From: Actinoallomurus purpureus
Lineage (GTDB): Bacteria > Actinomycetota > Actinomycetes > Streptosporangiales > Streptosporangiaceae
DNA length: 64,000 bases
Reading direction: 5' to 3'
Assembly (NCBI RefSeq): GCF_024055795.1
Contig: NZ_JAMXMY010000008.1
Coordinates: 124,001-188,000, forward strand
The notes below the pieces were generated by a model. The model was not told where the DNA came from. It ran no database searches and saw only the letters and a list, made by a program, of their open reading frames with translations. Positions 1 to 64,000 of the stretch are shown here, one piece after another. A program made the translations under genes and the position numbers. Position 1 is the first letter of the stretch. Each line of letters opens with the position of its first letter.

Positions 1-53
1 CGCCGTCCGGCCTCGAGCGGACCGGGCAGGACCGGACGAGTCGGGACCTGCCG

Positions 54-749
54 GTGACCGGGGCTCCGGGTCGGGCACCCGCGCAGCCGACAGCGGACTG
101 GGTGCCCGTCGCGAGGCCGTCGGGCACATCGGCCGCCGGATCCGCGCGCGGCCGGCGGCGGTTGATCGACCGGCCGGGAATGCTGCCCGCCGTGACCGGC
201 GGTGTGCTGGCGCTCGCGGTCGCGGCCGGCGTGCTCGCCGGGCTGGGCGGCTGGGCCGGTCCGCGGGACGCCCCGTCCGGCGCCCGCTCGCCCGCCGCCG
301 GTGCTCCCCCGACCGTGGCGCCCCGTACGCCCGGCGCCACCTCGACGCCGACGCTCACCGCGCGGTTTCCGGGCGCCCTCCCCCTCACGCTGCTGGACGC
401 GTCGGACCGGCCCGTGTCGCGCCGGGTGGCGAGGGAGAGCGGCGCCTGGCCGGACGCGTCCGCGCTGACCCTCAGCGTTCCCGGCCATGTCCGCCGTGTG
501 GGCGTGCTCGTCGTCTGCCGGTCCGGCGCACGCCGGCTGTCGTTCACGGCCTACGCGCTGGGCGTCCCCGGCCGGACGGTGAACGGCGACTGCGCCAAGA
601 GCGGGCGCCGGGTCTCGACTCCACCCGAGCTGAGGCTTCCCTCCGGCGCGTCGCACGTCCGGATCCGCGTACGCCTGCGCCGCGGACCGGAGGCCGTCGC
701 CGGCCCGATCGAGTGGCTCGTCGGCGCGTACGAGTCCCTGACGGGGTGA
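54..749 (+). CDS. Membrane-anchored hypothetical protein, N-terminus uncertain
   Basis: I do not recognise a family. The protein has an Ala/Arg-rich cytoplasmic stretch and one hydrophobic segment at about residues 43-68 (from LPAVTGGVLALAVAAG). A Pro/Thr/Ala-rich linker follows, then an extracytoplasmic C-terminal domain of about 130 residues. That domain has two cysteines (in VVCRSG and GDCAKSG) that could form a disulphide, as in secreted actinomycete proteins. The reading frame is open to the left window edge. GTG at 54 has no clear Shine-Dalgarno sequence, and ATG at 180 just before the membrane segment is an alternative, so the true N-terminus may lie outside. Tandem repeats follow about 20 bp after the stop. 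Confidence 0.6.
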   Translation: MTGAPGRAPAQPTADWVPVARPSGTSAAGSARGRRRLIDRPGMLPAVTGGVLALAVAAGVLAGLGGWAGPRDAPSGARSPAAGAPPTVAPRTPGATSTPTLTARFPGALPLTLLDASDRPVSRRVARESGAWPDASALTLSVPGHVRRVGVLVVCRSGARRLSFTAYALGVPGRTVNGDCAKSGRRVSTPPELRLPSGASHVRIRVRLRRGPEAVAGPIEWLVGAYESLTG

Positions 750-770
750 GCCGCGCGCCCGGACCCGCCC

Positions 771-950
771 CACGCGGGGGCCTCCGGTGCCTCGCCCCTC
801 ATCGCGTCACGAGCGCGCGGCGACCCGCCACGTGGGGGGCCATCCGGCACCTCGCCGCTCATCGCGCCCACGGGCGCGAGGCGACCCGCCACGTGGGGGC
901 CACATCCGGCGCCTCGCCGCTCATCGCGTCACGGGCGCGAGGCGATCCGC
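771..950. repeat. Three imperfect tandem copies of a ~61-bp GC-rich unit
   Basis: Copies run about 771-828, 829-889 and 890-950. They share the blocks CACGYGGGGGCC, CTCGCCGCTCATCGCG and GCGCGAGGCGACCCGCC with scattered changes. The array fills most of the gap between the upstream membrane protein (stop at 749) and fumC. The open frames across it have no family features, so I treat it as non-coding. Confidence 0.85.
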
Positions 951-1046
951 CGCCGGCCGGCCGGACCGGCCCGTGGCGGGGAATACGGCTGGTGTCTCAT
1001 GGGTCGGGTATGGACGGGGACGATTCGACGGCTCTGGAGACGACCG

Positions 1047-2450
1047 ATGAGCGAGCAGCAGGAGTTCCGTATCGAGCACGACTCCATGGGGGAGGTACGC
1101 GTTCCCGCATGGGCGAAGTGGCGTGCACAGACCCAGCGGGCGGTGGAGAACTTCCCCGTCTCGGGGCAGCGGCTGGACCGCGCGCACATCGCCGCGCTCG
1201 GCCACATCAAGGCGGCCGCCGCGAAGGTCAACGCCGAGCTCGAGGTGATCGGCAAGGGGATGGCCGACGCGATCGCGGAGGCCGCGCTGGAGGTCGCGGG
1301 CGGCGACCACGACGCGCACTTCCCGATCGACGTGTTCCAGACCGGGTCGGGCACCTCGTCGAACATGAACACCAACGAGGTGATCGCGACCCTCGCCCAG
1401 GAGCGGCTGGGGCGGCCGGTCCACCCGAACGACGACGTCAACGCCTCGCAGTCGTCCAATGACGTGTTCCCGTCGTCGATCCACATCGCGGCGACCGGCC
1501 TGGTGGTGCACGAGCTCATCCCCGCCCTGCGGCACCTCGAGAGCGCTCTGGACCGTAAGGCCGAGGAGTTCGCGTCCGTCGTCAAGTCCGGTCGGACGCA
1601 CCTGATGGACGCCACCCCGGTCACGCTGGGCCAGGAGTTCGGCGGCTATGCCGCGCAGGTACGGTACGGCGTCGAGCGGCTGGAGGCCGTGCTCCCCCGG
1701 CTCGCCGAGCTGCCGCTGGGCGGCACCGCCGTGGGCACCGGCATCAACACCACGCCCGGTTTCGCGGACCGGGTCATCGCCGAGCTGGCCCGGGCGACCG
1801 GGCTGCCGCTCACCGAGGCGCGGAACCACTTCGAGGCCCAGGGGGCCCGCGACGCCCTGGTCGAGACCAGCGGCGCGCTGAAGACGATCGCTGCGGGCCT
1901 GACGAAGATCGCCAACGACCTGCGCTGGATGGGCTCGGGGCCGCGCGCCGGGCTGAGCGAGATCCGGCTGCCCGACCTCCAGCCCGGCTCGTCGATCATG
2001 CCCGGCAAGGTGAACCCGGTGATCCCCGAGGCGGTGTGCCAGGTCGCCGCGCAGGTGATCGGCAATGACGCCGCGATCACGTTCGGCGGCGCGTCGGGCA
2101 ACTTCGAGCTCAACGTGATGCTGCCGATGCTCGCCCGCAACCTCCTGGAGTCGATTCGCCTGCTGGCGAACGTCTCCCGGCTGTTCGCCGACCGGTGCGT
2201 CGAGGGCATCGAGGCCGACGCCGACCGCTGCCGGGAGTACGCCGAGTCGTCGCCGTCGATCGTCACGCCGCTCAACCGCTACATCGGCTACGAAGAGGCG
2301 GCCGCGGTCGCCAAGCAGGCGCTGCGCGAGCGCAGGACCATCCGGGAGGTCGTCCTGGAGCGCGGCCACGTCGACGCGGGCCGGTTGACGATGGAACAGC
2401 TCGACGCCGCCCTCAACGTCCTCGCCATGACCCGTCCCGCCGGCTCCTGA
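1047..2450 (+). CDS. fumC: Class II fumarate hydratase
   Basis: Fumarase C interconverts fumarate and L-malate in the TCA cycle as a cytosolic, iron-free homotetramer. The family signature [11 protein letters not shown] is at about residues 313-323 and contains the catalytic loop serine. The substrate-site segments [24 protein letters not shown] and [17 protein letters not shown] are also present. Length is 467 aa, as usual for FumC. I chose ATG 1047 rather than the longer frame from 999 because GGAGA lies 8 bp upstream and the family begins near here. It stands alone, convergent with the next gene, with a strong hairpin after the stop. Confidence 0.96.
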
Positions 2451-2504
2451 CCCGGCGCCTTCGCGTCGTCCGATCCGCCGGGGACCCGGCCGCCGCCCGA
2501 GGCC

Positions 2505-2555
2505 GCGTCCGGTGCGGCCGGCCCCATCGCCGAAGGGGCTGGCCGCACCGGACGC
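2505..2555. terminator. Shared hairpin terminator between convergent fumC and secreted hydrolase 1
   Basis: Arms 2505-2525 and 2535-2555 pair over 21 bp with one G-T type mismatch around a 9-nt loop. It lies 55 bp after the fumC stop and 7 bp from the stop of the convergent gene. There is no U-run, which is common in high-GC actinomycetes. Confidence 0.75.
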
Positions 2556-2561
2556 CGCGGA

Positions 2562-3026
2562 TCAGTACCAGCCGCTGGCCGCCGAGTGGCCCCATGCCGT
2601 GCAGGGATTCCCGTACCGGCTCTTGATGTAGCCCAGCCCCCACTTGATCTGCGTGGCCGGGCTGGACCGCCAGTCCGCCCCGGCGGCGCGCATCTTGGCC
2701 GCCGGGAGGGCCTGCGGGATGCCGTACGCCCCCGACCAGGGGTTTCGGGCCCGGTGGTTCCAGCTGCTCTCCCGCGTCCACAGGCGGTCCAGGCACTGAT
2801 ACTGCCGGTACGACCAGCCGTTTTCGACGAGGAACGGCAGGGCGAGCACTCGGTTGCGTTCCCCGATGGTCAGCTGCGGTGGCCGGGCGGGCACCAGGTC
2901 GGGCCGTGCGTGGGCCGGTTCCGCGCCGCGTGCGGGCGTCTCCCCCGTGAGTCCGGTGATGAGAGCGGCGGCGCTGCCGAGCGCGGCCACGCTGCTCCGG
3001 GAGAGTCCCGTCAGTTTGAGATCCAA
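2562..3026 (-). CDS. Secreted lysozyme/transglycosylase-like protein 1
   Basis: A 154-aa exported protein with a C-terminal lysozyme-fold (transglycosylase SLT-like) domain of the kind found in Rpf-related and 'aggregation-promoting' surface proteins. The core is CLDRLWTRESSWNHRARNP, then GAYGIPQALP, then ATQIKWGLGYIKSRYG and a C-terminal GW-Y. The Glu in TRESSWN is the likely catalytic acid, and two cysteines flank the domain. It probably cleaves peptidoglycan glycan strands outside the cell. I propose TTG 3026 as start: GGAAGA is 6 nt upstream and the N-terminus becomes a normal signal peptide. GTG 3059 is the alternative. It is the last of three tandem paralogues. Confidence 0.82.
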   Translation of the reverse strand: MDLKLTGLSRSSVAALGSAAALITGLTGETPARGAEPAHARPDLVPARPPQLTIGERNRVLALPFLVENGWSYRQYQCLDRLWTRESSWNHRARNPWSGAYGIPQALPAAKMRAAGADWRSSPATQIKWGLGYIKSRYGNPCTAWGHSAASGWY

Positions 3027-3167
3027 GTCGGCTCTTCCGTCAGCCGGAACGCCGGTCACGCTCCGTGCAGGCCTTCACTCCGCCGGTCGGCTGCCCTGCG
3101 GGCGACCGGGCCACCGGACGGCATCCCATCAGGGCGCCGCACGCGACGTTCCGCGCTTCGGAGTGAC

Positions 3168-3204
3168 GGTGACGGTCCGTCCCGGACGGGAGCGGACCGT
3201 CACC
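3168..3204. terminator. Long hairpin between secreted hydrolases 2 and 1
   Basis: Arms 3168-3179 and 3193-3204 pair perfectly over 12 bp, with a further 4-bp inner stem (3180-3183 with 3188-3191). It lies 120 bp after the stop of hydrolase 2 and 142 bp before the start of hydrolase 1. It could end the first transcript or be a leader structure of the second. Confidence 0.5.
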
Positions 3205-3283
3205 ACGCCATGACACGTTCCGTGACACGCCCTGCTCGACACCGCTCCCGGCCGCGTCTGTGCCGCTCTTTTACCGACTTCTT

Positions 3284-3318
3284 GCCGCCGATCAGGGGTG
3301 TCGGGATGAATCGGCGGC
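3284..3318 (-). terminator. Hairpin just after hydrolase 2
   Basis: GCCGCCGAT (3284-3292) pairs with ATCGGCGGC (3310-3318), starting 8 bp beyond the stop of hydrolase 2. No T-run follows on the minus strand, so termination efficiency is uncertain. Confidence 0.45.
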
Positions 3319-3326
3319 GACAGGCC

Positions 3327-3800
3327 CTAGTACCAGCCGGTTCGGTCCATGTGCGACCATGCGCCGCACGGCGTCTTGTAACGACCCTTGATGTACTTCA
3401 GACCCCATTTGATCTGGGTCGCCGGGTTCGACTTCCAGTCCTTGCCCGCGCTGCGCATCTTCTTGCCGGGCAGCGCCTGGGGAATGCCGTAGGCACCCGA
3501 CCAGGGGTTGTGCGCCGTGTGGTTCCAGCTGCTCTCGCGGTTCCACAGTTTCACCAGGCAGGTGAACTGGCGCTTGTAGGTGCGATGCCACCGCTTCTTC
3601 ACGAGCGGCTTGGCGATGCGCTGATTCCGCTGCTTGCGGCTCAGCTTCTTCTGCGCGCTGACGGCGACGCGTTCGGCCGCCGTGGTGGGTGAGGCCGCCT
3701 GAACCGGTGCCTCGGCGGCGAGGCCGATGCCGAGGCACATGCAGAGAGCGAGTGTCACGGCCTTGACCGCGGAGAGGCCACGTGGGCGCTTGGGGAACAA
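3327..3800 (-). CDS. Secreted lysozyme/transglycosylase-like protein 2
   Basis: A 157-aa paralogue of the flanking hydrolases. A signal peptide (VTLALCMCLGIGLAAEAPVQA) is followed by a very basic linker (KKLSRKQRNQRIAKPLVKKRW) that may bind teichoic acid or the wall. The lysozyme-fold domain then has CLVKLWNRESSWNHTAHNP, GAYGIPQALPGKKM, ATQIKWGLKYIKGRY and a terminal GWY. Glu of NRESSWN is the presumed catalytic residue. Start TTG 3800 is chosen from GAAAGG 6 nt upstream, the same arrangement as in both neighbours. A GTG at 3833 is in frame and aligns with GTG 3059 of hydrolase 1. Confidence 0.82.
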   Translation of the reverse strand: MFPKRPRGLSAVKAVTLALCMCLGIGLAAEAPVQAASPTTAAERVAVSAQKKLSRKQRNQRIAKPLVKKRWHRTYKRQFTCLVKLWNRESSWNHTAHNPWSGAYGIPQALPGKKMRSAGKDWKSNPATQIKWGLKYIKGRYKTPCGAWSHMDRTGWY

Positions 3801-3925
3801 GAAGGACCTTTCATCAGCCGACGCGCCGGTCACGCGGCGAGCGGTGTCCGCCTCGGCCGTAGCGGCCTTCGTGGAGCGGGATGGAAGGCGACCGGGCGAT
3901 CGGCCGGCGTCGCTGTGGGACGCCG

Positions 3926-3952
3926 TGCCCGGCCGTGAGGGACGGCCGGGCA
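3926..3952. other. Perfect 11-bp hairpin upstream of hydrolase 2
   Basis: TGCCCGGCCGT (3926-3936) pairs with 3942-3952 around a 5-nt loop. It lies 126 bp upstream of the hydrolase 2 start and 104 bp after the stop of hydrolase 3. It could be a second terminator or an mRNA leader element. Confidence 0.45.
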
Positions 3953-4017
3953 TCCGAGGCGGTGCGGCGGGTGGCCCGCCGCGTTCATCCCCACGGGCGT
4001 CTCACGATCCGTGGGTG

Positions 4018-4044
4018 GGCCCGGCGGCCGGTGGCCGCCGGGCC
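4018..4044 (-). terminator. Terminator hairpin of hydrolase 3
   Basis: GGCCCGGCGGCC (4018-4029) pairs perfectly with 4033-4044 around a 3-nt loop, beginning 11 bp beyond the stop of hydrolase 3. Confidence 0.7.
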
Positions 4045-4055
4045 GAAGGGGAATG

Positions 4056-5057
4056 TCAGTACCAGCCGGTGGACTGGGAGTGGCCCCAGGCGCCGCAGGG
4101 CGTGCTGTAGCGGCTCTTGATGTAGCCGAGGCCCCACTTGATCTGCGTGGTGGCGTCGTTCTGCCAGTCGGGCCCGGCGCTGGACATCTTGGAGCCGGGG
4201 AGCGCCTGCGGGATGCCGTACGCGCCCGAGGCATTGGCCGCGTGCACCCGCCAGCCGCTCTCGCGGTTCCACAGACTGACCAGGCAGCTGAACTGCGAGC
4301 TCGGACTCCAGCCGAAGCTCGACAGCATGTTCCGCGCGATCGTCTGCGCCTCGCCGGCCGGAACGGCGTCGCCGCCGCCCCCGCCGGTGCCACTGCTCGG
4401 GCTGGTGGTCGGCGTCTTGGTCGGAACGGGCTCACCCTTGGCCAGCAGCTTCGGCCGGTCCTTCTCGCTGCGGGCGGCGCGCAGGGCGCGGCTCTTCAGC
4501 TCCTTGCGGCGCTGGCTCTCGATGCTCTTGCGCTGCGTGTCGGTGAGCGGGGCCGGCTGCTCCGCCTGGGCCTGCACCTGAGCGGAGGGCTCGGCGGCGG
4601 CCTTCTTCGTGGGCGTGGAGTCACCACCGGTGAGCGCGAACGCGGCGGTGCCGCCGCCCACGACGACGGCCGCGGCGGCGGCGATCGCACCGATCTTCAC
4701 CAGCCTGCCCGAGGGGCGGGACCTGCGGCGCATCGACTCGAAGCCATCGTCCCCGGAGCCGGGGCCGGGGCCGTTCGGCGGCAGAGGGCCGCCGGGAGGG
4801 GGAGCGCCGAAGTCGTTGCGGGTGACCTCGAACTCATCGACCGGGGCGGTTTCGGCCGTCCCCGGCAGGGGCATGGCGGAGGTGGCCCCGGAGACGTCCG
4901 GCCCCTCGGGCCACGACGCGATGGGGGAACCCGCGACCTTCACGTCCTCGGACGAGGGCTGGTTCTCGAGGAAACGGGCGTCGTCCCACGGTGCGTGAGG
5001 CTCGGTGCCGTCTTGTCGATCGTCTCGCCCGGGGGACCCGAAACGGTCTCCGTACAA
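4056..5057 (-). CDS. Membrane-anchored transglycosylase-like protein 3 with long linkers
   Basis: A 333-aa paralogue with the same C-terminal lysozyme-fold domain (CLVSLWNRESGWRVHAANA, GAYGIPQALPGSKM, TTQIKWGLGYIKSRY, terminal GWY). Before it comes an acidic, Pro-rich cytoplasmic region of about 130 residues, then a membrane segment (VKIGAIAAAAAVVVGGGTAAFAL), then an extracellular linker rich in Ala, Gln, Lys and Gly. So unlike its neighbours it appears tethered as a type II membrane protein. Start TTG 5057 has GGAAGGA 5-6 nt upstream, and longer in-frame starts lack one. A long leader with Crp-type operators precedes it. Confidence 0.8.
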   Translation of the reverse strand: MYGDRFGSPGRDDRQDGTEPHAPWDDARFLENQPSSEDVKVAGSPIASWPEGPDVSGATSAMPLPGTAETAPVDEFEVTRNDFGAPPPGGPLPPNGPGPGSGDDGFESMRRRSRPSGRLVKIGAIAAAAAVVVGGGTAAFALTGGDSTPTKKAAAEPSAQVQAQAEQPAPLTDTQRKSIESQRRKELKSRALRAARSEKDRPKLLAKGEPVPTKTPTTSPSSGTGGGGGDAVPAGEAQTIARNMLSSFGWSPSSQFSCLVSLWNRESGWRVHAANASGAYGIPQALPGSKMSSAGPDWQNDATTQIKWGLGYIKSRYSTPCGAWGHSQSTGWY

Positions 5058-5273
5058 GGCGGTCCTTCCGACGGTCGCACGCGCATGGGCACGCGTACGA
5101 GTGCCATCACCCCCGGCGCCGCCGCGACTCGAAAGCGCGCGGCACCCTGGGCGGGCTTGCCCTCCCGACATGCGGCGCACGGGGGGTCACGCCGGGACCG
5201 GGGGGTGTCCCGCAGGAGTGCTTACGGCGGACCACACTGCAGTAAGACGGGGGGTACTCCGCAACCGGAATGA

Positions 5274-5289
5274 CGTGACTGATCTCACG
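5274..5289. promoter_or_regulatory. Second, weaker Crp-type site upstream of hydrolase 3
   Basis: GTGA-N6-TCAC at 5275-5288, flanked by C and G, keeps the inner half-sites of the Crp consensus TGTGA-N6-TCACA. Nearby TGACGTGA (5271-5278) and TCACGTCA (5295-5302) form a second inverted repeat overlapping it. Confidence 0.5.
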
Positions 5290-5365
5290 TCTAATCACGT
5301 CACATCGGGCACAAACGACCGAACATCCACTCCGAGCAGGGAATTCACTGGTGGCGACATCGTTA

Positions 5366-5381
5366 TGTGATGTTGGTCACA
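5366..5381. promoter_or_regulatory. Perfect Crp/GlxR-type operator upstream of hydrolase 3
   Basis: TGTGA (5366-5370), six bases, TCACA (5377-5381) is an exact match to the Crp consensus used by actinobacterial cAMP receptor proteins. The only gene reading away from it is the hydrolase starting at 5057, because phoH on the same strand ends at 5471. The leader between site and start is about 310 nt. Confidence 0.65.
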
Positions 5382-5423
5382 CTATGACGATCGCCGTTTG
5401 AACGACTCCGGGGCGTGACGAAA

Positions 5424-5456
5424 AGGGGCTCCTCCGATCGAATCGGAGGAGCCCCT
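5424..5456 (-). terminator. Intrinsic terminator of phoH
   Basis: A perfect 15-bp stem (5424-5438 with 5442-5456) with a 3-nt CGA loop, starting 14 bp after the phoH stop. On the minus strand it is followed by TTTT, a canonical intrinsic terminator. Confidence 0.92.
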
Positions 5457-5470
5457 GGGCCTGCGCGGAA

Positions 5471-6778
5471 TCAGACGCCGACGTCGCCGAGCGTCTCCGT
5501 CACGAGGGCGGCGATCGGTGAGCGCTCGGACCGGGTCAGGGTCATGTGCGCGAACAACGGGTGCCCCTTGAGCTTCTCGACCACCGCCACGACGCCGTCG
5601 TGGCGACCGACCCGCAGGTTGTCCCGCTGCGCGATGTCATGCGTCAGCACCACGCGCGAGCCGGTGCCGATGCGCGACAGCACGGTGAGCAGCACACCGC
5701 GTTCGAGGGACTGCGCCTCGTCGACGATCACGAACGAGTCGTGGAGCGAACGGCCGCGGATGTGGGTCAGCGGCAGCACCTCGAGCATGCCGCGGTCGAG
5801 GACCTCCTCGATGACGTCCGGAGTGGTCATGGCGGACAGGGTGTCGTACACCGCCTGTCCCCACGGGGACATCTTCTCGTTCTCGGTGCCGGGCAGGTAG
5901 CCGAGTTCCTGCCCGCCGACGGCGTACAGCGGCCGGAACACCACGACCTTGCGGTGACTGCGGCGCTCCAGAACGGCCTCCAGGCCCGCGCACAGCGCCA
6001 TGGCCGACTTGCCGGTGCCGGCCCGCCCGCCGAGCGAGATGATGCCGATCTCCTCGTCCATCAGCAGGTCCAGCGCGACGCGCTGCTCCGCCGACCGCCC
6101 GTGCAGGCCGAACACCTCCCGGTCGCCGCGGACCAGCTGCACGGACTTGTCGGGCATCACGCGGCCGAGGGCCGAGCCGCCGGCCGAGATCAGCCGGAGC
6201 CCCGTGTGGCACAGCAGGTCGCGCGCCTCCTCCAGGTCGAGCCGGCCCGCGTCGTACAGCTCCTCCAGCCGGTCGGAGCCCACCTCCAGTTCCACCATGC
6301 CCGTGTGACCGGTCTCCACGACCGTCTCGGCGCGGTACTCCTCCGCCGTGAGGCCGACCGACGCGGCCTTGACCCGCAGCGGCAGGTCCTTGGACACCAG
6401 CACGACGTCGTGCCCCTCCTGGGACAGCGAGAGCGCCACCGTGAGGATGCGGGTGTCGTTGTCACCGAGCCGGAACCCGGCCGGCAGCACCGACGGATCC
6501 GAGTGGTTGAGCTCGACTCGGACCGTTCCACCCTGGTCACCGACCGACAGCGGCTCGTCCAGGCGGCCATGGGCGACCCGCAGGTCGTCCAGGGTGCGAA
6601 GGGCGTTCCGTGCGAAGTAGCCCAGCTCCGGGTGGTGGCGCTTGGCCTCGAGTTCGGTGATCACGACGATCGGGAGTACGACCTCGTGCTCGGCGAACCG
6701 GGTCAGCGCCCCCGGGTCGGCGAGCAGAACGCTGGTGTCGAGGACGTACGTGCGCCGGGTGGTGGCAGGTGTGGCCAC
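5471..6778 (-). CDS. PhoH2-type PIN-domain / PhoH ATPase
   Basis: A two-domain protein of 435 aa. An N-terminal PIN ribonuclease domain ([22 protein letters not shown]; acidic metal-binding residues) is followed by a PhoH ATPase domain. The latter has Walker A GRAGTGKS near residue 250 and Walker [11 protein letters not shown] near residue 350. PhoH2 proteins of mycobacteria are known as RNA helicases coupled to RNase activity and are sometimes paired with an upstream antitoxin. No antitoxin-like gene is adjacent here. Start GTG 6778 is used because AAGGAG lies 5 bp upstream; ATG 6796 has none. Confidence 0.92.
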
Positions 6779-6940
6779 TCGTTCTCCTTCGGGCACCTGC
6801 CCAGGCGGGCCGCCTGGGAAAGCGCCCTTTCCTCGGGGGGACCTGGTACGACGCTAGGCCGAAGGAACCGCCCGAGAACAGATGCGCACCGAGTGGTCGA
6901 CCGGCCGAAACCGGCCGTTCGGGAACGCTCAACCGACGGT

Positions 6941-7702
6941 TCAGAAGCCGTAGCGCCGATGCCTCGCGGCGTAGGAACGGATCGCCCGCAGGAAGTCGAC
7001 CTTGCGAAAGTCAGGCCAGAAGGCCTCGCAGAAGTGGAACTCCGAGTGGGCGCTCTGCCAGAGCATGAAGCCGGACAGGCGCTGCTCTCCCGACGTGCGG
7101 ATGACGAGATCCGGGTCGGGCTGGCCGCGGGTGTACAGATGCTCCGCGATGTGCTCGACATCGAGGATCTCGGCCAGTTCCTCGATGCTGGTGCCCCTGC
7201 TCGCGTGCTCATGCAGGAGTGAGCGCACCGCATCAGCGATCTCACGTCTACCTCCATACCCAACCGCGACGTTCACAATCAGACCAGGGGCGTCAGATGT
7301 GCTTTCGGCGGCGTGCTTCAGCACACGTGCGGTTTTGTCGGGCAGGAGATCGAGCGCTCCGACCGGCTGGACGCGCCAGCCCTGGCCGGCCAGGTCCTCC
7401 ACGGTGTTCTCGATGATCGCCAGCAGCGGCTCCAGCTCCTCCGCGGGCCGGGACAGGTTGTCGGTCGACAGCAGCCACAGCGTGACGACCTCGACGCCCG
7501 TCTCCTTCGACCACTGGACCAGTTCGGAGATCTTGTCGGCGCCCCGCTGGTGACCGGTGGCGACGTCGGCGAGACCCATCGACCGCGCCCACCGGCGGTT
7601 GCCGTCCAGGATCACCCCGATGTGGCGCGGTGTGGTGTCCGGGCTGAGCCTCGTCTCAAGCCGTCGTTCGTAAAGCTTGTAGACCAGGTCTCGCAAGCCC
7701 AT
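6941..7702 (-). CDS. uppS: Isoprenyl transferase (cis-prenyltransferase)
   Basis: This 253-aa enzyme extends farnesyl or geranylgeranyl diphosphate with isopentenyl diphosphate in cis configuration. The product is the undecaprenyl/decaprenyl diphosphate carrier for peptidoglycan. Motifs are VILDGNRRWARS near residue 30 (catalytic Asp and diphosphate-binding Arg), LWLLSTDNLSRP, and the C-terminal RTSGEQRLSGF and FCEAFWPDF that bind IPP and Mg. AGAAGG lies about 10 bp upstream of ATG 7702. Actinomycetes often have several such enzymes, so chain length cannot be told by eye. Confidence 0.93.
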   Translation of the reverse strand: MGLRDLVYKLYERRLETRLSPDTTPRHIGVILDGNRRWARSMGLADVATGHQRGADKISELVQWSKETGVEVVTLWLLSTDNLSRPAEELEPLLAIIENTVEDLAGQGWRVQPVGALDLLPDKTARVLKHAAESTSDAPGLIVNVAVGYGGRREIADAVRSLLHEHASRGTSIEELAEILDVEHIAEHLYTRGQPDPDLVIRTSGEQRLSGFMLWQSAHSEFHFCEAFWPDFRKVDFLRAIRSYAARHRRYGF

Positions 7703-7735
7703 GTGCCCGCACCTTCTTCGTCGACGCCAGGGGGA

Positions 7736-8317
7736 TCAGCAGTCAATTATCGCCCCGGAGGGCGCATGCCGGGCGCTTACCGGTGAACTCGCGAGGACGT
7801 CTCGGTAATCGGCGCCCACCCGCCGAGCCTCGACGACCAGGGCCGCCAGGAAGTCGGCGAGCTCCGCGGAGGTGAGGACCGCGCGCACCCCGTGGCCGTC
7901 CGTTCCCCATGCCTCCACGACGGCCCTCCGGGACCGCCGCCACTCACCGCCGCGGTGGTCCGGGCCGGACAGCCAGGTGCACGACGTGCGGAGCGTGCAC
8001 CGGAGTTCGCCGGTGCCGGCCGTGTCCGCGCGCTCCCTGCACCGGAACGTGAACAGCTCGGGCTCCCGGGAGACGAGCCGGTACTCCCCAGGGGCGCCCG
8101 GCGCCGCCGGGGCCGGCGGTTCGGGAAAGCGATCCGCCTCATCGGGCCAGGCCCGTGCCTCCGGTGAGCCCTCGAGGCGAGCGTCGGCCACCCGGCGGGC
8201 GAGCGCGGCCAGGAAGTACCCGCAGCACTCCCCCACCGCGCCGAACGACCGGCCGTCGCACTGAAGTTCGAGCGTGACCTCGTACGGGGTGCCGCTCCGG
8301 TCGCGGACCGGAACCAT
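7736..8317 (-). CDS. Conserved-looking hypothetical protein
   Basis: I do not recognise a family in this 193-aa cytosolic protein. It has no signal peptide or membrane segment. The two ends resemble each other: an N-terminal FGAVGECCGYFLAALARRV and a C-terminal LTSAELADFLAALVVEARR flank a central Pro/Ala linker, suggesting two copies of one small domain. Each half starts with a beta-rich stretch (YEVTLELQCDGRSF; LRTSCTWLSG). The start is ATG 8317 with GAGGTGATC just upstream; the longer frame to 8554 is basic and low-complexity. It is 33 bp upstream of uppS on the same strand and could be cotranscribed. Confidence 0.65.
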   Translation of the reverse strand: MVPVRDRSGTPYEVTLELQCDGRSFGAVGECCGYFLAALARRVADARLEGSPEARAWPDEADRFPEPPAPAAPGAPGEYRLVSREPELFTFRCRERADTAGTGELRCTLRTSCTWLSGPDHRGGEWRRSRRAVVEAWGTDGHGVRAVLTSAELADFLAALVVEARRVGADYRDVLASSPVSARHAPSGAIIDC

Positions 8318-8513
8318 GATCACCTCTAGCCATGATCCGTCGACGCAGCGTAGTTCTCCCACATGGGTAAGCGTAGATTGCTGTTTTGCTCCAGATCGAG
8401 AGCCCACGGGATACTTGACCCGACGCTGACCGACCCGGGCGCCCGAGGTCACCCGGGATGAGGCGGCGCGTGAAACGCCCCGGGCGCCCGGTTTCCCGTT
8501 GATCGGACGTGAA

Positions 8514-8548
8514 ACGCCCCGGCGGCGGGCGTCCCGCCGCCGGGGCGT
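8514..8548 (-). terminator. Strong terminator of pckA
   Basis: A perfect 16-bp stem (8514-8529 with 8533-8548) and CGT loop, 16 bp after the pckA stop. On the minus strand it is followed by TTTCACG. A second copy of the GTGAAACGCCCCGG segment lies at about 8471-8484. Confidence 0.88.
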
Positions 8549-8564
8549 ACCCATCCCGGGTTGG

Positions 8565-10100
8565 TCAGCCGATCGACTTGACGATCGCCTCGTCGAGGCC
8601 GGTGAAGGATGAAAGGTATTCGCGGCGCTCGGCTTTCAAACGCCCGACCATCGCGTCGTACTCCTCCATCCGGCCCTGCCGCTCGTACAGCCGCCGGGGC
8701 TGGAGGATCTCGATGTCATCGATGCCGGGCAGGGACGAGGCGATCTCGTACCCGAAGTCGGGATCGTCCTCCCACTCGATCGTGCCCTCGACGATGGCCT
8801 GCACGATCGCCGACGAGTGCGGGATCTTCACCTTCTTGGCGCGGTCGTCGCCCTCGCCGCCTCCGACGCGGCCGGTGTTGAGCACGAAGACCTTCATCTC
8901 GTGGCTGTCGAGCAGTTCGAGCATCCGGTTGCCCATGTCGGCCATGTCGCGGGGGAAGAAGGGGTTGGTCCCGGGCACCCGCAGGAACTTGCCCTCCTCG
9001 TCCTTGCCGCCGGCGCTCGTGCCCGTCGTCTCGCCGAGCATGAAGTACGCCGCCGCCTGCGCGCGGTCGAGCCGGGCCACACCCGGGACGATGTTCTCGT
9101 TGCGGTTGAGGATCAGCAGGAACTCGGCGGGCTCCACCTGGTCGGCCGGCCACGGGTCGACGTACTTGAACGGCCAGGTCGTCCGCCCGTTCTTGGTGCA
9201 GGAAGTGTCGAAGAAGTCGACCTTGCCGTCGGCGTCGACCGAGACGTTCTCCAGATAGGCGTCGGGCTTCACCGTGGCGTTGTAGATCGTCGGCTCGAAT
9301 TCGGGATCCAGGCCGAATGTCTTGGCGAAACAGCCGTTCTCGGTGGTGTGGACACGACCTCCCGGCATCAAGGCGATGAAGTCGTCCTGGACCGGCTTAC
9401 TGCCGAGCTGGGTGGTGAAAGTCGTCGTCGTCTTGCCGGTGCCCGACAGACCCACGATGAGCACCGTCTTGTTCTCACCGCCCACCGGGATCACTTTGCA
9501 TCCGGCGTGCAGGGAAAGGCCACCGCGCTCATAAACGATGTTGTTCCACATCCGCAGGCCGCCCTTCTTGGACTCCCCGAAGTAGTCCGAATTGAAGACC
9601 CGCGTGATGTCGGAATCGAGGTCGACGGCGATGAGCCGGTCGTTCGGGTAGCCCTCCATCGGAAGGTTCGGGGTGTACACGACGGTGGTGTCGGGGTCCC
9701 ACGTCGCCGGGTCGTAGGTGTCTTCGACCGGGTAGTAGAGCTGCTTCTGCATGCCGGCGATGTTGGCGTTCGACGCCTCGATGACCAGGCGGGCCCTGGT
9801 ACGGAAGCCGCGGTCGCTGCCGATGTAGCCGTCCACCACGACGACGTCCCGGCCTGCGAGGTAGGTGTCCTGCGCGCCGGCGACGCGGTCGTACTCCGCC
9901 CGGGTGATCGTCTGCTTGGTGCTGTTGGTGGAGTCGTCCACGATGTAGGTGGACTTGGCGCTCCGGCTGTCCACCCGGGCCTTCACGACGACGTTGCCGA
10001 ACTCGGTCACCTGGGAGTTGGGCATCTTCTCGGTGAGTTCACGCAGTCGGGCCGCGGTCGGATTCCACTCGACGGACCTGGCCTTGACCTCGTACGCCAC
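8565..10100 (-). CDS. pckA: Phosphoenolpyruvate carboxykinase, ATP-type fold
   Basis: It decarboxylates and phosphorylates oxaloacetate to PEP, the entry step of gluconeogenesis. The protein (511 aa) has the kinase-1a motif GLSGTGKTTT at about 217-226. The kinase-2/metal region (PVQDDFIALMPGG), YNATVKPDAYLENV, LNRNENIVPGVARL and a C-terminal LNTGRVGGG follow. All of these align with ATP-dependent PckA rather than the GTP enzyme (PckG) common in actinobacteria, although the P-loop tail departs from the usual TTLSTDP. Start GTG 10100 is preceded by GAAGGAG; the longer frame to 10181 is not supported. Its upstream region carries DasR-like repeats. Confidence 0.9.
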   Translation of the reverse strand: MAYEVKARSVEWNPTAARLRELTEKMPNSQVTEFGNVVVKARVDSRSAKSTYIVDDSTNSTKQTITRAEYDRVAGAQDTYLAGRDVVVVDGYIGSDRGFRTRARLVIEASNANIAGMQKQLYYPVEDTYDPATWDPDTTVVYTPNLPMEGYPNDRLIAVDLDSDITRVFNSDYFGESKKGGLRMWNNIVYERGGLSLHAGCKVIPVGGENKTVLIVGLSGTGKTTTTFTTQLGSKPVQDDFIALMPGGRVHTTENGCFAKTFGLDPEFEPTIYNATVKPDAYLENVSVDADGKVDFFDTSCTKNGRTTWPFKYVDPWPADQVEPAEFLLILNRNENIVPGVARLDRAQAAAYFMLGETTGTSAGGKDEEGKFLRVPGTNPFFPRDMADMGNRMLELLDSHEMKVFVLNTGRVGGGEGDDRAKKVKIPHSSAIVQAIVEGTIEWEDDPDFGYEIASSLPGIDDIEILQPRRLYERQGRMEEYDAMVGRLKAERREYLSSFTGLDEAIVKSIG

Positions 10101-10229
10101 GATCACTCCTTCGCACAGGGACACCCGATGGGTTGATGGTCGGGATTTGGTGAGTGTACCCACACGAGGCATTTTGAACATCCCCCCGTCAAGCAGATCT
10201 CAACGGGGGGAAGGTCGTTTAGGGGGCAT

Positions 10230-10282
10230 TGGTTTAGACCTTTGGATTAGACCAATGGATTAGACCTTTGGACTAGACCGAG
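10230..10282. promoter_or_regulatory. Four tandem 13-bp repeats resembling DasR operators, upstream of pckA
   Basis: Units GGTTTAGACCTTT (10231), GGATTAGACCAAT (10244), GGATTAGACCTTT (10257) and GGACTAGACCGAG (10270) are exactly 13 bp apart. With the T before each, they match the palindromic dre core TGGTCTAGACCA at 10, 10, 9 and 10 of 12 positions. The array is 130-180 bp upstream of pckA, in an unusually A+T-rich stretch, and just beyond the 3' end of the next gene. Confidence 0.55.
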
Positions 10283-10357
10283 CGGCAATTCTTGTTTGTT
10301 TCACGCGTGTTTCCGATTTCCTCGAAGTCGGTCGGCCGGACACGGAGGGGCCGCGGG

Positions 10358-10882
10358 TCAGACCTGGGGGCCGGCGGCCCGCGCGCGCTCCACGTGCAGG
10401 AGCGCGTCCCGCAACTCGGCCAGCCACTCGTCGGCGTTCTTCCCGACGAGACGGACGCACCAGGCGAGCGCGTCACTGCGGCTGCGCGCGACACCCGCGT
10501 CGACCAGCGTGTCGAGAACCCTCCGCTCAGGCTGGCGGAGGCGGGTCATCACGGGCACGGACAGCGTGGTGAACATGACCTTCTCATCGGCGCACTCCAC
10601 GCCCCAGGAGACCTTCCGGGCGAAACGGTGCTCGGCCTCCCGGGCGATGGCGACCCGGTGTTCCCGCGTGTCCTCGCGAAAACGCTGGATCTGGCCGGCG
10701 ACGGCCTCGGACCGCTCGGCCTCGGAGGCACCCTCGGCGACCTCAGGTTCAGCCAACCGGCCGATGACGCCGATCTCCTCCCGGTCGAGGACGACCCGGG
10801 GCGGCCCCTCGAACCACTCATCGGGCAGCCGCCCGGAGAACCAACCGCGGAGCTTCTCCTCCGCACCTTCCGTAGTAGTCAT
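10358..10882 (-). CDS. Hypothetical protein, possible DNA-binding C-terminal helix pair
   Basis: Family not recognised. The 174-aa protein is acidic at the N-terminus (LRGWFSGRLPDEWFEGPP, VVLDREEIGVIGRL) and has a charged helix rich in Arg and Glu. A C-terminal segment, VLDTLVDAGVARSRSDALAWC, resembles the helix-helix part of ribbon-helix-helix antitoxin-type repressors. ATG 10882 is chosen because the frame before it lies inside a 24-bp perfect palindrome, a natural autoregulatory operator. It is divergent from the MFS exporter. A role as its regulator or as an antitoxin-like protein is inference. Confidence 0.6.
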   Translation of the reverse strand: MTTTEGAEEKLRGWFSGRLPDEWFEGPPRVVLDREEIGVIGRLAEPEVAEGASEAERSEAVAGQIQRFREDTREHRVAIAREAEHRFARKVSWGVECADEKVMFTTLSVPVMTRLRQPERRVLDTLVDAGVARSRSDALAWCVRLVGKNADEWLAELRDALLHVERARAAGPQV

Positions 10883-10901
10883 GTAATCATGATTACATGA
10901 C
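10878..10901. promoter_or_regulatory. 24-bp perfect palindrome over the start codon of the hypothetical gene
   Basis: The left half GTCATGTAATCA (10878-10889) is matched by its exact complement in 10890-10901. It covers the ATG at 10882 and the ribosome-binding region, so a bound repressor would block both transcription and access to the start. It lies 31 bp from the -35-like TTGACA of the divergent MFS gene. Confidence 0.75.
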
Positions 10902-10931
10902 ATCGCGCGGTCGCCAAGAGCGGATGCCAGG

Positions 10932-10961
10932 TTGACAGAAACCCCCTTATGGGAGTTACTT
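10932..10961 (+). promoter_or_regulatory. Probable sigma-70 type promoter of the MFS exporter
   Basis: TTGACA (10932-10937) is followed 18 bp later by TTACTT (10956-10961). The GTTGACA at 10931 and TGTCAAC at 10970-10976 also form a spaced inverted repeat around the -10, a possible TetR operator. Confidence 0.5.
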
Positions 10962-10997
10962 TCATTTCATGTCAACATCCAGATGGTGGTAACTGTC

Positions 10998-12527
10998 ATG
11001 AACTCTCTTGGAGTCCGCCGTTGGTGGGTGCTCGGCGCACTCGTCGTCATCCTGCTCGCCGTAGGCCTCGACCTGACCGCGCTCAACGTCGCCCTGCCGA
11101 CACTGTCGGCACAGCTGGGCGCCGGCACGACCGCACTGCAGTGGATCGTCGCCTCGTACACACTGGTCTCGGCGACCCTGCTCATTCCGGCCGGGCTGAT
11201 CGGCGACCGGTACGGCCGTAAGAAGACGCTGCTCGCCGGCCTCGCGCTATTCCTGGCCGGCTCGGTGATCGCCACACTCGTCTCCAGCCCCGCCGGCCTG
11301 ATCACGGCCCGCACGCTCATGGGCGTCGGCGCGGCGGCCATCACTCCGCTCGCCATGTCGGTGCTCCTCGTCGTCTTCCCTCCCGAGGAACGGCCGAAGG
11401 CGCTCGCGGCCTGGGCCGGCGCATCCTTCCTCGGCCTGCCGCTCGGCCCGATCATCGGCGGTTACCTGCTCGACCACTTCTGGTGGGGCTCGATCTTCTT
11501 CATCAACATCCCCGTCGCCGCGGCGGCCCTCATCCTGGGTCTCATCCTGATCCCGGAGTCGCGCTCCTCCTCCGCTCCCCGTCCGGACTTCGCCGGTCTC
11601 CTGCTGTCGACCGCCGGCCTGATCGCGCTCGTGTACGGCACCATCCAGGAGAACGAGTACGGCTGGTCGAGCCCGGCCGTGTGGGGCGTGATGACGGCCG
11701 GCGCGATCGTCGTCGTGGCCTTCGTGGCCTGGACCCGTCGCGCCCGCCACCCGCTGATCGACCTGACCCTCTTCGCCGACCGGCGGTTCACCGGCGGGGT
11801 CGTCCCGGCCACCCTGATGACCTTCGCCATGTTCGGTGTGCTCTTCGTCGCCCCGCAGTACTTCCAGGCCGTGCTCGCGACCAGCCCGCTGGGGTCGGGG
11901 CTCCGGCTGCTGCCCCTCATCGGCGGCCTGCTGGCGGGCTCCCGGATCAGCGCGCTCCTCGTCAGGCGGCTCGGCGCGCGCGTCACCATCGCCGCCGGGA
12001 GCCTGGTGATGACCGCCGGAATGGTCATCGGCACGACCACCACGGCCGGGTCGGGCTACGGCCTCGCCGCCGCCTGGCTGACGGTCGCGGGCCTGGGGAT
12101 GGGCCTGATGCTCCCCGCCTCGATGACCGCGGCCCTGAGCGCTCTGTCGGCCGAACAGGCGGGCGTCGGCTCCGCCGTCCTCATGACCGTCCGTCTCGTC
12201 GGAGGGGCCTTCGGAGCCGCCGTGCTGGGCAGCGTGCTGTCCTCCGGCTACCGCGGGCACGTCGACGTGGCCGGGCTGCCGCCTTCGGCGGCCGAGGCGG
12301 CGAGGGCCAAGGTCGGTGGCGGCCTCGCGGTGGCCGAGCGCCTGCACGACCCCCGACTGCTCCACTCGGCGCGGGCGGCGTTCACGCACGGGATGGACCT
12401 CACCCTCGTGGCCGGTGCGGGGATCATGGCGGCCGCCGCGATCCTCGCCGTGATCCTCCTGCCGCGTCGAGATGCCACCGCGCCCACGGGTAACGGACAA
12501 TCGACTCATGAGTACGCCTCCGCTTGA
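10998..12527 (+). CDS. MFS drug exporter, DHA2 (14-TM) family
   Basis: A proton-coupled multidrug exporter of 509 aa with about 14 hydrophobic segments. It has LDLTALNVALPTLSAQL in TM1 (family motif D1), the loop 2-3 motif GDRYGRKKTLL, and the antiporter motif C-like GPIIGGYLL in TM5. Start ATG 10998 gives a normal N-terminus (MNSLGVRRWW). The longer frame from 10932 begins at the -35 hexamer and is unlikely. Its 3' end overlaps the TetR gene by 20 bp, so the two form an operon, and the regulator probably represses it. Confidence 0.9.
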   Translation: MNSLGVRRWWVLGALVVILLAVGLDLTALNVALPTLSAQLGAGTTALQWIVASYTLVSATLLIPAGLIGDRYGRKKTLLAGLALFLAGSVIATLVSSPAGLITARTLMGVGAAAITPLAMSVLLVVFPPEERPKALAAWAGASFLGLPLGPIIGGYLLDHFWWGSIFFINIPVAAAALILGLILIPESRSSSAPRPDFAGLLLSTAGLIALVYGTIQENEYGWSSPAVWGVMTAGAIVVVAFVAWTRRARHPLIDLTLFADRRFTGGVVPATLMTFAMFGVLFVAPQYFQAVLATSPLGSGLRLLPLIGGLLAGSRISALLVRRLGARVTIAAGSLVMTAGMVIGTTTTAGSGYGLAAAWLTVAGLGMGLMLPASMTAALSALSAEQAGVGSAVLMTVRLVGGAFGAAVLGSVLSSGYRGHVDVAGLPPSAAEAARAKVGGGLAVAERLHDPRLLHSARAAFTHGMDLTLVAGAGIMAAAAILAVILLPRRDATAPTGNGQSTHEYASA

Positions 12528-13125
12528 ACGGTCTCTCGAACAACGCCTCGGCCTGCGCGAACGGAAGAAGCTGAAGACCCGGCGTTCCATCCAGGAGCAC
12601 GCGCTCCGGCTCTTTCTGGAACAGGGCTACGACGCGACGACCGTCGAGCAGATCGCCGAGGCGGCGGAGGTGTCGCCGAGCACGTTCTTCCGGTACTTCC
12701 CGACGAAGGAAGACGCCGTCCTCACCGATGAGTACGACCCGTGGATGCTCCAGATCCTCCGCGAGCAACCCCCGGAGCTGTCCCCCGTGGAGGCGCTCCG
12801 CACCATGCTGCGCGAGACCATGGGGACGATGATCGCCGGTGAACGACAGCGGATCCTCGATCGGGGCCGCCTGATGCTGTCGGTCCCGGCCCTGCGCTCC
12901 CGTCAGTGGGAGCAGACCAGGGCCACCCAACGGGCGATCGTCGAGGCCCTCGCCGAGCGGGTCGGCCGTCCGGCGGGCGACTTCGAGCTTCAGGCGTTCG
13001 GGGCGGCGCTGATCGCCGTCTGGGAGACGGCGGTCCTGGCCTGGGTGTACAAGGACGGCGAGGAGGACATCCTGGAACTGCTCGACCGCGGCCTCGACTT
13101 CCTCGCCGCCGGGTGCCCCCTCTGA
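12508..13125 (+). CDS. TetR-family transcriptional regulator
   Basis: A 205-aa repressor. The N-terminal helix-turn-helix is classic (RRSIQEHALRLFLEQGYDATTVEQIAEAAEVSPSTFFRYFPTKED in sequence terms, about residues 25-70). The C-terminal ligand-binding domain is all-helical and of the type seen in actinomycete AcrR-like regulators. ATG 12508 lies inside the end of the MFS gene. This overlap means translational coupling and makes the exporter its obvious target. The spaced inverted repeat at the MFS promoter is a candidate operator. Confidence 0.93.
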   Translation: MSTPPLERSLEQRLGLRERKKLKTRRSIQEHALRLFLEQGYDATTVEQIAEAAEVSPSTFFRYFPTKEDAVLTDEYDPWMLQILREQPPELSPVEALRTMLRETMGTMIAGERQRILDRGRLMLSVPALRSRQWEQTRATQRAIVEALAERVGRPAGDFELQAFGAALIAVWETAVLAWVYKDGEEDILELLDRGLDFLAAGCPL

Positions 13126-13127
13126 CC

Positions 13128-13155
13128 GCCGCGCGTCGCCTCCGCGGCGCGCGGC
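13128..13155. terminator. Weak hairpin between convergent TetR and NlpC/P60 genes
   Basis: GCCGCGCG (13128-13135) pairs with CGCGCGGC (13148-13155) in the 37-bp convergent gap. The stem is short and has no T-run. Confidence 0.4.
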
Positions 13156-13162
13156 GCGAGTG

Positions 13163-14317
13163 TCAGGCCTTGGTGCCGGCGAGCTGGGGATTGACCCGGA
13201 TGGCGCCCCAGAAGTTGTTCAGGTAGACGTCCTGGATCTGGATCAGAGTGCCGGTGTGCCGCGCGACGACCATCTTGTTGTTGCCGAGGTAGATCGCGAT
13301 GTGCGAGACGCCGTTGAAGGTGGGGTCGTTCTTCCAGGTGAGCAGGTCGCCCGGCTGGGCCTGGCTGAACGGCAGCCGCCAGCCGGTGAACGCCTGGATG
13401 TCGGCCGTGCGCGGCATCCTGATGCCGGCCTTGGCGAAGGCGTACTGCACGAGGCCGGAGCAGTCGTAGCCGCCCTCGCGGTCGGACTCACCACCCCAGA
13501 CGTACGGCATGCCGATTTTGGACTCGGCGGCCTGGATGACCGTGCTGACCTGCGTCGCGGTCAGCACGCGGCCCGGAGCACCAGCCGTGCCCCCGGGAAG
13601 GGTCGGGCCGTCGAACCGCGACTCGAGCGTGGCCATCTTGGCGCCCTTGGGAAGGAGCTCGGCCAGCTGTTTACGGAGCTTGGCGAGGTTCGCGTGCGGG
13701 GCGCTGACGAGCAGGGCGTTGCCGGAGGGCATGCCGATCGTCTGCGCGGTGTAGTGCGAGACCACCGCGTCGACCTGGTCGATGCCCATCGTGGCGTACG
13801 CGCCGACGCGCACGGACGTCTGGTGCGTCTGCCCGCCGATCTGCGTCTGGGACGCCAGCGGGATGCCGCCGTCCTGCCCCATGGTGAAGGAGATCGCGAC
13901 GTCGCCGCCCGCGACGTTGTTCCACAGGGCGTCGGACTTGGCGCTCGCCTCGGGAGTGTAGGCCCGGAACGTCGACGGCTCGACGCCCAGGATGCCCACG
14001 CGCTTGCCGCCCACCAGCGCGCGCGCCGCGTCGACGACCTCCACGGCGTTGACGCCCTTCGTCTGGCGGACCTTCTCGATCGCGTCGGCGGGCAGCGTCT
14101 GCGGGGAGGCGACCAGAAGGTGCGGTGTGACCGTCTTCTGGAGCGCCGCCACCCGATAACTGGTGCTCTGCGCCGCGGCCACGTAACGCCCGCCGGCGAG
14201 TGGCACCGCCGGGGGCTGCAGCGGCCCGGCGAGCACGATCGCGATGTCGGCGGCGATGGTGGTGGCCAGTGAAACGCCGACGACCGTCGGCAGCATGCGG
14301 CGGCTCGGCCAGCGCAC
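13163..14317 (-). CDS. Secreted NlpC/P60 peptidoglycan endopeptidase
   Basis: A 384-aa exported cell-wall hydrolase that would cut stem peptides. An N-terminal signal anchor (TVVGVSLATTIAADIAIVLAG) is followed by about 200 residues without a family I recognise. The C-terminal NlpC/P60 domain has catalytic Cys286 in GGYDCSGLVQYAF, His339 in GVSHIAIYLG and a third polar residue His354. The family's YVWGG entry motif is also present. Start GTG 14317 has GAGGGAGGG upstream. It is convergent with the TetR gene. It acts on the same substrate as the transglycosylase-like trio but is encoded separately. Confidence 0.92.
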   Translation of the reverse strand: MRWPSRRMLPTVVGVSLATTIAADIAIVLAGPLQPPAVPLAGGRYVAAAQSTSYRVAALQKTVTPHLLVASPQTLPADAIEKVRQTKGVNAVEVVDAARALVGGKRVGILGVEPSTFRAYTPEASAKSDALWNNVAGGDVAISFTMGQDGGIPLASQTQIGGQTHQTSVRVGAYATMGIDQVDAVVSHYTAQTIGMPSGNALLVSAPHANLAKLRKQLAELLPKGAKMATLESRFDGPTLPGGTAGAPGRVLTATQVSTVIQAAESKIGMPYVWGGESDREGGYDCSGLVQYAFAKAGIRMPRTADIQAFTGWRLPFSQAQPGDLLTWKNDPTFNGVSHIAIYLGNNKMVVARHTGTLIQIQDVYLNNFWGAIRVNPQLAGTKA

Positions 14318-14527
14318 GGCACCCTCCCTCGTCCCCAGTGCGTTGTACGACTATGACCTACGAGGGCGATGGTCGTCCAGATGCCCATGTGCCTCGTCGG
14401 CCACTGGTGTTCGCCCGCCGGCGGTCCGTCCGGGCGCTCGTTCTGAGGTAACACGGCCGAAACGCAAAGATCAAGCCCGTGGCGGTCAATATTGACAGGA
14501 ATTCCAATGAGCCGTGGCGGGCGGGGG

Positions 14528-16516
14528 TCACCCCCGAGCGGAATCCCGGATCTGTTCCTGGAGGGCGCCGACCTCCGTGACCGGGAGCCGGCAGGTGAAG
14601 TCGCGGCAGACGTACGCGGCGGGCCTGCCGTCGACGGGTGTCCGCCCGTCCAGCAGGGGCACCCCCGAGCCGACGGCGACCACCGCGGGCAGCGGGCTGA
14701 GCAGCGCCGCCCGGTGCAGCTCCCGTGTCCGCGGGTCGTCCGCCGGACCCGCGATGGCGATCTCCAGCGGGCCGGCGAGGGCCGCCTCCGCGACCGCGAG
14801 CCCCCATCCCGCGAAGCGGGAGTGGCGCTGCGCGAGGGGCGTCACCGGGCCCAGAGCGGCCAGGGCCGCCTCCCGGTGCCTGGCCGAACCGGTGAGCGCG
14901 GCGTACGACAGCAGCGCGCCCGCCGCCGCGAACCGGCCGGACGGCGTGGCGTTGTCAGTGGGGTCCTGCGGACGCTTCCACAGGCGCTCGGCGTCGTCGG
15001 CGGTGTCGTAGAAACCGCCGCGCCGGTCGGCGAACCGCTCCAGGACCACGTCGAGCAGTTCCCCGGCGAACCGCGCGTGGCCGGCCTCGCCCGTCACTCC
15101 GTGCAGCGCGATGAGCCCCTCCGCGAGGTCGGCGTAGTCCTCCAGGACGCCGGCGTTGGTTCCGGCGCCGCCCGCCCGTGAGGTCCGCAGCAGCCGCCCG
15201 TCCCGCCAGTGCGTCTCGCGCAGCAGCCGGACCGCCTCCTCGGCGGCGGCGACGAGATCCGGCCGGCCGAAGTACGCGCCGCACTCGGCGAGGGCAGCGA
15301 TCGCCAGGCCGTTCCAGGCGGCGACGACCTTGTCGTCACGTCCCGGCGGGACCCTTCGGGACCGCGCGTCGAGCAGCGCGGCGCGGATGCGCGTGTACCG
15401 CTCGCCGTCGTCGGGGTCCGCACGCAGTTGCAGGACCGACGTGCCGTGCTCGAACGTTCCCGTCCCGGTCACCCCGAACAGCCTCGCGGCGTACGCCCCG
15501 TCGTCCTCGCCCAGCACCTCGGTGAGCTCCCCGGGCGTCCAGACGTAGTACGCGCCCTCCTCGAGGCGGCCCTCGGCGTTCTCGCTGTCGGCGTCGAGGG
15601 CACTGGCGAACCCGCCCTCCGGCGTGCGCAGATCCCGCACCATCCAGTCGCAGGTCTCCAGGGCGACGCGGCGGGCGAGCGGACCGCCGGTCAGCCGCCA
15701 CCAGTGCGCGTATACGCGGGCCAGCAGGGCGTTGTCGTACAGCATCTTCTCGAAGTGCGGCACCACCCAGCGCTCGTCCACCGAGTAGCGGGCGAATCCC
15801 CCGCCCAGCTGGTCGTACATGCCGCCCCGCGCCATCGCGTCGAGCGTGCCCTCGGCCATCGCCGGGCCGTCGCCGCCCCGCGCGGCGTGGCGGAGCAGGA
15901 ACTCCAGCACCATGGACGGCGGGAACTTCGGTGCCGCGCCGAACCCGCCGTTCGCGTCGTCGAACGAGCGCGCCAGGTCGCGTACCGCGACATCGAGCAC
16001 CTGCGGCTCCGGGGCGCCCTCGCCACCGAGGGCCGCCGGGCCGGCGAGCGCGCTCACGACCTTCTGCCCCTGGGCGATCACATCGTCGCGCTTGTCCCGC
16101 CAGGCCTGGGCCACCGCGCGCAGAAGCTGCTGGAAGTGCGGCCGGGGGAAGTAGGTGCCGCAGTAGAACGGCTCGCCGCCGGGTGTGATGAAGACGGTCA
16201 TCGGCCAGCCGCCCTGGCCCGTCATCGCCTGGGTGGCCTCCATGTACACCGCGTCGACGTCGGGGCGCTCCTCGCGGTCCACCTTGACGCTGACGAACAG
16301 CTCGTTCATCAGCCGCGCGGTCTCCTCGTCCTCGAAGGACTCGTGCGCCATCACGTGGCACCAGTGACAGGCGGAGTAGCCGACGCTGAGCAGGATCGGC
16401 ACGTCCCTGCGGCGCGCCTCCTCGAACGCCTCGTCCCCCCACGGGAACCAGTGGACGGGGTTGTCCGCGTGCTGCAACAGGTACGGGCTCGTGGCGTCCC
16501 TCAGTCGATTCATCAT
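14528..16516 (-). CDS. YyaL/DUF255 thioredoxin-fold protein
   Basis: A 662-aa protein of the YyaL / spermatogenesis-associated 20 family. It begins with a thioredoxin-like domain ([18 protein letters not shown], then CHWC at residues 50-53, then [12 protein letters not shown]). An (alpha/alpha)6-barrel glycoside-hydrolase-like domain follows ([61 protein letters not shown]). The biochemical role of the family is not established. ATG 16516 or the adjacent ATG 16513 is the start; the frame upstream is an antisense shadow. It is divergent from the next gene. Confidence 0.92.
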
Positions 16517-16592
16517 CTTCACCGTATCCACGCGGCCTGGCGGGTTCGCGGGCACTGACCCTCTTGAGGACTTAACCTGTCGGCAGAGTCCA

Positions 16593-16991
16593 ATGACGGT
16601 CGGAGTGTGCACAGTGGACCCGCTCTCGGTATCAGCGCTCGTCACTCTCCTGTCGAAGATCTTCGACGGGACCACCGACAAGGTCGGTGAGCAACTGTGG
16701 GACAACCTGACCTCGGTCGTGCGGCGCGCCTTCGGCCGCCGCAGCACCTCCGTCGAGGCGGCCAAGCGCCTCGGTGAGCGACCGGGCGACCCGGACTCGA
16801 TCAGGGCACTGGCCGACGCGCTCATCGCCGACTCCGCCCGCGACCCGCAGGGAGCCGTCCAGGTCCGCCACTGGCTGGCCCAGGCGGAGCGCGCCATCGC
16901 CCAAGACGAGGCCGTCCGCAACACCGTCACCGGCAACGTCCACGGCAACGTCGTCCAGGCCCGCGACATCCACGGCGACATCACCTTCTGA
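16593..16991 (+). CDS. Small protein with C-terminal [13 protein letters not shown] motif
   Basis: A 132-aa protein with no signal peptide. The helical N-terminal two thirds ([47 protein letters not shown]) end in a short beta-type repeat reading [19 protein letters not shown] then ITF. Similar VVQA-D-I-G tails recur at the ends of actinobacterial proteins linked to signalling or NTPase conflict modules; that link is from memory and the function is unknown. ATG 16593 is the best start, and GTG 16614 is possible. It is divergent from the YyaL gene with only about 76 bp between the starts. Confidence 0.7.
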
Positions 16992-17163
16992 GGGGCCTCT
17001 CCACGTGGCCAGGTGACGTCGGCCGGGTGGTTCCCGGTCTTCGCGTCGGACGAAGCCGGCATCGACCTGTTCCTCGGGCGGTGAGGCCGTCGACGAGATC
17101 GTGGAGCAACCTTTCAGCCAGGCCGAAGGCGGGCTCCAGGAAGATCGGCCATCATCGCGGCCC

Positions 17164-17712
17164 ATGCGAATTCTCCATGGCGGAGCGATGCTGGCGTCGG
17201 TGGCCGCGTTGTTCCTCTGCGCCGGCTGCGGGTCCTCCGGCGGCAAGGCGGCGGCCTCGCCGTCCGGGTCGGCCGGAACGGCGGGTGCCGGCGGCTTCGC
17301 GGCGTACGCCGCCTGCCTGCGACAGCATGGCGCCAACGTCCCGACGGCCCGTCCCAGTGGCCGGCCCTCCGGTCAGGCCGGGCAGCGAGGCGGTGGTTTC
17401 GGTGGCGGCCTGGGCGGGGCCGGCCAGGAGGCCCGGGACGCCTGCCGGTCACTCGCCCCCCAGGGACAGCGCCAGGGCATGCAGGAGATGCAGGCGTTCC
17501 GCAGCTGCCTCACGGATCACGGCGTGACGCTTCCGACCCCGACGCCGGGAGCCGCGCGCACACCGGGTGCCGGCCGTACGCCCGGCGTCCGCCGCTCTCC
17601 GGGCATGGGCTTCCTCGGCGGGCTCAAGACCACCGATCCGAAGATCGCCAAGGCGCTGAAAACCTGCCGTCCGCTCCTTCCGAGCTCCTCTCCCCGTCCG
17701 TCGGCGAACTGA
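17164..17712 (+). CDS. Secreted lipoprotein, Gly/Pro-rich
   Basis: A 182-aa lipoprotein. The signal MRILHGGAMLASVAALFLC ends in a lipobox-like LCAGC. The mature part has two CLRQHG / CLTDHG-type motifs (YAACLRQHGANVP and FRSCLTDHGVTLP), each followed by a later cysteine, separated by Gly-rich and Pro/Thr-rich linkers. Such duplicated YAACMRENGV-type lipoproteins often sit next to MacB-like exporters in actinomycetes, as here, but the function is unknown. ATG 17164 starts the signal peptide directly. It converges with the ABC exporter operon. Confidence 0.75.
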   Translation: MRILHGGAMLASVAALFLCAGCGSSGGKAAASPSGSAGTAGAGGFAAYAACLRQHGANVPTARPSGRPSGQAGQRGGGFGGGLGGAGQEARDACRSLAPQGQRQGMQEMQAFRSCLTDHGVTLPTPTPGAARTPGAGRTPGVRRSPGMGFLGGLKTTDPKIAKALKTCRPLLPSSSPRPSAN

Positions 17713-17784
17713 GCCGTCGGCGATCCCGGTCCGCCCCCGGCGTCGGCGGGCGGAACGGGATCGCCGGCGTCCTCGTGTCGCGCC

Positions 17785-18471
17785 TCAGCGGTTCTGGGTC
17801 ACCGTGGTGGCGGTCACGCTGCCGTCCTGGCCCGGCGTGCCCTGAACGACGACGGGCGCGCCGGCCTTGAGGTCCTTGACCTTCGCGCTCTTGGTGACGG
17901 AGACCTTCGTGGAACCGGTGGTCTTCACGCGCACGATCCCATTGGCCGTCTGGACGTAGATGACGTCGCCGTCGACGAGCTTGACGGTGCCGGACGTGCC
18001 CGCGCCGCCGGAGGGAGCAGCGCCGGTGCCGGAGCCCGGGGCCGTACCGGGTGCCGCCGGGCGGCCGCCCTGACCGGTGCCGGCACCCTCGCCGGGGACG
18101 CCGCCCTGACCGGAGCCCGCGCCCTCGCCGAATCCGCCGCGCCGGGCGGTTCCCGCTCCGAAGCCGCCGCCCGTACCCTGGCCGCCGGCGCCGGCGGCTC
18201 CGCCGGCTCCGCGGGCGAACGAGGAGAACCCCGCGGGTGCCTGCTTCGCGCCCCAGTGCTTGTCCGCCTGTACGCCGCCGAGGAACCCGGCGACGATGAG
18301 CACCCCGGCACCGAGGAACACGGTGGCCGAGGGGATCCGGCGTTCCTGTCGTGGTTCGGCGGCCGCCAGCTCTTCGGCGAGGTCACCTTCGAACGGTGAG
18401 GTGCGCAGCAGTTCTTCCGACGGCACGTCGTCGAGCGGTGCGTCGCTGCTCTTGCGCCGTGTTCCAGGCAT
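17785..18471 (-). CDS. Gly-rich membrane-anchored protein, last gene of the exporter operon
   Basis: A 228-aa type II membrane protein. An acidic cytoplasmic tail and one membrane segment (ATVFLGAGVLIVAGFLGGV) precede about 75 residues almost entirely Gly, Ala and Pro. A C-terminal small beta domain (GTVKLVDGDVIYVQTANGIV, VSVTKSAKVKDLKAGAPVVV, TATTVTQNR) resembles the OB-like DUF5666 type fold. It starts 18 bp after the permease stop on the same strand, with AGGGAT before ATG 18471, so it belongs to the operon. It may be an accessory subunit of the exporter. Confidence 0.7.
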   Translation of the reverse strand: MPGTRRKSSDAPLDDVPSEELLRTSPFEGDLAEELAAAEPRQERRIPSATVFLGAGVLIVAGFLGGVQADKHWGAKQAPAGFSSFARGAGGAAGAGGQGTGGGFGAGTARRGGFGEGAGSGQGGVPGEGAGTGQGGRPAAPGTAPGSGTGAAPSGGAGTSGTVKLVDGDVIYVQTANGIVRVKTTGSTKVSVTKSAKVKDLKAGAPVVVQGTPGQDGSVTATTVTQNR

Positions 18472-18489
18472 GATTCATCCCTATTCGTG

Positions 18490-19764
18490 CTATTCGTGGC
18501 GAAGTGCTTCGATGGGCCGGAGCTTGGCCGCGCGGTTGGCCGGGTAGCTGCCGAAGAACAGCCCGATCGCGACCGAGACGCCCAGGGCCAGCGCGATCGA
18601 GCTGGGCACGATCACCGGCCGTACTCCCAGGACCGTGAACTGACTGCCGACCACACCCGCGGCGACCCCGAGCAGCCCGCCCAGGAGGCTGAGAACGGTG
18701 GCCTCGACGAGGAACTGGCCGAGGATCGCGCTCTTCGGTGCTCCGATGGCCTTGCGGATGCCGATCTCGCGAGTCCGCTCGGTCACGGTGACGAGCATGA
18801 TGTTGGTGATGCCGATGCCGCCGACCAGGAGGCTGATGGCCGCGACCGCGCCCAGCAGCACGGTGAACGTCCGGCTGCTGCTGCTGATCGCCGACTGCAG
18901 GCTCGCCTGGTTCAGGATCTGGAAGTCGGCGGTGTTGGACCCGGAGATGTCGTGCCGCTGGTTCAGGACGTCGGTCACCTCGGCCTGCGCGGTGTCCACC
19001 ACCTTGGGGGACTTCGCCTGAACCACGATCTGGTTCAGCGCCCCGTAGCCGGTCAGGCTCTGCTGCACGGCCGGCAGCGGCGCGATCGCGACGTCGTCGG
19101 CGTCCTGGAAACCGGACGAGCCCTTGGTCTTCAGGACCCCGACGACCGTGAAGTTCACCCCGCTGACGGTGATCTGCCTGCCCAGCGGGTCCACCGTGCC
19201 GAACAGGTCCTCGGCCACAGTGTTCCCGATGACCGCGACCTTGCGGCCGTTCAGTACGTCGTCGTCGGTGAAGTACGTTCCCCGGGCCACCGGGTCGTTG
19301 GATGCCTCGAAGTAGGCCGGGTAGGTGCCGACGAACTGCTGGATCGCGTGGGCGGTCCCCTCGTACGTCGCGTTCACGGACGAGGAGGTGACCACCGGGG
19401 AGACGCTCTTGACCGAGGGGACGTTCGCCGCGTCGGCCAGGGAGCGAGCGTCCTCGACGGTCAGGCTCTTGGCCTGCGCGCGAGGCCCGGTCTGCTGTGA
19501 CCTCCCGCCGGCGCCCCCACCGCCGAACAGCCGGGCGAGGCCGCCCGCGCCCCCACGGCCGCCCGCGGTCGACGGCATGACGGTCAAGGTGTTGGTGCCG
19601 AGACGTTCGATGTTCTTCTGCACCTGCTGCGACGAGCCGTTCCCGACCGCCACCAGCATGATCACGGCGCCGACGCCGATCAGAATGCCGAGGGTGGTCA
19701 GGCCGCTGCGCAACTTGTTCGCCGCCAGCCCGCGCAGGGCGAACCTGAGTACTTCCCGTGTCAT
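18490..19764 (-). CDS. MacB-type ABC transporter permease
   Basis: A 424-aa FtsX/MacB-family permease. TM1 is near the N-terminus (LTTLGILIGVGAVIMLVAVG), then a large extracytoplasmic MacB-like core domain, then three C-terminal TM segments. The last region contains the family motif REIGIRKAIGA and GGIGITNIMLVTVTERT. Such permeases do not pump across the membrane but transmit ATPase motion to an outer adaptor. A Gly-rich insertion (GGRGGAGGLARLFGGGGAG) sits early in the core domain. Start ATG 19764 overlaps the ATPase stop by 4 bp (ATGA), so translation is coupled. Confidence 0.92.
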   Translation of the reverse strand: MTREVLRFALRGLAANKLRSGLTTLGILIGVGAVIMLVAVGNGSSQQVQKNIERLGTNTLTVMPSTAGGRGGAGGLARLFGGGGAGGRSQQTGPRAQAKSLTVEDARSLADAANVPSVKSVSPVVTSSSVNATYEGTAHAIQQFVGTYPAYFEASNDPVARGTYFTDDDVLNGRKVAVIGNTVAEDLFGTVDPLGRQITVSGVNFTVVGVLKTKGSSGFQDADDVAIAPLPAVQQSLTGYGALNQIVVQAKSPKVVDTAQAEVTDVLNQRHDISGSNTADFQILNQASLQSAISSSSRTFTVLLGAVAAISLLVGGIGITNIMLVTVTERTREIGIRKAIGAPKSAILGQFLVEATVLSLLGGLLGVAAGVVGSQFTVLGVRPVIVPSSIALALGVSVAIGLFFGSYPANRAAKLRPIEALRHE

Positions 19765-20501
19765 CGGTCGTCGGCCCTCAATTCGTCCCCGCCGGACCGG
19801 ATGGCGGGCCGGCCCACGGGCGCAGTGCGCCGGTCCTCGACGATGCGGCCGTCGACCAGGCGGATCACCCGCTTGGCGCGGCGCGCGACGTCGTTCTCAT
19901 GAGTGATCAGCACGATGGTGCGGCCGTCGGCGCTGAGCCGGTCGAGGACGCCCAGCACGTCGGCGGTGGAGCGGGTGTCGAGGTTACCGGTGGGCTCGTC
20001 GGCCAGCAGGAGCGCCGGTGCCGTCACCAGCGCGCGGGCGACGGCGACGCGCTGCTGCTGACCTCCCGACAGTTCGTTCGGCTCGTGGTCGACACGGTCG
20101 GCGAGGCCCACCTGCTCCAGGGCGGCCAGCGCCCGCCGCCTCCGCTCGGCGGCCTTGACACCGCCGTACGCCAGCGGCAGCTCGACGTTGGCCAAGGCGC
20201 TCATCCTCGGAATCAGGTTGAAGGACTGGAACACGAACCCGATGCGCCGGTTACGGAGGATCGCCAGCCGCCGGTCGTCGAGCGCGCCGACGTCCAGACC
20301 GTCGAGGAGGTACCGGCCCCCGGTGGGCACGTCGAGGCAGCCCAGGATGTTCATCAGCGTCGACTTGCCCGAGCCGGACGCACCCATGATCGCCACGTAG
20401 TCGCCCTCGTCGACGGCGAGGCGGACACCGCGCAGCGCGTGCACCGCCGTGTCGCCGTCCCCGTACACCTTGGTCACGTCCTGGACGTCGAGGACGGTCA
20501 T
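19761..20501 (-). CDS. MacB/LolD-type ABC transporter ATP-binding protein
   Basis: A 246-aa ATPase that energises the adjacent permease. It has Walker A GASGSGKST at 40-48, signature LSGGQQQR at about 144-151, Walker B LLLADEPTGNLD and the switch His in LITHEND. It overlaps the adaptor upstream and the permease downstream by 4 bp each (ATGA junctions), which gives near-fixed subunit ratios. Confidence 0.95.
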   Translation of the reverse strand: MTVLDVQDVTKVYGDGDTAVHALRGVRLAVDEGDYVAIMGASGSGKSTLMNILGCLDVPTGGRYLLDGLDVGALDDRRLAILRNRRIGFVFQSFNLIPRMSALANVELPLAYGGVKAAERRRRALAALEQVGLADRVDHEPNELSGGQQQRVAVARALVTAPALLLADEPTGNLDTRSTADVLGVLDRLSADGRTIVLITHENDVARRAKRVIRLVDGRIVEDRRTAPVGRPAIRSGGDELRADDR

Positions 20502-21697
20502 CCCCGGGCTCCGCCACGGGCGCCGCCGATTCCGCTCCCGCCGCCGACGCCGGGGAAGCGGCCCGACGGGAATCCGCCGGTTCCCGTCGTGGCGGTGGAC
20601 GTGACGAGCACCTGGTCGCCTTCCTGGAGGCCTGACGTGATCTCGGTGCCCTGGTCACCCTGGACGCCGGCCTGCACCACCCGGATCGTCTGCCGGCCGC
20701 CCGCCATCACGGTCACCGTGCTGCGGCCGCCGGCGGTCCGGACGGCGGCGGTCGGGACGTACAGCACCTTCTCCGCCTGCGCGGTGGTCACCCGGACTGT
20801 GGCGGTGGCCCCGATGCGGAGCCCGGCGGGCGGGGCGGTGAGCGAGACCGTCACGCCGTACTGCACCACGTTGTTCGAGGTCGTCGCGGTCTGGTCGATC
20901 TCGGTGACCTTGCCGGACGCCTGGGCGTTCCGAACGGCGTCGAAGGTCACGGTCGCCTCTTGGCCCCTCTTGAGCTTGGCGACGTCGGCCTCGGTGAAGT
21001 TCCCGGTCACCGCCAGCCTGGAGGTGTCGGCGATCGTCATGAACCCGCCCCCCGAACTGCTCGCGGAGCTCCCCGATCCGCTGGAACCGGACGAGCCGCC
21101 CGACCCACCGCCCGCCGCGCCGCCGGAGGAACCGCCCGCGCTGCCGGAGCCCGCCGACCCCGATGATCCGCTCGATCCGCCGGTCGAGCCGCTGGAGGAT
21201 CCACCGACGGTGCCGTTGACCGCGACGACGGTGCCGCTGAACGGTGCGGTCAGGTCGGTCCCGTCCAGGGCGCGCTTGGCGCTGTTGTAGGACGCCTTCG
21301 CCTGTACGTAGGACGAATAGCCCGAGGCCGTCGACGTGTCGCCCGCTTCGGCGGCGTCCAGGGCGGCCCGCGCGGCCTCGAGGTCGTCGCGGGCGTTGGC
21401 GTCGTCGACGGTGGCGAGCACCCGGCCCTTCTTGACCTTGTCGCCCACCTGAACGTTGATCTTGTCGACCGTGCCGCTGGTGGTGAAGGAGAGGTCGCGG
21501 GACTTGGCGCTGGCGACCGTGCCGGAGGCCGACACCGAGGCGACGACGGTGCCACGGCTCACCCGGACGATCCGGCCAGGGGACGACGCGCCCGCGTCAT
21601 CATCCAGCGAGAGGTACGCGAACCCGGCACCGCCGGCGATCAGAACGGCCAGAGCGCCGTTGATCAGCACGCCACGGCGACGGAGGAGGGATTTCAC
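20498..21697 (-). CDS. Membrane-fusion (HlyD/MacA-type) adaptor of the ABC exporter
   Basis: A 399-aa periplasmic-adaptor-like protein with an N-terminal membrane anchor (LINGALAVLIAGGAGFAYL). The split biotinyl-lipoyl domain (GTVDKINVQVGDKVKKGRVL and TAPFSGTVVAVNG) and the beta-barrel domains that follow are present. Where Gram-negative adaptors carry a long coiled-coil hairpin, this one has a short helix plus a Ser/Gly run of about 60 residues. GTG 21697 is the most plausible start; no good Shine-Dalgarno is visible. It is the first gene of the exporter operon. CCTGA repeats lie 34-60 bp upstream of the start. Confidence 0.88.
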   Translation of the reverse strand: MKSLLRRRGVLINGALAVLIAGGAGFAYLSLDDDAGASSPGRIVRVSRGTVVASVSASGTVASAKSRDLSFTTSGTVDKINVQVGDKVKKGRVLATVDDANARDDLEAARAALDAAEAGDTSTASGYSSYVQAKASYNSAKRALDGTDLTAPFSGTVVAVNGTVGGSSSGSTGGSSGSSGSAGSGSAGGSSGGAAGGGSGGSSGSSGSGSSASSSGGGFMTIADTSRLAVTGNFTEADVAKLKRGQEATVTFDAVRNAQASGKVTEIDQTATTSNNVVQYGVTVSLTAPPAGLRIGATATVRVTTAQAEKVLYVPTAAVRTAGGRSTVTVMAGGRQTIRVVQAGVQGDQGTEITSGLQEGDQVLVTSTATTGTGGFPSGRFPGVGGGSGIGGARGGARG

Positions 21698-21730
21698 GCG
21701 CCACAGCGTCTCGGAGGCTGCTTGGGCGAA

Positions 21731-21757
21731 CCTGATCCGACCCTGAAAGGTTCCTGT
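21731..21757. promoter_or_regulatory. CCTGA direct repeats, 11-bp phasing, upstream of the exporter operon
   Basis: CCTGA at 21731, CCTGA at 21742 and CCTGT at 21753 are spaced exactly 11 bp, the phasing used by OmpR-family response regulators. The same motif occurs upstream of the nearby response regulator and HtrA genes. Confidence 0.65.
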
Positions 21758-21887
21758 GAGATCGTGCGGTCGTCGCGTGGGCACCGAGGCCACGACCAGG
21801 TGTCCACCGTCCTCGGAGAGGCCGCCTTCAGCGAACTTTGAGGATGGACTCGGCTTCCCGTGACCTTCGCCCGCCAGAATCCGACGC

Positions 21888-23339
21888 GTGAACCGGCCGA
21901 CCATGCGCGATCTCCGGAGACCACCGTGGCTCACCGCCGGTGCGGTGGTCATGCTCGCGACCGGGGTGGTGGCCGTCGGCGACTCCTCGGCGAGCGCCAC
22001 GGCGTACGCCCTCGTGCGACGCGGAACCGTGACGGCGACCGCGGGCGCCGCGGGGGCCGTCCGGAGCGCGGACACCCGCGAGCTCGTCTTCGGCACCTCG
22101 GGGACGGTGAAAGAGGTCGAGGTCGCGCCGGGCGCCCGGGTACGCGCCGGCCAGATCCTCGCGCGTCTCGACGACACCGCGGCCCGGGACCAGGTGGAGG
22201 TCGCCAGGGCCGCGCTCACGGCGGCTCAGGACACGTACGCCAACGCGCTGGGGGGCGTGTGCACGGGCTCCGGCGGGGCGGGTGCGGGCGGCGGCGCGGC
22301 GAGCGGGACGGGGGGCGGCACCGGAAACGCCGGTGCGGGCGGTGGCGGGAGTGCGGGCGGAACGGCGGTCCAGCCGGCCGGTTTCCACCGGCGTCCTCGG
22401 CCGACGCGGACGCCCACCGCGACCCCCACCAGCCCCTCACCCACCTCCACGCCGACTCCGACGCCGACGCCGACGCCGACCTCGCCGCGGCCGACCCCGA
22501 CCGTCCCCACGCCCACGCCCACGCACACCCCGCGGCCGACCGGGCACCCCACTCCGACCGGGCATCCCAAGCCCAGCGGTCACCCGAAGCCGAGCGGCCA
22601 TCCGAGGCCCGGCGGCAAGCCAGGCTCGGGCGGTGGCCGTCCCGGCGGGGGTTCGGGTGGCGGAGGCGGCTGCCAGGCGGGTGCGGTCGAGCAGGCCGCC
22701 GCGAAGGTCACCCAGGCGGAGGTGGACGTCCGGCATGCCGAGCGGACGCTCTCCGCGACCACTCTCCGGGCGCCCATGGCCGGCACCGTGCTGTCGATCG
22801 CGGGGACGGCGGGCGCCCCGGTCGGCGCGGGCAACGGCGGCTTCATCACGCTCGGCGATCTGGCCGACCTCCAGGTACGGGCCCTGTTCTCGCTCGGTGA
22901 CGCGGACCGGCTCAAGGTCGGCCAACGGGCGGCGATCGGACTCGGGATGTCGGCGGACGGACGCTACACCGGCACCGTCACCGGCATCGACCCGGCGGCC
23001 ACCACGAGCGGCAACCTCGCTCGGGTCGGCGTGAACATCTCCCTCGACGACTCCCCGGCCGGAGTGCTGGTCGGCATGAGCGCGACCGCCGAGGTCGTGA
23101 CCGCGCAGGCGCAGAGTGCGCTGTACGTGCCCGCCGGTGCGGTGCGGTCCGAGCCCGACGGCACGGCGACCGTGCTCGTACGGCACGACGGTCGGACCAC
23201 GGCCCGGACGGTACGCCTCGGCGTGCGGAGCGACCGGTACGTGGCGGTCACCGGCGGTCTGTCCTCGGGTGACCACGTGGTGATGCCCACGGGCACCGGC
23301 TCGGACGGTTTTCCGGACGGCGCCTTCCCCGGCGCCTGA
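21888..23339 (+). CDS. Second membrane-fusion adaptor with Thr-Pro linker, divergent orphan
   Basis: A 483-aa HlyD-family adaptor with a signal anchor (WLTAGAVVMLATGVVAVG). It has lipoyl halves (GTSGTVKEVEVAPGARVRAG and LRAPMAGTVLSIAGTAGAP) and a barrel domain like that of the first adaptor. Between the lipoyl halves is an insert of about 130 residues made of Gly-rich, Thr-Pro and His-Pro repeats instead of a helical hairpin. No ABC or RND partner follows it on this strand, so it may share the divergent exporter. Start is GTG 21888 or ATG 21903; neither has a clear Shine-Dalgarno sequence. Confidence 0.82.
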   Translation: MNRPTMRDLRRPPWLTAGAVVMLATGVVAVGDSSASATAYALVRRGTVTATAGAAGAVRSADTRELVFGTSGTVKEVEVAPGARVRAGQILARLDDTAARDQVEVARAALTAAQDTYANALGGVCTGSGGAGAGGGAASGTGGGTGNAGAGGGGSAGGTAVQPAGFHRRPRPTRTPTATPTSPSPTSTPTPTPTPTPTSPRPTPTVPTPTPTHTPRPTGHPTPTGHPKPSGHPKPSGHPRPGGKPGSGGGRPGGGSGGGGGCQAGAVEQAAAKVTQAEVDVRHAERTLSATTLRAPMAGTVLSIAGTAGAPVGAGNGGFITLGDLADLQVRALFSLGDADRLKVGQRAAIGLGMSADGRYTGTVTGIDPAATTSGNLARVGVNISLDDSPAGVLVGMSATAEVVTAQAQSALYVPAGAVRSEPDGTATVLVRHDGRTTARTVRLGVRSDRYVAVTGGLSSGDHVVMPTGTGSDGFPDGAFPGA

Positions 23340-23575
23340 CGGCCTTCCGGTCTCCCGGCGGTGGCCGCGACCGCTCCACGAGCGGCGGGCTCCCGGACGA
23401 CGAGTGTTCCGTCCTCCCGTTGGTGCGTCCGGTACCGGACGGTCTGCGGGTGGACGCACAGGCATACGGCCGGCGGCCTGCCCGGAGACGCCGGCGGCCC
23501 GGCCGAGACGGTCCCTGGTTCAGGACCTCTCCGCCGGGCCGGACGGCACCCCCGCCGTGGCGTCCGCCGCTCGGG

Positions 23576-25105
<1,530 letters not shown>

Positions 25106-25160
25106 CTCTTCGTCCCCCAAAGTCCGTACTTTGTCTGACGCTTTGAGGATGGCCACCCGG

Positions 25161-25210
25161 CCTTGAATGCTCCTGAGCCCAGCCTGAGAGTTGTCCCAAT
25201 AAGGCCCTGA
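25161..25210. promoter_or_regulatory. CCTGA direct repeats upstream of the HtrA gene
   Basis: CCTTGA (25161), CCTGA (25172) and CCTGAGAG (25183) are 11 bp apart, and another CCTGA follows at 25206. They lie 56-105 bp upstream of the htrA start. A 12-mer CTTTGAGGATGG at 25141-25152 also occurs at 21836-21847 in the adaptor intergenic region. Confidence 0.65.
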
Positions 25211-25246
25211 TAAGAGCCGAACGCCGCAGGGCGGGAAGCCCGGCCG

Positions 25247-26722
25247 TTACACGCGGACGGCCTCCCCCGCGTCCGCGTCGATCGCGTCGGGGTCCAGCGG
25301 AAGGGTGATCAGGAAGGTGGCACCCTCCCCGGGAGCCGTCTCCACCTCCACCATGCCGCCGTGCGCGTGCACCAGCCCGGCGACGATCGCCAGCCCGAGG
25401 CCGGTGCCGCCGCGGCTGCGCGCGGGATCGGCGCGGTAGAACCGCTCGAAGACCCGCTCCGCCTCCTCATGGGGCATGCCCGGCCCCTGGTCGGCGACCT
25501 CGAGCACGGCCGCCGGGGACTCGCCCAACCGTCCGGAGCGCATGATGACGTCGACCGGGGTGCCGGCCGGAGTGTGCTGCAGCGCGTTGGTCAACAGGTT
25601 GCGGATGACCTGCCGGAGACGCAGTTCGTCACCGGTGACGATGAACGCCGAGCCGCCGCGCACCGAAAGCGTGATCTTCCGGTCGCCGTCGAGGACGCGG
25701 GCGTCGTGCACGGCGTCGGCGGCCAGCGCGAGCAGGTCGACAGGGCGCATGTCGAGGGGGCGCTGCTGGTCGAGCCGGGCCAGGAGCAGCAGGTCGTCGA
25801 CGAGCGCGCCCATCCGGACGGCCTCGTTCTCCACCCGCTCGATGAGCCGGTCGAGTTCGGCGCGGTCGACGTCGTCGCGCTGCCGGTAGTACTCCGCGAA
25901 TCCCCTGATCACGCTCAGCGGCGTGCGCAGTTCGTGGCTGGCGTCGGCGACGAAGCGGCGCATCCGCTCCTCCGACTCACGGGCGGTCGCCTCGGACCGC
26001 GCCTGCGCGTGGAAGGCCGTCTCGATCTGGGCGAGCATGCCGTTGAGCGCGTCGCCCAGGCGGCCGACCTCCGTCCGCGGGTCGGCGTCGGGGACCCGGC
26101 GCGACAGGTCACCCGTCGCGATCGCGGCCGCCGTGTGCTCGATCTGTTCGAGGGACCGCAGGCTGGCGCGCACGATGGCGATGCCGAGCCCGGCGACGAG
26201 GACGACGGCGACGCTGCCGACGATCAGCTCGACGCCCACGAGCTTGCCGACGGTGTGCTGGACGTCGGTCAGGTCACTGCCCGCGACGATGTAGCCGTCA
26301 CCGACCGGCTCGATGTACACCCGCCACCGGGCCTCGCCGCTGACCGCGCCGACCGTCACCGGCCTCTGGGCATGCTCGTCGAGCCAGACGGGGTCGTCCG
26401 GCACGCTGGGGTCGGGCTGGACGACCCCCCAGGACGACACACCGGTGCTCTTGCGGAGCTTGCCCTGAGCGTCGCGCACCTGGACGACGTACTGGCCGGC
26501 CTGACCGGGCAGAGGCTTTCCGGGTACGGCAAGGGACCGTTCCGCCCGGTGGACCACGTCCCGGAGCTGGCCGTCGGTCCGCTGCACCAGGTAGTAACGC
26601 ATCATCGAGACGCTGGCCACGCCGACCACGATCAGGGCCAGGGTGACGAGAGTCAGCACCGCGGTGATGAGCTTGATCCGCAGCGGGGTCCGGGCGGACA
26701 GGCGCCGCGCCCAGGCGGCCAT
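25247..26722 (-). CDS. Membrane sensor histidine kinase
   Basis: A 491-aa sensor kinase. TM1 at about 17-40 and TM2 at about 162-184 flank an extracytoplasmic domain of about 120 residues. HAMP, HisKA with phospho-acceptor His263 (DASHELRTPLSVIRG), and HATPase_c with N box (QVIRNLLTNALQHTP), G1 (VADQGPGMP) and G2 (GGTGLGLAIV) follow. The ATG at 26722 overlaps the regulator stop by 1 bp (TGATG), so the pair is coupled. It resembles TrcS/MprB-type kinases of mycobacteria. The HtrA neighbour suggests it senses envelope stress. Confidence 0.94.
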   Translation of the reverse strand: MAAWARRLSARTPLRIKLITAVLTLVTLALIVVGVASVSMMRYYLVQRTDGQLRDVVHRAERSLAVPGKPLPGQAGQYVVQVRDAQGKLRKSTGVSSWGVVQPDPSVPDDPVWLDEHAQRPVTVGAVSGEARWRVYIEPVGDGYIVAGSDLTDVQHTVGKLVGVELIVGSVAVVLVAGLGIAIVRASLRSLEQIEHTAAAIATGDLSRRVPDADPRTEVGRLGDALNGMLAQIETAFHAQARSEATARESEERMRRFVADASHELRTPLSVIRGFAEYYRQRDDVDRAELDRLIERVENEAVRMGALVDDLLLLARLDQQRPLDMRPVDLLALAADAVHDARVLDGDRKITLSVRGGSAFIVTGDELRLRQVIRNLLTNALQHTPAGTPVDVIMRSGRLGESPAAVLEVADQGPGMPHEEAERVFERFYRADPARSRGGTGLGLAIVAGLVHAHGGMVEVETAPGEGATFLITLPLDPDAIDADAGEAVRV

Positions 26723-27417
26723 CAACGCTCCGGCGGCAGGCGCAGCACGTAACCGACCCCGCGCAACGTGTGGATCAGGCGGGGGCCGAGCTTGTCGAGC
26801 TTGCGGCGCAGCACCGAGACGTACGACTCGACGATGCCCGTGTCGCCGCGGAAGTCGTAGTCCCAGACGTGGTCGAGGATCTGCGCCTTGGACAGCACGC
26901 GGTTGGCGTTGGTCATGAAGTAGCGGAGCAGCTTGAACTCGGTGGGCGACAGCTGGATCGGCTTACCCGACCGCCAGACCTCGTGGCTCTCCTCGTCCAG
27001 TTCGAGGTCGGCGAAGCTCAGCCGGGGCGGGGGCTCCGCCGGGCCGCCCTGGGCGCGGCGCAACACGGCGCGGATGCGCGCGATGACCTCCTCGAGGCTG
27101 AACGGCTTGGTGACGTAGTCGTCCCCGCCCAGCGTCAGCCCACGGATCTTGTCCTGGGTGGCGTCCCGCGCGGTCAGGAACAGCACCGGAATGTGCGCCC
27201 CGCCGCCGCGCAGCCGGCGGATGACGTCGAAACCGTCCATGTCGGGCAGCATGACGTCCAGCACGATCAGGTCGGGCCGGCGCTGCAGGGCGACCTGGAC
27301 GGCCTCGCTGCCGCCGGTCGCCGTCGCCACCTCGAATCCCGCGTAGCGCAGACTGCCGGACAGCAGCTCCAGGATGTTGGGTTCGTCTTCGACCACGAGG
27401 AGTCGCGCTTCACTCAC
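26722..27417 (-). CDS. OmpR-family response regulator
   Basis: A 231-aa regulator. The receiver domain has phospho-acceptor Asp54 (IVLDVMLPDMDG) and conserved Lys near 103 (YVTKPF). The C-terminal winged helix contains LSPTEFKLLRYFMTNANRVLS and ESYVSVLRRKLD. By sequence it looks closer to TrcR/PhoP than to MprA, although the neighbourhood recalls mprAB-pepD. The likely binding motif is the CCTGA direct repeat found at its own promoter and at two others nearby. Confidence 0.95.
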   Translation of the reverse strand: MSEARLLVVEDEPNILELLSGSLRYAGFEVATATGGSEAVQVALQRRPDLIVLDVMLPDMDGFDVIRRLRGGGAHIPVLFLTARDATQDKIRGLTLGGDDYVTKPFSLEEVIARIRAVLRRAQGGPAEPPPRLSFADLELDEESHEVWRSGKPIQLSPTEFKLLRYFMTNANRVLSKAQILDHVWDYDFRGDTGIVESYVSVLRRKLDKLGPRLIHTLRGVGYVLRLPPER

Positions 27418-27449
27418 CCCTCCATAGTGACCTGCGGAGTTGAGGACTA

Positions 27450-27468
27450 CCTGAAGGGGCCCTGAGAG
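27450..27468. promoter_or_regulatory. CCTGA direct repeat upstream of the response regulator
   Basis: CCTGA (27450-27454), six bases, CCTGAGAG (27461-27468): the same 11-bp-phased arrangement as at the HtrA and exporter promoters. It lies 33-51 bp upstream of the regulator start and fits autoregulation. Confidence 0.65.
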
Positions 27469-27608
27469 CCTGCTCGGGAGACGCCCCGGAGGCCCTGGGC
27501 CGCCGCGGGGAATGAATCAAGTAGATGTACGTTACACATAACGCCGGTCCAGGAGGGGTACCGGCAGAGCGCGACCAGAGGCACGACGGCGGAGGGGGTC
27601 CCGCGTTG

Positions 27609-28406
27609 GTGACCAAAGTTCCCCAGGCGTACACGGCGCCGCTCCCGGCGTTCCACGCGGCGCCCGCGCGGCCCCGTAACCGCTGGTGGCGGGAAGTGCT
27701 CCTGCTCATCGGCATGTACGTGATGTACGACGGAGTGCGCATGCTGATGGCCGTCGGCCATGGGCAGGCGTTCGCTGACGCACATCACGTGCTCGGCATC
27801 GAGCGCGCACTGCGCATCGCCGACGAGCGGACCATCAACCACGCCGTCTCCGGCCATCCGGTCCTCGGCGTCTCCATGTCGTACGCCTACGCGACCCTGC
27901 ACTACCTCGTCACGCCGATCGTGCTGGTCTGGCTGTGGAAGAGACGCCCCTGGCACTACGCGCGCGCCCGTACGACCCTGGTCGTCGCCACGCTGCTCGG
28001 GCTGGTGGGATTCTGGCTGTTCCCGACGGCCCCGCCGCGGATGCTGCCCGGGTTCATCGACACGCTCGGGAAGTACCACGAGTGGGGCTGGTGGTCCGGG
28101 GACGCGAGCGCGCCGAAGGGGCTGGGTGGCCTGACGAACGAGTTCGCCGCGATGCCGTCACTGCACGTGGGCTGGGCGGCCTGGTGCGGCTGGCAGATCG
28201 CCCGCAACACCGCCCGCCGCGGGCTTCAGGTCCTCGCCGTCGCCTATCCGATCTTCATCGTCGCCGTCGTCATCGGGACGGCCAACCACTACATCGCCGA
28301 CGCCGTCGCCGGGCTCGCCGTGATCGTCGTCGGGGCCGGGGTGGCGGGTGCGGCCGGCCGGTTCCGAGACCGCTCCCCGGTTCCCCGGATGGTCTCCTCG
28401 TCCTGA
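27609..28406 (+). CDS. PAP2-superfamily membrane protein (AUR1-like)
   Basis: A membrane protein of about 265 aa with roughly six hydrophobic segments. The phosphatase/phosphotransferase motifs are the PAP2_3 (inositol-phosphorylceramide-synthase-like) set: PTAPPRMLPG, MPSLHVGWAAWC with the catalytic-type His, and GTANHYIADAVAG with the second His. It probably hydrolyses or exchanges a lipid phosphate at the outer membrane face. The start is uncertain: GTG 27609 (or TTG 27606) follows a GGAGGGGG tract, while ATG 27525 has no ribosome-binding site. A TGTA-N3-TACA element at 27520-27530 would then be promoter DNA. It is divergent from the two-component genes. Confidence 0.82.
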   Translation: MTKVPQAYTAPLPAFHAAPARPRNRWWREVLLLIGMYVMYDGVRMLMAVGHGQAFADAHHVLGIERALRIADERTINHAVSGHPVLGVSMSYAYATLHYLVTPIVLVWLWKRRPWHYARARTTLVVATLLGLVGFWLFPTAPPRMLPGFIDTLGKYHEWGWWSGDASAPKGLGGLTNEFAAMPSLHVGWAAWCGWQIARNTARRGLQVLAVAYPIFIVAVVIGTANHYIADAVAGLAVIVVGAGVAGAAGRFRDRSPVPRMVSSS

Positions 28407-28620
28407 CGGAGTCCGCTCCACCGATCCCGGATGGCCACCTCGCCCGGACGCGACCGCCCGGCGCCGAGGCCGCCCCCGGTCCATGGATGGCCGCCTCGTC
28501 CCGACGCGGCTGACCGGCGCCGAGGTCGTTCCCCGGTTCCCCGGGTGGCGCGACCGACCGGCGCCGAGGCCGCTCTCCCGGTCCGCGGGTGGCCGCCTCG
28601 CGCCCTGACGTGGCCGACCG
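28376..28620. repeat. Degenerate GC-rich tandem repeats starting inside the PAP2 gene end
   Basis: Blocks of GACCGGCGCCGAGGCCG, CCCGGTTCC and GGATGGCCGCCTCG recur about every 40-60 bp, from within the last ten codons of the PAP2 gene to about 28620. The stop codon (28404-28406) lies in the first unit. I see no gene in 28407-28678. Confidence 0.7.
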
Positions 28621-28678
28621 GCCCGTCGTCCCGGCGGTGTCGTCCGGAACCAGGCGGCCCTCTGGTCGTGCGGGAACG

Positions 28679-28897
28679 TCAGGCCTCGCCCTGGTCCGTG
28701 TCGGACCGGGCGCTCTCCTTCTGCTGCCGCTCCCAGTCGGCCTGCCGGAGCTCGTCCTCGCTCGGGGCCTCGATCTTCCGGATCTGCTTGTTCATCGAAC
28801 GGATCAGGAAGAAGAGCGTCACTCCCAGCGCGGCGACGACGAGGAAGGCCACCACGCCAGGCGTGACCTGGTCTTCGTTGACCGCGAGAAACATCAT
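28679..28897 (-). CDS. Small single-TM membrane protein downstream of mca
   Basis: A 72-aa protein: a short outer N-terminus, one membrane helix ([18 protein letters not shown]), then a charged cytoplasmic tail ([20 protein letters not shown]). The ATG at 28897 overlaps the mca stop by 4 bp (ATGA), so it is translated with mca. I recall small membrane proteins of this kind beside mca in actinomycetes but no function. The frame is usually hidden because a longer shadow frame runs through it. Confidence 0.78.
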
Positions 28898-29790
28898 GGC
28901 AGGCACACCTTCTCCCGGACGCCGGCGAACAGGTCGTCCTCCGGCAGCTCCGTGTCGACCAGGGAACGCGCCAAATGGTAGTCCTCGGTCGGCCATGCCT
29001 CGCGCTTGATCTCCGTCGGGCAGGCGAAGAAGGGCCCGTTCGGGTCGATCTGGGTGGCGTGCGCCAGCAGCGCCTGATCGCGCACCTCGAAGTAGTCGGC
29101 GCACGGCACGCGCGTGGTGATCTCCCACTGGAGCGGGCGGTCCTGCCAGCGCTTGAGCATCTCGTTGTAGGGCGACTCGAGCCCCGCCTTGATCATGGCC
29201 TCGTGCTCGGCTTCGAAGCGCTTCTGGTGGAAGGTCATGTGGTAGTAGAGCTTGAGGGGTTGCCACGGCTCTCCGGTGCCGGGGTAACGGTCGGGGTCGC
29301 CGGCCGCCTCGAACGCCTCCACCGAGACCTTGTGGCACATGATGTGGTCGGGGTGGGGATAGCCGCCGTTCTCGTCGTACGTCAGCATGACGTGCGGCCG
29401 GAACTCACGGACGGCCCGGACCAGCGGCTCGCTCGCGACCTCGATCGACTGCAGGGCGAAGCAGCCCTCCGGCAGCGGCGGCAGCGGATCGCCCTCCGGC
29501 AGCCCCGAGTCGACGAAGCCGAGCCACTGCTGCTCGACTCCGAGGATCTCCCGCGCCTTGGCCATCTCCTCCATGCGCACCGACGCGAGGTTGGCCTTGA
29601 TCTCCGGCTTCTCCATCGCGGGGTTCAGGATGTCGCCCCGCTCCCCGCCGGTGCAGGTGACCACGAGAACCTGAACTCCCTCGGCGGAGTAGCGCGCCAT
29701 CGTGGCGGCGCCCTTGCTCGACTCGTCGTCCGGATGAGCGTGGACGGCCATCAGGCGCAACGGCTCCGAACCGGTCGGTCTCTCGGACAA
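28894..29790 (-). CDS. mca: Mycothiol S-conjugate amidase
   Basis: Mca cleaves mycothiol S-conjugates of electrophiles, releasing a mercapturic acid for export and GlcN-inositol for recycling. The 298-aa zinc enzyme has the LmbE-family motif AHPDDES (His19, Asp22) and the third ligand in HPDH near residue 150. It also has TCTGGERGD and the Mca-typical long C-terminal region. TTG 29790 is the start (GGGGAG 6 bp upstream); the frame beyond it has no family match. Mycothiol restricts the organism to Actinobacteria. It is divergent from the DUF4307 gene. Confidence 0.92.
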
Positions 29791-30001
29791 CGTAGGCTCC
29801 CCGTCAGCGTAAGGTCGTAATCGTCGCGTGCGCGGTCCCGGAGGCGGGGCCGCTCCCGCAGATGGATTCTTCCGGAGAACACCGGCCCCCCGCACGGAGA
29901 TTCCCGCGCGCGGACACGGTAACGACCGCCACCGACATTCGAGGGAGGGATGCGGTGTTCGTCCTCGGCACCACCGCCGGGGCGGCCACGCCGCTACGCC
30001 G

Positions 30002-30367
30002 ATGAGCACGAGCAGTACCGCCCGCAAGGGGAACAAGGTGGCCTACGCGGTCATCGGCGTGCTGGTCTCGGTCTGCGCCGTGGGTTGGGCGATCATCGTG
30101 GGATACTCCGAAGGCAGTCCGGGCGTGACCCCGGAGGTCATCTCCTTCCAGCTGGCGGATCGTTCGGTCCGCGTGCACTACCAGATCAGCAAGCCGAAGG
30201 GCGATGACGTGCGCTGCGCCCTGGTCGCGTACGGCACCGACCACGGGGAGCTCGGCCGGGCCGAGGTCACCGTTCCGCGGGGGACCGGCAGCGTGGAGAG
30301 ACACCAGGAGCTGCCGACGTCATCGCGGGCGACGTCCGTGACCGTCAGGGACTGCCGCACAGGTTAA
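30002..30367 (+). CDS. DUF4307 family single-TM protein
   Basis: A 121-aa membrane protein. A short basic N-terminus, one TM helix ([23 protein letters not shown]) and a small extracytoplasmic beta domain ([35 protein letters not shown]) with two cysteines that could pair. The family has no known role. Its place between mca and greA is the same as in M. tuberculosis (Rv1081c between greA Rv1080c and mca Rv1082), which supports the call. ATG 30002 precedes the conserved part; the longer frame from 29828 is not supported. Confidence 0.85.
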
Positions 30368-30374
30368 AAACGAC

Positions 30375-30387
30375 TTCCCACTGGGAA
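30375..30387. promoter_or_regulatory. 13-bp palindrome upstream of greA
   Basis: TTCCCA-C-TGGGAA at 30375-30387 is perfectly symmetric and lies 8 bp after the DUF4307 stop, 114 bp upstream of greA. It could be an operator; it is too short for a terminator. Around 30453 TAGCCT may serve as a -10. Confidence 0.35.
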
Positions 30388-30500
30388 ACAAAGATGAACG
30401 TCATAACGGCATAAAGCTCTCGTCCATCGGCTACTTCACGTTCAAATGCCGGTAGCCTAGAGAGTTCAACGGCCGCACTTCACGTGGATGAGGAGTACCC

Positions 30501-31001
30501 GTGACCGAGACCCGCAATGAGAACGTCACCTGGCTCACCCAGGAGGCGTACGACCGGCTCAAGGCAGAGCTGGACTACCTCACGGGCGAGGGCCGGATCG
30601 CGATCGCGCAGAAGATCGAGGCCGCTCGCGACGAAGGGGATCTGCGGGAGAACGGCGGATACCACGCGGCCAAGGAGGAGCAGGGCAAGCAGGAGGGCCG
30701 CGTCCTCCAGCTCCAGCAGATCCTGCAGAACGCCCGCGTGGGCGAGGCGCCGCGCACCGAAGGCGTGGTCGGCCCCGGCATGACCGTGACCGTGCAGTTC
30801 GTCGGCGACGACGAGGAGGTCACCTTCCTGCTGGCCTCCCGCGAAGAGAGCGGCGCCCCGATCGACGTCTACTCCCCCAAGTCCCCGCTCGGCGCCGCGA
30901 TCAATGGCAAGAAGGTCGGCGAGAAGGCCAAATACAACCTGCCGAACGGCCGGAGCATGCAGGTCGAGATCCTCGACGCCACGCCGTACGCCGGCGGCTG
31001 A
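30501..31001 (+). CDS. greA: Transcription elongation factor GreA
   Basis: GreA rescues backtracked RNA polymerase by stimulating transcript cleavage through the secondary channel. This 166-aa protein has the N-terminal coiled coil with acidic tip residues (AARDEGDLRENGGYHAAKEE; the Asp-Glu pair promotes cleavage) and the C-terminal FKBP-like domain (SPKSPLGAAINGKKVGE). GTG 30501 follows GAGGAG by 7 bp. The N-terminal LTQEAYDRLKAELDYL fits the family. Confidence 0.96.
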   Translation: MTETRNENVTWLTQEAYDRLKAELDYLTGEGRIAIAQKIEAARDEGDLRENGGYHAAKEEQGKQEGRVLQLQQILQNARVGEAPRTEGVVGPGMTVTVQFVGDDEEVTFLLASREESGAPIDVYSPKSPLGAAINGKKVGEKAKYNLPNGRSMQVEILDATPYAGG

Positions 31002-31080
31002 GGCACCACTGCCGACACGCACGGCCCCCCGCCTGGCCCGCATCGACTCCTCCGCGCCGAGGACGACCAATGGCCGTACC

Positions 31081-31119
31081 CGTCATCGCCCGCACGTCCG
31101 CGACGTGCGGGCGATGACG
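31081..31119 (+). terminator. Strong hairpin terminator after greA
   Basis: A perfect 17-bp stem (31081-31097 with 31103-31119) and 5-nt loop, 80 bp after the greA stop and followed by TTCGTT. It could also work for the convergent lrp gene. Confidence 0.85.
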
Positions 31120-31138
31120 TTCGTTCCGGGGGCCGGGC

Positions 31139-31315
31139 GACGCCTCGTACGCGCGTTTCTCGGGCCGCACGCGCGCCGCGTGACCACGCCCGGTCCTGAG
31201 ACACGCGCCCATGTCCGCCAAAGGTGGCGCCCGACGCCCCGTATGCGCGTTTCTCCCGGCCCGCCGGTGCGCGCCACGTCCGCCAGGGCGCACCGACGGC
31301 CCGTACGGGCGCGTC

Positions 31316-31321
<6 letters not shown>
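31139..31321. repeat. Degenerate repeats between greA and lrp, reaching the lrp stop codon
   Basis: Three diverged copies of a block reading roughly CCGTAYGCGCGTTTCTC occur near 31148, 31238 and 31303, separated by GC-rich spacers with CGCCACGTCCGCC-like segments. The last copy contains the stop codon of the lrp gene (31316-31318, minus strand). The 314-bp gap holds no other gene I can support. Confidence 0.5.
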
Positions 31322-33153
<1,832 letters not shown>

Positions 33154-33307
33154 TCGGCGAGGACCGGACCCGCCGGAGATCCACCGCAATGGCGCGGCAA
33201 AGAATTCTCCAAGCCGGCATGACCCGATCCGGTTCCGCCCTTTCCTGGGCCGGGTCGGGTAAAGCGGCGAGTTGCCCTTATCGCCGGTTTACCGTCAGGC
33301 TGGGGCG

Positions 33308-34735
33308 GTGAGCCATTCCTCCCGGATCACCGCGAGCGCACTGGTCCTCAGCCTCCTCACGGCCTGCTCGGCCAACCAGGCCACCGGCCGGTCACCGGCA
33401 TCCCGGGCGGCCTCCGCCGCATCGGCCGCCGGAGCCGCGAGCGCCGGGGACCCTTACGTCCCCGGTGACGGCAACGGCGGCTACGACGTGCAGCACTACG
33501 ACCTGGACCTGCGCATCACCCCGCGCGCCACGCCCGAACTGACCGGCACCGCGACCATCACCGCGGTCGCCACCGGCGCGCTGGCCCGCTTCGACCTGGA
33601 CCTCACCGGGCTCACCGTCTCGAAGGTGACGGTCGGCGGCACGGCCGCCGCGTTCAGCCGCTCCGGGAGCGAGCTGGTCATCACCGCACCCGCGCCGATC
33701 GCACGGGGCGGGCGGTTCGCCGTCCGCGTCGAGTACTCCGGGACCCCGCGTGTGATCGACGATCCGGTGCTCGGCCGGTACGGCTGGATCCCCACCTCGG
33801 ACGGGGTCTTCACCGGCGACGAACCGAGCGGGGCGCACACGTGGTTCCCCTCCAACGACCACCCGGAGGACAAGGCCACGTTCGGTTTCCGCGTCACCGT
33901 CCCGCATGGGTTGAACGCGATCGCCAACGGCCGGTGGACCGGCACGCGCACCAGCGGCGGCTCGACGACCTCCACCTGGCGCGAGGACACCCCGATGGCG
34001 ACCTATCTGGCGATGGTCGACGTGGGGCGGTTCAAGGTCCGCACCGGCCGCACGCCCGGCGGCGTCCCGGTGTACGCGGCGGTCGATCCGGCGGTCACCA
34101 CGACCACCGTGGACAAGCTCTTCGAGACGACCGCACGGGTCACCGACACGTGGGCGAAACTGTTCGGCCCGTATCCGTTCGGTCTCACCGGGGGCGTCGT
34201 CGACGACGTTCAGGTGGGCTTCGCGTTGGAGACACAGACCAAGCCGGAGTACAGCGGAGCCATGGGCGCCGATCCCACCACCATCGCGCACGAACTGTCG
34301 CACCAGTGGTTCGGCGACAGCGTCACGGTCGCCCGATGGAGCGACATCTGGCTCAATGAGGGCTTCGCCACGTACGCCGAGTGGATGTGGGGCGAGCGGA
34401 GCGGTTCCGGCACATCGGTGCAGACGCAGTTCGACCAGCGCTATCGGCAGGCCGACAGCCCCGACCTGTGGTCCGTGGCCCCGGCCGAGCCGGGGCGCGC
34501 CCGGTTGTTCGGCCGCTCGGTGTACGAGCGCGGCGCGATGACCCTGCACGCGCTGCGCCAGAAGGTGGGCGACGCGAAGTTCTTCGCGATCCTGCGGACC
34601 TGGACGAGCGAGCACCGGTACGGGAACGCCACCACTCCGCAGTTCGTCGCGCTCGCCGAACGGATCTCCGGCAAGGACCTCGGCAGATTCTTTCAGGTCT
34701 GGCTGTACGGAAAGACCCGCCCGACCGTGTGGTGA
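33308..34735 (+). CDS. M1-family metallopeptidase lipoprotein 1
   Basis: A 475-aa lipoprotein of the aminopeptidase N (M1) family. The signal ends in a lipobox (LLTAC, Cys20). The beta-sandwich domain is followed by the thermolysin-like domain with zinc site HELSH (His328, Glu329, His332) and the third ligand Glu351 in NEGFATYAEW. At 475 aa it lacks the long helical C-terminal domain of PepN. GTG 33308 gives the lipoprotein signal directly. The next gene is a paralogue about 100 bp downstream. Confidence 0.9.
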   Translation: MSHSSRITASALVLSLLTACSANQATGRSPASRAASAASAAGAASAGDPYVPGDGNGGYDVQHYDLDLRITPRATPELTGTATITAVATGALARFDLDLTGLTVSKVTVGGTAAAFSRSGSELVITAPAPIARGGRFAVRVEYSGTPRVIDDPVLGRYGWIPTSDGVFTGDEPSGAHTWFPSNDHPEDKATFGFRVTVPHGLNAIANGRWTGTRTSGGSTTSTWREDTPMATYLAMVDVGRFKVRTGRTPGGVPVYAAVDPAVTTTTVDKLFETTARVTDTWAKLFGPYPFGLTGGVVDDVQVGFALETQTKPEYSGAMGADPTTIAHELSHQWFGDSVTVARWSDIWLNEGFATYAEWMWGERSGSGTSVQTQFDQRYRQADSPDLWSVAPAEPGRARLFGRSVYERGAMTLHALRQKVGDAKFFAILRTWTSEHRYGNATTPQFVALAERISGKDLGRFFQVWLYGKTRPTVW

Positions 34736-34833
34736 CCACCGATGGAAGCCTTGTGGTCACCGATGACAGGGAGCATGCTGTGTCCCGCGTTACCCCTCGG
34801 GCGTTGCGCCACAAAAAACAACTGGAGAGCTGC

Positions 34834-36312
34834 ATGGCAAGGCTTACCCCACGAGCTGTCTCGATCGCCGCCATCCTGGCGGCGGCCGGCCTGCTCACCC
34901 CCCTGTCCGCGGCCGAGGCCCAGAGCGGTTTCCGCCCGGGTGCGCCCGGCGCCGGGGACCCGTACTTCCCCGACATGGGGAACGGCGGCTACGTCGCCCG
35001 GCACTACAGCCTGTCGCTCGCGTACGACTCCGGCACGAAGGCGATCAACGCGCACGCCAGGATCTCCGCGACCGCGACGCAGAACCTGTCCCGGTTCGAC
35101 CTGGACTTCCTCGGCCCGCTGAAGATCAGCAAGCTGAGAGTCGACGGGCACACGGCGAAGTACACGCGCACGGGCGTGCAGGAGCTGGTGATCACGCCTC
35201 CGCACGGCCTGCGCAAGGGGCGGTCGTTCACGGTGGACGTCGCCTATTCCGGCGTGCCGCAGATGATCAATGACAAGGCGCTCGGCGTCTCGGGCTGGAT
35301 CGGCACGCACGACGGCGCGGTGGCGCTCTCACAGCCGTTCGGCTCGGCGACCTGGTATCCGGTCAACGACAGCACCCATGACAAGGCGACCTACGACTTC
35401 ACCATCACGGTGCCGAAGGGCCTGAAGGCGCTGGCCAACGGCGAGCCCGCCGGGACCCGCACGCACGGATCGACCACGACGTTCCGCTGGGTCGACCGGC
35501 AGCCGACCGCCAGCGAGCTCGTCATGGTGGCGATCGGCCACTTCGACGTCAAGGACACCCGCACGCCGAGCGGTCTGCGCAACATCACCGCCGTCGACCC
35601 GGCCGCGGTCAAGCCGGCGGCCCGGGCCACCGCCACGGACGGCACCGACCGCCGGCGCCTCCGTGCGGTCCCCGTGCCCACCCCCTCCGGCGACTTCAAC
35701 ACGGCGACCGCCGACGTCATCGAATGGGAGCAGGAGCTCTACGGCCGCTACCCGTTCGGCTCCGTCGGCGGCATCGACGTGCTCGCCCCGAACGTCGGCT
35801 ACTCCCTGGAGACGCAGGGCCGTCCGGTCTACGCGCGGCGTGCGGCCGGCGCGCTGCCGAGCGCGGACCTGCTCGCCCACGAGCTGGGGCACCAGTGGTT
35901 CGGGGACTCCGTCACGCCGGCGCAGTGGAAGCACATCTGGCTGAACGAGGGGTTCGCGACCTACACCGAGTGGCTGTACAGCGAGCAGCACGGCGGCAAG
36001 ACGGCGCAGCAGCTGTTCGACGAGGCGTACGCCTCCGCGAGCACCGACTGGAGCGGCAAGGTCGCCGACCCGGGCCGTGACCACATCTTCGACGACCTCG
36101 TCTACACGCGGGGCGCGATGGCCATCCACCAGATCCGCAGGGCCGTCGGCGACGAGGTGTTCTTCAGGCTGCTCAAGGCGTGGCCGGCGGCGCACCGCTA
36201 CGGCAACGACACCACGGCGCAGTTCATCGCCTTCACCGAGCACTTCGCCCACAAGGACCTGGACAAGCTGTTCAAGACGTGGGTCTACAGCGAGGGCAAG
36301 CCCGCCCTCTGA
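34834..36312 (+). CDS. M1-family metallopeptidase 2, secreted
   Basis: A 492-aa paralogue of the preceding protein. It has a cleavable Sec signal (AAILAAAGLLTPLSAAEAQ) instead of a lipobox, so it should be released. The zinc site is HELGHQWFGDS, with the third ligand in NEGFATYTEW. An insert after the beta-sandwich (AARATATDGTDRRRLRAVPV) is absent from paralogue 1. GGAGAG lies 5 bp before ATG 34834. The pair probably arose by tandem duplication and then split into anchored and soluble forms. Confidence 0.92.
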   Translation: MARLTPRAVSIAAILAAAGLLTPLSAAEAQSGFRPGAPGAGDPYFPDMGNGGYVARHYSLSLAYDSGTKAINAHARISATATQNLSRFDLDFLGPLKISKLRVDGHTAKYTRTGVQELVITPPHGLRKGRSFTVDVAYSGVPQMINDKALGVSGWIGTHDGAVALSQPFGSATWYPVNDSTHDKATYDFTITVPKGLKALANGEPAGTRTHGSTTTFRWVDRQPTASELVMVAIGHFDVKDTRTPSGLRNITAVDPAAVKPAARATATDGTDRRRLRAVPVPTPSGDFNTATADVIEWEQELYGRYPFGSVGGIDVLAPNVGYSLETQGRPVYARRAAGALPSADLLAHELGHQWFGDSVTPAQWKHIWLNEGFATYTEWLYSEQHGGKTAQQLFDEAYASASTDWSGKVADPGRDHIFDDLVYTRGAMAIHQIRRAVGDEVFFRLLKAWPAAHRYGNDTTAQFIAFTEHFAHKDLDKLFKTWVYSEGKPAL

Positions 36313-36332
36313 GCAGGGCACCGGCACGAAAG

Positions 36333-36365
36333 CGACCCGGCGGCCTCCCCGAGGCCGCCGGGTCG
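36333..36365. terminator. Bidirectional terminator between M1 peptidase 2 and drrB
   Basis: A perfect 15-bp stem (36333-36347 with 36351-36365) with CCC loop, extended by a G-T and an A-T pair. It is 20 bp after the peptidase stop and 36 bp from the convergent permease stop. Confidence 0.88.
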
Positions 36366-36400
36366 TTCGATGCCCGGGTCGTCGTGCCCGTCCCGGCGGG

Positions 36401-37177
36401 TCAGCGGCTGGCGGCCTTCTTGTACTGACGGACGCCGAGGAGCAGGAAGACCAGTGTGATCCCGACGATCCAGGCCACCGACTGCAGGGCCGGCGTGGCG
36501 ACGGCCCGCCCGTGGCCGTAGAACATGGCGCGCAACGCGTCGTTCATGGTCGTCACTGGGCTGTACCGGACGACCTGCTGGAGCCAGCCGGGCAGGCTGT
36601 TCATGGTGACGAAGCCGTTGCTCAGGAAGGTCAGCGGGAAGATCCAGATCATGCCGGCCATGTTGGCCGCCTCGACCGATTTCACGCCCAGGCCGATCAC
36701 GGTCCCGATCGAGGAGAACGCGAACGCGAAGGCGATCAGCAGGAGGATGCCGCCGATCGCCGACGCCACGCCGTTCTGGAACCGGAACCCGACGGCGTAT
36801 CCCGCCGCGATCATGATGAGCAGCGTCAGCGTGTTACGCGCCGCCTCCGCGACCAGCCGGCCGACCAGCACCGCCGACCGGGTCATCGGCAGCGACCGGA
36901 ACCGGTCGATCAGCCCCTTGTGCAGGTCGTCGGCGAGCCCGACGGAGGTGCCCGCGGTGGCGAACGCCATGGTCTGCACGAAGATCGCGGGCATCATGTA
37001 GTTCTTGTAGTCCATGCCCGGGATCTTGATCGCGTTGGCGAAGACCACCGTGAACAGCAGGATGAAGATGATCGGCTGCATGATCGAGAAGAACAGCAGC
37101 TCGGGGATCCGCGTCGTGTGCCTCAGATGACGCCGGGTGATGACCGCCGCGTCGGCGACGGCGTACGGAACGCTCAT
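36401..37177 (-). CDS. ABC-2 type exporter permease, DrrB-like
   Basis: A 258-aa ABC-2 permease with six hydrophobic segments (PIIFILLFTVVFANAI, LTLLIMIAAGYAVGF, GGILLLIAFAFAFSSIG and others). It carries the family loop TAGTSVGLADDLHKGLIDRFRSLPM and the C-terminal MAGMIWIFPLTFLSNGFV region. The DrrB group exports drugs or lipids with a separate ATPase. It starts 5 bp after the DrrA-type gene ends, so the two form one operon. Substrate unknown. Confidence 0.92.
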   Translation of the reverse strand: MSVPYAVADAAVITRRHLRHTTRIPELLFFSIMQPIIFILLFTVVFANAIKIPGMDYKNYMMPAIFVQTMAFATAGTSVGLADDLHKGLIDRFRSLPMTRSAVLVGRLVAEAARNTLTLLIMIAAGYAVGFRFQNGVASAIGGILLLIAFAFAFSSIGTVIGLGVKSVEAANMAGMIWIFPLTFLSNGFVTMNSLPGWLQQVVRYSPVTTMNDALRAMFYGHGRAVATPALQSVAWIVGITLVFLLLGVRQYKKAASR

Positions 37178-37182
37178 GGGGA

Positions 37183-38130
37183 CTACTCCTCGTCGGCGGC
37201 GTGACCGGTCAGGGACAGGAAGACCTCGTCGAGCGTGGGGCGGCGCAACGCCAGATCCTGTGCCTCCACTCCCGCGGTGTCCAACTCACGGACGACCTCG
37301 ACGAGGGCCCGCGTGCCACCGGTGACCTGGACCGTCACCAGATGGCTGTCCTCGTCGACGACGGGCTCGGCGGCGGCGACCCGGCGCAGCGCGCCGGCGG
37401 CCTTCGCCAACTCCGACCGGTCGGCGACGGTCAGCTCCACCCGCTCGCCCCCGACCTGGGCCTTCAGCTCGTCCGCCGTGCCATTGGCGATCACCTTGCC
37501 CCGGTCGATGATCGCGATGTCGTCGGCCAGCGCGTCGGCCTCTTCGAGGTACTGCGTGGTGAGCAGCAGAGTGGAACCCTCGCGGACCAGCTCGCGGATG
37601 ACGTCCCACATGCCGAGGCGGCTGCGCGGATCCAGGCCGGTGGTCGGCTCATCGAGGAAGATGACCTGCGGCCTGGCGACGAGGCTCGCGGCGAGGTCGA
37701 GACGCCGGCGCATCCCCCCGGAGTACGTCTTGGTGACCCGGTCGGCCGCGTCGCTCAGGGCGAACCGCTCGAGCAGCTCCCCGGCGCGCTCACGGGCGGG
37801 CTTGGCGCCCAGGTGGTAGAGCCGGCCGACCATCTCGAGGTTCTCCCGGCCGGTGAGGTGCTCATCGACTGCGGCGTACTGCCCGGACAACCCGATGATC
37901 TTGCGAACGGCGCCGGGCTCACGGCCGACGTCATGCCCGGCGACCGAGGCGTGACCCGCGTCCGGGCGCAGCAGCGTGGTGAGAATGCGGACCGTCGTGG
38001 TCTTACCCGCGCCGTTGGGGCCGAGCAGACCGAGAACGGTGCCGGCCGGCACGCGGAGGTCCACGCCGTCCAGCGCCGTGACCTTTCCGTAGTGCTTGGC
38101 CAGTCCTTCGGCAACGATGATGTCGGACAC
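37183..38130 (-). CDS. ABC exporter ATPase, DrrA-like
   Basis: A 315-aa ATPase of the daunorubicin-resistance (DrrA) family. It has Walker A GPNGAGKTTT, signature YSGGMRRRLDLA, Walker B VIFLDEPTTGLDP and the family's extra C-terminal domain (RRPTLDEVFLSLTGHA). GTG 38130 follows GGGGGA. It powers the adjacent permease. No regulator is beside it, and about 380 bp of repeat-rich DNA lies upstream. Confidence 0.94.
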   Translation of the reverse strand: MSDIIVAEGLAKHYGKVTALDGVDLRVPAGTVLGLLGPNGAGKTTTVRILTTLLRPDAGHASVAGHDVGREPGAVRKIIGLSGQYAAVDEHLTGRENLEMVGRLYHLGAKPARERAGELLERFALSDAADRVTKTYSGGMRRRLDLAASLVARPQVIFLDEPTTGLDPRSRLGMWDVIRELVREGSTLLLTTQYLEEADALADDIAIIDRGKVIANGTADELKAQVGGERVELTVADRSELAKAAGALRRVAAAEPVVDEDSHLVTVQVTGGTRALVEVVRELDTAGVEAQDLALRRPTLDEVFLSLTGHAADEE

Positions 38131-38341
38131 TCTGGTCCCCCGCGTAGAACGGAAGTGGGATTTCCGCCAGTGATATCAGACGCCTACGACACTCCCGGCG
38201 TGGCTGATCGCGCCACGACCGTACGTGGCACCCGAACCCGACACAACCGATTAACCGGCTCTGACCGGACTGGGACGCGGGCGGGGTGAAGCCGACGGCG
38301 TGACCTGCAGGTCAGCGGGCAGCCGGGCGTGGGCATGCGAC

Positions 38342-38516
38342 GCGGACGGCAGGGTATGCGGACGGCAGGGCGTGCGGACGGCAGGGCCCTCGCCGCGCGG
38401 CCGGGTGTGGCGGACGACGCGGCCCTCGCCGCGCGGTCAGGTGACGCCGACGACGACAGGCCCTCGTTGCGTGGTCGGGTGGAGCCGATGACGACGCCGC
38501 CCTCGGCGGATGGTCA
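38342..38516. repeat. Two repeat families between drrA and ilvA
   Basis: Three 16-bp units GCGGACGGCAGGG plus three bases start at 38342, 38358 and 38374. They run into four diverged units of 36-39 bp beginning CCCTCG (38387, 38423, 38461, 38500) that share GCGYGGTCRGGTG and GACGACG. The last unit contains the stop codon of the threonine dehydratase gene (38514-38516, minus strand). No gene is supported in 38131-38513. Confidence 0.75.
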
Positions 38517-39725
38517 GGTGAAGCTGAGGGTGTAACCCTCGGCGCGCAGGCGGCCGAGCACCTCGTCACAGTGGTCCGGCCCCCGGGTCTCCAGGTGCAG
38601 CAGCACCTCGGCCTCGTCGACGTTCAACCGGGCGGCGGTTCGCTGGTGGACGACGTCCAGGACGTTGACCTCCAGCTCGGCGAGCTCGCCCAGCAGCGTC
38701 ACGAGCGCGCCCGGCCGGTCCCGGAGCCGTACGCGGAACATCAGGTAGCGGCCTGCCACCGCCAGGCCGTGGCGGAGCACCTTCGACAGCAGCAGCGGGT
38801 CGATGTTCCCGCCGGACAGCACCGTCACCACGGGCGGCTCGAACATCTGGGGCCGGTCCAGCAACGCGGCCACACCGACCGCGCCGGCGGGCTCGACGAC
38901 CTGCTTGGAACGTTCTAGGCAGTTCAGCATGGCCTGGGACAGGGTCTCCTCCGAGACGGTGACGACGGAGTCGACGAGCTTGGAGACCAGCTCGAACGTG
39001 AGGTCGCCCGGCCGGCCGACCGCGATGCCGTCGGCCATGGTGCCGGACGGCTCCACGGCCACGGGGCGACCGGCGGCCAGCGACGGCGGGAAGGCCGCCG
39101 CGCGCTCCGCCTGCGCGCCGATCACCCGGACGTCGGGCCTGGCCTCCTTGACGGCGGCGGCGATGCCCGCGATCAGGCCTCCGCCCCCGACCGGCACGAC
39201 GATGGTGCGGACCTCCGGGCACTGCTCGAGGATCTCCAGGCCGACCGTGCCCTGCCCCGCCACCACGTCGGGATGGTCGAACGGATGGATGAACACGGCG
39301 CCGTTGTCGCGGGCGTAGGCCTTCGCGGCCGCCAGGCAGGCGTCCACACCGGGCCCGCCGAAGACCACTTCCGCGCCGTACGCCCGGGTCGCGGCGACCT
39401 TCGGCAGTGGAGCGCCCTCGGGCATGAAGACGACGCTCCTGCCACCGAGCAGTGTGGCGGCCAACGCCACGCCCTGCGCGTGGTTACCGGCGCTGGCCGC
39501 GACCACGCCGCGCGCCCGCTCCTCCTCGGTCAGGCGGGCGATGCGGACGTACGCCCCGCGTGCCTTGAACGACCCCGCGCGCTGGAGATTCTCACACTTG
39601 AGCAGGACCGGGCCGCCGACCTTGGCCGACAGCGACCGGGACTCCAGGATCGGCGTCGTCACGGTGACATCACGCAGCAACTCGCGAGCCGCACGAACAT
39701 CATCCGCACTGACAGGACCGCTCAT
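38514..39725 (-). CDS. ilvA: Threonine ammonia-lyase (threonine dehydratase)
   Basis: A PLP enzyme that deaminates threonine to 2-oxobutanoate. The 403-aa protein has the PLP lysine in AGSFKARGA (Lys54), the phosphate-binding loop VPVGGGGLIAG, ASAGNHAQG and a C-terminal ACT domain (DRPGALVTLLGELAELEVNVLDV). A single short ACT domain is typical of catabolic or actinomycete forms, so isoleucine feedback is less certain. ATG 39725 follows GGGAGA; the longer frame to 39809 is not supported. The stop codon lies inside a minisatellite. Confidence 0.93.
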   Translation of the reverse strand: MSGPVSADDVRAARELLRDVTVTTPILESRSLSAKVGGPVLLKCENLQRAGSFKARGAYVRIARLTEEERARGVVAASAGNHAQGVALAATLLGGRSVVFMPEGAPLPKVAATRAYGAEVVFGGPGVDACLAAAKAYARDNGAVFIHPFDHPDVVAGQGTVGLEILEQCPEVRTIVVPVGGGGLIAGIAAAVKEARPDVRVIGAQAERAAAFPPSLAAGRPVAVEPSGTMADGIAVGRPGDLTFELVSKLVDSVVTVSEETLSQAMLNCLERSKQVVEPAGAVGVAALLDRPQMFEPPVVTVLSGGNIDPLLLSKVLRHGLAVAGRYLMFRVRLRDRPGALVTLLGELAELEVNVLDVVHQRTAARLNVDEAEVLLHLETRGPDHCDEVLGRLRAEGYTLSFT

Positions 39726-39900
39726 GCCAAGAGTCTCCCACGGCGACGATCGGGTTCGACGCGAGCCTGGCACCGGCGGTGTCGCCCCGTGGCGGCCCGG
39801 TCGCCGCATCCGGCGTCGGCGAAGCCGGTGACGAGCCCGCCGAGCGGCGGCGGCTCGCCCTCCCGTACACGGACGCGACCGGCACCGGACGGCTGACGGG

Positions 39901-40824
39901 TCAGTCCGCGGTCCAGTACCGGTCGGCGGCGAAGATGAACGCCGCCGCGCCGACGAGACCGGCCATCTGCCCCAGCGCGGCGGGCACGACGCGCACCTGC
40001 CGCGCGAACTCCATCCGGGCGTGCGCCCGGAGCGTGTCCTCGAGCGGCCGGAACAGCAGCGGCCCCGCCTGGGACAGCCCGCCGCCGATCGCCACCACCT
40101 CCAGGTCGCACAGGTGCGTCGCGGAGGCGATCGCCACGCCGAGCGCCCATCCGGCGCGGTTCATCGCCCGGACGGCGATGGGGTGGCCTCGGGCGGCGTC
40201 ATGGGCGAGTTCCTTCCCGGTCTCGCCCGGCCAGCCCTGTTCCCGCGCCCAGGCCGCCAGCCCCGGGCCCCGGGCGATGGCCTCGAGGCAGCCGCGCCCG
40301 CCGCACTCGCAGGGCGGCCCCTCATGATCGACGATCACGTGGCCGATGTGCCCGGCGTTGCCGCTCACGCCGTCGACGAGGCGGCCCCCGAGGATCAGCC
40401 CGCCGCCCACGCCGGTCGAGACGACCATGCCCAGCATGTCGTCGCGCCCGCGACCGGCGCCACGCCAGTGCTCCCCGACCGCCACTGCGACCGCGTCATT
40501 GTGGAGCCGGACCGGCAGGCCCGGAAAACGCTCCTGCAGCCGCTCGCGCAACGGAAAGCCCCGCCACGCCGGGATGTTCAGCGTCGAGACCTTCCCGCTC
40601 GGCCAGCTCATCGGTCCGCCGCACCCGACCCCGACGCCGGCGAGCCGCTCGGCCGGCAGCTTGTCGATCAGGGTCAGCACCGTCCGCCAGAGACCGTCGG
40701 CATCGGCGTGCGGCGGCTGCGGTGTCGCGATCCGCTCGTACGCGGCGATCCGCCCGCCCGGCTCGACCAGCGCGGCGGCCATCTTGGTGCCGCCGACGTC
40801 GACCGCGAGAACAGAGCCCGTCAC
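39901..40824 (-). CDS. ROK-family sugar kinase
   Basis: A 307-aa kinase of the ROK family (glucokinase/N-acetylhexosamine kinase type). The ATP-binding motif DVGGTKMAAALVEPGG is at the N-terminus and the zinc-binding CECGGRGCLEA signature is in the middle. GNAGHIGHVIVDHEG provides the sugar and zinc His. There is no N-terminal helix-turn-helix, so it is an enzyme rather than a repressor. GTG 40824 has AAGGAGG and overlaps the upstream FIST gene by 4 bp (GTGA). Confidence 0.9.
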   Translation of the reverse strand: MTGSVLAVDVGGTKMAAALVEPGGRIAAYERIATPQPPHADADGLWRTVLTLIDKLPAERLAGVGVGCGGPMSWPSGKVSTLNIPAWRGFPLRERLQERFPGLPVRLHNDAVAVAVGEHWRGAGRGRDDMLGMVVSTGVGGGLILGGRLVDGVSGNAGHIGHVIVDHEGPPCECGGRGCLEAIARGPGLAAWAREQGWPGETGKELAHDAARGHPIAVRAMNRAGWALGVAIASATHLCDLEVVAIGGGLSQAGPLLFRPLEDTLRAHARMEFARQVRVVPAALGQMAGLVGAAAFIFAADRYWTAD

Positions 40825-42014
40825 GCGGAGTCCTCCTTGCTGCCGGGCCCGAAGGCCAGGATCGACGCGGTGAAGCTGTGCACATGGTTCCGCCCCGCGA
40901 CCGGCCCGATCTCTCCCGCGGCGAAGAACCCGCCGACACCCCGCGCGCCGAGCTGCTCGCGCAGCGCCCGCACGTCGTGATCGGAGGTCGGGAACATCCC
41001 CCGGCCCCGCCCCGTGCACGAGAACAGCAGCGCGCCCTCGACGGGTGCCAGGTCCAGACCGCCCAGAAGATGGGTGAGATCCTCCTCCGCCGCGCCGGCG
41101 TCGCGTACGTGGAAGCGCACGGTCCGGCCGACGTCGATGATCTCCCCGGCGGCCAGCGCGCCCACCTCCGGATCGGCGCCGATGACCCCGCGGACCAGGA
41201 AGTCGCCGCGCTCATGCTCGTCGGCGTACTCGTCCATGGCCACGCCGATCAACAGCCCCGCCTCGACCAGCCCCCGCTCCGCTTCCGGCAGCTCGGCGAC
41301 GATCTCCTCCAGCTTGGCCAGCGCGGACATGCCGGCCAGTTCGTACAGGATGTTCTCCTCGGCCTTGGTGACCACCATGGGCGGGCCGATGGGCCGGGCA
41401 CCCTGGCTGACCACGGTCGACGTCATCAGCGATCCGCCGAGGAGCACCCCCACGGCACCGGAGTCGACGATCTCCCCGTCCGCGAAGAGCCGTGTGGTGC
41501 CGCGGCCACCCTGACCGGTCGCCAGGCCGCCCACGAGCGGGAGCCCGGGCAGCACGTCGCCGGACCGCTCGACGAACGCGTCCACGGGAAAGCTGTAGGG
41601 GTCGGCCAGCAGCACCGCCACCACGTCGTCGTCCCGTGTCTGCGGCATGCCGACGACCGCCAGCCGCGGCATCGACTCCGTCTCCGCGGCGGGGAACTTC
41701 AGTGTCTCCAGCCGGAACGGCTCGATGCGGGCCTCCGGAAGCCGGGCCGCCCAGGCGCTCACGGCGCTGGCCCCCTCGACTCCGCTGCTCCCGCCGATCA
41801 CTCCGGGAGCGCCACAGCCGATGACGTTCGGGGTGCCCGCGACCTCCATCGCCCGCCGCGCCGCCGACTCGACGGCGTCCGGGCTCGGCGCGGACACGAA
41901 GACGAACAGAAGGTCGGGAAGGCCGTCGAGAGGCGCCACCGCCTGGGTCACTGCGGATTCCGCCGCCGCGACCAGATCCGGTCCGATCGCCAGACCGTCG
42001 CCGAAGCGTGCCAT
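40821..42014 (-). CDS. FIST domain protein
   Basis: A 397-aa protein with FIST N and FIST C domains, a pair proposed to sense small ligands such as amino acids. FIST N covers roughly residues 25-215 (PNVIGCGAPGVIGGSSG, VVGMPQTRDDDVVAVLLADPY). FIST C has GDFLVRGVIGADPEVGALA, LLFSCTGRGRGMF and the ending VGGFFAAGEIGPVAGRNHVH. No kinase or cyclase domain is fused. It is translationally coupled to the ROK kinase, an unusual pairing. ATG 42014 is chosen for fit to the domain; GGAGGGG lies upstream. Confidence 0.88.
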   Translation of the reverse strand: MARFGDGLAIGPDLVAAAESAVTQAVAPLDGLPDLLFVFVSAPSPDAVESAARRAMEVAGTPNVIGCGAPGVIGGSSGVEGASAVSAWAARLPEARIEPFRLETLKFPAAETESMPRLAVVGMPQTRDDDVVAVLLADPYSFPVDAFVERSGDVLPGLPLVGGLATGQGGRGTTRLFADGEIVDSGAVGVLLGGSLMTSTVVSQGARPIGPPMVVTKAEENILYELAGMSALAKLEEIVAELPEAERGLVEAGLLIGVAMDEYADEHERGDFLVRGVIGADPEVGALAAGEIIDVGRTVRFHVRDAGAAEEDLTHLLGGLDLAPVEGALLFSCTGRGRGMFPTSDHDVRALREQLGARGVGGFFAAGEIGPVAGRNHVHSFTASILAFGPGSKEDSA

Positions 42015-42318
42015 CGCCCCCCTATCCCCTCCACCACGGGTCCGATGCTTACGGTCTACCACAGCCACTGGGGGAAGCCATGATCTCCGTGACCGGCCCG
42101 AGGACCGGGACGGCCGTCGACACGCGCTGGAATCGTCACGGCCGTCGGCGCCCGTCGTCGTCGCGTACGAGCGACGCGCCCCATGGTCGGATGCGGCGGC
42201 GGTGGATCCCGGCATAGGGTCGGCAGGGAGCGGGCGGCCGGCCGGTGGTGTCGTGTTCGACCGCGTGCTCCGGCACGACGGACGCCGGCCGTCTAGCGAG
42301 TGAGGAGCGGTACCGACA
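42015..42318. other. 304-bp divergent gap, no gene seen
   Basis: The region separates the FIST gene from the ChlI-like gene and must hold both promoters. I find no convincing hexamers, palindrome or RNA gene. Only the GAGGAG ribosome-binding site of the ChlI-like gene at about 42303 is clear. Confidence 0.5.
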
Positions 42319-43701
42319 GTGAATACGCGACCAACGACACTCCGCGAGCTTCGGGCCGGTGGCCACGTTCACCGGTCCGTCAAGGCCGAGATCCAGCAGA
42401 ATCTGCTCGCCCGGCTGCGCTCCGGGGAGCCCCGGTTCCCGGGCATCGTCGGGTTCGACGACACGGTTCTGCCGCATGTGGAGCGCGCTCTCCTCGCGGG
42501 GCACGACCTGGTCCTCCTGGGCGAGCGCGGGCAGGGCAAGTCACGGCTGATCCGTACGCTCGGCGGGCTGTTGGACGAGTGGACTCCGGTCGTCGAGGGC
42601 TGCGAGATCAATGACCACCCGTACGCCCCGGTGTGCGTGCGCTGCCGCCGGCTGCTCGCCGAGTCGGGTGACGACCTGCCGGTCGCCTGGAAGCACCGGG
42701 ATGACCGGTACGGGGAGAAGCTCGCCACCCCGGACACCAGTGTGGGCGACCTCATCGGCGACATCGACCCGATCAAGGTCGCGGAGGGCCGCACGCTCGG
42801 GGACCCGGAGACCGTGCACTACGGCCTGGTCCCGCGCACGAACCGCGGGATCTTCTGCGTCAACGAGCTGCCCGACCTCGCCGAGCGCATCCAGGTGTCG
42901 CTACTGAACGTCCTGGAGGAGCGGGACGTGCAGATCCGCGGCTACAACCTCCGGTTGCCGCTGGACGTCCTGCTGGTGGCCAGCGCCAACCCGGAGGACT
43001 ACACCAACCGCGGCCGGATCATCACGCCGCTGAAGGACCGCTTCGGCGCGGAGATCCGCACCCACTACCCCCTGGACGTGGACGACGAACTCGTCCTGGT
43101 CGGCCAGGAGGCCGAGGTGTCGGCGGCGGTGCCGATCCATCTGATGGAGGTCATCGCGCGGTTCACGCGGTTGGTCCGTGAATCTCCGGCGGTGGACACG
43201 CGCTCCGGGGTGTCCGCGCGGTTCGCCATCGCCGCGACGGAGACGGTGGCGGCGTCCGCGATGCGCCGCTCGGCCATCGCCGGCGAGGAACAGCCGGTGG
43301 CGCGCGTGTGCGACCTGCCGTCGATCGTGCCGACCCTTCTCGGCAAGGTCGAGTTCGAGGTGAGCGAGGAGGGCCGGGAGCAGGAGGTGCTCGCGCACCT
43401 GCTGCGCAGGGCCACCGCGGAGACCTGGCGGCGCACACTCGGTCCGGTCGATCTCAGTGGCCTACTCGACCGGTTCGACCGGGGGGCGACGGTCGATTCG
43501 GGTGAGCTGGTGCCCGCGGCCGAGCTGCTGCACCGGATCGGCCCGGTGCCCGGCCTGGCACGGATCCTCGACAGCCTCGGCATGGAGGGCGAGTCACCGG
43601 GACACGCGGCGGCGGCGCTGGAGTTCGCGCTGGAAGGGCTCTACCTGATGCGCCGGCTGTCCAAGGACAGCGAGGACGGAACGACGACGTACCGGACCTG
43701 A
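42319..43701 (+). CDS. ChlI/MoxR-like AAA+ ATPase
   Basis: A 460-aa AAA+ protein related to magnesium chelatase subunit I. It has Walker A LLGERGQGKS, an extra loop with Cys-x2-Cys (CVRCRRLL), Walker B-type GIFCVNELPDL, sensor 1 VASANPEDYTNRGRI and a C-terminal lid. No bacteriochlorophyll genes are nearby, so it is not a true chelatase. It works with the VWA protein encoded 112 bp downstream, as in other MoxR-VWA pairs that act as chaperones or metal-insertion factors. GTG 42319 follows GAGGAG. Confidence 0.9.
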   Translation: MNTRPTTLRELRAGGHVHRSVKAEIQQNLLARLRSGEPRFPGIVGFDDTVLPHVERALLAGHDLVLLGERGQGKSRLIRTLGGLLDEWTPVVEGCEINDHPYAPVCVRCRRLLAESGDDLPVAWKHRDDRYGEKLATPDTSVGDLIGDIDPIKVAEGRTLGDPETVHYGLVPRTNRGIFCVNELPDLAERIQVSLLNVLEERDVQIRGYNLRLPLDVLLVASANPEDYTNRGRIITPLKDRFGAEIRTHYPLDVDDELVLVGQEAEVSAAVPIHLMEVIARFTRLVRESPAVDTRSGVSARFAIAATETVAASAMRRSAIAGEEQPVARVCDLPSIVPTLLGKVEFEVSEEGREQEVLAHLLRRATAETWRRTLGPVDLSGLLDRFDRGATVDSGELVPAAELLHRIGPVPGLARILDSLGMEGESPGHAAAALEFALEGLYLMRRLSKDSEDGTTTYRT

Positions 43702-43813
43702 CAAGGTCGGAGTCGACGAGGTCCACAGTTGACGAGACCGGAGTAGACGAGACCGGAGTAGATGAGGTCCCGGACATGACGAGGTCCCGGACGTAGCGAG
43801 GGAGGAGGTCGCC

Positions 43814-45787
43814 GTGGCCGGATACCGCTACGGTCCGTACCACGAGGGGCCGGACCCGCTCGCCCCCCCGTACGACGTGCGTGCCGCGCTGGACGCCATG
43901 GGCGATTCGATGCTGGAGGGCACGAACCCCGGGGATGCGCTGCGCGACCTGCTGCGCCGGGGGCTGCCCGGGGCGCAACGACGGCGCGGACTGGACGACC
44001 TGCTGCGGCAGGTCAGATCCCGCCGCCAGGAGCTGCGCGGACGCGGACGGCTCGACGGCACGCTGGAGGAGGCACGGTCGCTACTCGACCGGGCGATCGG
44101 CCAGGAGCGCGCCGCGTTGTTCCCGGATCCGAGCGATGAGGCGCGGCTGCGGGAGTCCGAACTCGACACCCTGCCGAACGACACGGCGCAGGCGGTGCGC
44201 CGCCTGGCGTCGTACGACTGGCGGTCGCCGGACGCCCGGCAGACGTTCGAGGAGCTCAAGGACCTGCTGCGCCGTGACGTGCTGGACGCGCAGTTCCGCG
44301 GCATGAAGCAGGCACTGAGCGACCCCGACCCGGCGGCGATGCGACGGGTCAAGGACATGATGGCCGCGCTCAACGACATGCTGGAGAAGGACGCCAGGGG
44401 CGAGCACACCCAGGAGGACTTCGACGCCTTCATGCGGGAGTACGGGGAGTTCTTCCCGGACAATCCGGAAAATCTCGAACAGCTCGTCGACTCTCTGGCG
44501 CGGCGCGCCGCCGCCACCGAACGGCTGCTCGCCTCGCTAACCCCCGAGCAACGCGCGGAGCTCGCCGCGCTCATGGCGCAGACGCTCGAGGACGCCGGCC
44601 TGGCCATGGAGATGGAGCGGCTGTCGTCATCGTTGCGGCAGCGCAGGCCCGACCTCGACTGGTCGGGGTCCGAGCGGATGACCGGCGACGACCCGATGTC
44701 CATGGGCGACGCGACGACCGCGCTGCAGGAACTCGCGGACCTGGCGGAGCTGGAGGGCGCGCTGCGGCAGGACTACCCCGGCGCGCGGATGGACGACGTC
44801 GACGAGGAGGCGGTACGCCGGGCCCTGGGGCGACAGGCGGTCGACGACCTGGCCGAGCTGCGTCGCATCGAGGCCGAACTCGAGCGCCAGGGCTACCTCA
44901 AGCGCCGGGGCGGCTCCCTGGACCTGACGCCGAAGGCCGTGCGCCGCCTCGGAGAGACGGCGCTGCGGCGGGTGTTCACCCAGTTGGACACCGCCCGGCG
45001 CGGCGACCACGACCAGTCCGACGCGGGCCAGGCGGGCGAGCTGACCGGCGGCAGCCGCCCCTGGCGGCACGGCGACGAACAGCCGATCGACGTCGTACGG
45101 ACGGTGTCGAACGCACTGCGGCGCGGCGAGTACCGTCCCGGCCGGTCCGGCGGACCGGGCGTGCGCCTGACGGTCGACGACTTCGAGGTCCTGGAGACCG
45201 AGCGTCGCACGGCGGCGGCGGTGTGCCTGCTCGTCGACCTGTCGTACTCGATGGCGCTGCGCGGCACATGGGGCTCGGCGAAGCAGACCGCGCTCGCCCT
45301 GCACACCCTGGTGTCCAGCAAGTACCCGCAGGACGCGATCCAGGTCATCGGGTTCTCCAACTACGCGCGGGTGCTCCCGCCCACCGAACTGGCCGGCCTG
45401 GACTGGGACATGGTGCAGGGCACGAACCTGCACCACGCGCTGCTCATCGCCGGGCGTCACCTCGAGAAGCACCCCGAGCACGAACCGATCGTGCTGATCA
45501 TCACGGACGGCGAGCCGACCGCGCATCTGCTCCGGGACGGCCGTTCGTCCTTCGACTGGCCGCCGTCGCGCGAGACGCTGGAGCTCACGCTGGCCGAGGT
45601 GGACAAGATGACCCGGCGGCGCGCGACGCTGAACATCTTCATGCTCGCCGACGACGAACGCCTCGTGTCGTTCGTCCAGGAGGTCGCGCGGCGCAACGGC
45701 GGCCGGGTGTTCGCCCCCACACCCGACCGGCTGGGTGAATACGTCGTCCGCGACTACCTCCGCGTGCGCCGTGGCCGGGGTGGCTGA
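43814..45787 (+). CDS. VWA-domain protein partnered with the ChlI-like ATPase
   Basis: A 657-aa cytosolic protein. The N-terminal 400 residues are highly charged and helical. The C-terminal von Willebrand factor A domain has an intact MIDAS: DLSYS (first metal site), the Thr in QGTNLHHALL and the Asp in ITDGEPT. GTG 43814 follows GGGAGGAG. In MoxR-VWA systems the VWA partner presents a substrate to the AAA ring. Which client is served is unknown. Confidence 0.9.
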   Translation: MAGYRYGPYHEGPDPLAPPYDVRAALDAMGDSMLEGTNPGDALRDLLRRGLPGAQRRRGLDDLLRQVRSRRQELRGRGRLDGTLEEARSLLDRAIGQERAALFPDPSDEARLRESELDTLPNDTAQAVRRLASYDWRSPDARQTFEELKDLLRRDVLDAQFRGMKQALSDPDPAAMRRVKDMMAALNDMLEKDARGEHTQEDFDAFMREYGEFFPDNPENLEQLVDSLARRAAATERLLASLTPEQRAELAALMAQTLEDAGLAMEMERLSSSLRQRRPDLDWSGSERMTGDDPMSMGDATTALQELADLAELEGALRQDYPGARMDDVDEEAVRRALGRQAVDDLAELRRIEAELERQGYLKRRGGSLDLTPKAVRRLGETALRRVFTQLDTARRGDHDQSDAGQAGELTGGSRPWRHGDEQPIDVVRTVSNALRRGEYRPGRSGGPGVRLTVDDFEVLETERRTAAAVCLLVDLSYSMALRGTWGSAKQTALALHTLVSSKYPQDAIQVIGFSNYARVLPPTELAGLDWDMVQGTNLHHALLIAGRHLEKHPEHEPIVLIITDGEPTAHLLRDGRSSFDWPPSRETLELTLAEVDKMTRRRATLNIFMLADDERLVSFVQEVARRNGGRVFAPTPDRLGEYVVRDYLRVRRGRGG

Positions 45788-45822
45788 GTCCCTGGCCGGC
45801 GGGACCGGGCGGAGCCGAGGCG

Positions 45823-47223
45823 TCACCCCAGCAGGTCACCGACCGCGGCGATGCCCGTCCTGATCGCGCGCTCCCCGACGTCGCCGAAGCCGAGGACCAG
45901 CTGCACCGGCGTGCCCGCGTGCCCCGTACGGCACGGGCTCATGCCGTACAGACCGACCGCGCGTTCCCTGGCCGCCGTGATGACGGTGTGTTCGTCGATC
46001 GATCCGTCGAGGTGCGCCACCGCGTGGAAACCGGCGGCGAGCCCGGTCACCCGGACACTCGGAGCATGCTCGGCGAGCGCCTCCACCAGCGCCGTCCGTC
46101 GTGCCGCGTAGACGGCGCGCATCCGGCGCAGATGCCGGTCATAGCGGCCCGACTCGATCATCCGCGCGAGAGCGTACTGATCGAGCGTGGGAGATCCCCG
46201 GTCGTCCAGGTTCTTGTCCTCCGCCATCCGCCGGGCGAGCGCGGGTGGGCAGAGCAGCCAGCCGATCCGCAACGCCGGCACGAGCGATTTGCTGACGGTG
46301 CCGATGGCGATCACCCGGTCGGTAGCGAGCCCCTGCAACGCGCCGACCGGCTCCCGGTCGTAGCGGAACTCCGCGTCGTAGTCGTCCTCGATGACGACGG
46401 CGTCGCGGCGCACCGCCCACTCGATCAACGCCAACCGCCGCTCGGGCGCGAGGACGACCCCGGTCGGCCACTGGTGCGCGGGCGTGACGACGACCGCACG
46501 AGCCTCGGTCGCGGCGAGCGCTGCGACGTCGAGCCCCTGCTCGTCGACCGGCACGGGTATCGCCGACAGGCCAGCACGGGCCGCGGCGGAGGTCACCGTT
46601 TCGGGCGAGCCGGGGTCCTCGTACGCGACGGCACGGACGCCTGCGCGGGCCAGCGCGCGCAAGGCGATGTTGAGCCCCTGCGCGTAGCCGGAGCAGATCA
46701 CGATGCTCTCCGGGTCCGCCGACGCGGCGCGTACCCGCCGTACGTAACCGGCCAGGACCTCACGGAACACCGCACTGCCGCGGGGGTCACCGTAGTCGAG
46801 CGCTGATCTCGGCAGTGTCCGTACGGCCTCGCGCATCGCCCACGACCAGTCGGAGCGCGGAAAGCCGCCGAGGTCGGGCACCGCCCACCGGAAGTCCGCC
46901 AGCAGGCGCGGACGCCGATCAGGCGGCGGCGCGGGCGCCGACACGGCGCACGCACCCGCCGCGACCCGGGTGGCGGAACCGATGCGCGCCACCAGATACC
47001 CCTCGGCCTGAAGCTGGGCGTAGCACTCCTGTACCAGCCCCCGGGAGAGCCCGAGGCCGGAGGCGAGCGCCCGGGACGACGGCAGTCGTTCGCCGACCCG
47101 CACCCGTCCTGATCGGATCGCGTCGCGGATCCGGCGTTCCAGTTGGCACCGGAGGGGTTCTCCGCTGTCCCGATTGACGGCGAACAGCAGATCGGGCGAC
47201 GAACCGGACCATTCAAAAGGCAT
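45823..47223 (-). CDS. MocR/PdxR-type GntR regulator with aminotransferase domain
   Basis: A 466-aa regulator. An N-terminal GntR winged helix (RIRDAIRSGRVRVGERLPSSRALASGLGLSRGLV region) is fused to a fold-type I aminotransferase-like domain. The PLP lysine Lys312 (GTVSKSLVPALRIGW), Asp in IEDDYDAEFRYD and YGDPRGSAVFRE are kept, so it probably binds PLP. Family members control PLP synthesis, GABA use or transporters. It is divergent from an MFS gene with 47 bp between starts, so it most likely controls it. No pdxST genes are adjacent. Confidence 0.92.
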   Translation of the reverse strand: MPFEWSGSSPDLLFAVNRDSGEPLRCQLERRIRDAIRSGRVRVGERLPSSRALASGLGLSRGLVQECYAQLQAEGYLVARIGSATRVAAGACAVSAPAPPPDRRPRLLADFRWAVPDLGGFPRSDWSWAMREAVRTLPRSALDYGDPRGSAVFREVLAGYVRRVRAASADPESIVICSGYAQGLNIALRALARAGVRAVAYEDPGSPETVTSAAARAGLSAIPVPVDEQGLDVAALAATEARAVVVTPAHQWPTGVVLAPERRLALIEWAVRRDAVVIEDDYDAEFRYDREPVGALQGLATDRVIAIGTVSKSLVPALRIGWLLCPPALARRMAEDKNLDDRGSPTLDQYALARMIESGRYDRHLRRMRAVYAARRTALVEALAEHAPSVRVTGLAAGFHAVAHLDGSIDEHTVITAARERAVGLYGMSPCRTGHAGTPVQLVLGFGDVGERAIRTGIAAVGDLLG

Positions 47224-47270
47224 GAAAGTGGAACTTATCGGTGGTCCGCCTTCCCCCTACCGTCGCACTC

Positions 47271-48464
47271 ATGAGCTCGTCGACGATCCCGCGCACCACT
47301 CCCGCCGAGGCACGACGTCCTCTCCTGACAAAGGCGCTGGCCCTGCGTTTCGTCACCGTGATCGGCGCTTCGGCGAGTTTCTTCCTCCTGCTGTCGGTCG
47401 TTCCCCTCTACGCCACCGCGTCATCCGGCGGAGGCGGTGACGCCGCCGGCCTGGCGACGAGCGCGCTCATGCTGGCCACGGTCGTCGGAGATGTGCTGGC
47501 GGCCCCACGGCTCGTCGTTCGGTACGGTCACCGCGGCGTGCTGGCGGGTGGGCTGGTCCTCCTCGGTGCTCCCGCGCTCGTCCTGACCGCCTCGGGGAGC
47601 CTGGCGTGGATCGTTGTGATCTGCCTCGTACGCGGTCTGGGCTTCGCGTTCACGATCGTCGCGGGCGCGGCACTGACGGTGTCGTTGATCCCCCCGGAGC
47701 GGCGCGGTGAGGGTCTCGCCCTGGCCGGCGTCGTGTCCGGGGTACCGTCACTGGTGGCCCTCCCCCTGGGGGTCTGGCTCGCCGGACACGTGGGGTTCAC
47801 GCCGGTCTGCGTCGCCGCCGCCGTCGTGGCGCTGACCTCGCTCATCGCCGTTCCGGGCCTTCCCGGCCGGGAACCTCGTTCCGAACGTCCCATCGGGGTC
47901 ATCGCCGGTCTCCGTACGGCCGCCCTCGCCCGGCCCACGCTCGTCTTCGGGACCACCGCGCTCGGCGCCGGGATCGTCGTGACGTTCCTGCCGCTCGCCG
48001 TCCCGTCGCGGCTCACGGGCCTCGTCGCCGTCGCGCTTTTCGTCCAGCCCGCGGCGTCCACCGCGGCGCGCTGGTTCGCGGGCCGGTACGGCGATCGGCG
48101 CGGGGCCGCCGGACTGGTCGTCCCCGGCCTGCTGGCCTCGACCGCCGGAATGCTCGTCACGGCGGAGACGCGGAACCCTGTCACCGTCATCGCCGGCGTG
48201 GCCCTGTTCGGCATCGGCTTCGGTGTCGCCCAGAACGCCACCCTGACGCTGATGTACGCGCGCGTGGGCCCTTCGGGTTACGGTGCCGTCAGCGCGCTGT
48301 GGAACTTCGCCTACGACGCCGGCATGGGCGTCGGCGCCGCAGGGTTCGGAGTGCTCGCCGGGCGGACCGGTTACCCGTGGGCGTTCGTCCTCACCGCCGC
48401 CCTGATGACCGTCGCGCTCGTCCCCGCCTGGCGCGACCTGCGCGCCGACGGCGCCGCTCGGTGA
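47271..48464 (+). CDS. MFS transporter, 12-TM
   Basis: A 397-aa major-facilitator protein with about 12 hydrophobic segments. It has the N-half loop LVVRYGHRGVLAG and the C-half loop WFAGRYGDRRGAAG (motif A type), and motif-C-like GVVSGVPSLVALPLGVWLAG. ATG 47271 gives an N-terminus MSSSTIPRTTP; no Shine-Dalgarno sequence is visible, so it may be translated from a very short leader. GGACC (47204) and GGTCC (47245) form a spaced inverted repeat in the divergent gap that could be a MocR-type site. Substrate unknown. Confidence 0.85.
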   Translation: MSSSTIPRTTPAEARRPLLTKALALRFVTVIGASASFFLLLSVVPLYATASSGGGGDAAGLATSALMLATVVGDVLAAPRLVVRYGHRGVLAGGLVLLGAPALVLTASGSLAWIVVICLVRGLGFAFTIVAGAALTVSLIPPERRGEGLALAGVVSGVPSLVALPLGVWLAGHVGFTPVCVAAAVVALTSLIAVPGLPGREPRSERPIGVIAGLRTAALARPTLVFGTTALGAGIVVTFLPLAVPSRLTGLVAVALFVQPAASTAARWFAGRYGDRRGAAGLVVPGLLASTAGMLVTAETRNPVTVIAGVALFGIGFGVAQNATLTLMYARVGPSGYGAVSALWNFAYDAGMGVGAAGFGVLAGRTGYPWAFVLTAALMTVALVPAWRDLRADGAAR

Positions 48465-48505
48465 GACGCATCCGCGGACCGTGATCCCGGCTCGGTAGAC
48501 CGCGG

Positions 48506-48666
48506 CCTGGCTCGGAGGCCGGGGCCTGGCTCGGAGGCCGGGGCCTGGCTCGGAGGCCGGGGCCTGGCTCGGAGGCCGGGGCCTGGCTCGGAGGCCGGGG
48601 CCTGGCTCGGAGGCCGGGGTCAGGGCGGAGGCCGGGGTCAGGGCGGAGGCCGGGGTCAGGGCGGAG
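48506..48666. repeat. Minisatellite: six identical 19-bp units plus three related 18-bp units
   Basis: CCTGGCTCGGAGGCCGGGG is repeated six times without change at 48506-48619. Two exact copies of TCAGGGCGGAGGCCGGGG (48620, 48638) and a partial third follow. A diverged copy precedes the array. It ends 52 bp before the DUF2269 start. The perfect identity points to recent expansion. Confidence 0.97.
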
Positions 48667-48718
48667 ATAGAGTGAGTCTCACTGGGAGTATCGGCTTGTT
48701 CGGGCTAGGGTCGGCACC

Positions 48719-49294
48719 ATGTCGAGCGCTGATCGCCTGCTACTGATCCTGCATATCGGCTTCGCGATCTTCACTCTGGGGCCGCTGACCGCGGCGACCA
48801 TGGCGACGCCTCGCTATATCCGCCGAGGCGAGCCGGGCACCCTGCGCTACCTGAATCGCGCCACCCGCGTCTACGGCCTGCTCACACTGGGCATCTTCCT
48901 GTTCGGCGCGATCCTCGCGCACGGACAGTTCAGCAAGGTGTGGCTCTCCGCGTCGATGACGCTGTTCATCGTCGCCTTGGTGCTGCTCGTCATCGTGGAG
49001 CGTGACCAGCGCAAGGCTCTGCACAAACTCCAACTCGCCGACGCCGAGCGGCGCCCCGCCTCGGCGAGCACCGCGCCGCCCGCGGAGGCCGCCCCGGCCG
49101 AGACCGTGGCCGCTCCCGGCGAAGGCCCGGCGACCGAGGCGGCGGACGCGGGCACCGGAACGCCGGGGCCCGCGCCCGAACGGGCTCCGCTCGGCGAGCT
49201 CGCCAAGGTGGAGACCGGCCGAATCGCCACGATCTCGGGCGTCGTCGCGCTGATCTGGATCGTGGTGCTCATCCTGATGGTCTGGAACGCCTAG
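48719..49294 (+). CDS. DUF2269-like integral membrane protein
   Basis: A 191-aa membrane protein. TM helices are at about 8-27 (LLLILHIGFAIFTLGPLTAA), 52-68, 75-93 and 172-189. A cytoplasmic Ala/Pro/Glu-rich linker of about 75 residues sits before the last helix. The first three helices resemble the DUF2269 family, whose role is unknown. The stop codon (CTAG) overlaps that of the convergent metB-like gene. Confidence 0.78.
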   Translation: MSSADRLLLILHIGFAIFTLGPLTAATMATPRYIRRGEPGTLRYLNRATRVYGLLTLGIFLFGAILAHGQFSKVWLSASMTLFIVALVLLVIVERDQRKALHKLQLADAERRPASASTAPPAEAAPAETVAAPGEGPATEAADAGTGTPGPAPERAPLGELAKVETGRIATISGVVALIWIVVLILMVWNA

Positions 49295-50448
49295 CCCTCC
49301 AGCGCCTGCTCCAGATCGGCGAGGAGGTCGTCGACGTCCTCGATTCCGACCGACAGGCGAACGAGCTCTCCCGGCACCTCCAGCGGCGACCCGGCAGCGG
49401 ATGCGTGGGTCATGCGCCCCGGGTGCTCGATCAGTGACTCGACGCCGCCGAGCGACTCTCCGAGCGTGAACACCTTGGTCCGCTCACAGACCCGTACGGC
49501 AGCCTCCTCACCGGCGGCGTGCCTGAACGACACCATGCCGCCGAAAGCCCGCATCTGCTTGGCCGCCACCTCGTGGCCCGGGTCCTCGGGAAGGCCCGGA
49601 TAGTGCACGGCGCCGACCCGGGGGTGCCGGGTGAGGAACTCGGCGATCCGGGTGGCGTTGGCGCAGTGCCGGTCCATGCGGACGCCCAGCGTCTTGACGC
49701 CGCGCAGGGTGAGCCACGCGTCGAACGGACCGGCGACCGCTCCCATGGCGTTCTGATGGAAGACCAGCTCCTGCGCGAGCTCGACGTCGGCGGCCACGAG
49801 TGCACCGCCCACCACGTCGGAGTGACCGCCGATGTACTTGGTGGTGGAGTGGACCACCACGTCGGCACCCAAGGCGAGCGGACGCTGCAGGTAGGGCGAA
49901 GCGAACGTGTTGTCCACGACCAGGCGGACACCCGTCTCACGGGCCACGTGCGACAGTGCTGCGATGTCGGCCACGCCCAGCAGCGGGTTCGTGGGGGTCT
50001 CCACCCAGATGATCTTCGTCTCCGGACGTACGGCGGCGCGCACGGCCTGGACGTCCGTCAGCGGCACGGGGTCGTACGTCACCCCCCACCGGGAGAAGAC
50101 CTTCGACATCAGCCGATAGGTGCCGCCGTAGGCGTCATCCGGAATCAGCACATGGTCACCCGGCTTGCAGATCGTACGCAGCAGGGTGTCCTCGGCGGCC
50201 ATGCCCGAGGCGAACGCCAACCCGCGCACGCCGCCTTCGAGCGCGGCGAGGCACTCCTCCAGCGCCGTACGGGTCGGGTTGGCGGACCGGCTGTACTCGT
50301 ATCCACCGCGCAGGCCGCCAACGCCGTCCTGCTTGTACGTGGACACCTGATATATCGGCGGTACGACCGCCCCTGTCGCGGGGTCGGCCTCTTGACCTGC
50401 GTGGATTGCGAGGGTCTCGAAGCCGGCCTCGTGGTTGAAACCGTCCAT
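49291..50448 (-). CDS. metB: Cystathionine gamma-synthase / gamma-lyase
   Basis: A 385-aa Cys/Met-metabolism PLP enzyme. The PLP lysine is Lys204 (HSTTKYIGGHSD). YEYSRSANPTRTALE, SGMAAEDTLL and the C-terminal LGESLGGVESLIEHP are family hallmarks. By motif the synthase (O-acylhomoserine + cysteine to cystathionine) and the lyase are hard to separate. The cystathionine beta-synthase gene 4 kb away argues for a transsulfuration role. ATG 50448 has only a weak ribosome-binding site. It ends tail to tail with the DUF2269 gene. Confidence 0.9.
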   Translation of the reverse strand: MDGFNHEAGFETLAIHAGQEADPATGAVVPPIYQVSTYKQDGVGGLRGGYEYSRSANPTRTALEECLAALEGGVRGLAFASGMAAEDTLLRTICKPGDHVLIPDDAYGGTYRLMSKVFSRWGVTYDPVPLTDVQAVRAAVRPETKIIWVETPTNPLLGVADIAALSHVARETGVRLVVDNTFASPYLQRPLALGADVVVHSTTKYIGGHSDVVGGALVAADVELAQELVFHQNAMGAVAGPFDAWLTLRGVKTLGVRMDRHCANATRIAEFLTRHPRVGAVHYPGLPEDPGHEVAAKQMRAFGGMVSFRHAAGEEAAVRVCERTKVFTLGESLGGVESLIEHPGRMTHASAAGSPLEVPGELVRLSVGIEDVDDLLADLEQALEG

Positions 50449-50627
50449 GCACGCGAGGTTAGTGCCTCACAAGGGGCAGAAGTGCAGCGCGCCGTCCATA
50501 CCGAGGGATGAGTCGCCTCCACCGTAGGGACTAGTACGGAAATCGACTGGCAAGGGGAGGTAAAGAGGGTTTTGCCTACCTAGTCTCGGTTGGTACTCAA
50601 GAACAACTCTACGAAGGGGAGCCACCC

Positions 50628-52790
50628 GTGTTCGGATGGCTGGGGCGTGGTGTCGTACGGCATCCATGGTGGACGATCGTCGCGTGGCTCGTCGCGGCGG
50701 CCGCCCTGGTGGTGTTCGCCCCCAAGATGACCACCAAATCTGACCAGCAGGCCTTCCTGCCGAAGAAGTACGAGTCGGTCGCGGCGGCCAACCTGGCCGA
50801 GAAGGCGTTCCCGAGCGGAGACCAGAAGGTCAGCCGGGAGATGGTCGTGGTCAAGCGGAGCGACGGGGGCTCGCTGACCAGCACTGACCAGCAGAAGATC
50901 GGGGAGACCGCCAAGGCGATCCAGGCCAAGGCGATCCCGAACGTCCAGCAGGTCGTCACCGATCCGAAGCAGACGCTGTCGCAGAACCACAAGGTGCAGC
51001 TCATCGTCGTGGGACTGCCCAACGGCTTCGACAGCAAGACACAGAAGAAGAACCAGGACGCCGTCAAACAGGTTCGCACCGTGACCGCCGATCAGCTCAA
51101 GGGCAGCGGACTGGCGTACGGTGTGGCCGGCAACTTCGCGTCCAGCCTGGACAATGAGAAGTCCAGCCAGCAGACCATGGCGTTGATCGGGATCGCCACG
51201 ATCCTGCTGATCATCACGCTGATCATGATCATTTTCCGCAGTCCCATCGCGGCGCTGCTGCCGATCGTCATCATCATCCTGGTGTCCCAGGTGGCGAATG
51301 CCGTCACGGCATTCATTGGGAAGGCCTTCAACCTCAGCTTCGACCAGGGCTTCTCGGTGATCATCCTGGTCGTGCTGTACGGCATCGGCACCGACTACAT
51401 CCTGTTCCTCCTCTTCAGGTACCGAGAGCGCCTCCGTGCGGGCGAGGACAAGAAGACCGCGATGATCACCAGCGTCGAGCGGGTGGGCGAGGCCATCGCC
51501 TCGGCCGCCGGCGCCGTCATCGCCGCCTTCATCGTCCTGGTTCTGGCCTCGTTCAAGGCCTTCGGTGCCCTGGGTCCGCAGCTCGCGATCGCGGTCGGCG
51601 TCATGTTCGTCACGTCGCTGACGCTCGTCCCCGCGGTCGTCTCCCTGCTCGGCCGCTTCGTGTTCTGGCCGTCGAAGACATGGAACAGGGAGCCGAAGCC
51701 GGGCCTGTGGGTACGCGTCGGCAACGGCGTCGGACGCCGCCCGGCCGTGGCCGCGCTCGCCTCCGGCCTCGTGCTCGTGGCCCTGGCCGCCGGGACGCTC
51801 GCTTTCAAGGCGGACTATGACTTCCAGGCCGCCGCGCCCCAGAACACCGAGTCGGCCAAGGCCATGAAGGACCTGCGGGCGAGCCTGCCGCAGGGTCTCA
51901 CAGCGCCCACCGAGGTATACGTCCAGGGCAGCGGCCCGCTCGACAGGGGCGCGGTCCAGAAGTTCCAGCAGACGCTGACGAGCGCCAAGGGCGTCGGCCA
52001 GGTGGCACCCCCGCAGTTCAGCCAGGACCAGTCCGTCGCCAAGATAACCGTCATCCTCAAGTTGAACCCCAACTCGAATGAGGCGATCAGCCTGGTCAAG
52101 GGCCCGTTCCGGGACGTCGCCCACCAGAACGCGCCGCCCGGGACCAAGGTGCTGGTGGGTGGCACGACCGCGGCGTTCGCCGACATCAACACGATCAACA
52201 ACCGCGACCTGTCGGTCATCCTGCCGGTGGCGGTCCTGCTGATCGGTCTGATCCTGGCGCTGCTGCTGCGGGCGCTGGTCGCTCCCGTCTACCTCGTGAT
52301 CGCGGTACTGCTCGGATTCGCGGCCACGCTCGGCGCGACCGTCGGGCTCTTCCAGGGCATCGAGGGCAAGGACGGGCTGATGTTCCAGCTTCCGATCATC
52401 CTGTACCTCTTCGTCCTGGCGATCGGCACGGACTACAACATCCTGATGATCGCCCGGTTGCGTGAGGAGGCCCAGGAAGGCCACGACCCGCGGCGTGCCG
52501 CCGCGCTCGGCATCCAGCACGCCGGGCCGACCGTCGCGGCGGCCGGTGTGATCCTGGCCGGCACGTTCGGCGTGCTCACCCTCTCGCCCGACTCCATGTC
52601 GGCGGAGATCGGATTCGGCGTCGCCATCGGCATCCTCCTGTCCGCCTTCGTCATGTCGGCGTTCTTCGTGCCGTCCATCACGGCGTTGATGGGCCACAAG
52701 GCATGGTGGCCCGGGCACGGTGACGCCGTTCGCCGGACGACCGAGCCGGCTGCGGCGGAGCCGTACGACCTGCTCGATCGTCGGAGCTGA
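50628..52790 (+). CDS. MMPL/RND-family transporter
   Basis: A 720-aa membrane protein of the MMPL family with two repeats, each TM1, a large extracytoplasmic loop, then five TM segments. It has GYGTDY-like motifs YGIGTDYILFLLFRYRE and IGTDYNILMIARLREE, in which the Asp-Tyr pairs relay protons. Such proteins export lipids, siderophores or antibiotics. GTG 50628 follows GGGGAG. It stands alone with its own terminator. The first loop is short compared with mycobacterial MmpL3. Confidence 0.92.
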   Translation: MFGWLGRGVVRHPWWTIVAWLVAAAALVVFAPKMTTKSDQQAFLPKKYESVAAANLAEKAFPSGDQKVSREMVVVKRSDGGSLTSTDQQKIGETAKAIQAKAIPNVQQVVTDPKQTLSQNHKVQLIVVGLPNGFDSKTQKKNQDAVKQVRTVTADQLKGSGLAYGVAGNFASSLDNEKSSQQTMALIGIATILLIITLIMIIFRSPIAALLPIVIIILVSQVANAVTAFIGKAFNLSFDQGFSVIILVVLYGIGTDYILFLLFRYRERLRAGEDKKTAMITSVERVGEAIASAAGAVIAAFIVLVLASFKAFGALGPQLAIAVGVMFVTSLTLVPAVVSLLGRFVFWPSKTWNREPKPGLWVRVGNGVGRRPAVAALASGLVLVALAAGTLAFKADYDFQAAAPQNTESAKAMKDLRASLPQGLTAPTEVYVQGSGPLDRGAVQKFQQTLTSAKGVGQVAPPQFSQDQSVAKITVILKLNPNSNEAISLVKGPFRDVAHQNAPPGTKVLVGGTTAAFADINTINNRDLSVILPVAVLLIGLILALLLRALVAPVYLVIAVLLGFAATLGATVGLFQGIEGKDGLMFQLPIILYLFVLAIGTDYNILMIARLREEAQEGHDPRRAAALGIQHAGPTVAAAGVILAGTFGVLTLSPDSMSAEIGFGVAIGILLSAFVMSAFFVPSITALMGHKAWWPGHGDAVRRTTEPAAAEPYDLLDRRS

Positions 52791-52805
52791 CACCCGTTCG
52801 CTCCT

Positions 52806-52843
52806 CGACGCCCCGGCAGCGCGGTCGCGCCGCCGGGGCGTCG
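52806..52843 (+). terminator. Terminator of the MMPL gene
   Basis: CGACGCCCCGGC (52806-52817) pairs perfectly with 52832-52843, beginning 15 bp after the stop. Confidence 0.8.
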
Positions 52844-53222
52844 CTCGTTCGCCGGCCCGCGCACGAGGGCGCGGAGTTGGGCGGGGACGGTGAACGGCTC
52901 CGCGGAGGGTGCCGTACAGGGTGATTCTCCCGGGGCGAGGCACGCCTCCGGGTATGACGGCGGCGCGGTGCCGGGTCGGGATGCGCGCCCGCTGGGGGAT
53001 GGCGGCCGGCTCCTCGAGTGATCGAGCGGGCAATTCCTCGACGCCCGTGGAGCATCGGTGCCGCGGTCGTGGCGCAGAACCCCGGAGCGGGCCGCATCAC
53101 GCGGCGAGTCCGGTCACGGGCGGTGGGTCCCGTCCGAGCGCGCGGGTTTTCCACAGGGGGTGTGAGGGGGCTGCCGGCGGGGTTCGTACGGAAGATAGAA
53201 CAGGGGGGTGGGGGCGGGTGGG
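52844..53222. other. 379-bp gap before the HNH gene, no gene seen
   Basis: Open frames exist on both strands but have Arg/Pro/Gly-rich composition typical of shadow frames. A G-rich run at 53199-53222 immediately precedes the HNH start. Confidence 0.5.
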
Positions 53223-54506
53223 GTGGCGTCGGCGGCTCAGGCTCTGGAAACGATCCGGGCCGGGCTGGCGATGTTGGCCGCCTGCGACATCGACACATCC
53301 GGGGCGGCGGACCTGGGTGACGAGTGCACACAGATCATGCGAGCGACCGGATGTCTGCAGTTGGAGGCGGCACGTCGGCTCCGCCGATTCGACGCGGTGG
53401 GTGGCCCGGCTGCCGATGACTGCCCGTCCCTCGCGGCATGGCTGGGCCGGCGGTGCCGACTACGGCCGTGGGAGGCCAGGCAACTCGCCGTACTCTCGGG
53501 TCGCAGCCACCTGCTGACCGACACGCTCGCCGCCTTCGCCGACCGTGAGATCGAGTTCGGGGATGTCTCCACGATCGCGGAGGGGATCGACCGGGCCGCT
53601 GACACGATGACCGACTCATGGCCTCCTGAGCGCGTCGCACAGGCCGCGCAGCCGGCGTTGCTAGAGGCCGCCACCACGGTCACGCCAGGACAGCTGCGCA
53701 AGGCCGCGACCCGGATCGCGCTCACGCTCGACGGTGAAACCGCCGAACGGCGCCGGCATCAGATCGACCGGCAGGCGTTCCTCAATCTCGGGCAGGGCAT
53801 CGACGGGATCGGGGTCCTCAGCGCGGAGATGGGCGCCGATGATCTGGCCATCGTCGAGAAGGCGATCGACGCGTTCGCGCCGTCGCCGAACGCCGACCTA
53901 CCGCGCTGGCAGAACCTCCCAGGTCATCGCCGTCTACGAGGGCTGGTCACCGCCTGCCAGATCGCGTTGAACGCGGCCGGGCGACACGGCTACCGGGAGC
54001 GTGGGGGCGCCCCGGTCCGGGTGCACGTGATCGCCTGCGCCGCCACAGTCGATCCCGAGGTGCCGGCCACCCAAGCACCCCCGGGCCGCACCGAGTACGG
54101 CACCATCGTGACCGCCGCGCAGGTACGGGAAATGATCCAGCGTCACGACGCCGGGATCCATGAGATTCTCATAGATCCCGACGGCTCGGTGGTCGACCGG
54201 TTCGCCGCCGACGGACAGCCGCTGAACTGGGGGCGTACCCGCCGCCTCTTCTCCAGCGCTCAGCGCGATGTCTACCTCGCGCTGTACGCGGGCTGTGCCG
54301 CAGAGGGCTGCGACCGCCCACCCGCCTGGGCCGACATCGACCACAAACAGCCCTGGGCTCAAGGCGGCCGGACCGACCTCGACAACGGCCAGCCGCTCTG
54401 CCGCTGGCACAACCTCCAGAAACAGAACCGTCAGGACCGCGCCGGCCCTTCTCACGAGAAACCGCCGGACAGACCCGGCGGAGACCACCCGGCCTCGGAT
54501 GAGTGA
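53223..54506 (+). CDS. DUF222 / 13E12-type HNH endonuclease protein
   Basis: A protein of about 427 aa with an N-terminal DUF222 region (ATGCLQLEAARRLRRFDAVGG, CRLRPWEARQLAVLSGR, LVTACQIALNAAGRHG). The C-terminal HNH nuclease motif has CAAEGCDRPPAW, DIDHKQPWAQGG, TDLDNGQPLC and RWHNLQK, so the zinc cysteine and catalytic His are present. The family (13E12 repeats of M. tuberculosis) is multicopy in many actinobacterial genomes. Its role is unclear; selfish or recombination-linked functions have been suggested. The start may be GTG 53208 or 53223. No integrase or attachment site is visible. Confidence 0.88.
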   Translation: MASAAQALETIRAGLAMLAACDIDTSGAADLGDECTQIMRATGCLQLEAARRLRRFDAVGGPAADDCPSLAAWLGRRCRLRPWEARQLAVLSGRSHLLTDTLAAFADREIEFGDVSTIAEGIDRAADTMTDSWPPERVAQAAQPALLEAATTVTPGQLRKAATRIALTLDGETAERRRHQIDRQAFLNLGQGIDGIGVLSAEMGADDLAIVEKAIDAFAPSPNADLPRWQNLPGHRRLRGLVTACQIALNAAGRHGYRERGGAPVRVHVIACAATVDPEVPATQAPPGRTEYGTIVTAAQVREMIQRHDAGIHEILIDPDGSVVDRFAADGQPLNWGRTRRLFSSAQRDVYLALYAGCAAEGCDRPPAWADIDHKQPWAQGGRTDLDNGQPLCRWHNLQKQNRQDRAGPSHEKPPDRPGGDHPASDE

Positions 54507-54678
54507 TCGTTCGCGGGTCGTCTGCCAGTGCGCTCTTCGTAGTCCTCGAGGTCGGACGGCGGATCCTGCAGGGTGATATCGGCAGGATCCGCTCAGCCGG
54601 TGGCCGGTGGCCGGAAGCGCACCACGCCCTGACCGACGATGCCGGGAACCGCTAAGCCGACCCGCTCAGCGGGTCCAC

Positions 54679-56049
54679 TCAACCGGCGGCGAGGAAGCCC
54701 AACAGGTCCTGGCGGGTGATGAGTCCGGCGGGTTTACCGTCGACGAGGACGACGGCGGCACCGGCGTTCTCCAGGACGCTCACGGCCTTGCTCACGCCTT
54801 CTCCCGACCCCACCATGGGCAGCGGCGGCGCCATGTGGTCCGCCAAAGGATCGTCCAGGCCCGCCTTACCGCTCACCAGGGCCGCCAGAAGGTCACGCTC
54901 GCCCACCGAGCCGACCACCTCGGCGGCCATCACGGGCGGCTCCTCCTTCATGACGGGCAGTTGGGAAACGTCGTACTCGCGCAGGATGGACACGGCCGTA
55001 CCGACCGACTCGTGCGGATGTACGTGCACGAACTCCGGCAGCCCCGAGCCCTTCCGGGCGAGCACATCGGCGATGCGCGGCTCCTCGGTCTCGGAGGTGA
55101 GGAAGCCGTAGTCGGCCATCCAGTCGTCGTTGAAGATCTTCGACAGGTAGCCGCGCCCGCCGTCGGGCAACAGAACGACCACCACGTCGTCGGGACCGGC
55201 CTCGGCCGCGACCCGCAGTGCAGCCACGACCGCCAGCCCGCAGGAGCCGCCGACCAGCAGGCCTTCCTCCCGGGCCAGCCGCCGCGTCATGGTGAACGAG
55301 TCCTTGTCGCTCACCGCGATGACCCGGTCACATATGTCGCGATCGTAGGTCTCCGGCCAGATGTCCTCGCCGACGCCTTCGACGAGGTACGGTCGGCCGG
55401 TGCCGCCGGAGTAGACGGACCCCTCCGGGTCCGCGCCGATGATCTGCACCCGTCCGCCCGAGACCTCCTTGAGGTACCGGCCCGTTCCAGTAATGGTGCC
55501 TCCGGTACCGATGCCGGCGACGAAGTGCGTGACCCTTCCCTCGGTCTGTGCCCAGATCTCCGGGCCCGTCGTCTCGTAGTGCGAGCGCGGGTTGTTCGGG
55601 TTGGTGTACTGGTCGGGCTTCCATGCACCCGGAATCTCTGCGGCGAGCCGGTCGGAGACCGAGTAATAGGAGTCCGGATGGTCAGGGGAGACCGCCGTCG
55701 GGCACACCACGACCTCGGCCCCGTATGCGCGAAGCACCGCGATCTTGTCGTTCGCCACCTTGTCCGGGCAGATGAACACGCACCGGTAACCCTTCTCCTG
55801 GGCCACGATGGCGAGCCCGACGCCGGTGTTACCCGAGGTCGGTTCGACGATCGTGCCACCCGGCCTGAGGGCTCCGGACTCCTCGGCGGCCTCGACCATC
55901 CGAACGGCGATGCGATCCTTCACCGACCCGCCCGGATTGAAATATTCGACCTTGGCCAGGACCTGAGCTCCAGCCTTGGTCGTGACATTGCGGAGGCGTA
56001 CAAGGGGGGTGTCCCCGATGAGCTCCGTGAGCGAGTTGTGCACGTGCAC
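54679..56049 (-). CDS. cbs: Cystathionine beta-synthase
   Basis: Cbs condenses serine and homocysteine to cystathionine. The 456-aa protein has the PLP lysine in PGGSVKDRIA (Lys44), phosphate-binding TSGNTGVG, GTGGTITGTGRYL, GSVYSGG, and two C-terminal CBS domains (VGTAVSILREYDVSQLPV; GVSKAVSVLENAGAAVVLV) as in the mycobacterial enzyme. GTG 56049 is chosen because GGGA lies 8 bp upstream and the family begins near here; TTG 56073 is the alternative. With the metB-like gene it forms a reverse-transsulfuration route to cysteine. Confidence 0.93.
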   Translation of the reverse strand: MHVHNSLTELIGDTPLVRLRNVTTKAGAQVLAKVEYFNPGGSVKDRIAVRMVEAAEESGALRPGGTIVEPTSGNTGVGLAIVAQEKGYRCVFICPDKVANDKIAVLRAYGAEVVVCPTAVSPDHPDSYYSVSDRLAAEIPGAWKPDQYTNPNNPRSHYETTGPEIWAQTEGRVTHFVAGIGTGGTITGTGRYLKEVSGGRVQIIGADPEGSVYSGGTGRPYLVEGVGEDIWPETYDRDICDRVIAVSDKDSFTMTRRLAREEGLLVGGSCGLAVVAALRVAAEAGPDDVVVVLLPDGGRGYLSKIFNDDWMADYGFLTSETEEPRIADVLARKGSGLPEFVHVHPHESVGTAVSILREYDVSQLPVMKEEPPVMAAEVVGSVGERDLLAALVSGKAGLDDPLADHMAPPLPMVGSGEGVSKAVSVLENAGAAVVLVDGKPAGLITRQDLLGFLAAG

Positions 56050-56183
56050 CAGCGACGTCCCTGTCGTCGGCAATAGTTCTGATCAGAAGGTACCTCACCT
56101 ACCATCATTACGGTCCGTCCTCCTATCGTCACGAGTTGCTGTTACCGTCGGTCGACGCATGGGTCCATCCCCGGGAGACGACC

Positions 56184-57593
56184 ATGGCGACAGGTCAGCA
56201 ACGGCGTGGCGCGTTCTCAGGAGGCGAGCGTTCATTCCCATGGCGACGTCGCGCGGCCGCCGCGCGGCGGCGCGTCATGGCGATCTTCGTACACCTCGCC
56301 CTCTTGGCACCCGTCCTCGGGTGTGAAGCCTCCGGCCAGGCTGATCGGACCTCGGCCAACGCCGGATGGCAGGACACGTCCGCCGGTGCGGTCGGCCGAC
56401 CCGCGATCGGCGGAGGGGTCACGGCGGTCCCTGTCGTGGGCACCGACGGACGGCTTCGGATGACCGTCTTCGACCTCACAAGCGGCCGGCGGTTGTGGTC
56501 GCAGCCGACGGCGACGGCCGGCCGTCCGGCCGACCTGGGAATCGCGTCGGCGGCCGTGGCCCCATCGCTGGACCGTGCCGTCGTGGTGAGCGTCGAGCCG
56601 CGATCCTCCGCTGCCGCCGTGGTCGGCCGAAACGCCCGCGACGGGAGACAACTGTGGGCCCGCACGGTCGGAACGACGCTCGGACCGGCCCGCTGCGGCG
56701 ATGCGGTTTGCGTGTCGGAGTCGATAGCGCGGAAGAACGCGAGGTTCGTGGTACTCAAGGCCGCCACCGGTGAGACGTCCTGGACGATGCCGGGCGTCGC
56801 CGAGGTCGAATGGGCCGACGACCGGCGCGTGGTGGTGTTCCGGATCGCCGAACATCCGGTGGTCGAGGCCCATGACCTCCGTAGTGGCCGGTTGCTCTGG
56901 TCGTTCGCGGTCGAGGACGCTCTCGGCCGCGCGGTCGACCTGTCCGGCGGCTGGTCCTTCGGGGCGGTCGACGACTGTTTGATCGGTTATCTCGCCCCCT
57001 ATCGGGGGCGACAAGGTGCGCCGCTGTCGGCGTTCGGCTTCTTCTCCCTCCGGCTTGGCGACGGGGGCCTGCAGTGGGTCCACCGTCGGTCACTCAGGAT
57101 CTACCCGAGCGCGAATCCCGCCGTGGCCCTGATCACGCGTGAGGTCGACCGCCGTGATCAATATGGCGGCTTCACTCAACTCGACCCGCGCACCGGCCGC
57201 ACGGTGGCGGCGATACCGGTGACGCCGAACCCGGGCGGCGGCTGGTGGCCCGCGTTCCCCGCCGACCTGTCCGCTCTGGGCCTGCTCAACCCGAGCCACG
57301 CCGGGCGGGCATACGACCTGCGAACCGGACATCTCCTCGCCGGACACGTGCGGGCGTGGTCGTTGTGCACGGTGACATCGACGCCGTTGAAGATCAATGG
57401 AAACACCGGCTTCTTTCCGGCCCCGGCCCTATGCCCGTACGACCTGATGACCGGCCGAAGACTCGCCTCCGCCGACCCGCCCCCCGGCTGGTACACCGGC
57501 GCCGTCGACGGTTGGCGGGTGTGGCGCGACGACCGCGGTGGCCTGCACGGCCGGCATGACGCCGACGGCACCGTTCCCGGGATGCTCGGCTAG
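56184..57593 (+). CDS. PQQ-type beta-propeller lipoprotein
   Basis: A secreted protein of about 469 aa with repeated beta-propeller blades of the PQQ-binding-like type (VFDLTSGRRLWSQPT, GRNARDGRQLWARTV, LKAATGETSWTMPG, AHDLRSGRLLWSFAV). It lacks visible quinoprotein-dehydrogenase catalytic residues, so a scaffold or sensor role is more likely. A signal with lipobox-like LLAPVLGC (HLALLAPVLGC) sits after an Arg-rich stretch. ATG 56184 has GGGAGA, while ATG 56277 would start right at the signal. It is divergent from cbs. Confidence 0.8.
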   Translation: MATGQQRRGAFSGGERSFPWRRRAAAARRRVMAIFVHLALLAPVLGCEASGQADRTSANAGWQDTSAGAVGRPAIGGGVTAVPVVGTDGRLRMTVFDLTSGRRLWSQPTATAGRPADLGIASAAVAPSLDRAVVVSVEPRSSAAAVVGRNARDGRQLWARTVGTTLGPARCGDAVCVSESIARKNARFVVLKAATGETSWTMPGVAEVEWADDRRVVVFRIAEHPVVEAHDLRSGRLLWSFAVEDALGRAVDLSGGWSFGAVDDCLIGYLAPYRGRQGAPLSAFGFFSLRLGDGGLQWVHRRSLRIYPSANPAVALITREVDRRDQYGGFTQLDPRTGRTVAAIPVTPNPGGGWWPAFPADLSALGLLNPSHAGRAYDLRTGHLLAGHVRAWSLCTVTSTPLKINGNTGFFPAPALCPYDLMTGRRLASADPPPGWYTGAVDGWRVWRDDRGGLHGRHDADGTVPGMLG

Positions 57594-57931
57594 CCGTTCT
57601 GACCCGTGAGGTTGGGCACTCGGCCGGCGGGTGGTGGGCCATCGAGCGCGGCGTGGCCGCGATGGTGGTCATCGGTGTGCCATTCGCGATCTCCTTGGTT
57701 CGGTGAGCCTTCGCCCGTTGAGCCCTGCCGGCCACCGGGCGCCGGCCTGACCGCCCCCAACGCCCGCTCCCCGACCCTGCGGGGACGGATCCCTACACGG
57801 CCGACGTGTTGCCGATCAGGTGACGCTTCATTTGGCTACCCATGAGTAGGTTTGAGCTCCGACACGCAGTAGCCTGCGAGCGGGGCACGGGGCCACCGGT
57901 GCCCGGTCGGCCAAGGAGGAGGAGACCCATC
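57594..57931. other. 338-bp gap before the thiolase gene, no supported gene
   Basis: One frame at about 57602-57706 would give a short hydrophobic peptide ending in AAMVVIGVPFAISLVR, but it has no credible start codon or ribosome-binding site. The thiolase promoter must lie in the last 150 bp. Confidence 0.5.
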
Positions 57932-59152
57932 ATGCCCGAGGCTGTCATCGTCGCGACCGCCCGTTCCCCCATCGGGCGGGCGTTCAAGGGATCGCTGAAG
58001 GACCTGCGTCCCGACGATCTCACTGCCCGCATCGTGCGAACGGCACTCGACAAGGTCCCGCAGCTCGATCCGAACGACATCGACGACCTGCTGCTGGGAT
58101 GCGGCCTGCCCGGGGGCGAGCAGGGTTACAACATGGCCCGCGTGGTGGCCATCCTCCTCGGATACGACAACATCCCCGGTGCCACGATCACCCGATACTG
58201 CTCGTCGTCTCTGCAGACCACGCGAATGGCCTTTCACGCCATCAAGTCCGGCGAGGCGGATGTGATCGTCTCGGCGGGAGTGGAGATGGTCAGCCGGTTC
58301 GCCAAGGGCAGTAGCGACGGTCTCCCCGACACCCAGAACCCGCTCTTCGGCGAGGCACAGGCCCGCACGGCCGAACGCGGAGAAGGAAGCGCCGGCACCT
58401 GGCGCGATCCGCGGGAAGACGGTGGGCTCCCCGATGTCTACATCGCGATGGGGCAGACCGCCGAGAACGTCGCCCAGCTGCGCAGCGTCAGCCGCGCCGA
58501 ACAGGACGAGTTCGGAGTGCGCTCCCAGAACCTCGCCGAGGAGGCGATCAAGAACGGCTTCTTCGAGCGCGAGATCACACCGGTCGAGCTGCCGGACGGC
58601 ACTGTTGTCGCCAAGGACGACGGCCCACGCGCCGGCACGACGCTTGAGAAGGTCTCCCAGCTCCAGCCGGTATTCCGTCCCGACGGCACCGTCACCGCCG
58701 GCAATTGCTGCCCGCTGAACGACGGCGCGGCTGCGGTGATCGTGATGAGCGACACCAAGGCCGCCGAACTCGGCATCACACCCCTGGCCCGCATCGTCTC
58801 GTCCGGAGTGTCGGCGCTGTCGCCCGAGATCATGGGCCTCGGGCCGGTCGAGGCGTCCCGGCGCGCCCTGAAGAAGGGCGGCCTGACGATCGACGACATC
58901 GATCTCGTCGAGATCAATGAGGCGTTCGCCGCACAGGTCATCCCGTCCTACCGGGACCTGGGTGTCGACATCGACAAGCTAAACGTCAACGGCGGAGCGA
59001 TCGCGGTGGGCCATCCGTTCGGGATGACCGGCGCGCGGATCACCGGCACGCTGCTCAACGGGCTCCAGTGGCACGACAAGACCTTCGGCCTCGAGACGAT
59101 GTGCGTCGGTGGAGGCCAGGGCATGGCAATGGTGTTCGAGCGCCTCGCCTGA
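57932..59152 (+). CDS. Acetyl-CoA C-acyltransferase (thiolase)
   Basis: A 406-aa thiolase that condenses two acyl-CoAs or cleaves 3-ketoacyl-CoA. The nucleophile Cys90 is in TRYCSSSLQ, the active-site His in [14 protein letters not shown], and the second Cys in [16 protein letters not shown] 57932 follows GGAGGAGGAG. No beta-oxidation partners (fadB) are next to it, so degradative or biosynthetic use cannot be told. Confidence 0.94.
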
Positions 59153-59290
59153 GGTCGCCCAGGGACGCGGACGCTCGTGCGCGACGGCGACGCGCACATT
59201 CACCTCGCAAAGGATGCGCGGCGCGCGACGGCCTCGGAGGCCGAGTGTGGCACCGCGCTGGTTCGCCCATGCGGATGGTCGGTTCACGCA

Positions 59291-59325
59291 AAACTCCCCG
59301 GTGGGACATCGACGCCGGGGAGTTT
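59291..59325 (+). terminator. Terminator after the thiolase gene
   Basis: AAACTCCCCGG (59291-59301) pairs with CCGGGGAGTTT (59315-59325) around a 13-nt loop and ends in a T-run. It is 138 bp after the stop. The rest of the 316-bp gap holds no supported gene. Confidence 0.8.
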
Positions 59326-59468
59326 CGTTAGCCGTTCGTAACTTATCAGGAACGGATCGTGACCAATGATCTACTTCCCGTGACAGAAAGCTCTCCCCCG
59401 GGGGGTTGTGTGATTGGCATCGCTGTTGCAGAGTCATCACAAGCAGCACGCCCAGCCAGGAGGTGCCT

Positions 59469-59696
59469 ATGTCTTTGAACCACTCACCGGAGACGCACAA
59501 GAATCTCATCGCACGCATCCCGAAAGTCACAGGACGTGACCTCCCCGAGTGGTTCGAAGCCATCGACAACGGCCCTGCCTTCCTCCGATGCGACGAGCGG
59601 GTCAACTGGCTGGCGGACGAGCACGGGCTCTCTCACGGGTACGCGTCCGCACTCGTGCATGAACACGAGCTCCATCGGCGAGCCGTCCGGTTCTGA
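59469..59696 (+). CDS. DUF4287 small protein
   Basis: A 75-aa cytosolic protein matching the DUF4287 type: SPETHKNLIARIPKVTGRDL, EWFEAIDN, WLADEHGLSHGYASALVHEH. This resembles a helical domain found alone or fused to DUF5655 proteins; the function is unknown. ATG 59469 has a textbook AGGAGG 5 bp upstream. It is 6 bp before the flavin/F420 oxidase gene and is surely cotranscribed. Confidence 0.88.
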   Translation: MSLNHSPETHKNLIARIPKVTGRDLPEWFEAIDNGPAFLRCDERVNWLADEHGLSHGYASALVHEHELHRRAVRF

Positions 59697-59702
59697 CCTC
59701 GC

Positions 59703-60113
59703 GTGGATCGGCAGAGGGCGCTCGACTTCATCGCGAAGCACCATCGAGCGGTGATGGTGACGTTTCACGCCGACGGCCGCCCGCAGACGTCACCGGTTCT
59801 CTGCGCGGTCGATGACGCGGGCCGGGTCATCGTCAGCACCCGGGAGACGGCGGCTAAGACGCGCAATCTGATGCGCGACCCCCGTGTGACCTTCTGTGTC
59901 TTCACCGATGCGTTCTTCGGCGAATGGATCCAGGTCGACGGCGAGGCCGAGGTCGTCCGTCTGCCCCAGGCGATGGAACCGCTGATCGACTACTACCGGA
60001 AGATCTCTGGTGAGCACCCCGAGTGGGACGACTATCGCGCGGCGATGGAACGAGACCGCAGGGTCGTGGTCCGGGTGACGATCGCCCGCGCCGGTCCAGA
60101 CCTCCACGGTTGA
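59703..60113 (+). CDS. PPOX-class F420/FMN-binding protein
   Basis: A 136-aa split-barrel protein of the pyridoxamine-phosphate-oxidase-like superfamily. It has AVMVTFHADGRPQTSPVLC, VSTRETAAKTRNLMRDPRVTF and a C-terminal MERDRRVVVRVTI, the pattern of F420-dependent actinobacterial enzymes (TIGR03618-like). It probably reduces or binds a small substrate with F420 or FMN. GTG 59703 begins 6 bp after the DUF4287 stop. Confidence 0.9.
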   Translation: MDRQRALDFIAKHHRAVMVTFHADGRPQTSPVLCAVDDAGRVIVSTRETAAKTRNLMRDPRVTFCVFTDAFFGEWIQVDGEAEVVRLPQAMEPLIDYYRKISGEHPEWDDYRAAMERDRRVVVRVTIARAGPDLHG

Positions 60114-60120
60114 GACGGCT

Positions 60121-60156
60121 GCTGACGCCCCCACTCTCTTGGTGCGGGGCGTCAGC
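60121..60156 (+). terminator. Terminator of the DUF4287-PPOX operon
   Basis: GCTGACGCCCC (60121-60131) pairs perfectly with 60146-60156, starting 7 bp after the PPOX stop. Confidence 0.85.
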
Positions 60157-60222
60157 GCCGATTACTTCCATTCAGTACTCGGCGCTCCCCCGCCGTGTAT
60201 CAGGGGCAGTCGCCGCTGTACG

Positions 60223-61008
60223 TCAGTCGCGACTGTAGAAGTACGACAGGAACCGGAGCAGTTCCAGATAGATCCATACCAGGCTCAGGGTCAGTCCGAA
60301 CGCCGCGAGCCACGAGGCCTTCTCCGGGGCGCCTGAGCGGACTCCGTCCTCGATGGAGCTGAAGTCCAACAGCAGGTAGAAGCAGCCGACGAGGATCGCG
60401 GCGACGCTGAAGATGATGCCGAGCGGGCCGTTCTCCCTGATTCCGATCCCGCCGACATGGAAGATCGACACAAGGAGATTGAGCACCATCAGACCCACGA
60501 GTGCGAACCCGGCGGCTATGGCGAACCGCGCGAACTTCGGCGTCACGCGGACGATCCGCAGGGCGTAGACCGTGAGCATCGCGCCGAACGCCAGCGCGGT
60601 ACCGACCACGGCCTGGAGTACGACACCGTTGTAGACGGAGTTATAAGCGTGGCTGATCACGCCGACCGCGACCCCGTACGAGGCCGCGAAGCCCAGAACC
60701 AGGGCGGGATTGACCCGGCGACCGAACGTGAGGATCGCCCAGAAGATCAGGCCGACCACCACGGCGGCGACCGCGACGGCGTTCGCGAGGCGCTCCGGCA
60801 CGAGAATCCATGCGAGCGCGCCGGCCGCGACGAGCGTGCCGAGCGTCAGGAATGAACGTACGACGACGTCGTCGATCGTCATGCTCCGGGGCGGCGCGTA
60901 CGCAGGCGCGTTGTACATCGCCTCAAGCTCGTACGCGCTCGGGGCCCGTCCCGATGCCTGCTGCCCGAAGGCGCCACGCCGGGAGAAGACCGGATTTCTG
61001 CTGTCCAT
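60223..61008 (-). CDS. Bax inhibitor-1 / YccA-family membrane protein
   Basis: A 261-aa protein with a 45-residue cytoplasmic N-terminus (QQASGRAPSAYELEAMYNAP) and seven hydrophobic segments (SFLTLGTLVAAGALAWIL through ASWLAAFGLTLSLVWIYLELL). Acidic residues in the last helices (LLDFSSIEDG, YLELLRFL) match the pH-sensing Asp pair of BI-1 proteins, which conduct or regulate calcium. The actinobacterial group has no known role. ATG 61008 follows GGGAGGG; the frame to 61038 is less likely. Confidence 0.9.
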   Translation of the reverse strand: MDSRNPVFSRRGAFGQQASGRAPSAYELEAMYNAPAYAPPRSMTIDDVVVRSFLTLGTLVAAGALAWILVPERLANAVAVAAVVVGLIFWAILTFGRRVNPALVLGFAASYGVAVGVISHAYNSVYNGVVLQAVVGTALAFGAMLTVYALRIVRVTPKFARFAIAAGFALVGLMVLNLLVSIFHVGGIGIRENGPLGIIFSVAAILVGCFYLLLDFSSIEDGVRSGAPEKASWLAAFGLTLSLVWIYLELLRFLSYFYSRD

Positions 61009-61206
61009 GCAATACCCTCCCGACTCGTTGTCGCTCACGTTAACGATCGGCCGTGGTCACGGTGTTCCCCGTCATCACGGGGTATCCATCCCCCACCCTG
61101 ACCAGGGAGAACCAAGGGGCGACCGATCGGCTCCACCATCGGCCTCCCCTGACGGATGTCCCAGCGTGGACGGTCCGGCACGGCGGTGCGCGTGGACGGT
61201 TGAGAT

Positions 61207-61374
61207 TCCCCCCGTTGCACGGACACCTGCGGTGCGGGCGGCCCGGCGTGGGCGATCCTGTACGGGCGGCCCGGCGTGGGCGATCCTGTACGGGCGGCCC
61301 GGCGTGGGCGATCCTGTACGGGCGGTCCGGCGGGGACGGTCCGGTGCGGGTGGTGCAACGCGGATGGCCTGGCG
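61207..61374. repeat. 28-bp tandem repeat, three exact and several degenerate copies
   Basis: Exact copies run 61235-61262, 61263-61290 and 61291-61318, beginning CGGGCGGCCCGGCGTGGGCG. Diverged copies follow at 61319 and 61347 and precede at 61207. The 650-bp gap between the BI-1 gene and the tRNA holds this array and no supported gene. Confidence 0.92.
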
Positions 61375-61659
61375 CCGACGGCGTAGGTGGTCCGGCGCGG
61401 CTTACCGGATGTTCCCACGTTCGACCACGCTGGAGCTCGTCGGCTCTTCGCCGTCGGGCGAGTGCCATAACCCATCGGGAAGCGTCGTGCCACTCACCCT
61501 GGTACCGCAGGTCCATATCACGGATCGCGCTGATCGGGGCGGCCGGTACCGGTCGAGAAACGGCAGACCGATACCGACCAAACCGACAGACAGATAACCG
61601 GTCCGAGCGTCCCGGACCAAAGGTGTGGATTGGTCCGCACGATACCTGTCAAGGCAGAG

Positions 61660-61734
61660 TGCCCCCGGTCGGAGTCGAACCGACACAACCGACTCTTTTA
61701 GGGAGTCTGCCTCTGCCTGTTGGGCTACGGGGGC
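61660..61734 (-). tRNA. Unusual class I tRNA, anticodon loop CCTAAAA (predicted UAA)
   Basis: A cloverleaf can be drawn on the minus strand. Acceptor GCCCCCG pairs with CGGGGGC and the discriminator is A. The D-arm is GCC/GGC. The anticodon stem GACTC/GAGTC encloses a 7-nt loop CCTAAAA. The variable loop is 6 nt and the T-arm GTCGG-TTCGACT-CCGAC is canonical. No CCA is encoded. The loop gives C at position 33 instead of U and anticodon UAA. A UAA anticodon means leucine, but leucine tRNAs have a long variable arm, which this lacks. It may be a divergent, non-translational or mis-assigned tRNA. Confidence 0.75.
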
Positions 61735-61833
61735 GGCGTAATCATACCGGGCATGAGCCAATAAGGGACCACCCAGTAAATGCGACAAATAACGCCTATT
61801 AGTGCCGCGCCCTAATCACAGGCCGAATACCGC

Positions 61834-63207
61834 TCAGTCTTTCCGTGCGGCGAGCTCGAACTCTTCGCGAGGTCGTTGGATGACACCCAGCGAGACGACC
61901 TCGCGCTTGAAGAAGAAGGCGAGGGTCCAGTCAGCGGTCACCCGCGCCTTGCGGTTGAAGGTCGGCACGCGGGACAGGTGGTAGGTCCGGTGCATGAACC
62001 ACGCGAGCAGTCCGCGCATCTTCACGCCGTAGATCTGCGCGACGCCCTTGTGGAGGCCTAGGCTCGCGACGGACCCGGCATATGCGTGCTTGTAGGGCTC
62101 GAGCTGCTTGCCGCGGAGTGAGGCGACCACGTTGTCTCCCAGGGTCTTCGCCTGCCGAACCGCGTGCTGCGCGTTCGGCGCGGTGAAGTTGCCCGGGTTC
62201 GCCAGGTCGGGGACGGCAGCGGTGTCACCCGCGGTGAATGCGTCGGCCACACCCTCCACCGTCAACTCGGCGGTCGCCTTGACCCGGCTCTTCTCATCGA
62301 TGGGAAGGTCGGTCTGCTTGACGACGGGATTGGGCTTCACGCCGGCCGTCCAAACGAGCGTTCCCGCGTCGAATTCCTCACCGTCGCTGAGCACGATGTG
62401 GTGCCCTTCAGCGGATTTCAGGAGCGTCTGCAGCTTGACCGCGATGCCGCGCTGGCGTAGCGCTTCGACCGTCCATCGGCCCATGTCCAAGCCGACTTCC
62501 GGCAGGATGTGATCGCTGGCCTCGATGAGATTCCAGCGCATGTCGGACGGCTCGATGTTGGGGTAGTACTCGCAGGCGTCCCGGGCCATGTCCTCCAGCT
62601 CGGCCAGCGCCTCGACACCCGCGAAGCCGCCACCGACGAAGACGAATGTCAGCGCACGCTTGCGTTTCTGCTCATCGGCGGTCGAGGCCGCGATGTCGAG
62701 CTGCGCGAGTACGTGGTTGCGCAGGTAGATGGCCTCTCCCACCGTCTTGAAACCGATGCCACACTCGGCCAGACCGGGGATCGGCAGAGTCCGAGAGATC
62801 GACCCCGGACAGAAGACGAGGACGTCGTAGGACAGCACGCGCGTCTCCGCTGTCCGGCCGGACTGTCCGCCGCCCACTCCCTCCGCGGAGGCGCCTCCCA
62901 CCACCTCGACCCACGCCTGGCGATTCGCGTGCTCGATCCGGGTGATGCGGCCATTGAGGATCGTGGCCCGCGGGAGCACGCGCCGCAACGGCACGACGAC
63001 GTGTCGTGGCTCGAGGTTGCCGGCTGCCGCCTCCGGCAGGAACGGCTGATAGGTCATGTACGACTGCGGATCCACGACCGTGATCTGGAGTTCGCCGCGC
63101 TTGAGCTCGCGGCGCAGCTTCTTGTGCAGACGGAGCGCGGTGTACATGCCGACGTAGCCGCCACCGACGATGAGCACGTGCTTTGCCATACGGGTTTCGG
63201 TACCCAT
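61834..63207 (-). CDS. ndh: Type II NADH dehydrogenase
   Basis: A single-subunit, non-proton-pumping NADH:quinone oxidoreductase of 457 aa. The FAD-binding motif IVGGGYVGMYTALRLHK is at the N-terminus and the NAD-binding VFVGGGFAGVEALAELEDM in the middle. The second FAD contact TAGDTAAVPDL and a C-terminal membrane-association region (GLLAWFMHRTYHLSRVPT) follow. ATG 63207 is preceded by GGGAGGATCCC. A perfect Rex operator lies 28-45 bp upstream, which ties expression to the NADH/NAD ratio. Confidence 0.93.
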   Translation of the reverse strand: MGTETRMAKHVLIVGGGYVGMYTALRLHKKLRRELKRGELQITVVDPQSYMTYQPFLPEAAAGNLEPRHVVVPLRRVLPRATILNGRITRIEHANRQAWVEVVGGASAEGVGGGQSGRTAETRVLSYDVLVFCPGSISRTLPIPGLAECGIGFKTVGEAIYLRNHVLAQLDIAASTADEQKRKRALTFVFVGGGFAGVEALAELEDMARDACEYYPNIEPSDMRWNLIEASDHILPEVGLDMGRWTVEALRQRGIAVKLQTLLKSAEGHHIVLSDGEEFDAGTLVWTAGVKPNPVVKQTDLPIDEKSRVKATAELTVEGVADAFTAGDTAAVPDLANPGNFTAPNAQHAVRQAKTLGDNVVASLRGKQLEPYKHAYAGSVASLGLHKGVAQIYGVKMRGLLAWFMHRTYHLSRVPTFNRKARVTADWTLAFFFKREVVSLGVIQRPREEFELAARKD

Positions 63208-63234
63208 GGGATCCTCCCGAAACTGGCGGTGAGA

Positions 63235-63252
63235 TTGTGAAAGTTTTCACAA
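63235..63252. promoter_or_regulatory. Perfect Rex operator upstream of ndh
   Basis: TTGTGAA (63235-63241), AGTT, TTCACAA (63246-63252) matches the Rex consensus TTGTGAA-N4-TTCACAA at every fixed position. The symmetry extends to 11 bp per arm (63232-63242 with 63245-63255). Rex is the NADH-sensing repressor of respiratory genes in Streptomyces and relatives. Confidence 0.85.
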
Positions 63253-63394
63253 TCTGCGCTTTTACGGTACTCCCCCGTGCCGACTGGCGGCAGGCCCCGT
63301 CTTGTGAATCGCGTCACGTACGAACCAGTCCGCGGGCAGCCGCGTCAAACAGGGAGAAAGAACCGTCCGGAGTGACGGGCGGGGCTACGGGGGC

Positions 63395-63425
63395 TGTCCA
63401 GTGGAAGCGGGGGCTCCACTGGACA
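63395..63425. terminator. Hairpin in the gap between udgB-like gene and ndh
   Basis: TGTCCAGTGGA (63395-63405) pairs perfectly with 63415-63425 around a 9-nt GC loop. It is about 260 bp after the UdgB stop and 190 bp upstream of ndh. No gene is supported in the 474-bp gap 63208-63681. Confidence 0.5.
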
Positions 63426-63681
63426 CCGCTCCGCTCGTCACCCGCCCGGTCCCTGTGCCGCGCCGCACCGCCGCCCCAGGGCTACCCTCCGACCCGGGCC
63501 GTACTCAGTCCTCGCCGACCGCGATGCCGGCCTGGCCCTCCCTCGATCTGCCGGGGCCGTCCAGCGCGCCCGACGCTCGATCAGCCCGCCGTTCGTCCCT
63601 CGCCACGGCCGTTCCGCACTCGGCGGATCACCCTCGTACGGTCAGGGCCCGCCGACCGCACGGTCGAGCCGGTTCCTGGGC

Positions 63682-64000
63682 TCAGCCGGGCAGGCCCGCG
63701 TACTCGCGCGCCCTCGTGAACACCGCATCGAGCATGCTCTCTGTCACTCGGCCGGTGAAAGTGTTCTGCTGGCTCGGGTGGTAGCAGCCGAGCAGCAACG
63801 TCGAGCCACCGTCCGGTGCGGTCAGCGCGACTTCGGCTCCATGACCGAACGCCGGACGCGGACTGGGCAGGACGTACCCGGCCTCCTTCAAGGCCGGCCA
63901 CAACGCCTGCCAGCCGTACCCGCCCAGCACGACGATCGTCCGGACCGTACCGGCGACGAACCGCAGTTCCCGCGTTAGCCACGGGAAGCACGCGGAGCGT
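63682..64000 (-). CDS. Uracil-DNA glycosylase, family 5 (UdgB-like), 5' end outside window
   Basis: The C-terminal part of a base-excision-repair glycosylase, cut by the right edge. The frame is open through 64000 and reads ACFPWLTRELRFVAG, then VVLGGYGWQALWPALKEAGY, then FGHGAEVAL, then LLGCYHPSQQNTFTGRVTE. The HPSQQNTFTGR block is the UDG motif B region of family 4/5 enzymes, and HPSQ supplies the His of the DNA-intercalating loop. The N-terminal FeS cysteines and motif A would lie outside. GTG 63930 is internal to the domain and cannot be the start. Confidence 0.9.
   Translation of the reverse strand, partial: RSACFPWLTRELRFVAGTVRTIVVLGGYGWQALWPALKEAGYVLPSPRPAFGHGAEVALTAPDGGSTLLLGCYHPSQQNTFTGRVTESMLDAVFTRAREYAGLPG

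Follow-up and report, generated by a model that had tools for sequence, protein, structure and literature searches.

A probable PhoP-type regulon in Actinoallomurus: 11-bp-phased repeats shared by the two-component system, a quality-control protease and an envelope exporter

In Actinoallomurus, a genus of soil actinobacteria, the same regularly spaced repeats appear, from sequence, to place three things under a single two-component pair: its own genes, a protease for protein quality control and an exporter of the envelope. For the stretch of Actinoallomurus purpureus DNA analysed here (64,000 nucleotides, henceforth the window), we put at roughly 80% the probability that a PhoP-subfamily system (25247-26725 and 26722-27417) controls a small local regulon, consisting of itself, htrA, the exporter and the adaptor gene MFP2. 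The genes and predicted operator arrays are the following:

26722..27417, minus strand: response regulator of the OmpR/PhoB family, PhoP subfamily, clade RR1 (Pfam Response_reg and Trans_reg_C)
25247..26725, minus strand: sensor histidine kinase, overlapping the regulator gene (Pfam HAMP, HisKA and HATPase_c)
23576..25105, minus strand: HtrA/PepD-like serine protease with a PDZ domain (Trypsin_2 and PDZ)
21888..23339, plus strand: MFP2, second, divergent HlyD-type adaptor (TIGR01730 above cut-off)
20498..21697, minus strand: MFP1, HlyD/MacA-type adaptor, first gene of the exporter operon (TIGR01730 above cut-off)
19761..20501, minus strand: ABC ATPase of MacB/LolD type (ABC_tran; best NCBIfam match MacB, below its cut-off)
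18490..19764, minus strand: MacB-type permease (MacB_PCD and FtsX)
17785..18471, minus strand: U18, behind the exporter permease, assigned by synteny (no Pfam or NCBIfam match)
27439..27465, minus strand: predicted operator array, regulator promoter, in 11-bp phase (TCAGG 27465-27461, TCAGG 27454-27450, TCAAC 27443-27439)
25161..25187, minus strand: predicted operator array, HtrA promoter (TCAGG 25187-25183, TCAGG 25176-25172, CAAGG 25165-25161)
21720..21757, minus strand: predicted four-unit operator array, exporter promoter (ACAGG 21757-21753, TCAGG 21746-21742, TCAGG 21735-21731, CAAGC 21724-21720)
21828..21854, plus strand: fourth, degenerate predicted array, upstream of the divergent MFP2 (TCAGC 21828, TGAGG 21839, TCGGC 21850)

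The CCTGA motifs listed in a previous sequence-only reading of the window were all found in place when the sequence was re-read; since the regulator, HtrA and adaptor genes lie on the minus strand, their coding strand reads TCAGG-N6-TCAGG. That reading had missed the fourth array (21828-21854, plus strand), together with the in-phase degenerate units seen by eye on the minus strand at 27439-27443 (TCAAC), 25161-25165 (CAAGG) and 21720-21724 (CAAGC). Its proposal that a single regulon shares sites phased at 11 bp, of a kind fitting an OmpR/PhoB-family regulator, is supported, the sites being conserved in relatives, with four promoters instead of three. Near the HtrA array a further TCAGG, out of phase, lies at 25210-25206 (minus strand). 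The repeat base nearest to the chosen start codon is 32 bp away for the regulator, 66 bp for HtrA, where the start used (METHD) is conserved in relatives, and 33 bp for the adaptor, compared with the about 35-105 bp given previously; the genes were called with a crude in-house codon-usage finder, so that start positions are uncertain, and the starts it chose lie further in, giving 53 bp for the regulator, 60 bp for the adaptor and more than 150 bp for HtrA. Inspection by eye revealed no -10 element that all four promoters share.

Exact CCTGA-N6-CCTGA occurs three times in the 64 kb, always on the plus strand and in front of the genes for the regulator, HtrA and the exporter adaptor, against a chance mean of 0.15 for both strands (first-order Markov simulation, 60 runs, largest value 2). 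Among exact CCTGA spacings from N0 to N20 in the window, N6 is found three times, N10 and N18 once each and the remainder never; for TCAGG on the plus strand, N13 is the only spacing found twice. When up to two mismatches are allowed, 65 dimers are counted in the window for 60.2 expected, a number not above chance, so that the signal sits in the exact dimers. In the whole genome (9.25 Mb) there are 23 exact sites, versus 5 for the reversed pattern; six of the 23 fall inside predicted genes and seven lie in sense orientation no more than 150 bp ahead of a predicted start (eight with the METHD start of HtrA), and the bare dimer is therefore no proof of a promoter. A profile search of this genome, scoring 150 of 3877 first-look candidates, returned six sites with E<0.1, four of them the promoters described here, the next two sites after these six lying at E 0.54; the profile (model R1) had itself been trained with those six sites and with PspC promoters as 8 of its 32 rows.

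Alignment of the promoters in relatives, suggested in the sequence-only reading, bore out the conservation of the motif: across Actinoallomurus the half-sites are kept while the spacers drift. For the regulator, HtrA, MFP1 and MFP2 promoters respectively (8, 8, 7 and 7 rows including the window), half-site identity to the window is 0.99, 0.94, 1.00 and 0.83 and spacer identity 0.55, 0.62, 0.58 and 0.72, the remaining upstream DNA being 0.56-0.60 identical. In other Actinoallomurus loci the orthologous promoters carry exact dimers in 6/7 cases for the regulator (loci with the promoter present, one more being cut by a contig end), 4/7 for HtrA, 6/6 for MFP1 and 4/6 for MFP2, leaving three HtrA and two MFP2 promoters in the genus without one.

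Upstream regions of 78 named loci, which include close relatives and are not independent, were scored with a half-site profile built from 30 Actinoallomurus strings (six of them from PspC promoters), a pass being a score that exceeds the 99th percentile reached by 853 control upstreams; upstreams shorter than 150 bases were skipped, by which no RR1, RR2, HtrA, MFP1 or MFP2 row was lost. Outside the genus, the test at the 11-bp period was passed by 30/39 MFP1, 17/29 MFP2 and 2/4 HtrA upstreams, and by 24/63 and 10/59 of the upstreams of two regulator sets, RR2 and RR1, divided by 75% identity and not by tree; the comparison genes gave 0/40 (ABC), 0/35 (permease) and 2/96 (kinases). With periods of 8, 9, 10, 12, 13 or 14, MFP1, MFP2 and both regulator sets of other genera gave 0-5 passes each, and inside the genus the few non-zero values were 2/4 for MFP1 at period 10 and, at period 14, 2/4 for MFP1 and 1/6 for RR1. 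As 49 of the 59 RR1-set upstreams fail, the autoregulatory site is not carried everywhere in the clade. Units of CTTAAC type were seen by eye before RR1 in other genera.

An origin of the repeats in the mere composition of GC-rich promoters, to which the chance-level two-mismatch count and the six genomic dimers inside genes would lend themselves, is extremely improbable: it is contradicted by the simulation for the window, by half-sites kept over spacers, by the specificity for the 11-bp period and by the negative-control genes.

As to the protein that would read the arrays, the best solved match of the regulator is M. tuberculosis PhoP (331 bits; the first non-PhoP chain, PrrA, follows at 192), and in a midpoint-rooted tree it falls within a 45-row clade with two mycobacterial-looking PhoP rows (support 96/93); judged by sequence, it is a member of the mycobacterial PhoP subfamily and not MprA-like. 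The kinase, which contains no cysteine, is 72-85% identical in seven other Actinoallomurus genomes (best copy each). A kinship of the locus with mprA-mprB-pepD, previously read from the gene order, does not hold for the two-component genes: in two mycobacterial-looking genomes the PhoPR-type pair is 65-68% (regulator) and 49-50% (kinase) identical to that of the window, versus 46-48% and 30-34% for the HtrA-linked, MprAB-like pair, whose locus we take, from gene order, to be the one named MprA, MprB and PepD. Only the protease is PepD-like, with 48-50% identity to the kinase-linked HtrA of the same genomes and 40-41% to a second HtrA.

According to PMC4832192, M. tuberculosis PhoP binds as a tandem dimer to direct repeats of 7 bp held strictly 4 bp apart, giving an 11-bp period, and was also tested with three- and four-motif DNA; its half-site is TCACAGC, and six residues of helix 8 contact the bases (N212, V213, E215, S216, Y217 and Y220). 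In the window regulator the E, S and Y are kept, while N212G, V213I and Y220V are changed; alteration of half of the contact positions agrees with the half-site being TCAGG and not TCACAGC, two sequences that have CAG in common. In the proposed mechanism the kinase would sense a disturbance of the envelope or of secretion and phosphorylate the regulator, which would bind the arrays head-to-tail as a dimer or a longer chain, as PhoP does, and would most likely activate transcription, given the placing of the arrays 32-66 bp ahead of the start codons chosen; the outcome would be more regulator, more quality-control protease and more exporter for a membrane or cell-wall substrate. Protease and exporter may act jointly, with envelope stress as the signal.

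TCAGG-N6-TCAGG also occurs upstream of PspC genes in Actinoallomurus; it reads in the sense direction, in several cases at a distance of about 46 bp to the start, and is present in five relatives. In other genera the exact pair is found in 4/9 genomes that lack a close RR1 and in 1/21 that have one, "lack" meaning no kinase match at 1e-130 (one such genome, G131, matches at 8e-124 in another search). This distribution indicates that another factor can use such sequences, and with the Actinoallomurus PspC pairs it speaks for the view that the window arrays are read by a regulator encoded elsewhere, for instance one acting on PspC genes, the two-component system being a neighbour and a target. 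We regard that view as unlikely, because the PspC element has a signature of its own, CAGGG repeats and, after them, a block resembling CCCGATG or CCCGGATGG, absent by eye from the four window promoters, and because the local regulator is favoured by its place in the PhoP subfamily, by the period of 11 bp and by the position of the arrays at its own and neighbouring promoters. With their own signature, and commoner where no close RR1 exists, the PspC genes, at first attractive as further regulon members, were set aside; to judge from these sequences, their pairs probably belong to another regulator.

Control by the local pair is refined, and not opposed, by a possible history of regulator exchange. 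RR2, a second PhoP-type regulator, is encoded behind the exporter in many Streptosporangiaceae loci and has a mostly PhoP-like helix (NVVESYVSYLR or GVVESYVSYLR). It was not found in eight Actinoallomurus genomes (one 87% complete, two 95%), an RR2 query returning in all eight RR1 first at 73-74% and then proteins at 66% or less; the regulator of the window is thus the likely reader of the arrays. In much of the group RR2 would serve an exporter regulon whose TCAG operators have an 11-bp period; in Actinoallomurus, after loss of RR2 and its kinase HK2, this regulon might have passed to the paralogous RR1 system, whose own promoter carries these operators too and which would have recruited a PepD-like protease; the result would be a single proteolysis and export unit working like MprAB-PepD, of PhoPR origin. 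We hold this history tentatively, at somewhat less than even odds. The higher pass rate of the RR2 set speaks for it; on the other hand, the sets were split by identity, RR1 and RR2 may both read arrays (Rhizohabitans has both, with an array at the RR1 promoter), and the RR1 contact positions are nearly identical in and out of the genus, so that no change of specificity is visible at the exchange.

Of the protease-exporter link proposed in the sequence-only reading, the exporter part is the widespread one across genera and the HtrA part the patchy one. In Actinomadura parmotrematis (L182) and in genome G241 (L090, L319), too, an RR1-clade regulator gene adjoins an HtrA gene and each of the two has an array at its promoter; of 30 HtrA loci retrieved from other genera 22 were examined, and high scores were confined to the linked locus of G241 and an unlinked one (L307). 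With a high score at 2/22 loci, HtrA as an old regulon member was set aside; on the sequences compared, it is apparently a later recruit.

What is known of the PhoP subfamily comes mostly from a pathogen; the present case is a soil lineage whose predicted regulon is compact and local and whose predicted operators are clear, with natural changes at half of the base-contact residues and with a paralog in sister genera, not found in Actinoallomurus, a combination that makes the helix/half-site code and operator exchange between paralogs directly testable. For the orphan MacB-type exporter and U18, which accompanies it in many genera (synteny), a seeming co-regulation with envelope protein quality control is a first lead on their role. 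No prior report of this regulon was found among the matches listed in the open-licence literature (titles and abstract beginnings).

Compared with known systems, the pair resembles M. tuberculosis PhoPR in its nearest solved regulator, tree clade, 11-bp direct repeats and kinase (49-50%), but differs in the TCAGG half-site, in the G, I and V at N212, V213 and Y220, and in having a protease and a MacB-type exporter as predicted targets. With MprAB-PepD of mycobacteria and MprAB-HtrA of Corynebacterium glutamicum it shares the regulator-kinase-HtrA order and a protease nearest to kinase-linked HtrA, whereas its regulator and kinase are only 46-48% and 30-34% identical to the HtrA-linked pair; C. 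glutamicum MprAB is reported to control htrA and itself, and the MprA motif given in PMC12113857 is TKTTAAGAAM, as against TCAGG here. As in CssRS and CutRS (Streptomyces secretion stress), a two-component system adjoins or controls HtrA-type proteases (PMC3498368 and PMC12802291); the published CutR site is TAWATAAA, for which CutR was rejected as reader of the TCAGG arrays, and CutS needs two sensor cysteines, unlike the cysteine-free window kinase.

The exporter is like MacAB in its parts (HlyD/MacA-type adaptor, ABC ATPase, and permease with MacB periplasmic core and FtsX), although the MacA and MacB equivalog cut-offs are not reached; it is unlike MacAB in that ATPase and permease are separate genes, and in having two adaptors, adjoining also in relatives, and an extra gene without family. 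Its earlier description as "tripartite-like" is loose; an outer-membrane duct is not expected in an actinomycete. The kinds of components are known, while their combination looks new.

The motifs quoted by the sequence-only reading, CCTGA repeats at three promoters, are present in the window; in coding-strand terms their unit is TCAGG-N6-TCAGG. All three exact dimers of the window (0.15 expected) lie at those promoters, namely of the PhoP-type regulator, of the PepD-like serine protease HtrA and of MFP1, the adaptor heading the exporter operon MFP1-ABC-permease-U18; with two mismatches allowed, the pattern is uninformative (65 matches vs 60.2 expected). Genome-wide (9.25 Mb, 52 contigs), 23 exact dimers stand against five of the reversed pattern; six of the 23 fall within predicted genes, and seven are in sense orientation with a predicted start no more than 150 bp downstream, or eight if the HtrA start is taken at the conserved METHD. 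By itself the exact dimer is suggestive, and conservation must decide. Individual loci (L; G, genome, G000 being the window's own; C, contig) with dimers elsewhere are:

L011:3547-3562 (G000:C9:21146) and L137, where TCAGG-N6-TCAGG stands 22 bp from the gene of a conserved membrane protein that it precedes, this gene being divergent from another two-component system; the arrangement occurs in G296 (A. soli) too
L027:3502-3517 (G000:C51:300701), where the exact dimer precedes by 131 bp the gene of a membrane protein, with molybdopterin-type genes alongside, in a gene order that may resemble the Streptomyces sepX region

In eight loci drawn from seven other Actinoallomurus genomes the gene order is the same as far as the contigs extend: regulator, kinase, HtrA, then a second adaptor, MFP2, divergent from MFP1-ABC-permease-U18. 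The exact dimer is found at 6/7 regulator promoters (one further promoter being cut off), 4/7 HtrA, 6/6 MFP1 and 4/6 MFP2 promoters; the exceptions retain near-matches, namely TCAGA before the L088 regulator, TCAGC before HtrA (replacing a single half-site in L081 and L086, and the two of them in L082), and, before MFP2 of L081 and L082, the second half-site TGAGG that the window also carries. The motif is kept in relatives: in whole-upstream alignments half-site identity to the window is 0.99 (regulator), 0.94 (HtrA), 1.00 (MFP1) and 0.83 (MFP2), against 0.55, 0.62, 0.58 and 0.72 for the 6-bp spacers, which serve as internal control, and 0.56-0.60 for the remaining upstream DNA. Additional in-phase units, recognized by eye, extend the dimers to arrays of three to four units.

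For the view beyond the genus, a kinase scan of named genomes gave 78 loci, from the best 80 of the 245 stretches that matched; among these loci, a close exporter permease (>60% identical) occurs in 36, all of them in the set of 57 that exceed 18 kb, and HtrA in nine. The usual order in exporter-bearing Streptosporangiaceae is RR1-HK1 (the clade of the window's regulator and its kinase), MFP2 divergent from MFP1-ABC-permease-U18, then RR2, a second PhoP-type regulator, mostly with its kinase HK2; in other loci, e.g. Nonomuraea, RR2 follows HK1 directly. Upstream stretches of 180 bases were scored for three units at fixed period with a half-site profile built on 30 Actinoallomurus strings (six of them PspC), the threshold being the 99th percentile of 853 control upstreams. 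At 11 bp, in those of the listed loci that lie outside the genus, 30/39 MFP1, 17/29 MFP2, 24/63 RR2-set, 10/59 RR1-set and 2/4 HtrA upstreams exceed it, against 0/40 ABC, 0/35 permease and 2/96 kinase comparison genes; periods of 8, 9, 10, 12, 13 and 14 give 0-5 for MFP1, MFP2, RR1 and RR2. By these counts the exporter is the widespread core of the predicted regulon. HtrA seems to have been added locally: arrays precede the linked HtrA genes of Actinoallomurus, of Actinomadura parmotrematis (L182) and of G241 (L319), and of the 21 other HtrA loci examined L307 alone scores high. U18 (window 17785-18471, minus strand), which has no family match, lies behind the permease in many Streptosporangiaceae loci and is a candidate partner of the exporter. 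Before RR1 of several Streptosporangiaceae (L163, L149, L178), CTTAAC/CTTAGG-like units in about 11-bp phase replace TCAGG by eye, and could serve RR1 as its operator in those loci.

In other genera the gene for RR2 often lies behind the exporter, and its promoters bear arrays more often. In all eight Actinoallomurus genomes an RR2 query returns RR1 first (73-74%) and then proteins at ≤66%, so that RR1 appears to be the only close PhoP-type candidate in the genus. That the paralog RR1 took over the role of RR2 in Actinoallomurus is a tentative reading, to which we give somewhat less than an even chance, because both regulators could read arrays in other genera and the draft state of the genomes could hide RR2.

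TCAGG pairs also occur upstream of PspC-type genes, two of these being in the window's genome and others in relatives. At E<0.1, a profile search into which the six recovered sites had themselves gone returned the four window promoters and two PspC sites only (150 of 3877 first-look candidates scored). The PspC element has its own signature, CAGGG repeats followed by a CCCGATG-like block, and across 30 loci of 35 genomes the exact pair is found in 4/9 without a close RR1 vs 1/21 with one; PspC was therefore left out of the regulon. As a separate element, with repeats spaced 11 bp, it occurs in many genera:

L013:3529-3555 and L020:3553-3568, own genome; the PspC gene of L020 is divergent from the genes of a PspC-fused protein and of a NarL-like regulator
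L104, L105, L118, L119, L128, L135, L265-L268 and some of L273-L302, other loci
L270 and L271, similar element before a small membrane gene

Beyond the arrays, their period, conservation and orientation, the gene neighbourhood and the regulator subfamily, which are observed, the regulator would bind the arrays in a phosphorylation-dependent manner and activate transcription, the putative signal being envelope or secretion stress, under which protease and exporter may cooperate.

Among solved chains the window regulator matches M. tuberculosis PhoP best, with 331 bits; the highest-scoring chain other than PhoP is PrrA (192 bits). In a tree of 53 regulators the window protein falls in clade RR1 (support 100/99), nested in a 45-row PhoP subfamily (96/93). 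Clade RR2 (95/85) belongs to the same subfamily, as do the PhoP rows of two mycobacterial-looking genomes, in which the recognition helix is identical to that of solved PhoP. The window's regulator and kinase match the PhoPR-type pair of these two genomes at 65-68% and 49-50%, respectively, and their HtrA-linked pair at 46-48% and 30-34%. The actinobacterial-type regulator-kinase pair of L168 lies on a contig labelled Spirochaetaceae MAG, which is probably mis-binned, since its regulator groups with actinobacterial rows.

According to PMC4832192, the DNA bound by M. tuberculosis PhoP consists of 7-bp motifs in direct repeat, separated by a strict 4-bp spacer; DNA of three and four motifs was likewise tested there, and six residues are described as base-contacting. 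Three of these six are changed in the window regulator (N212G, V213I, Y220V), and the half-site is altered, with the CAG core common to both; the residue changes fit this altered half-site and may be its cause. The individual parts are of known kinds; their combination and lineage history look new among the open-licence papers listed.
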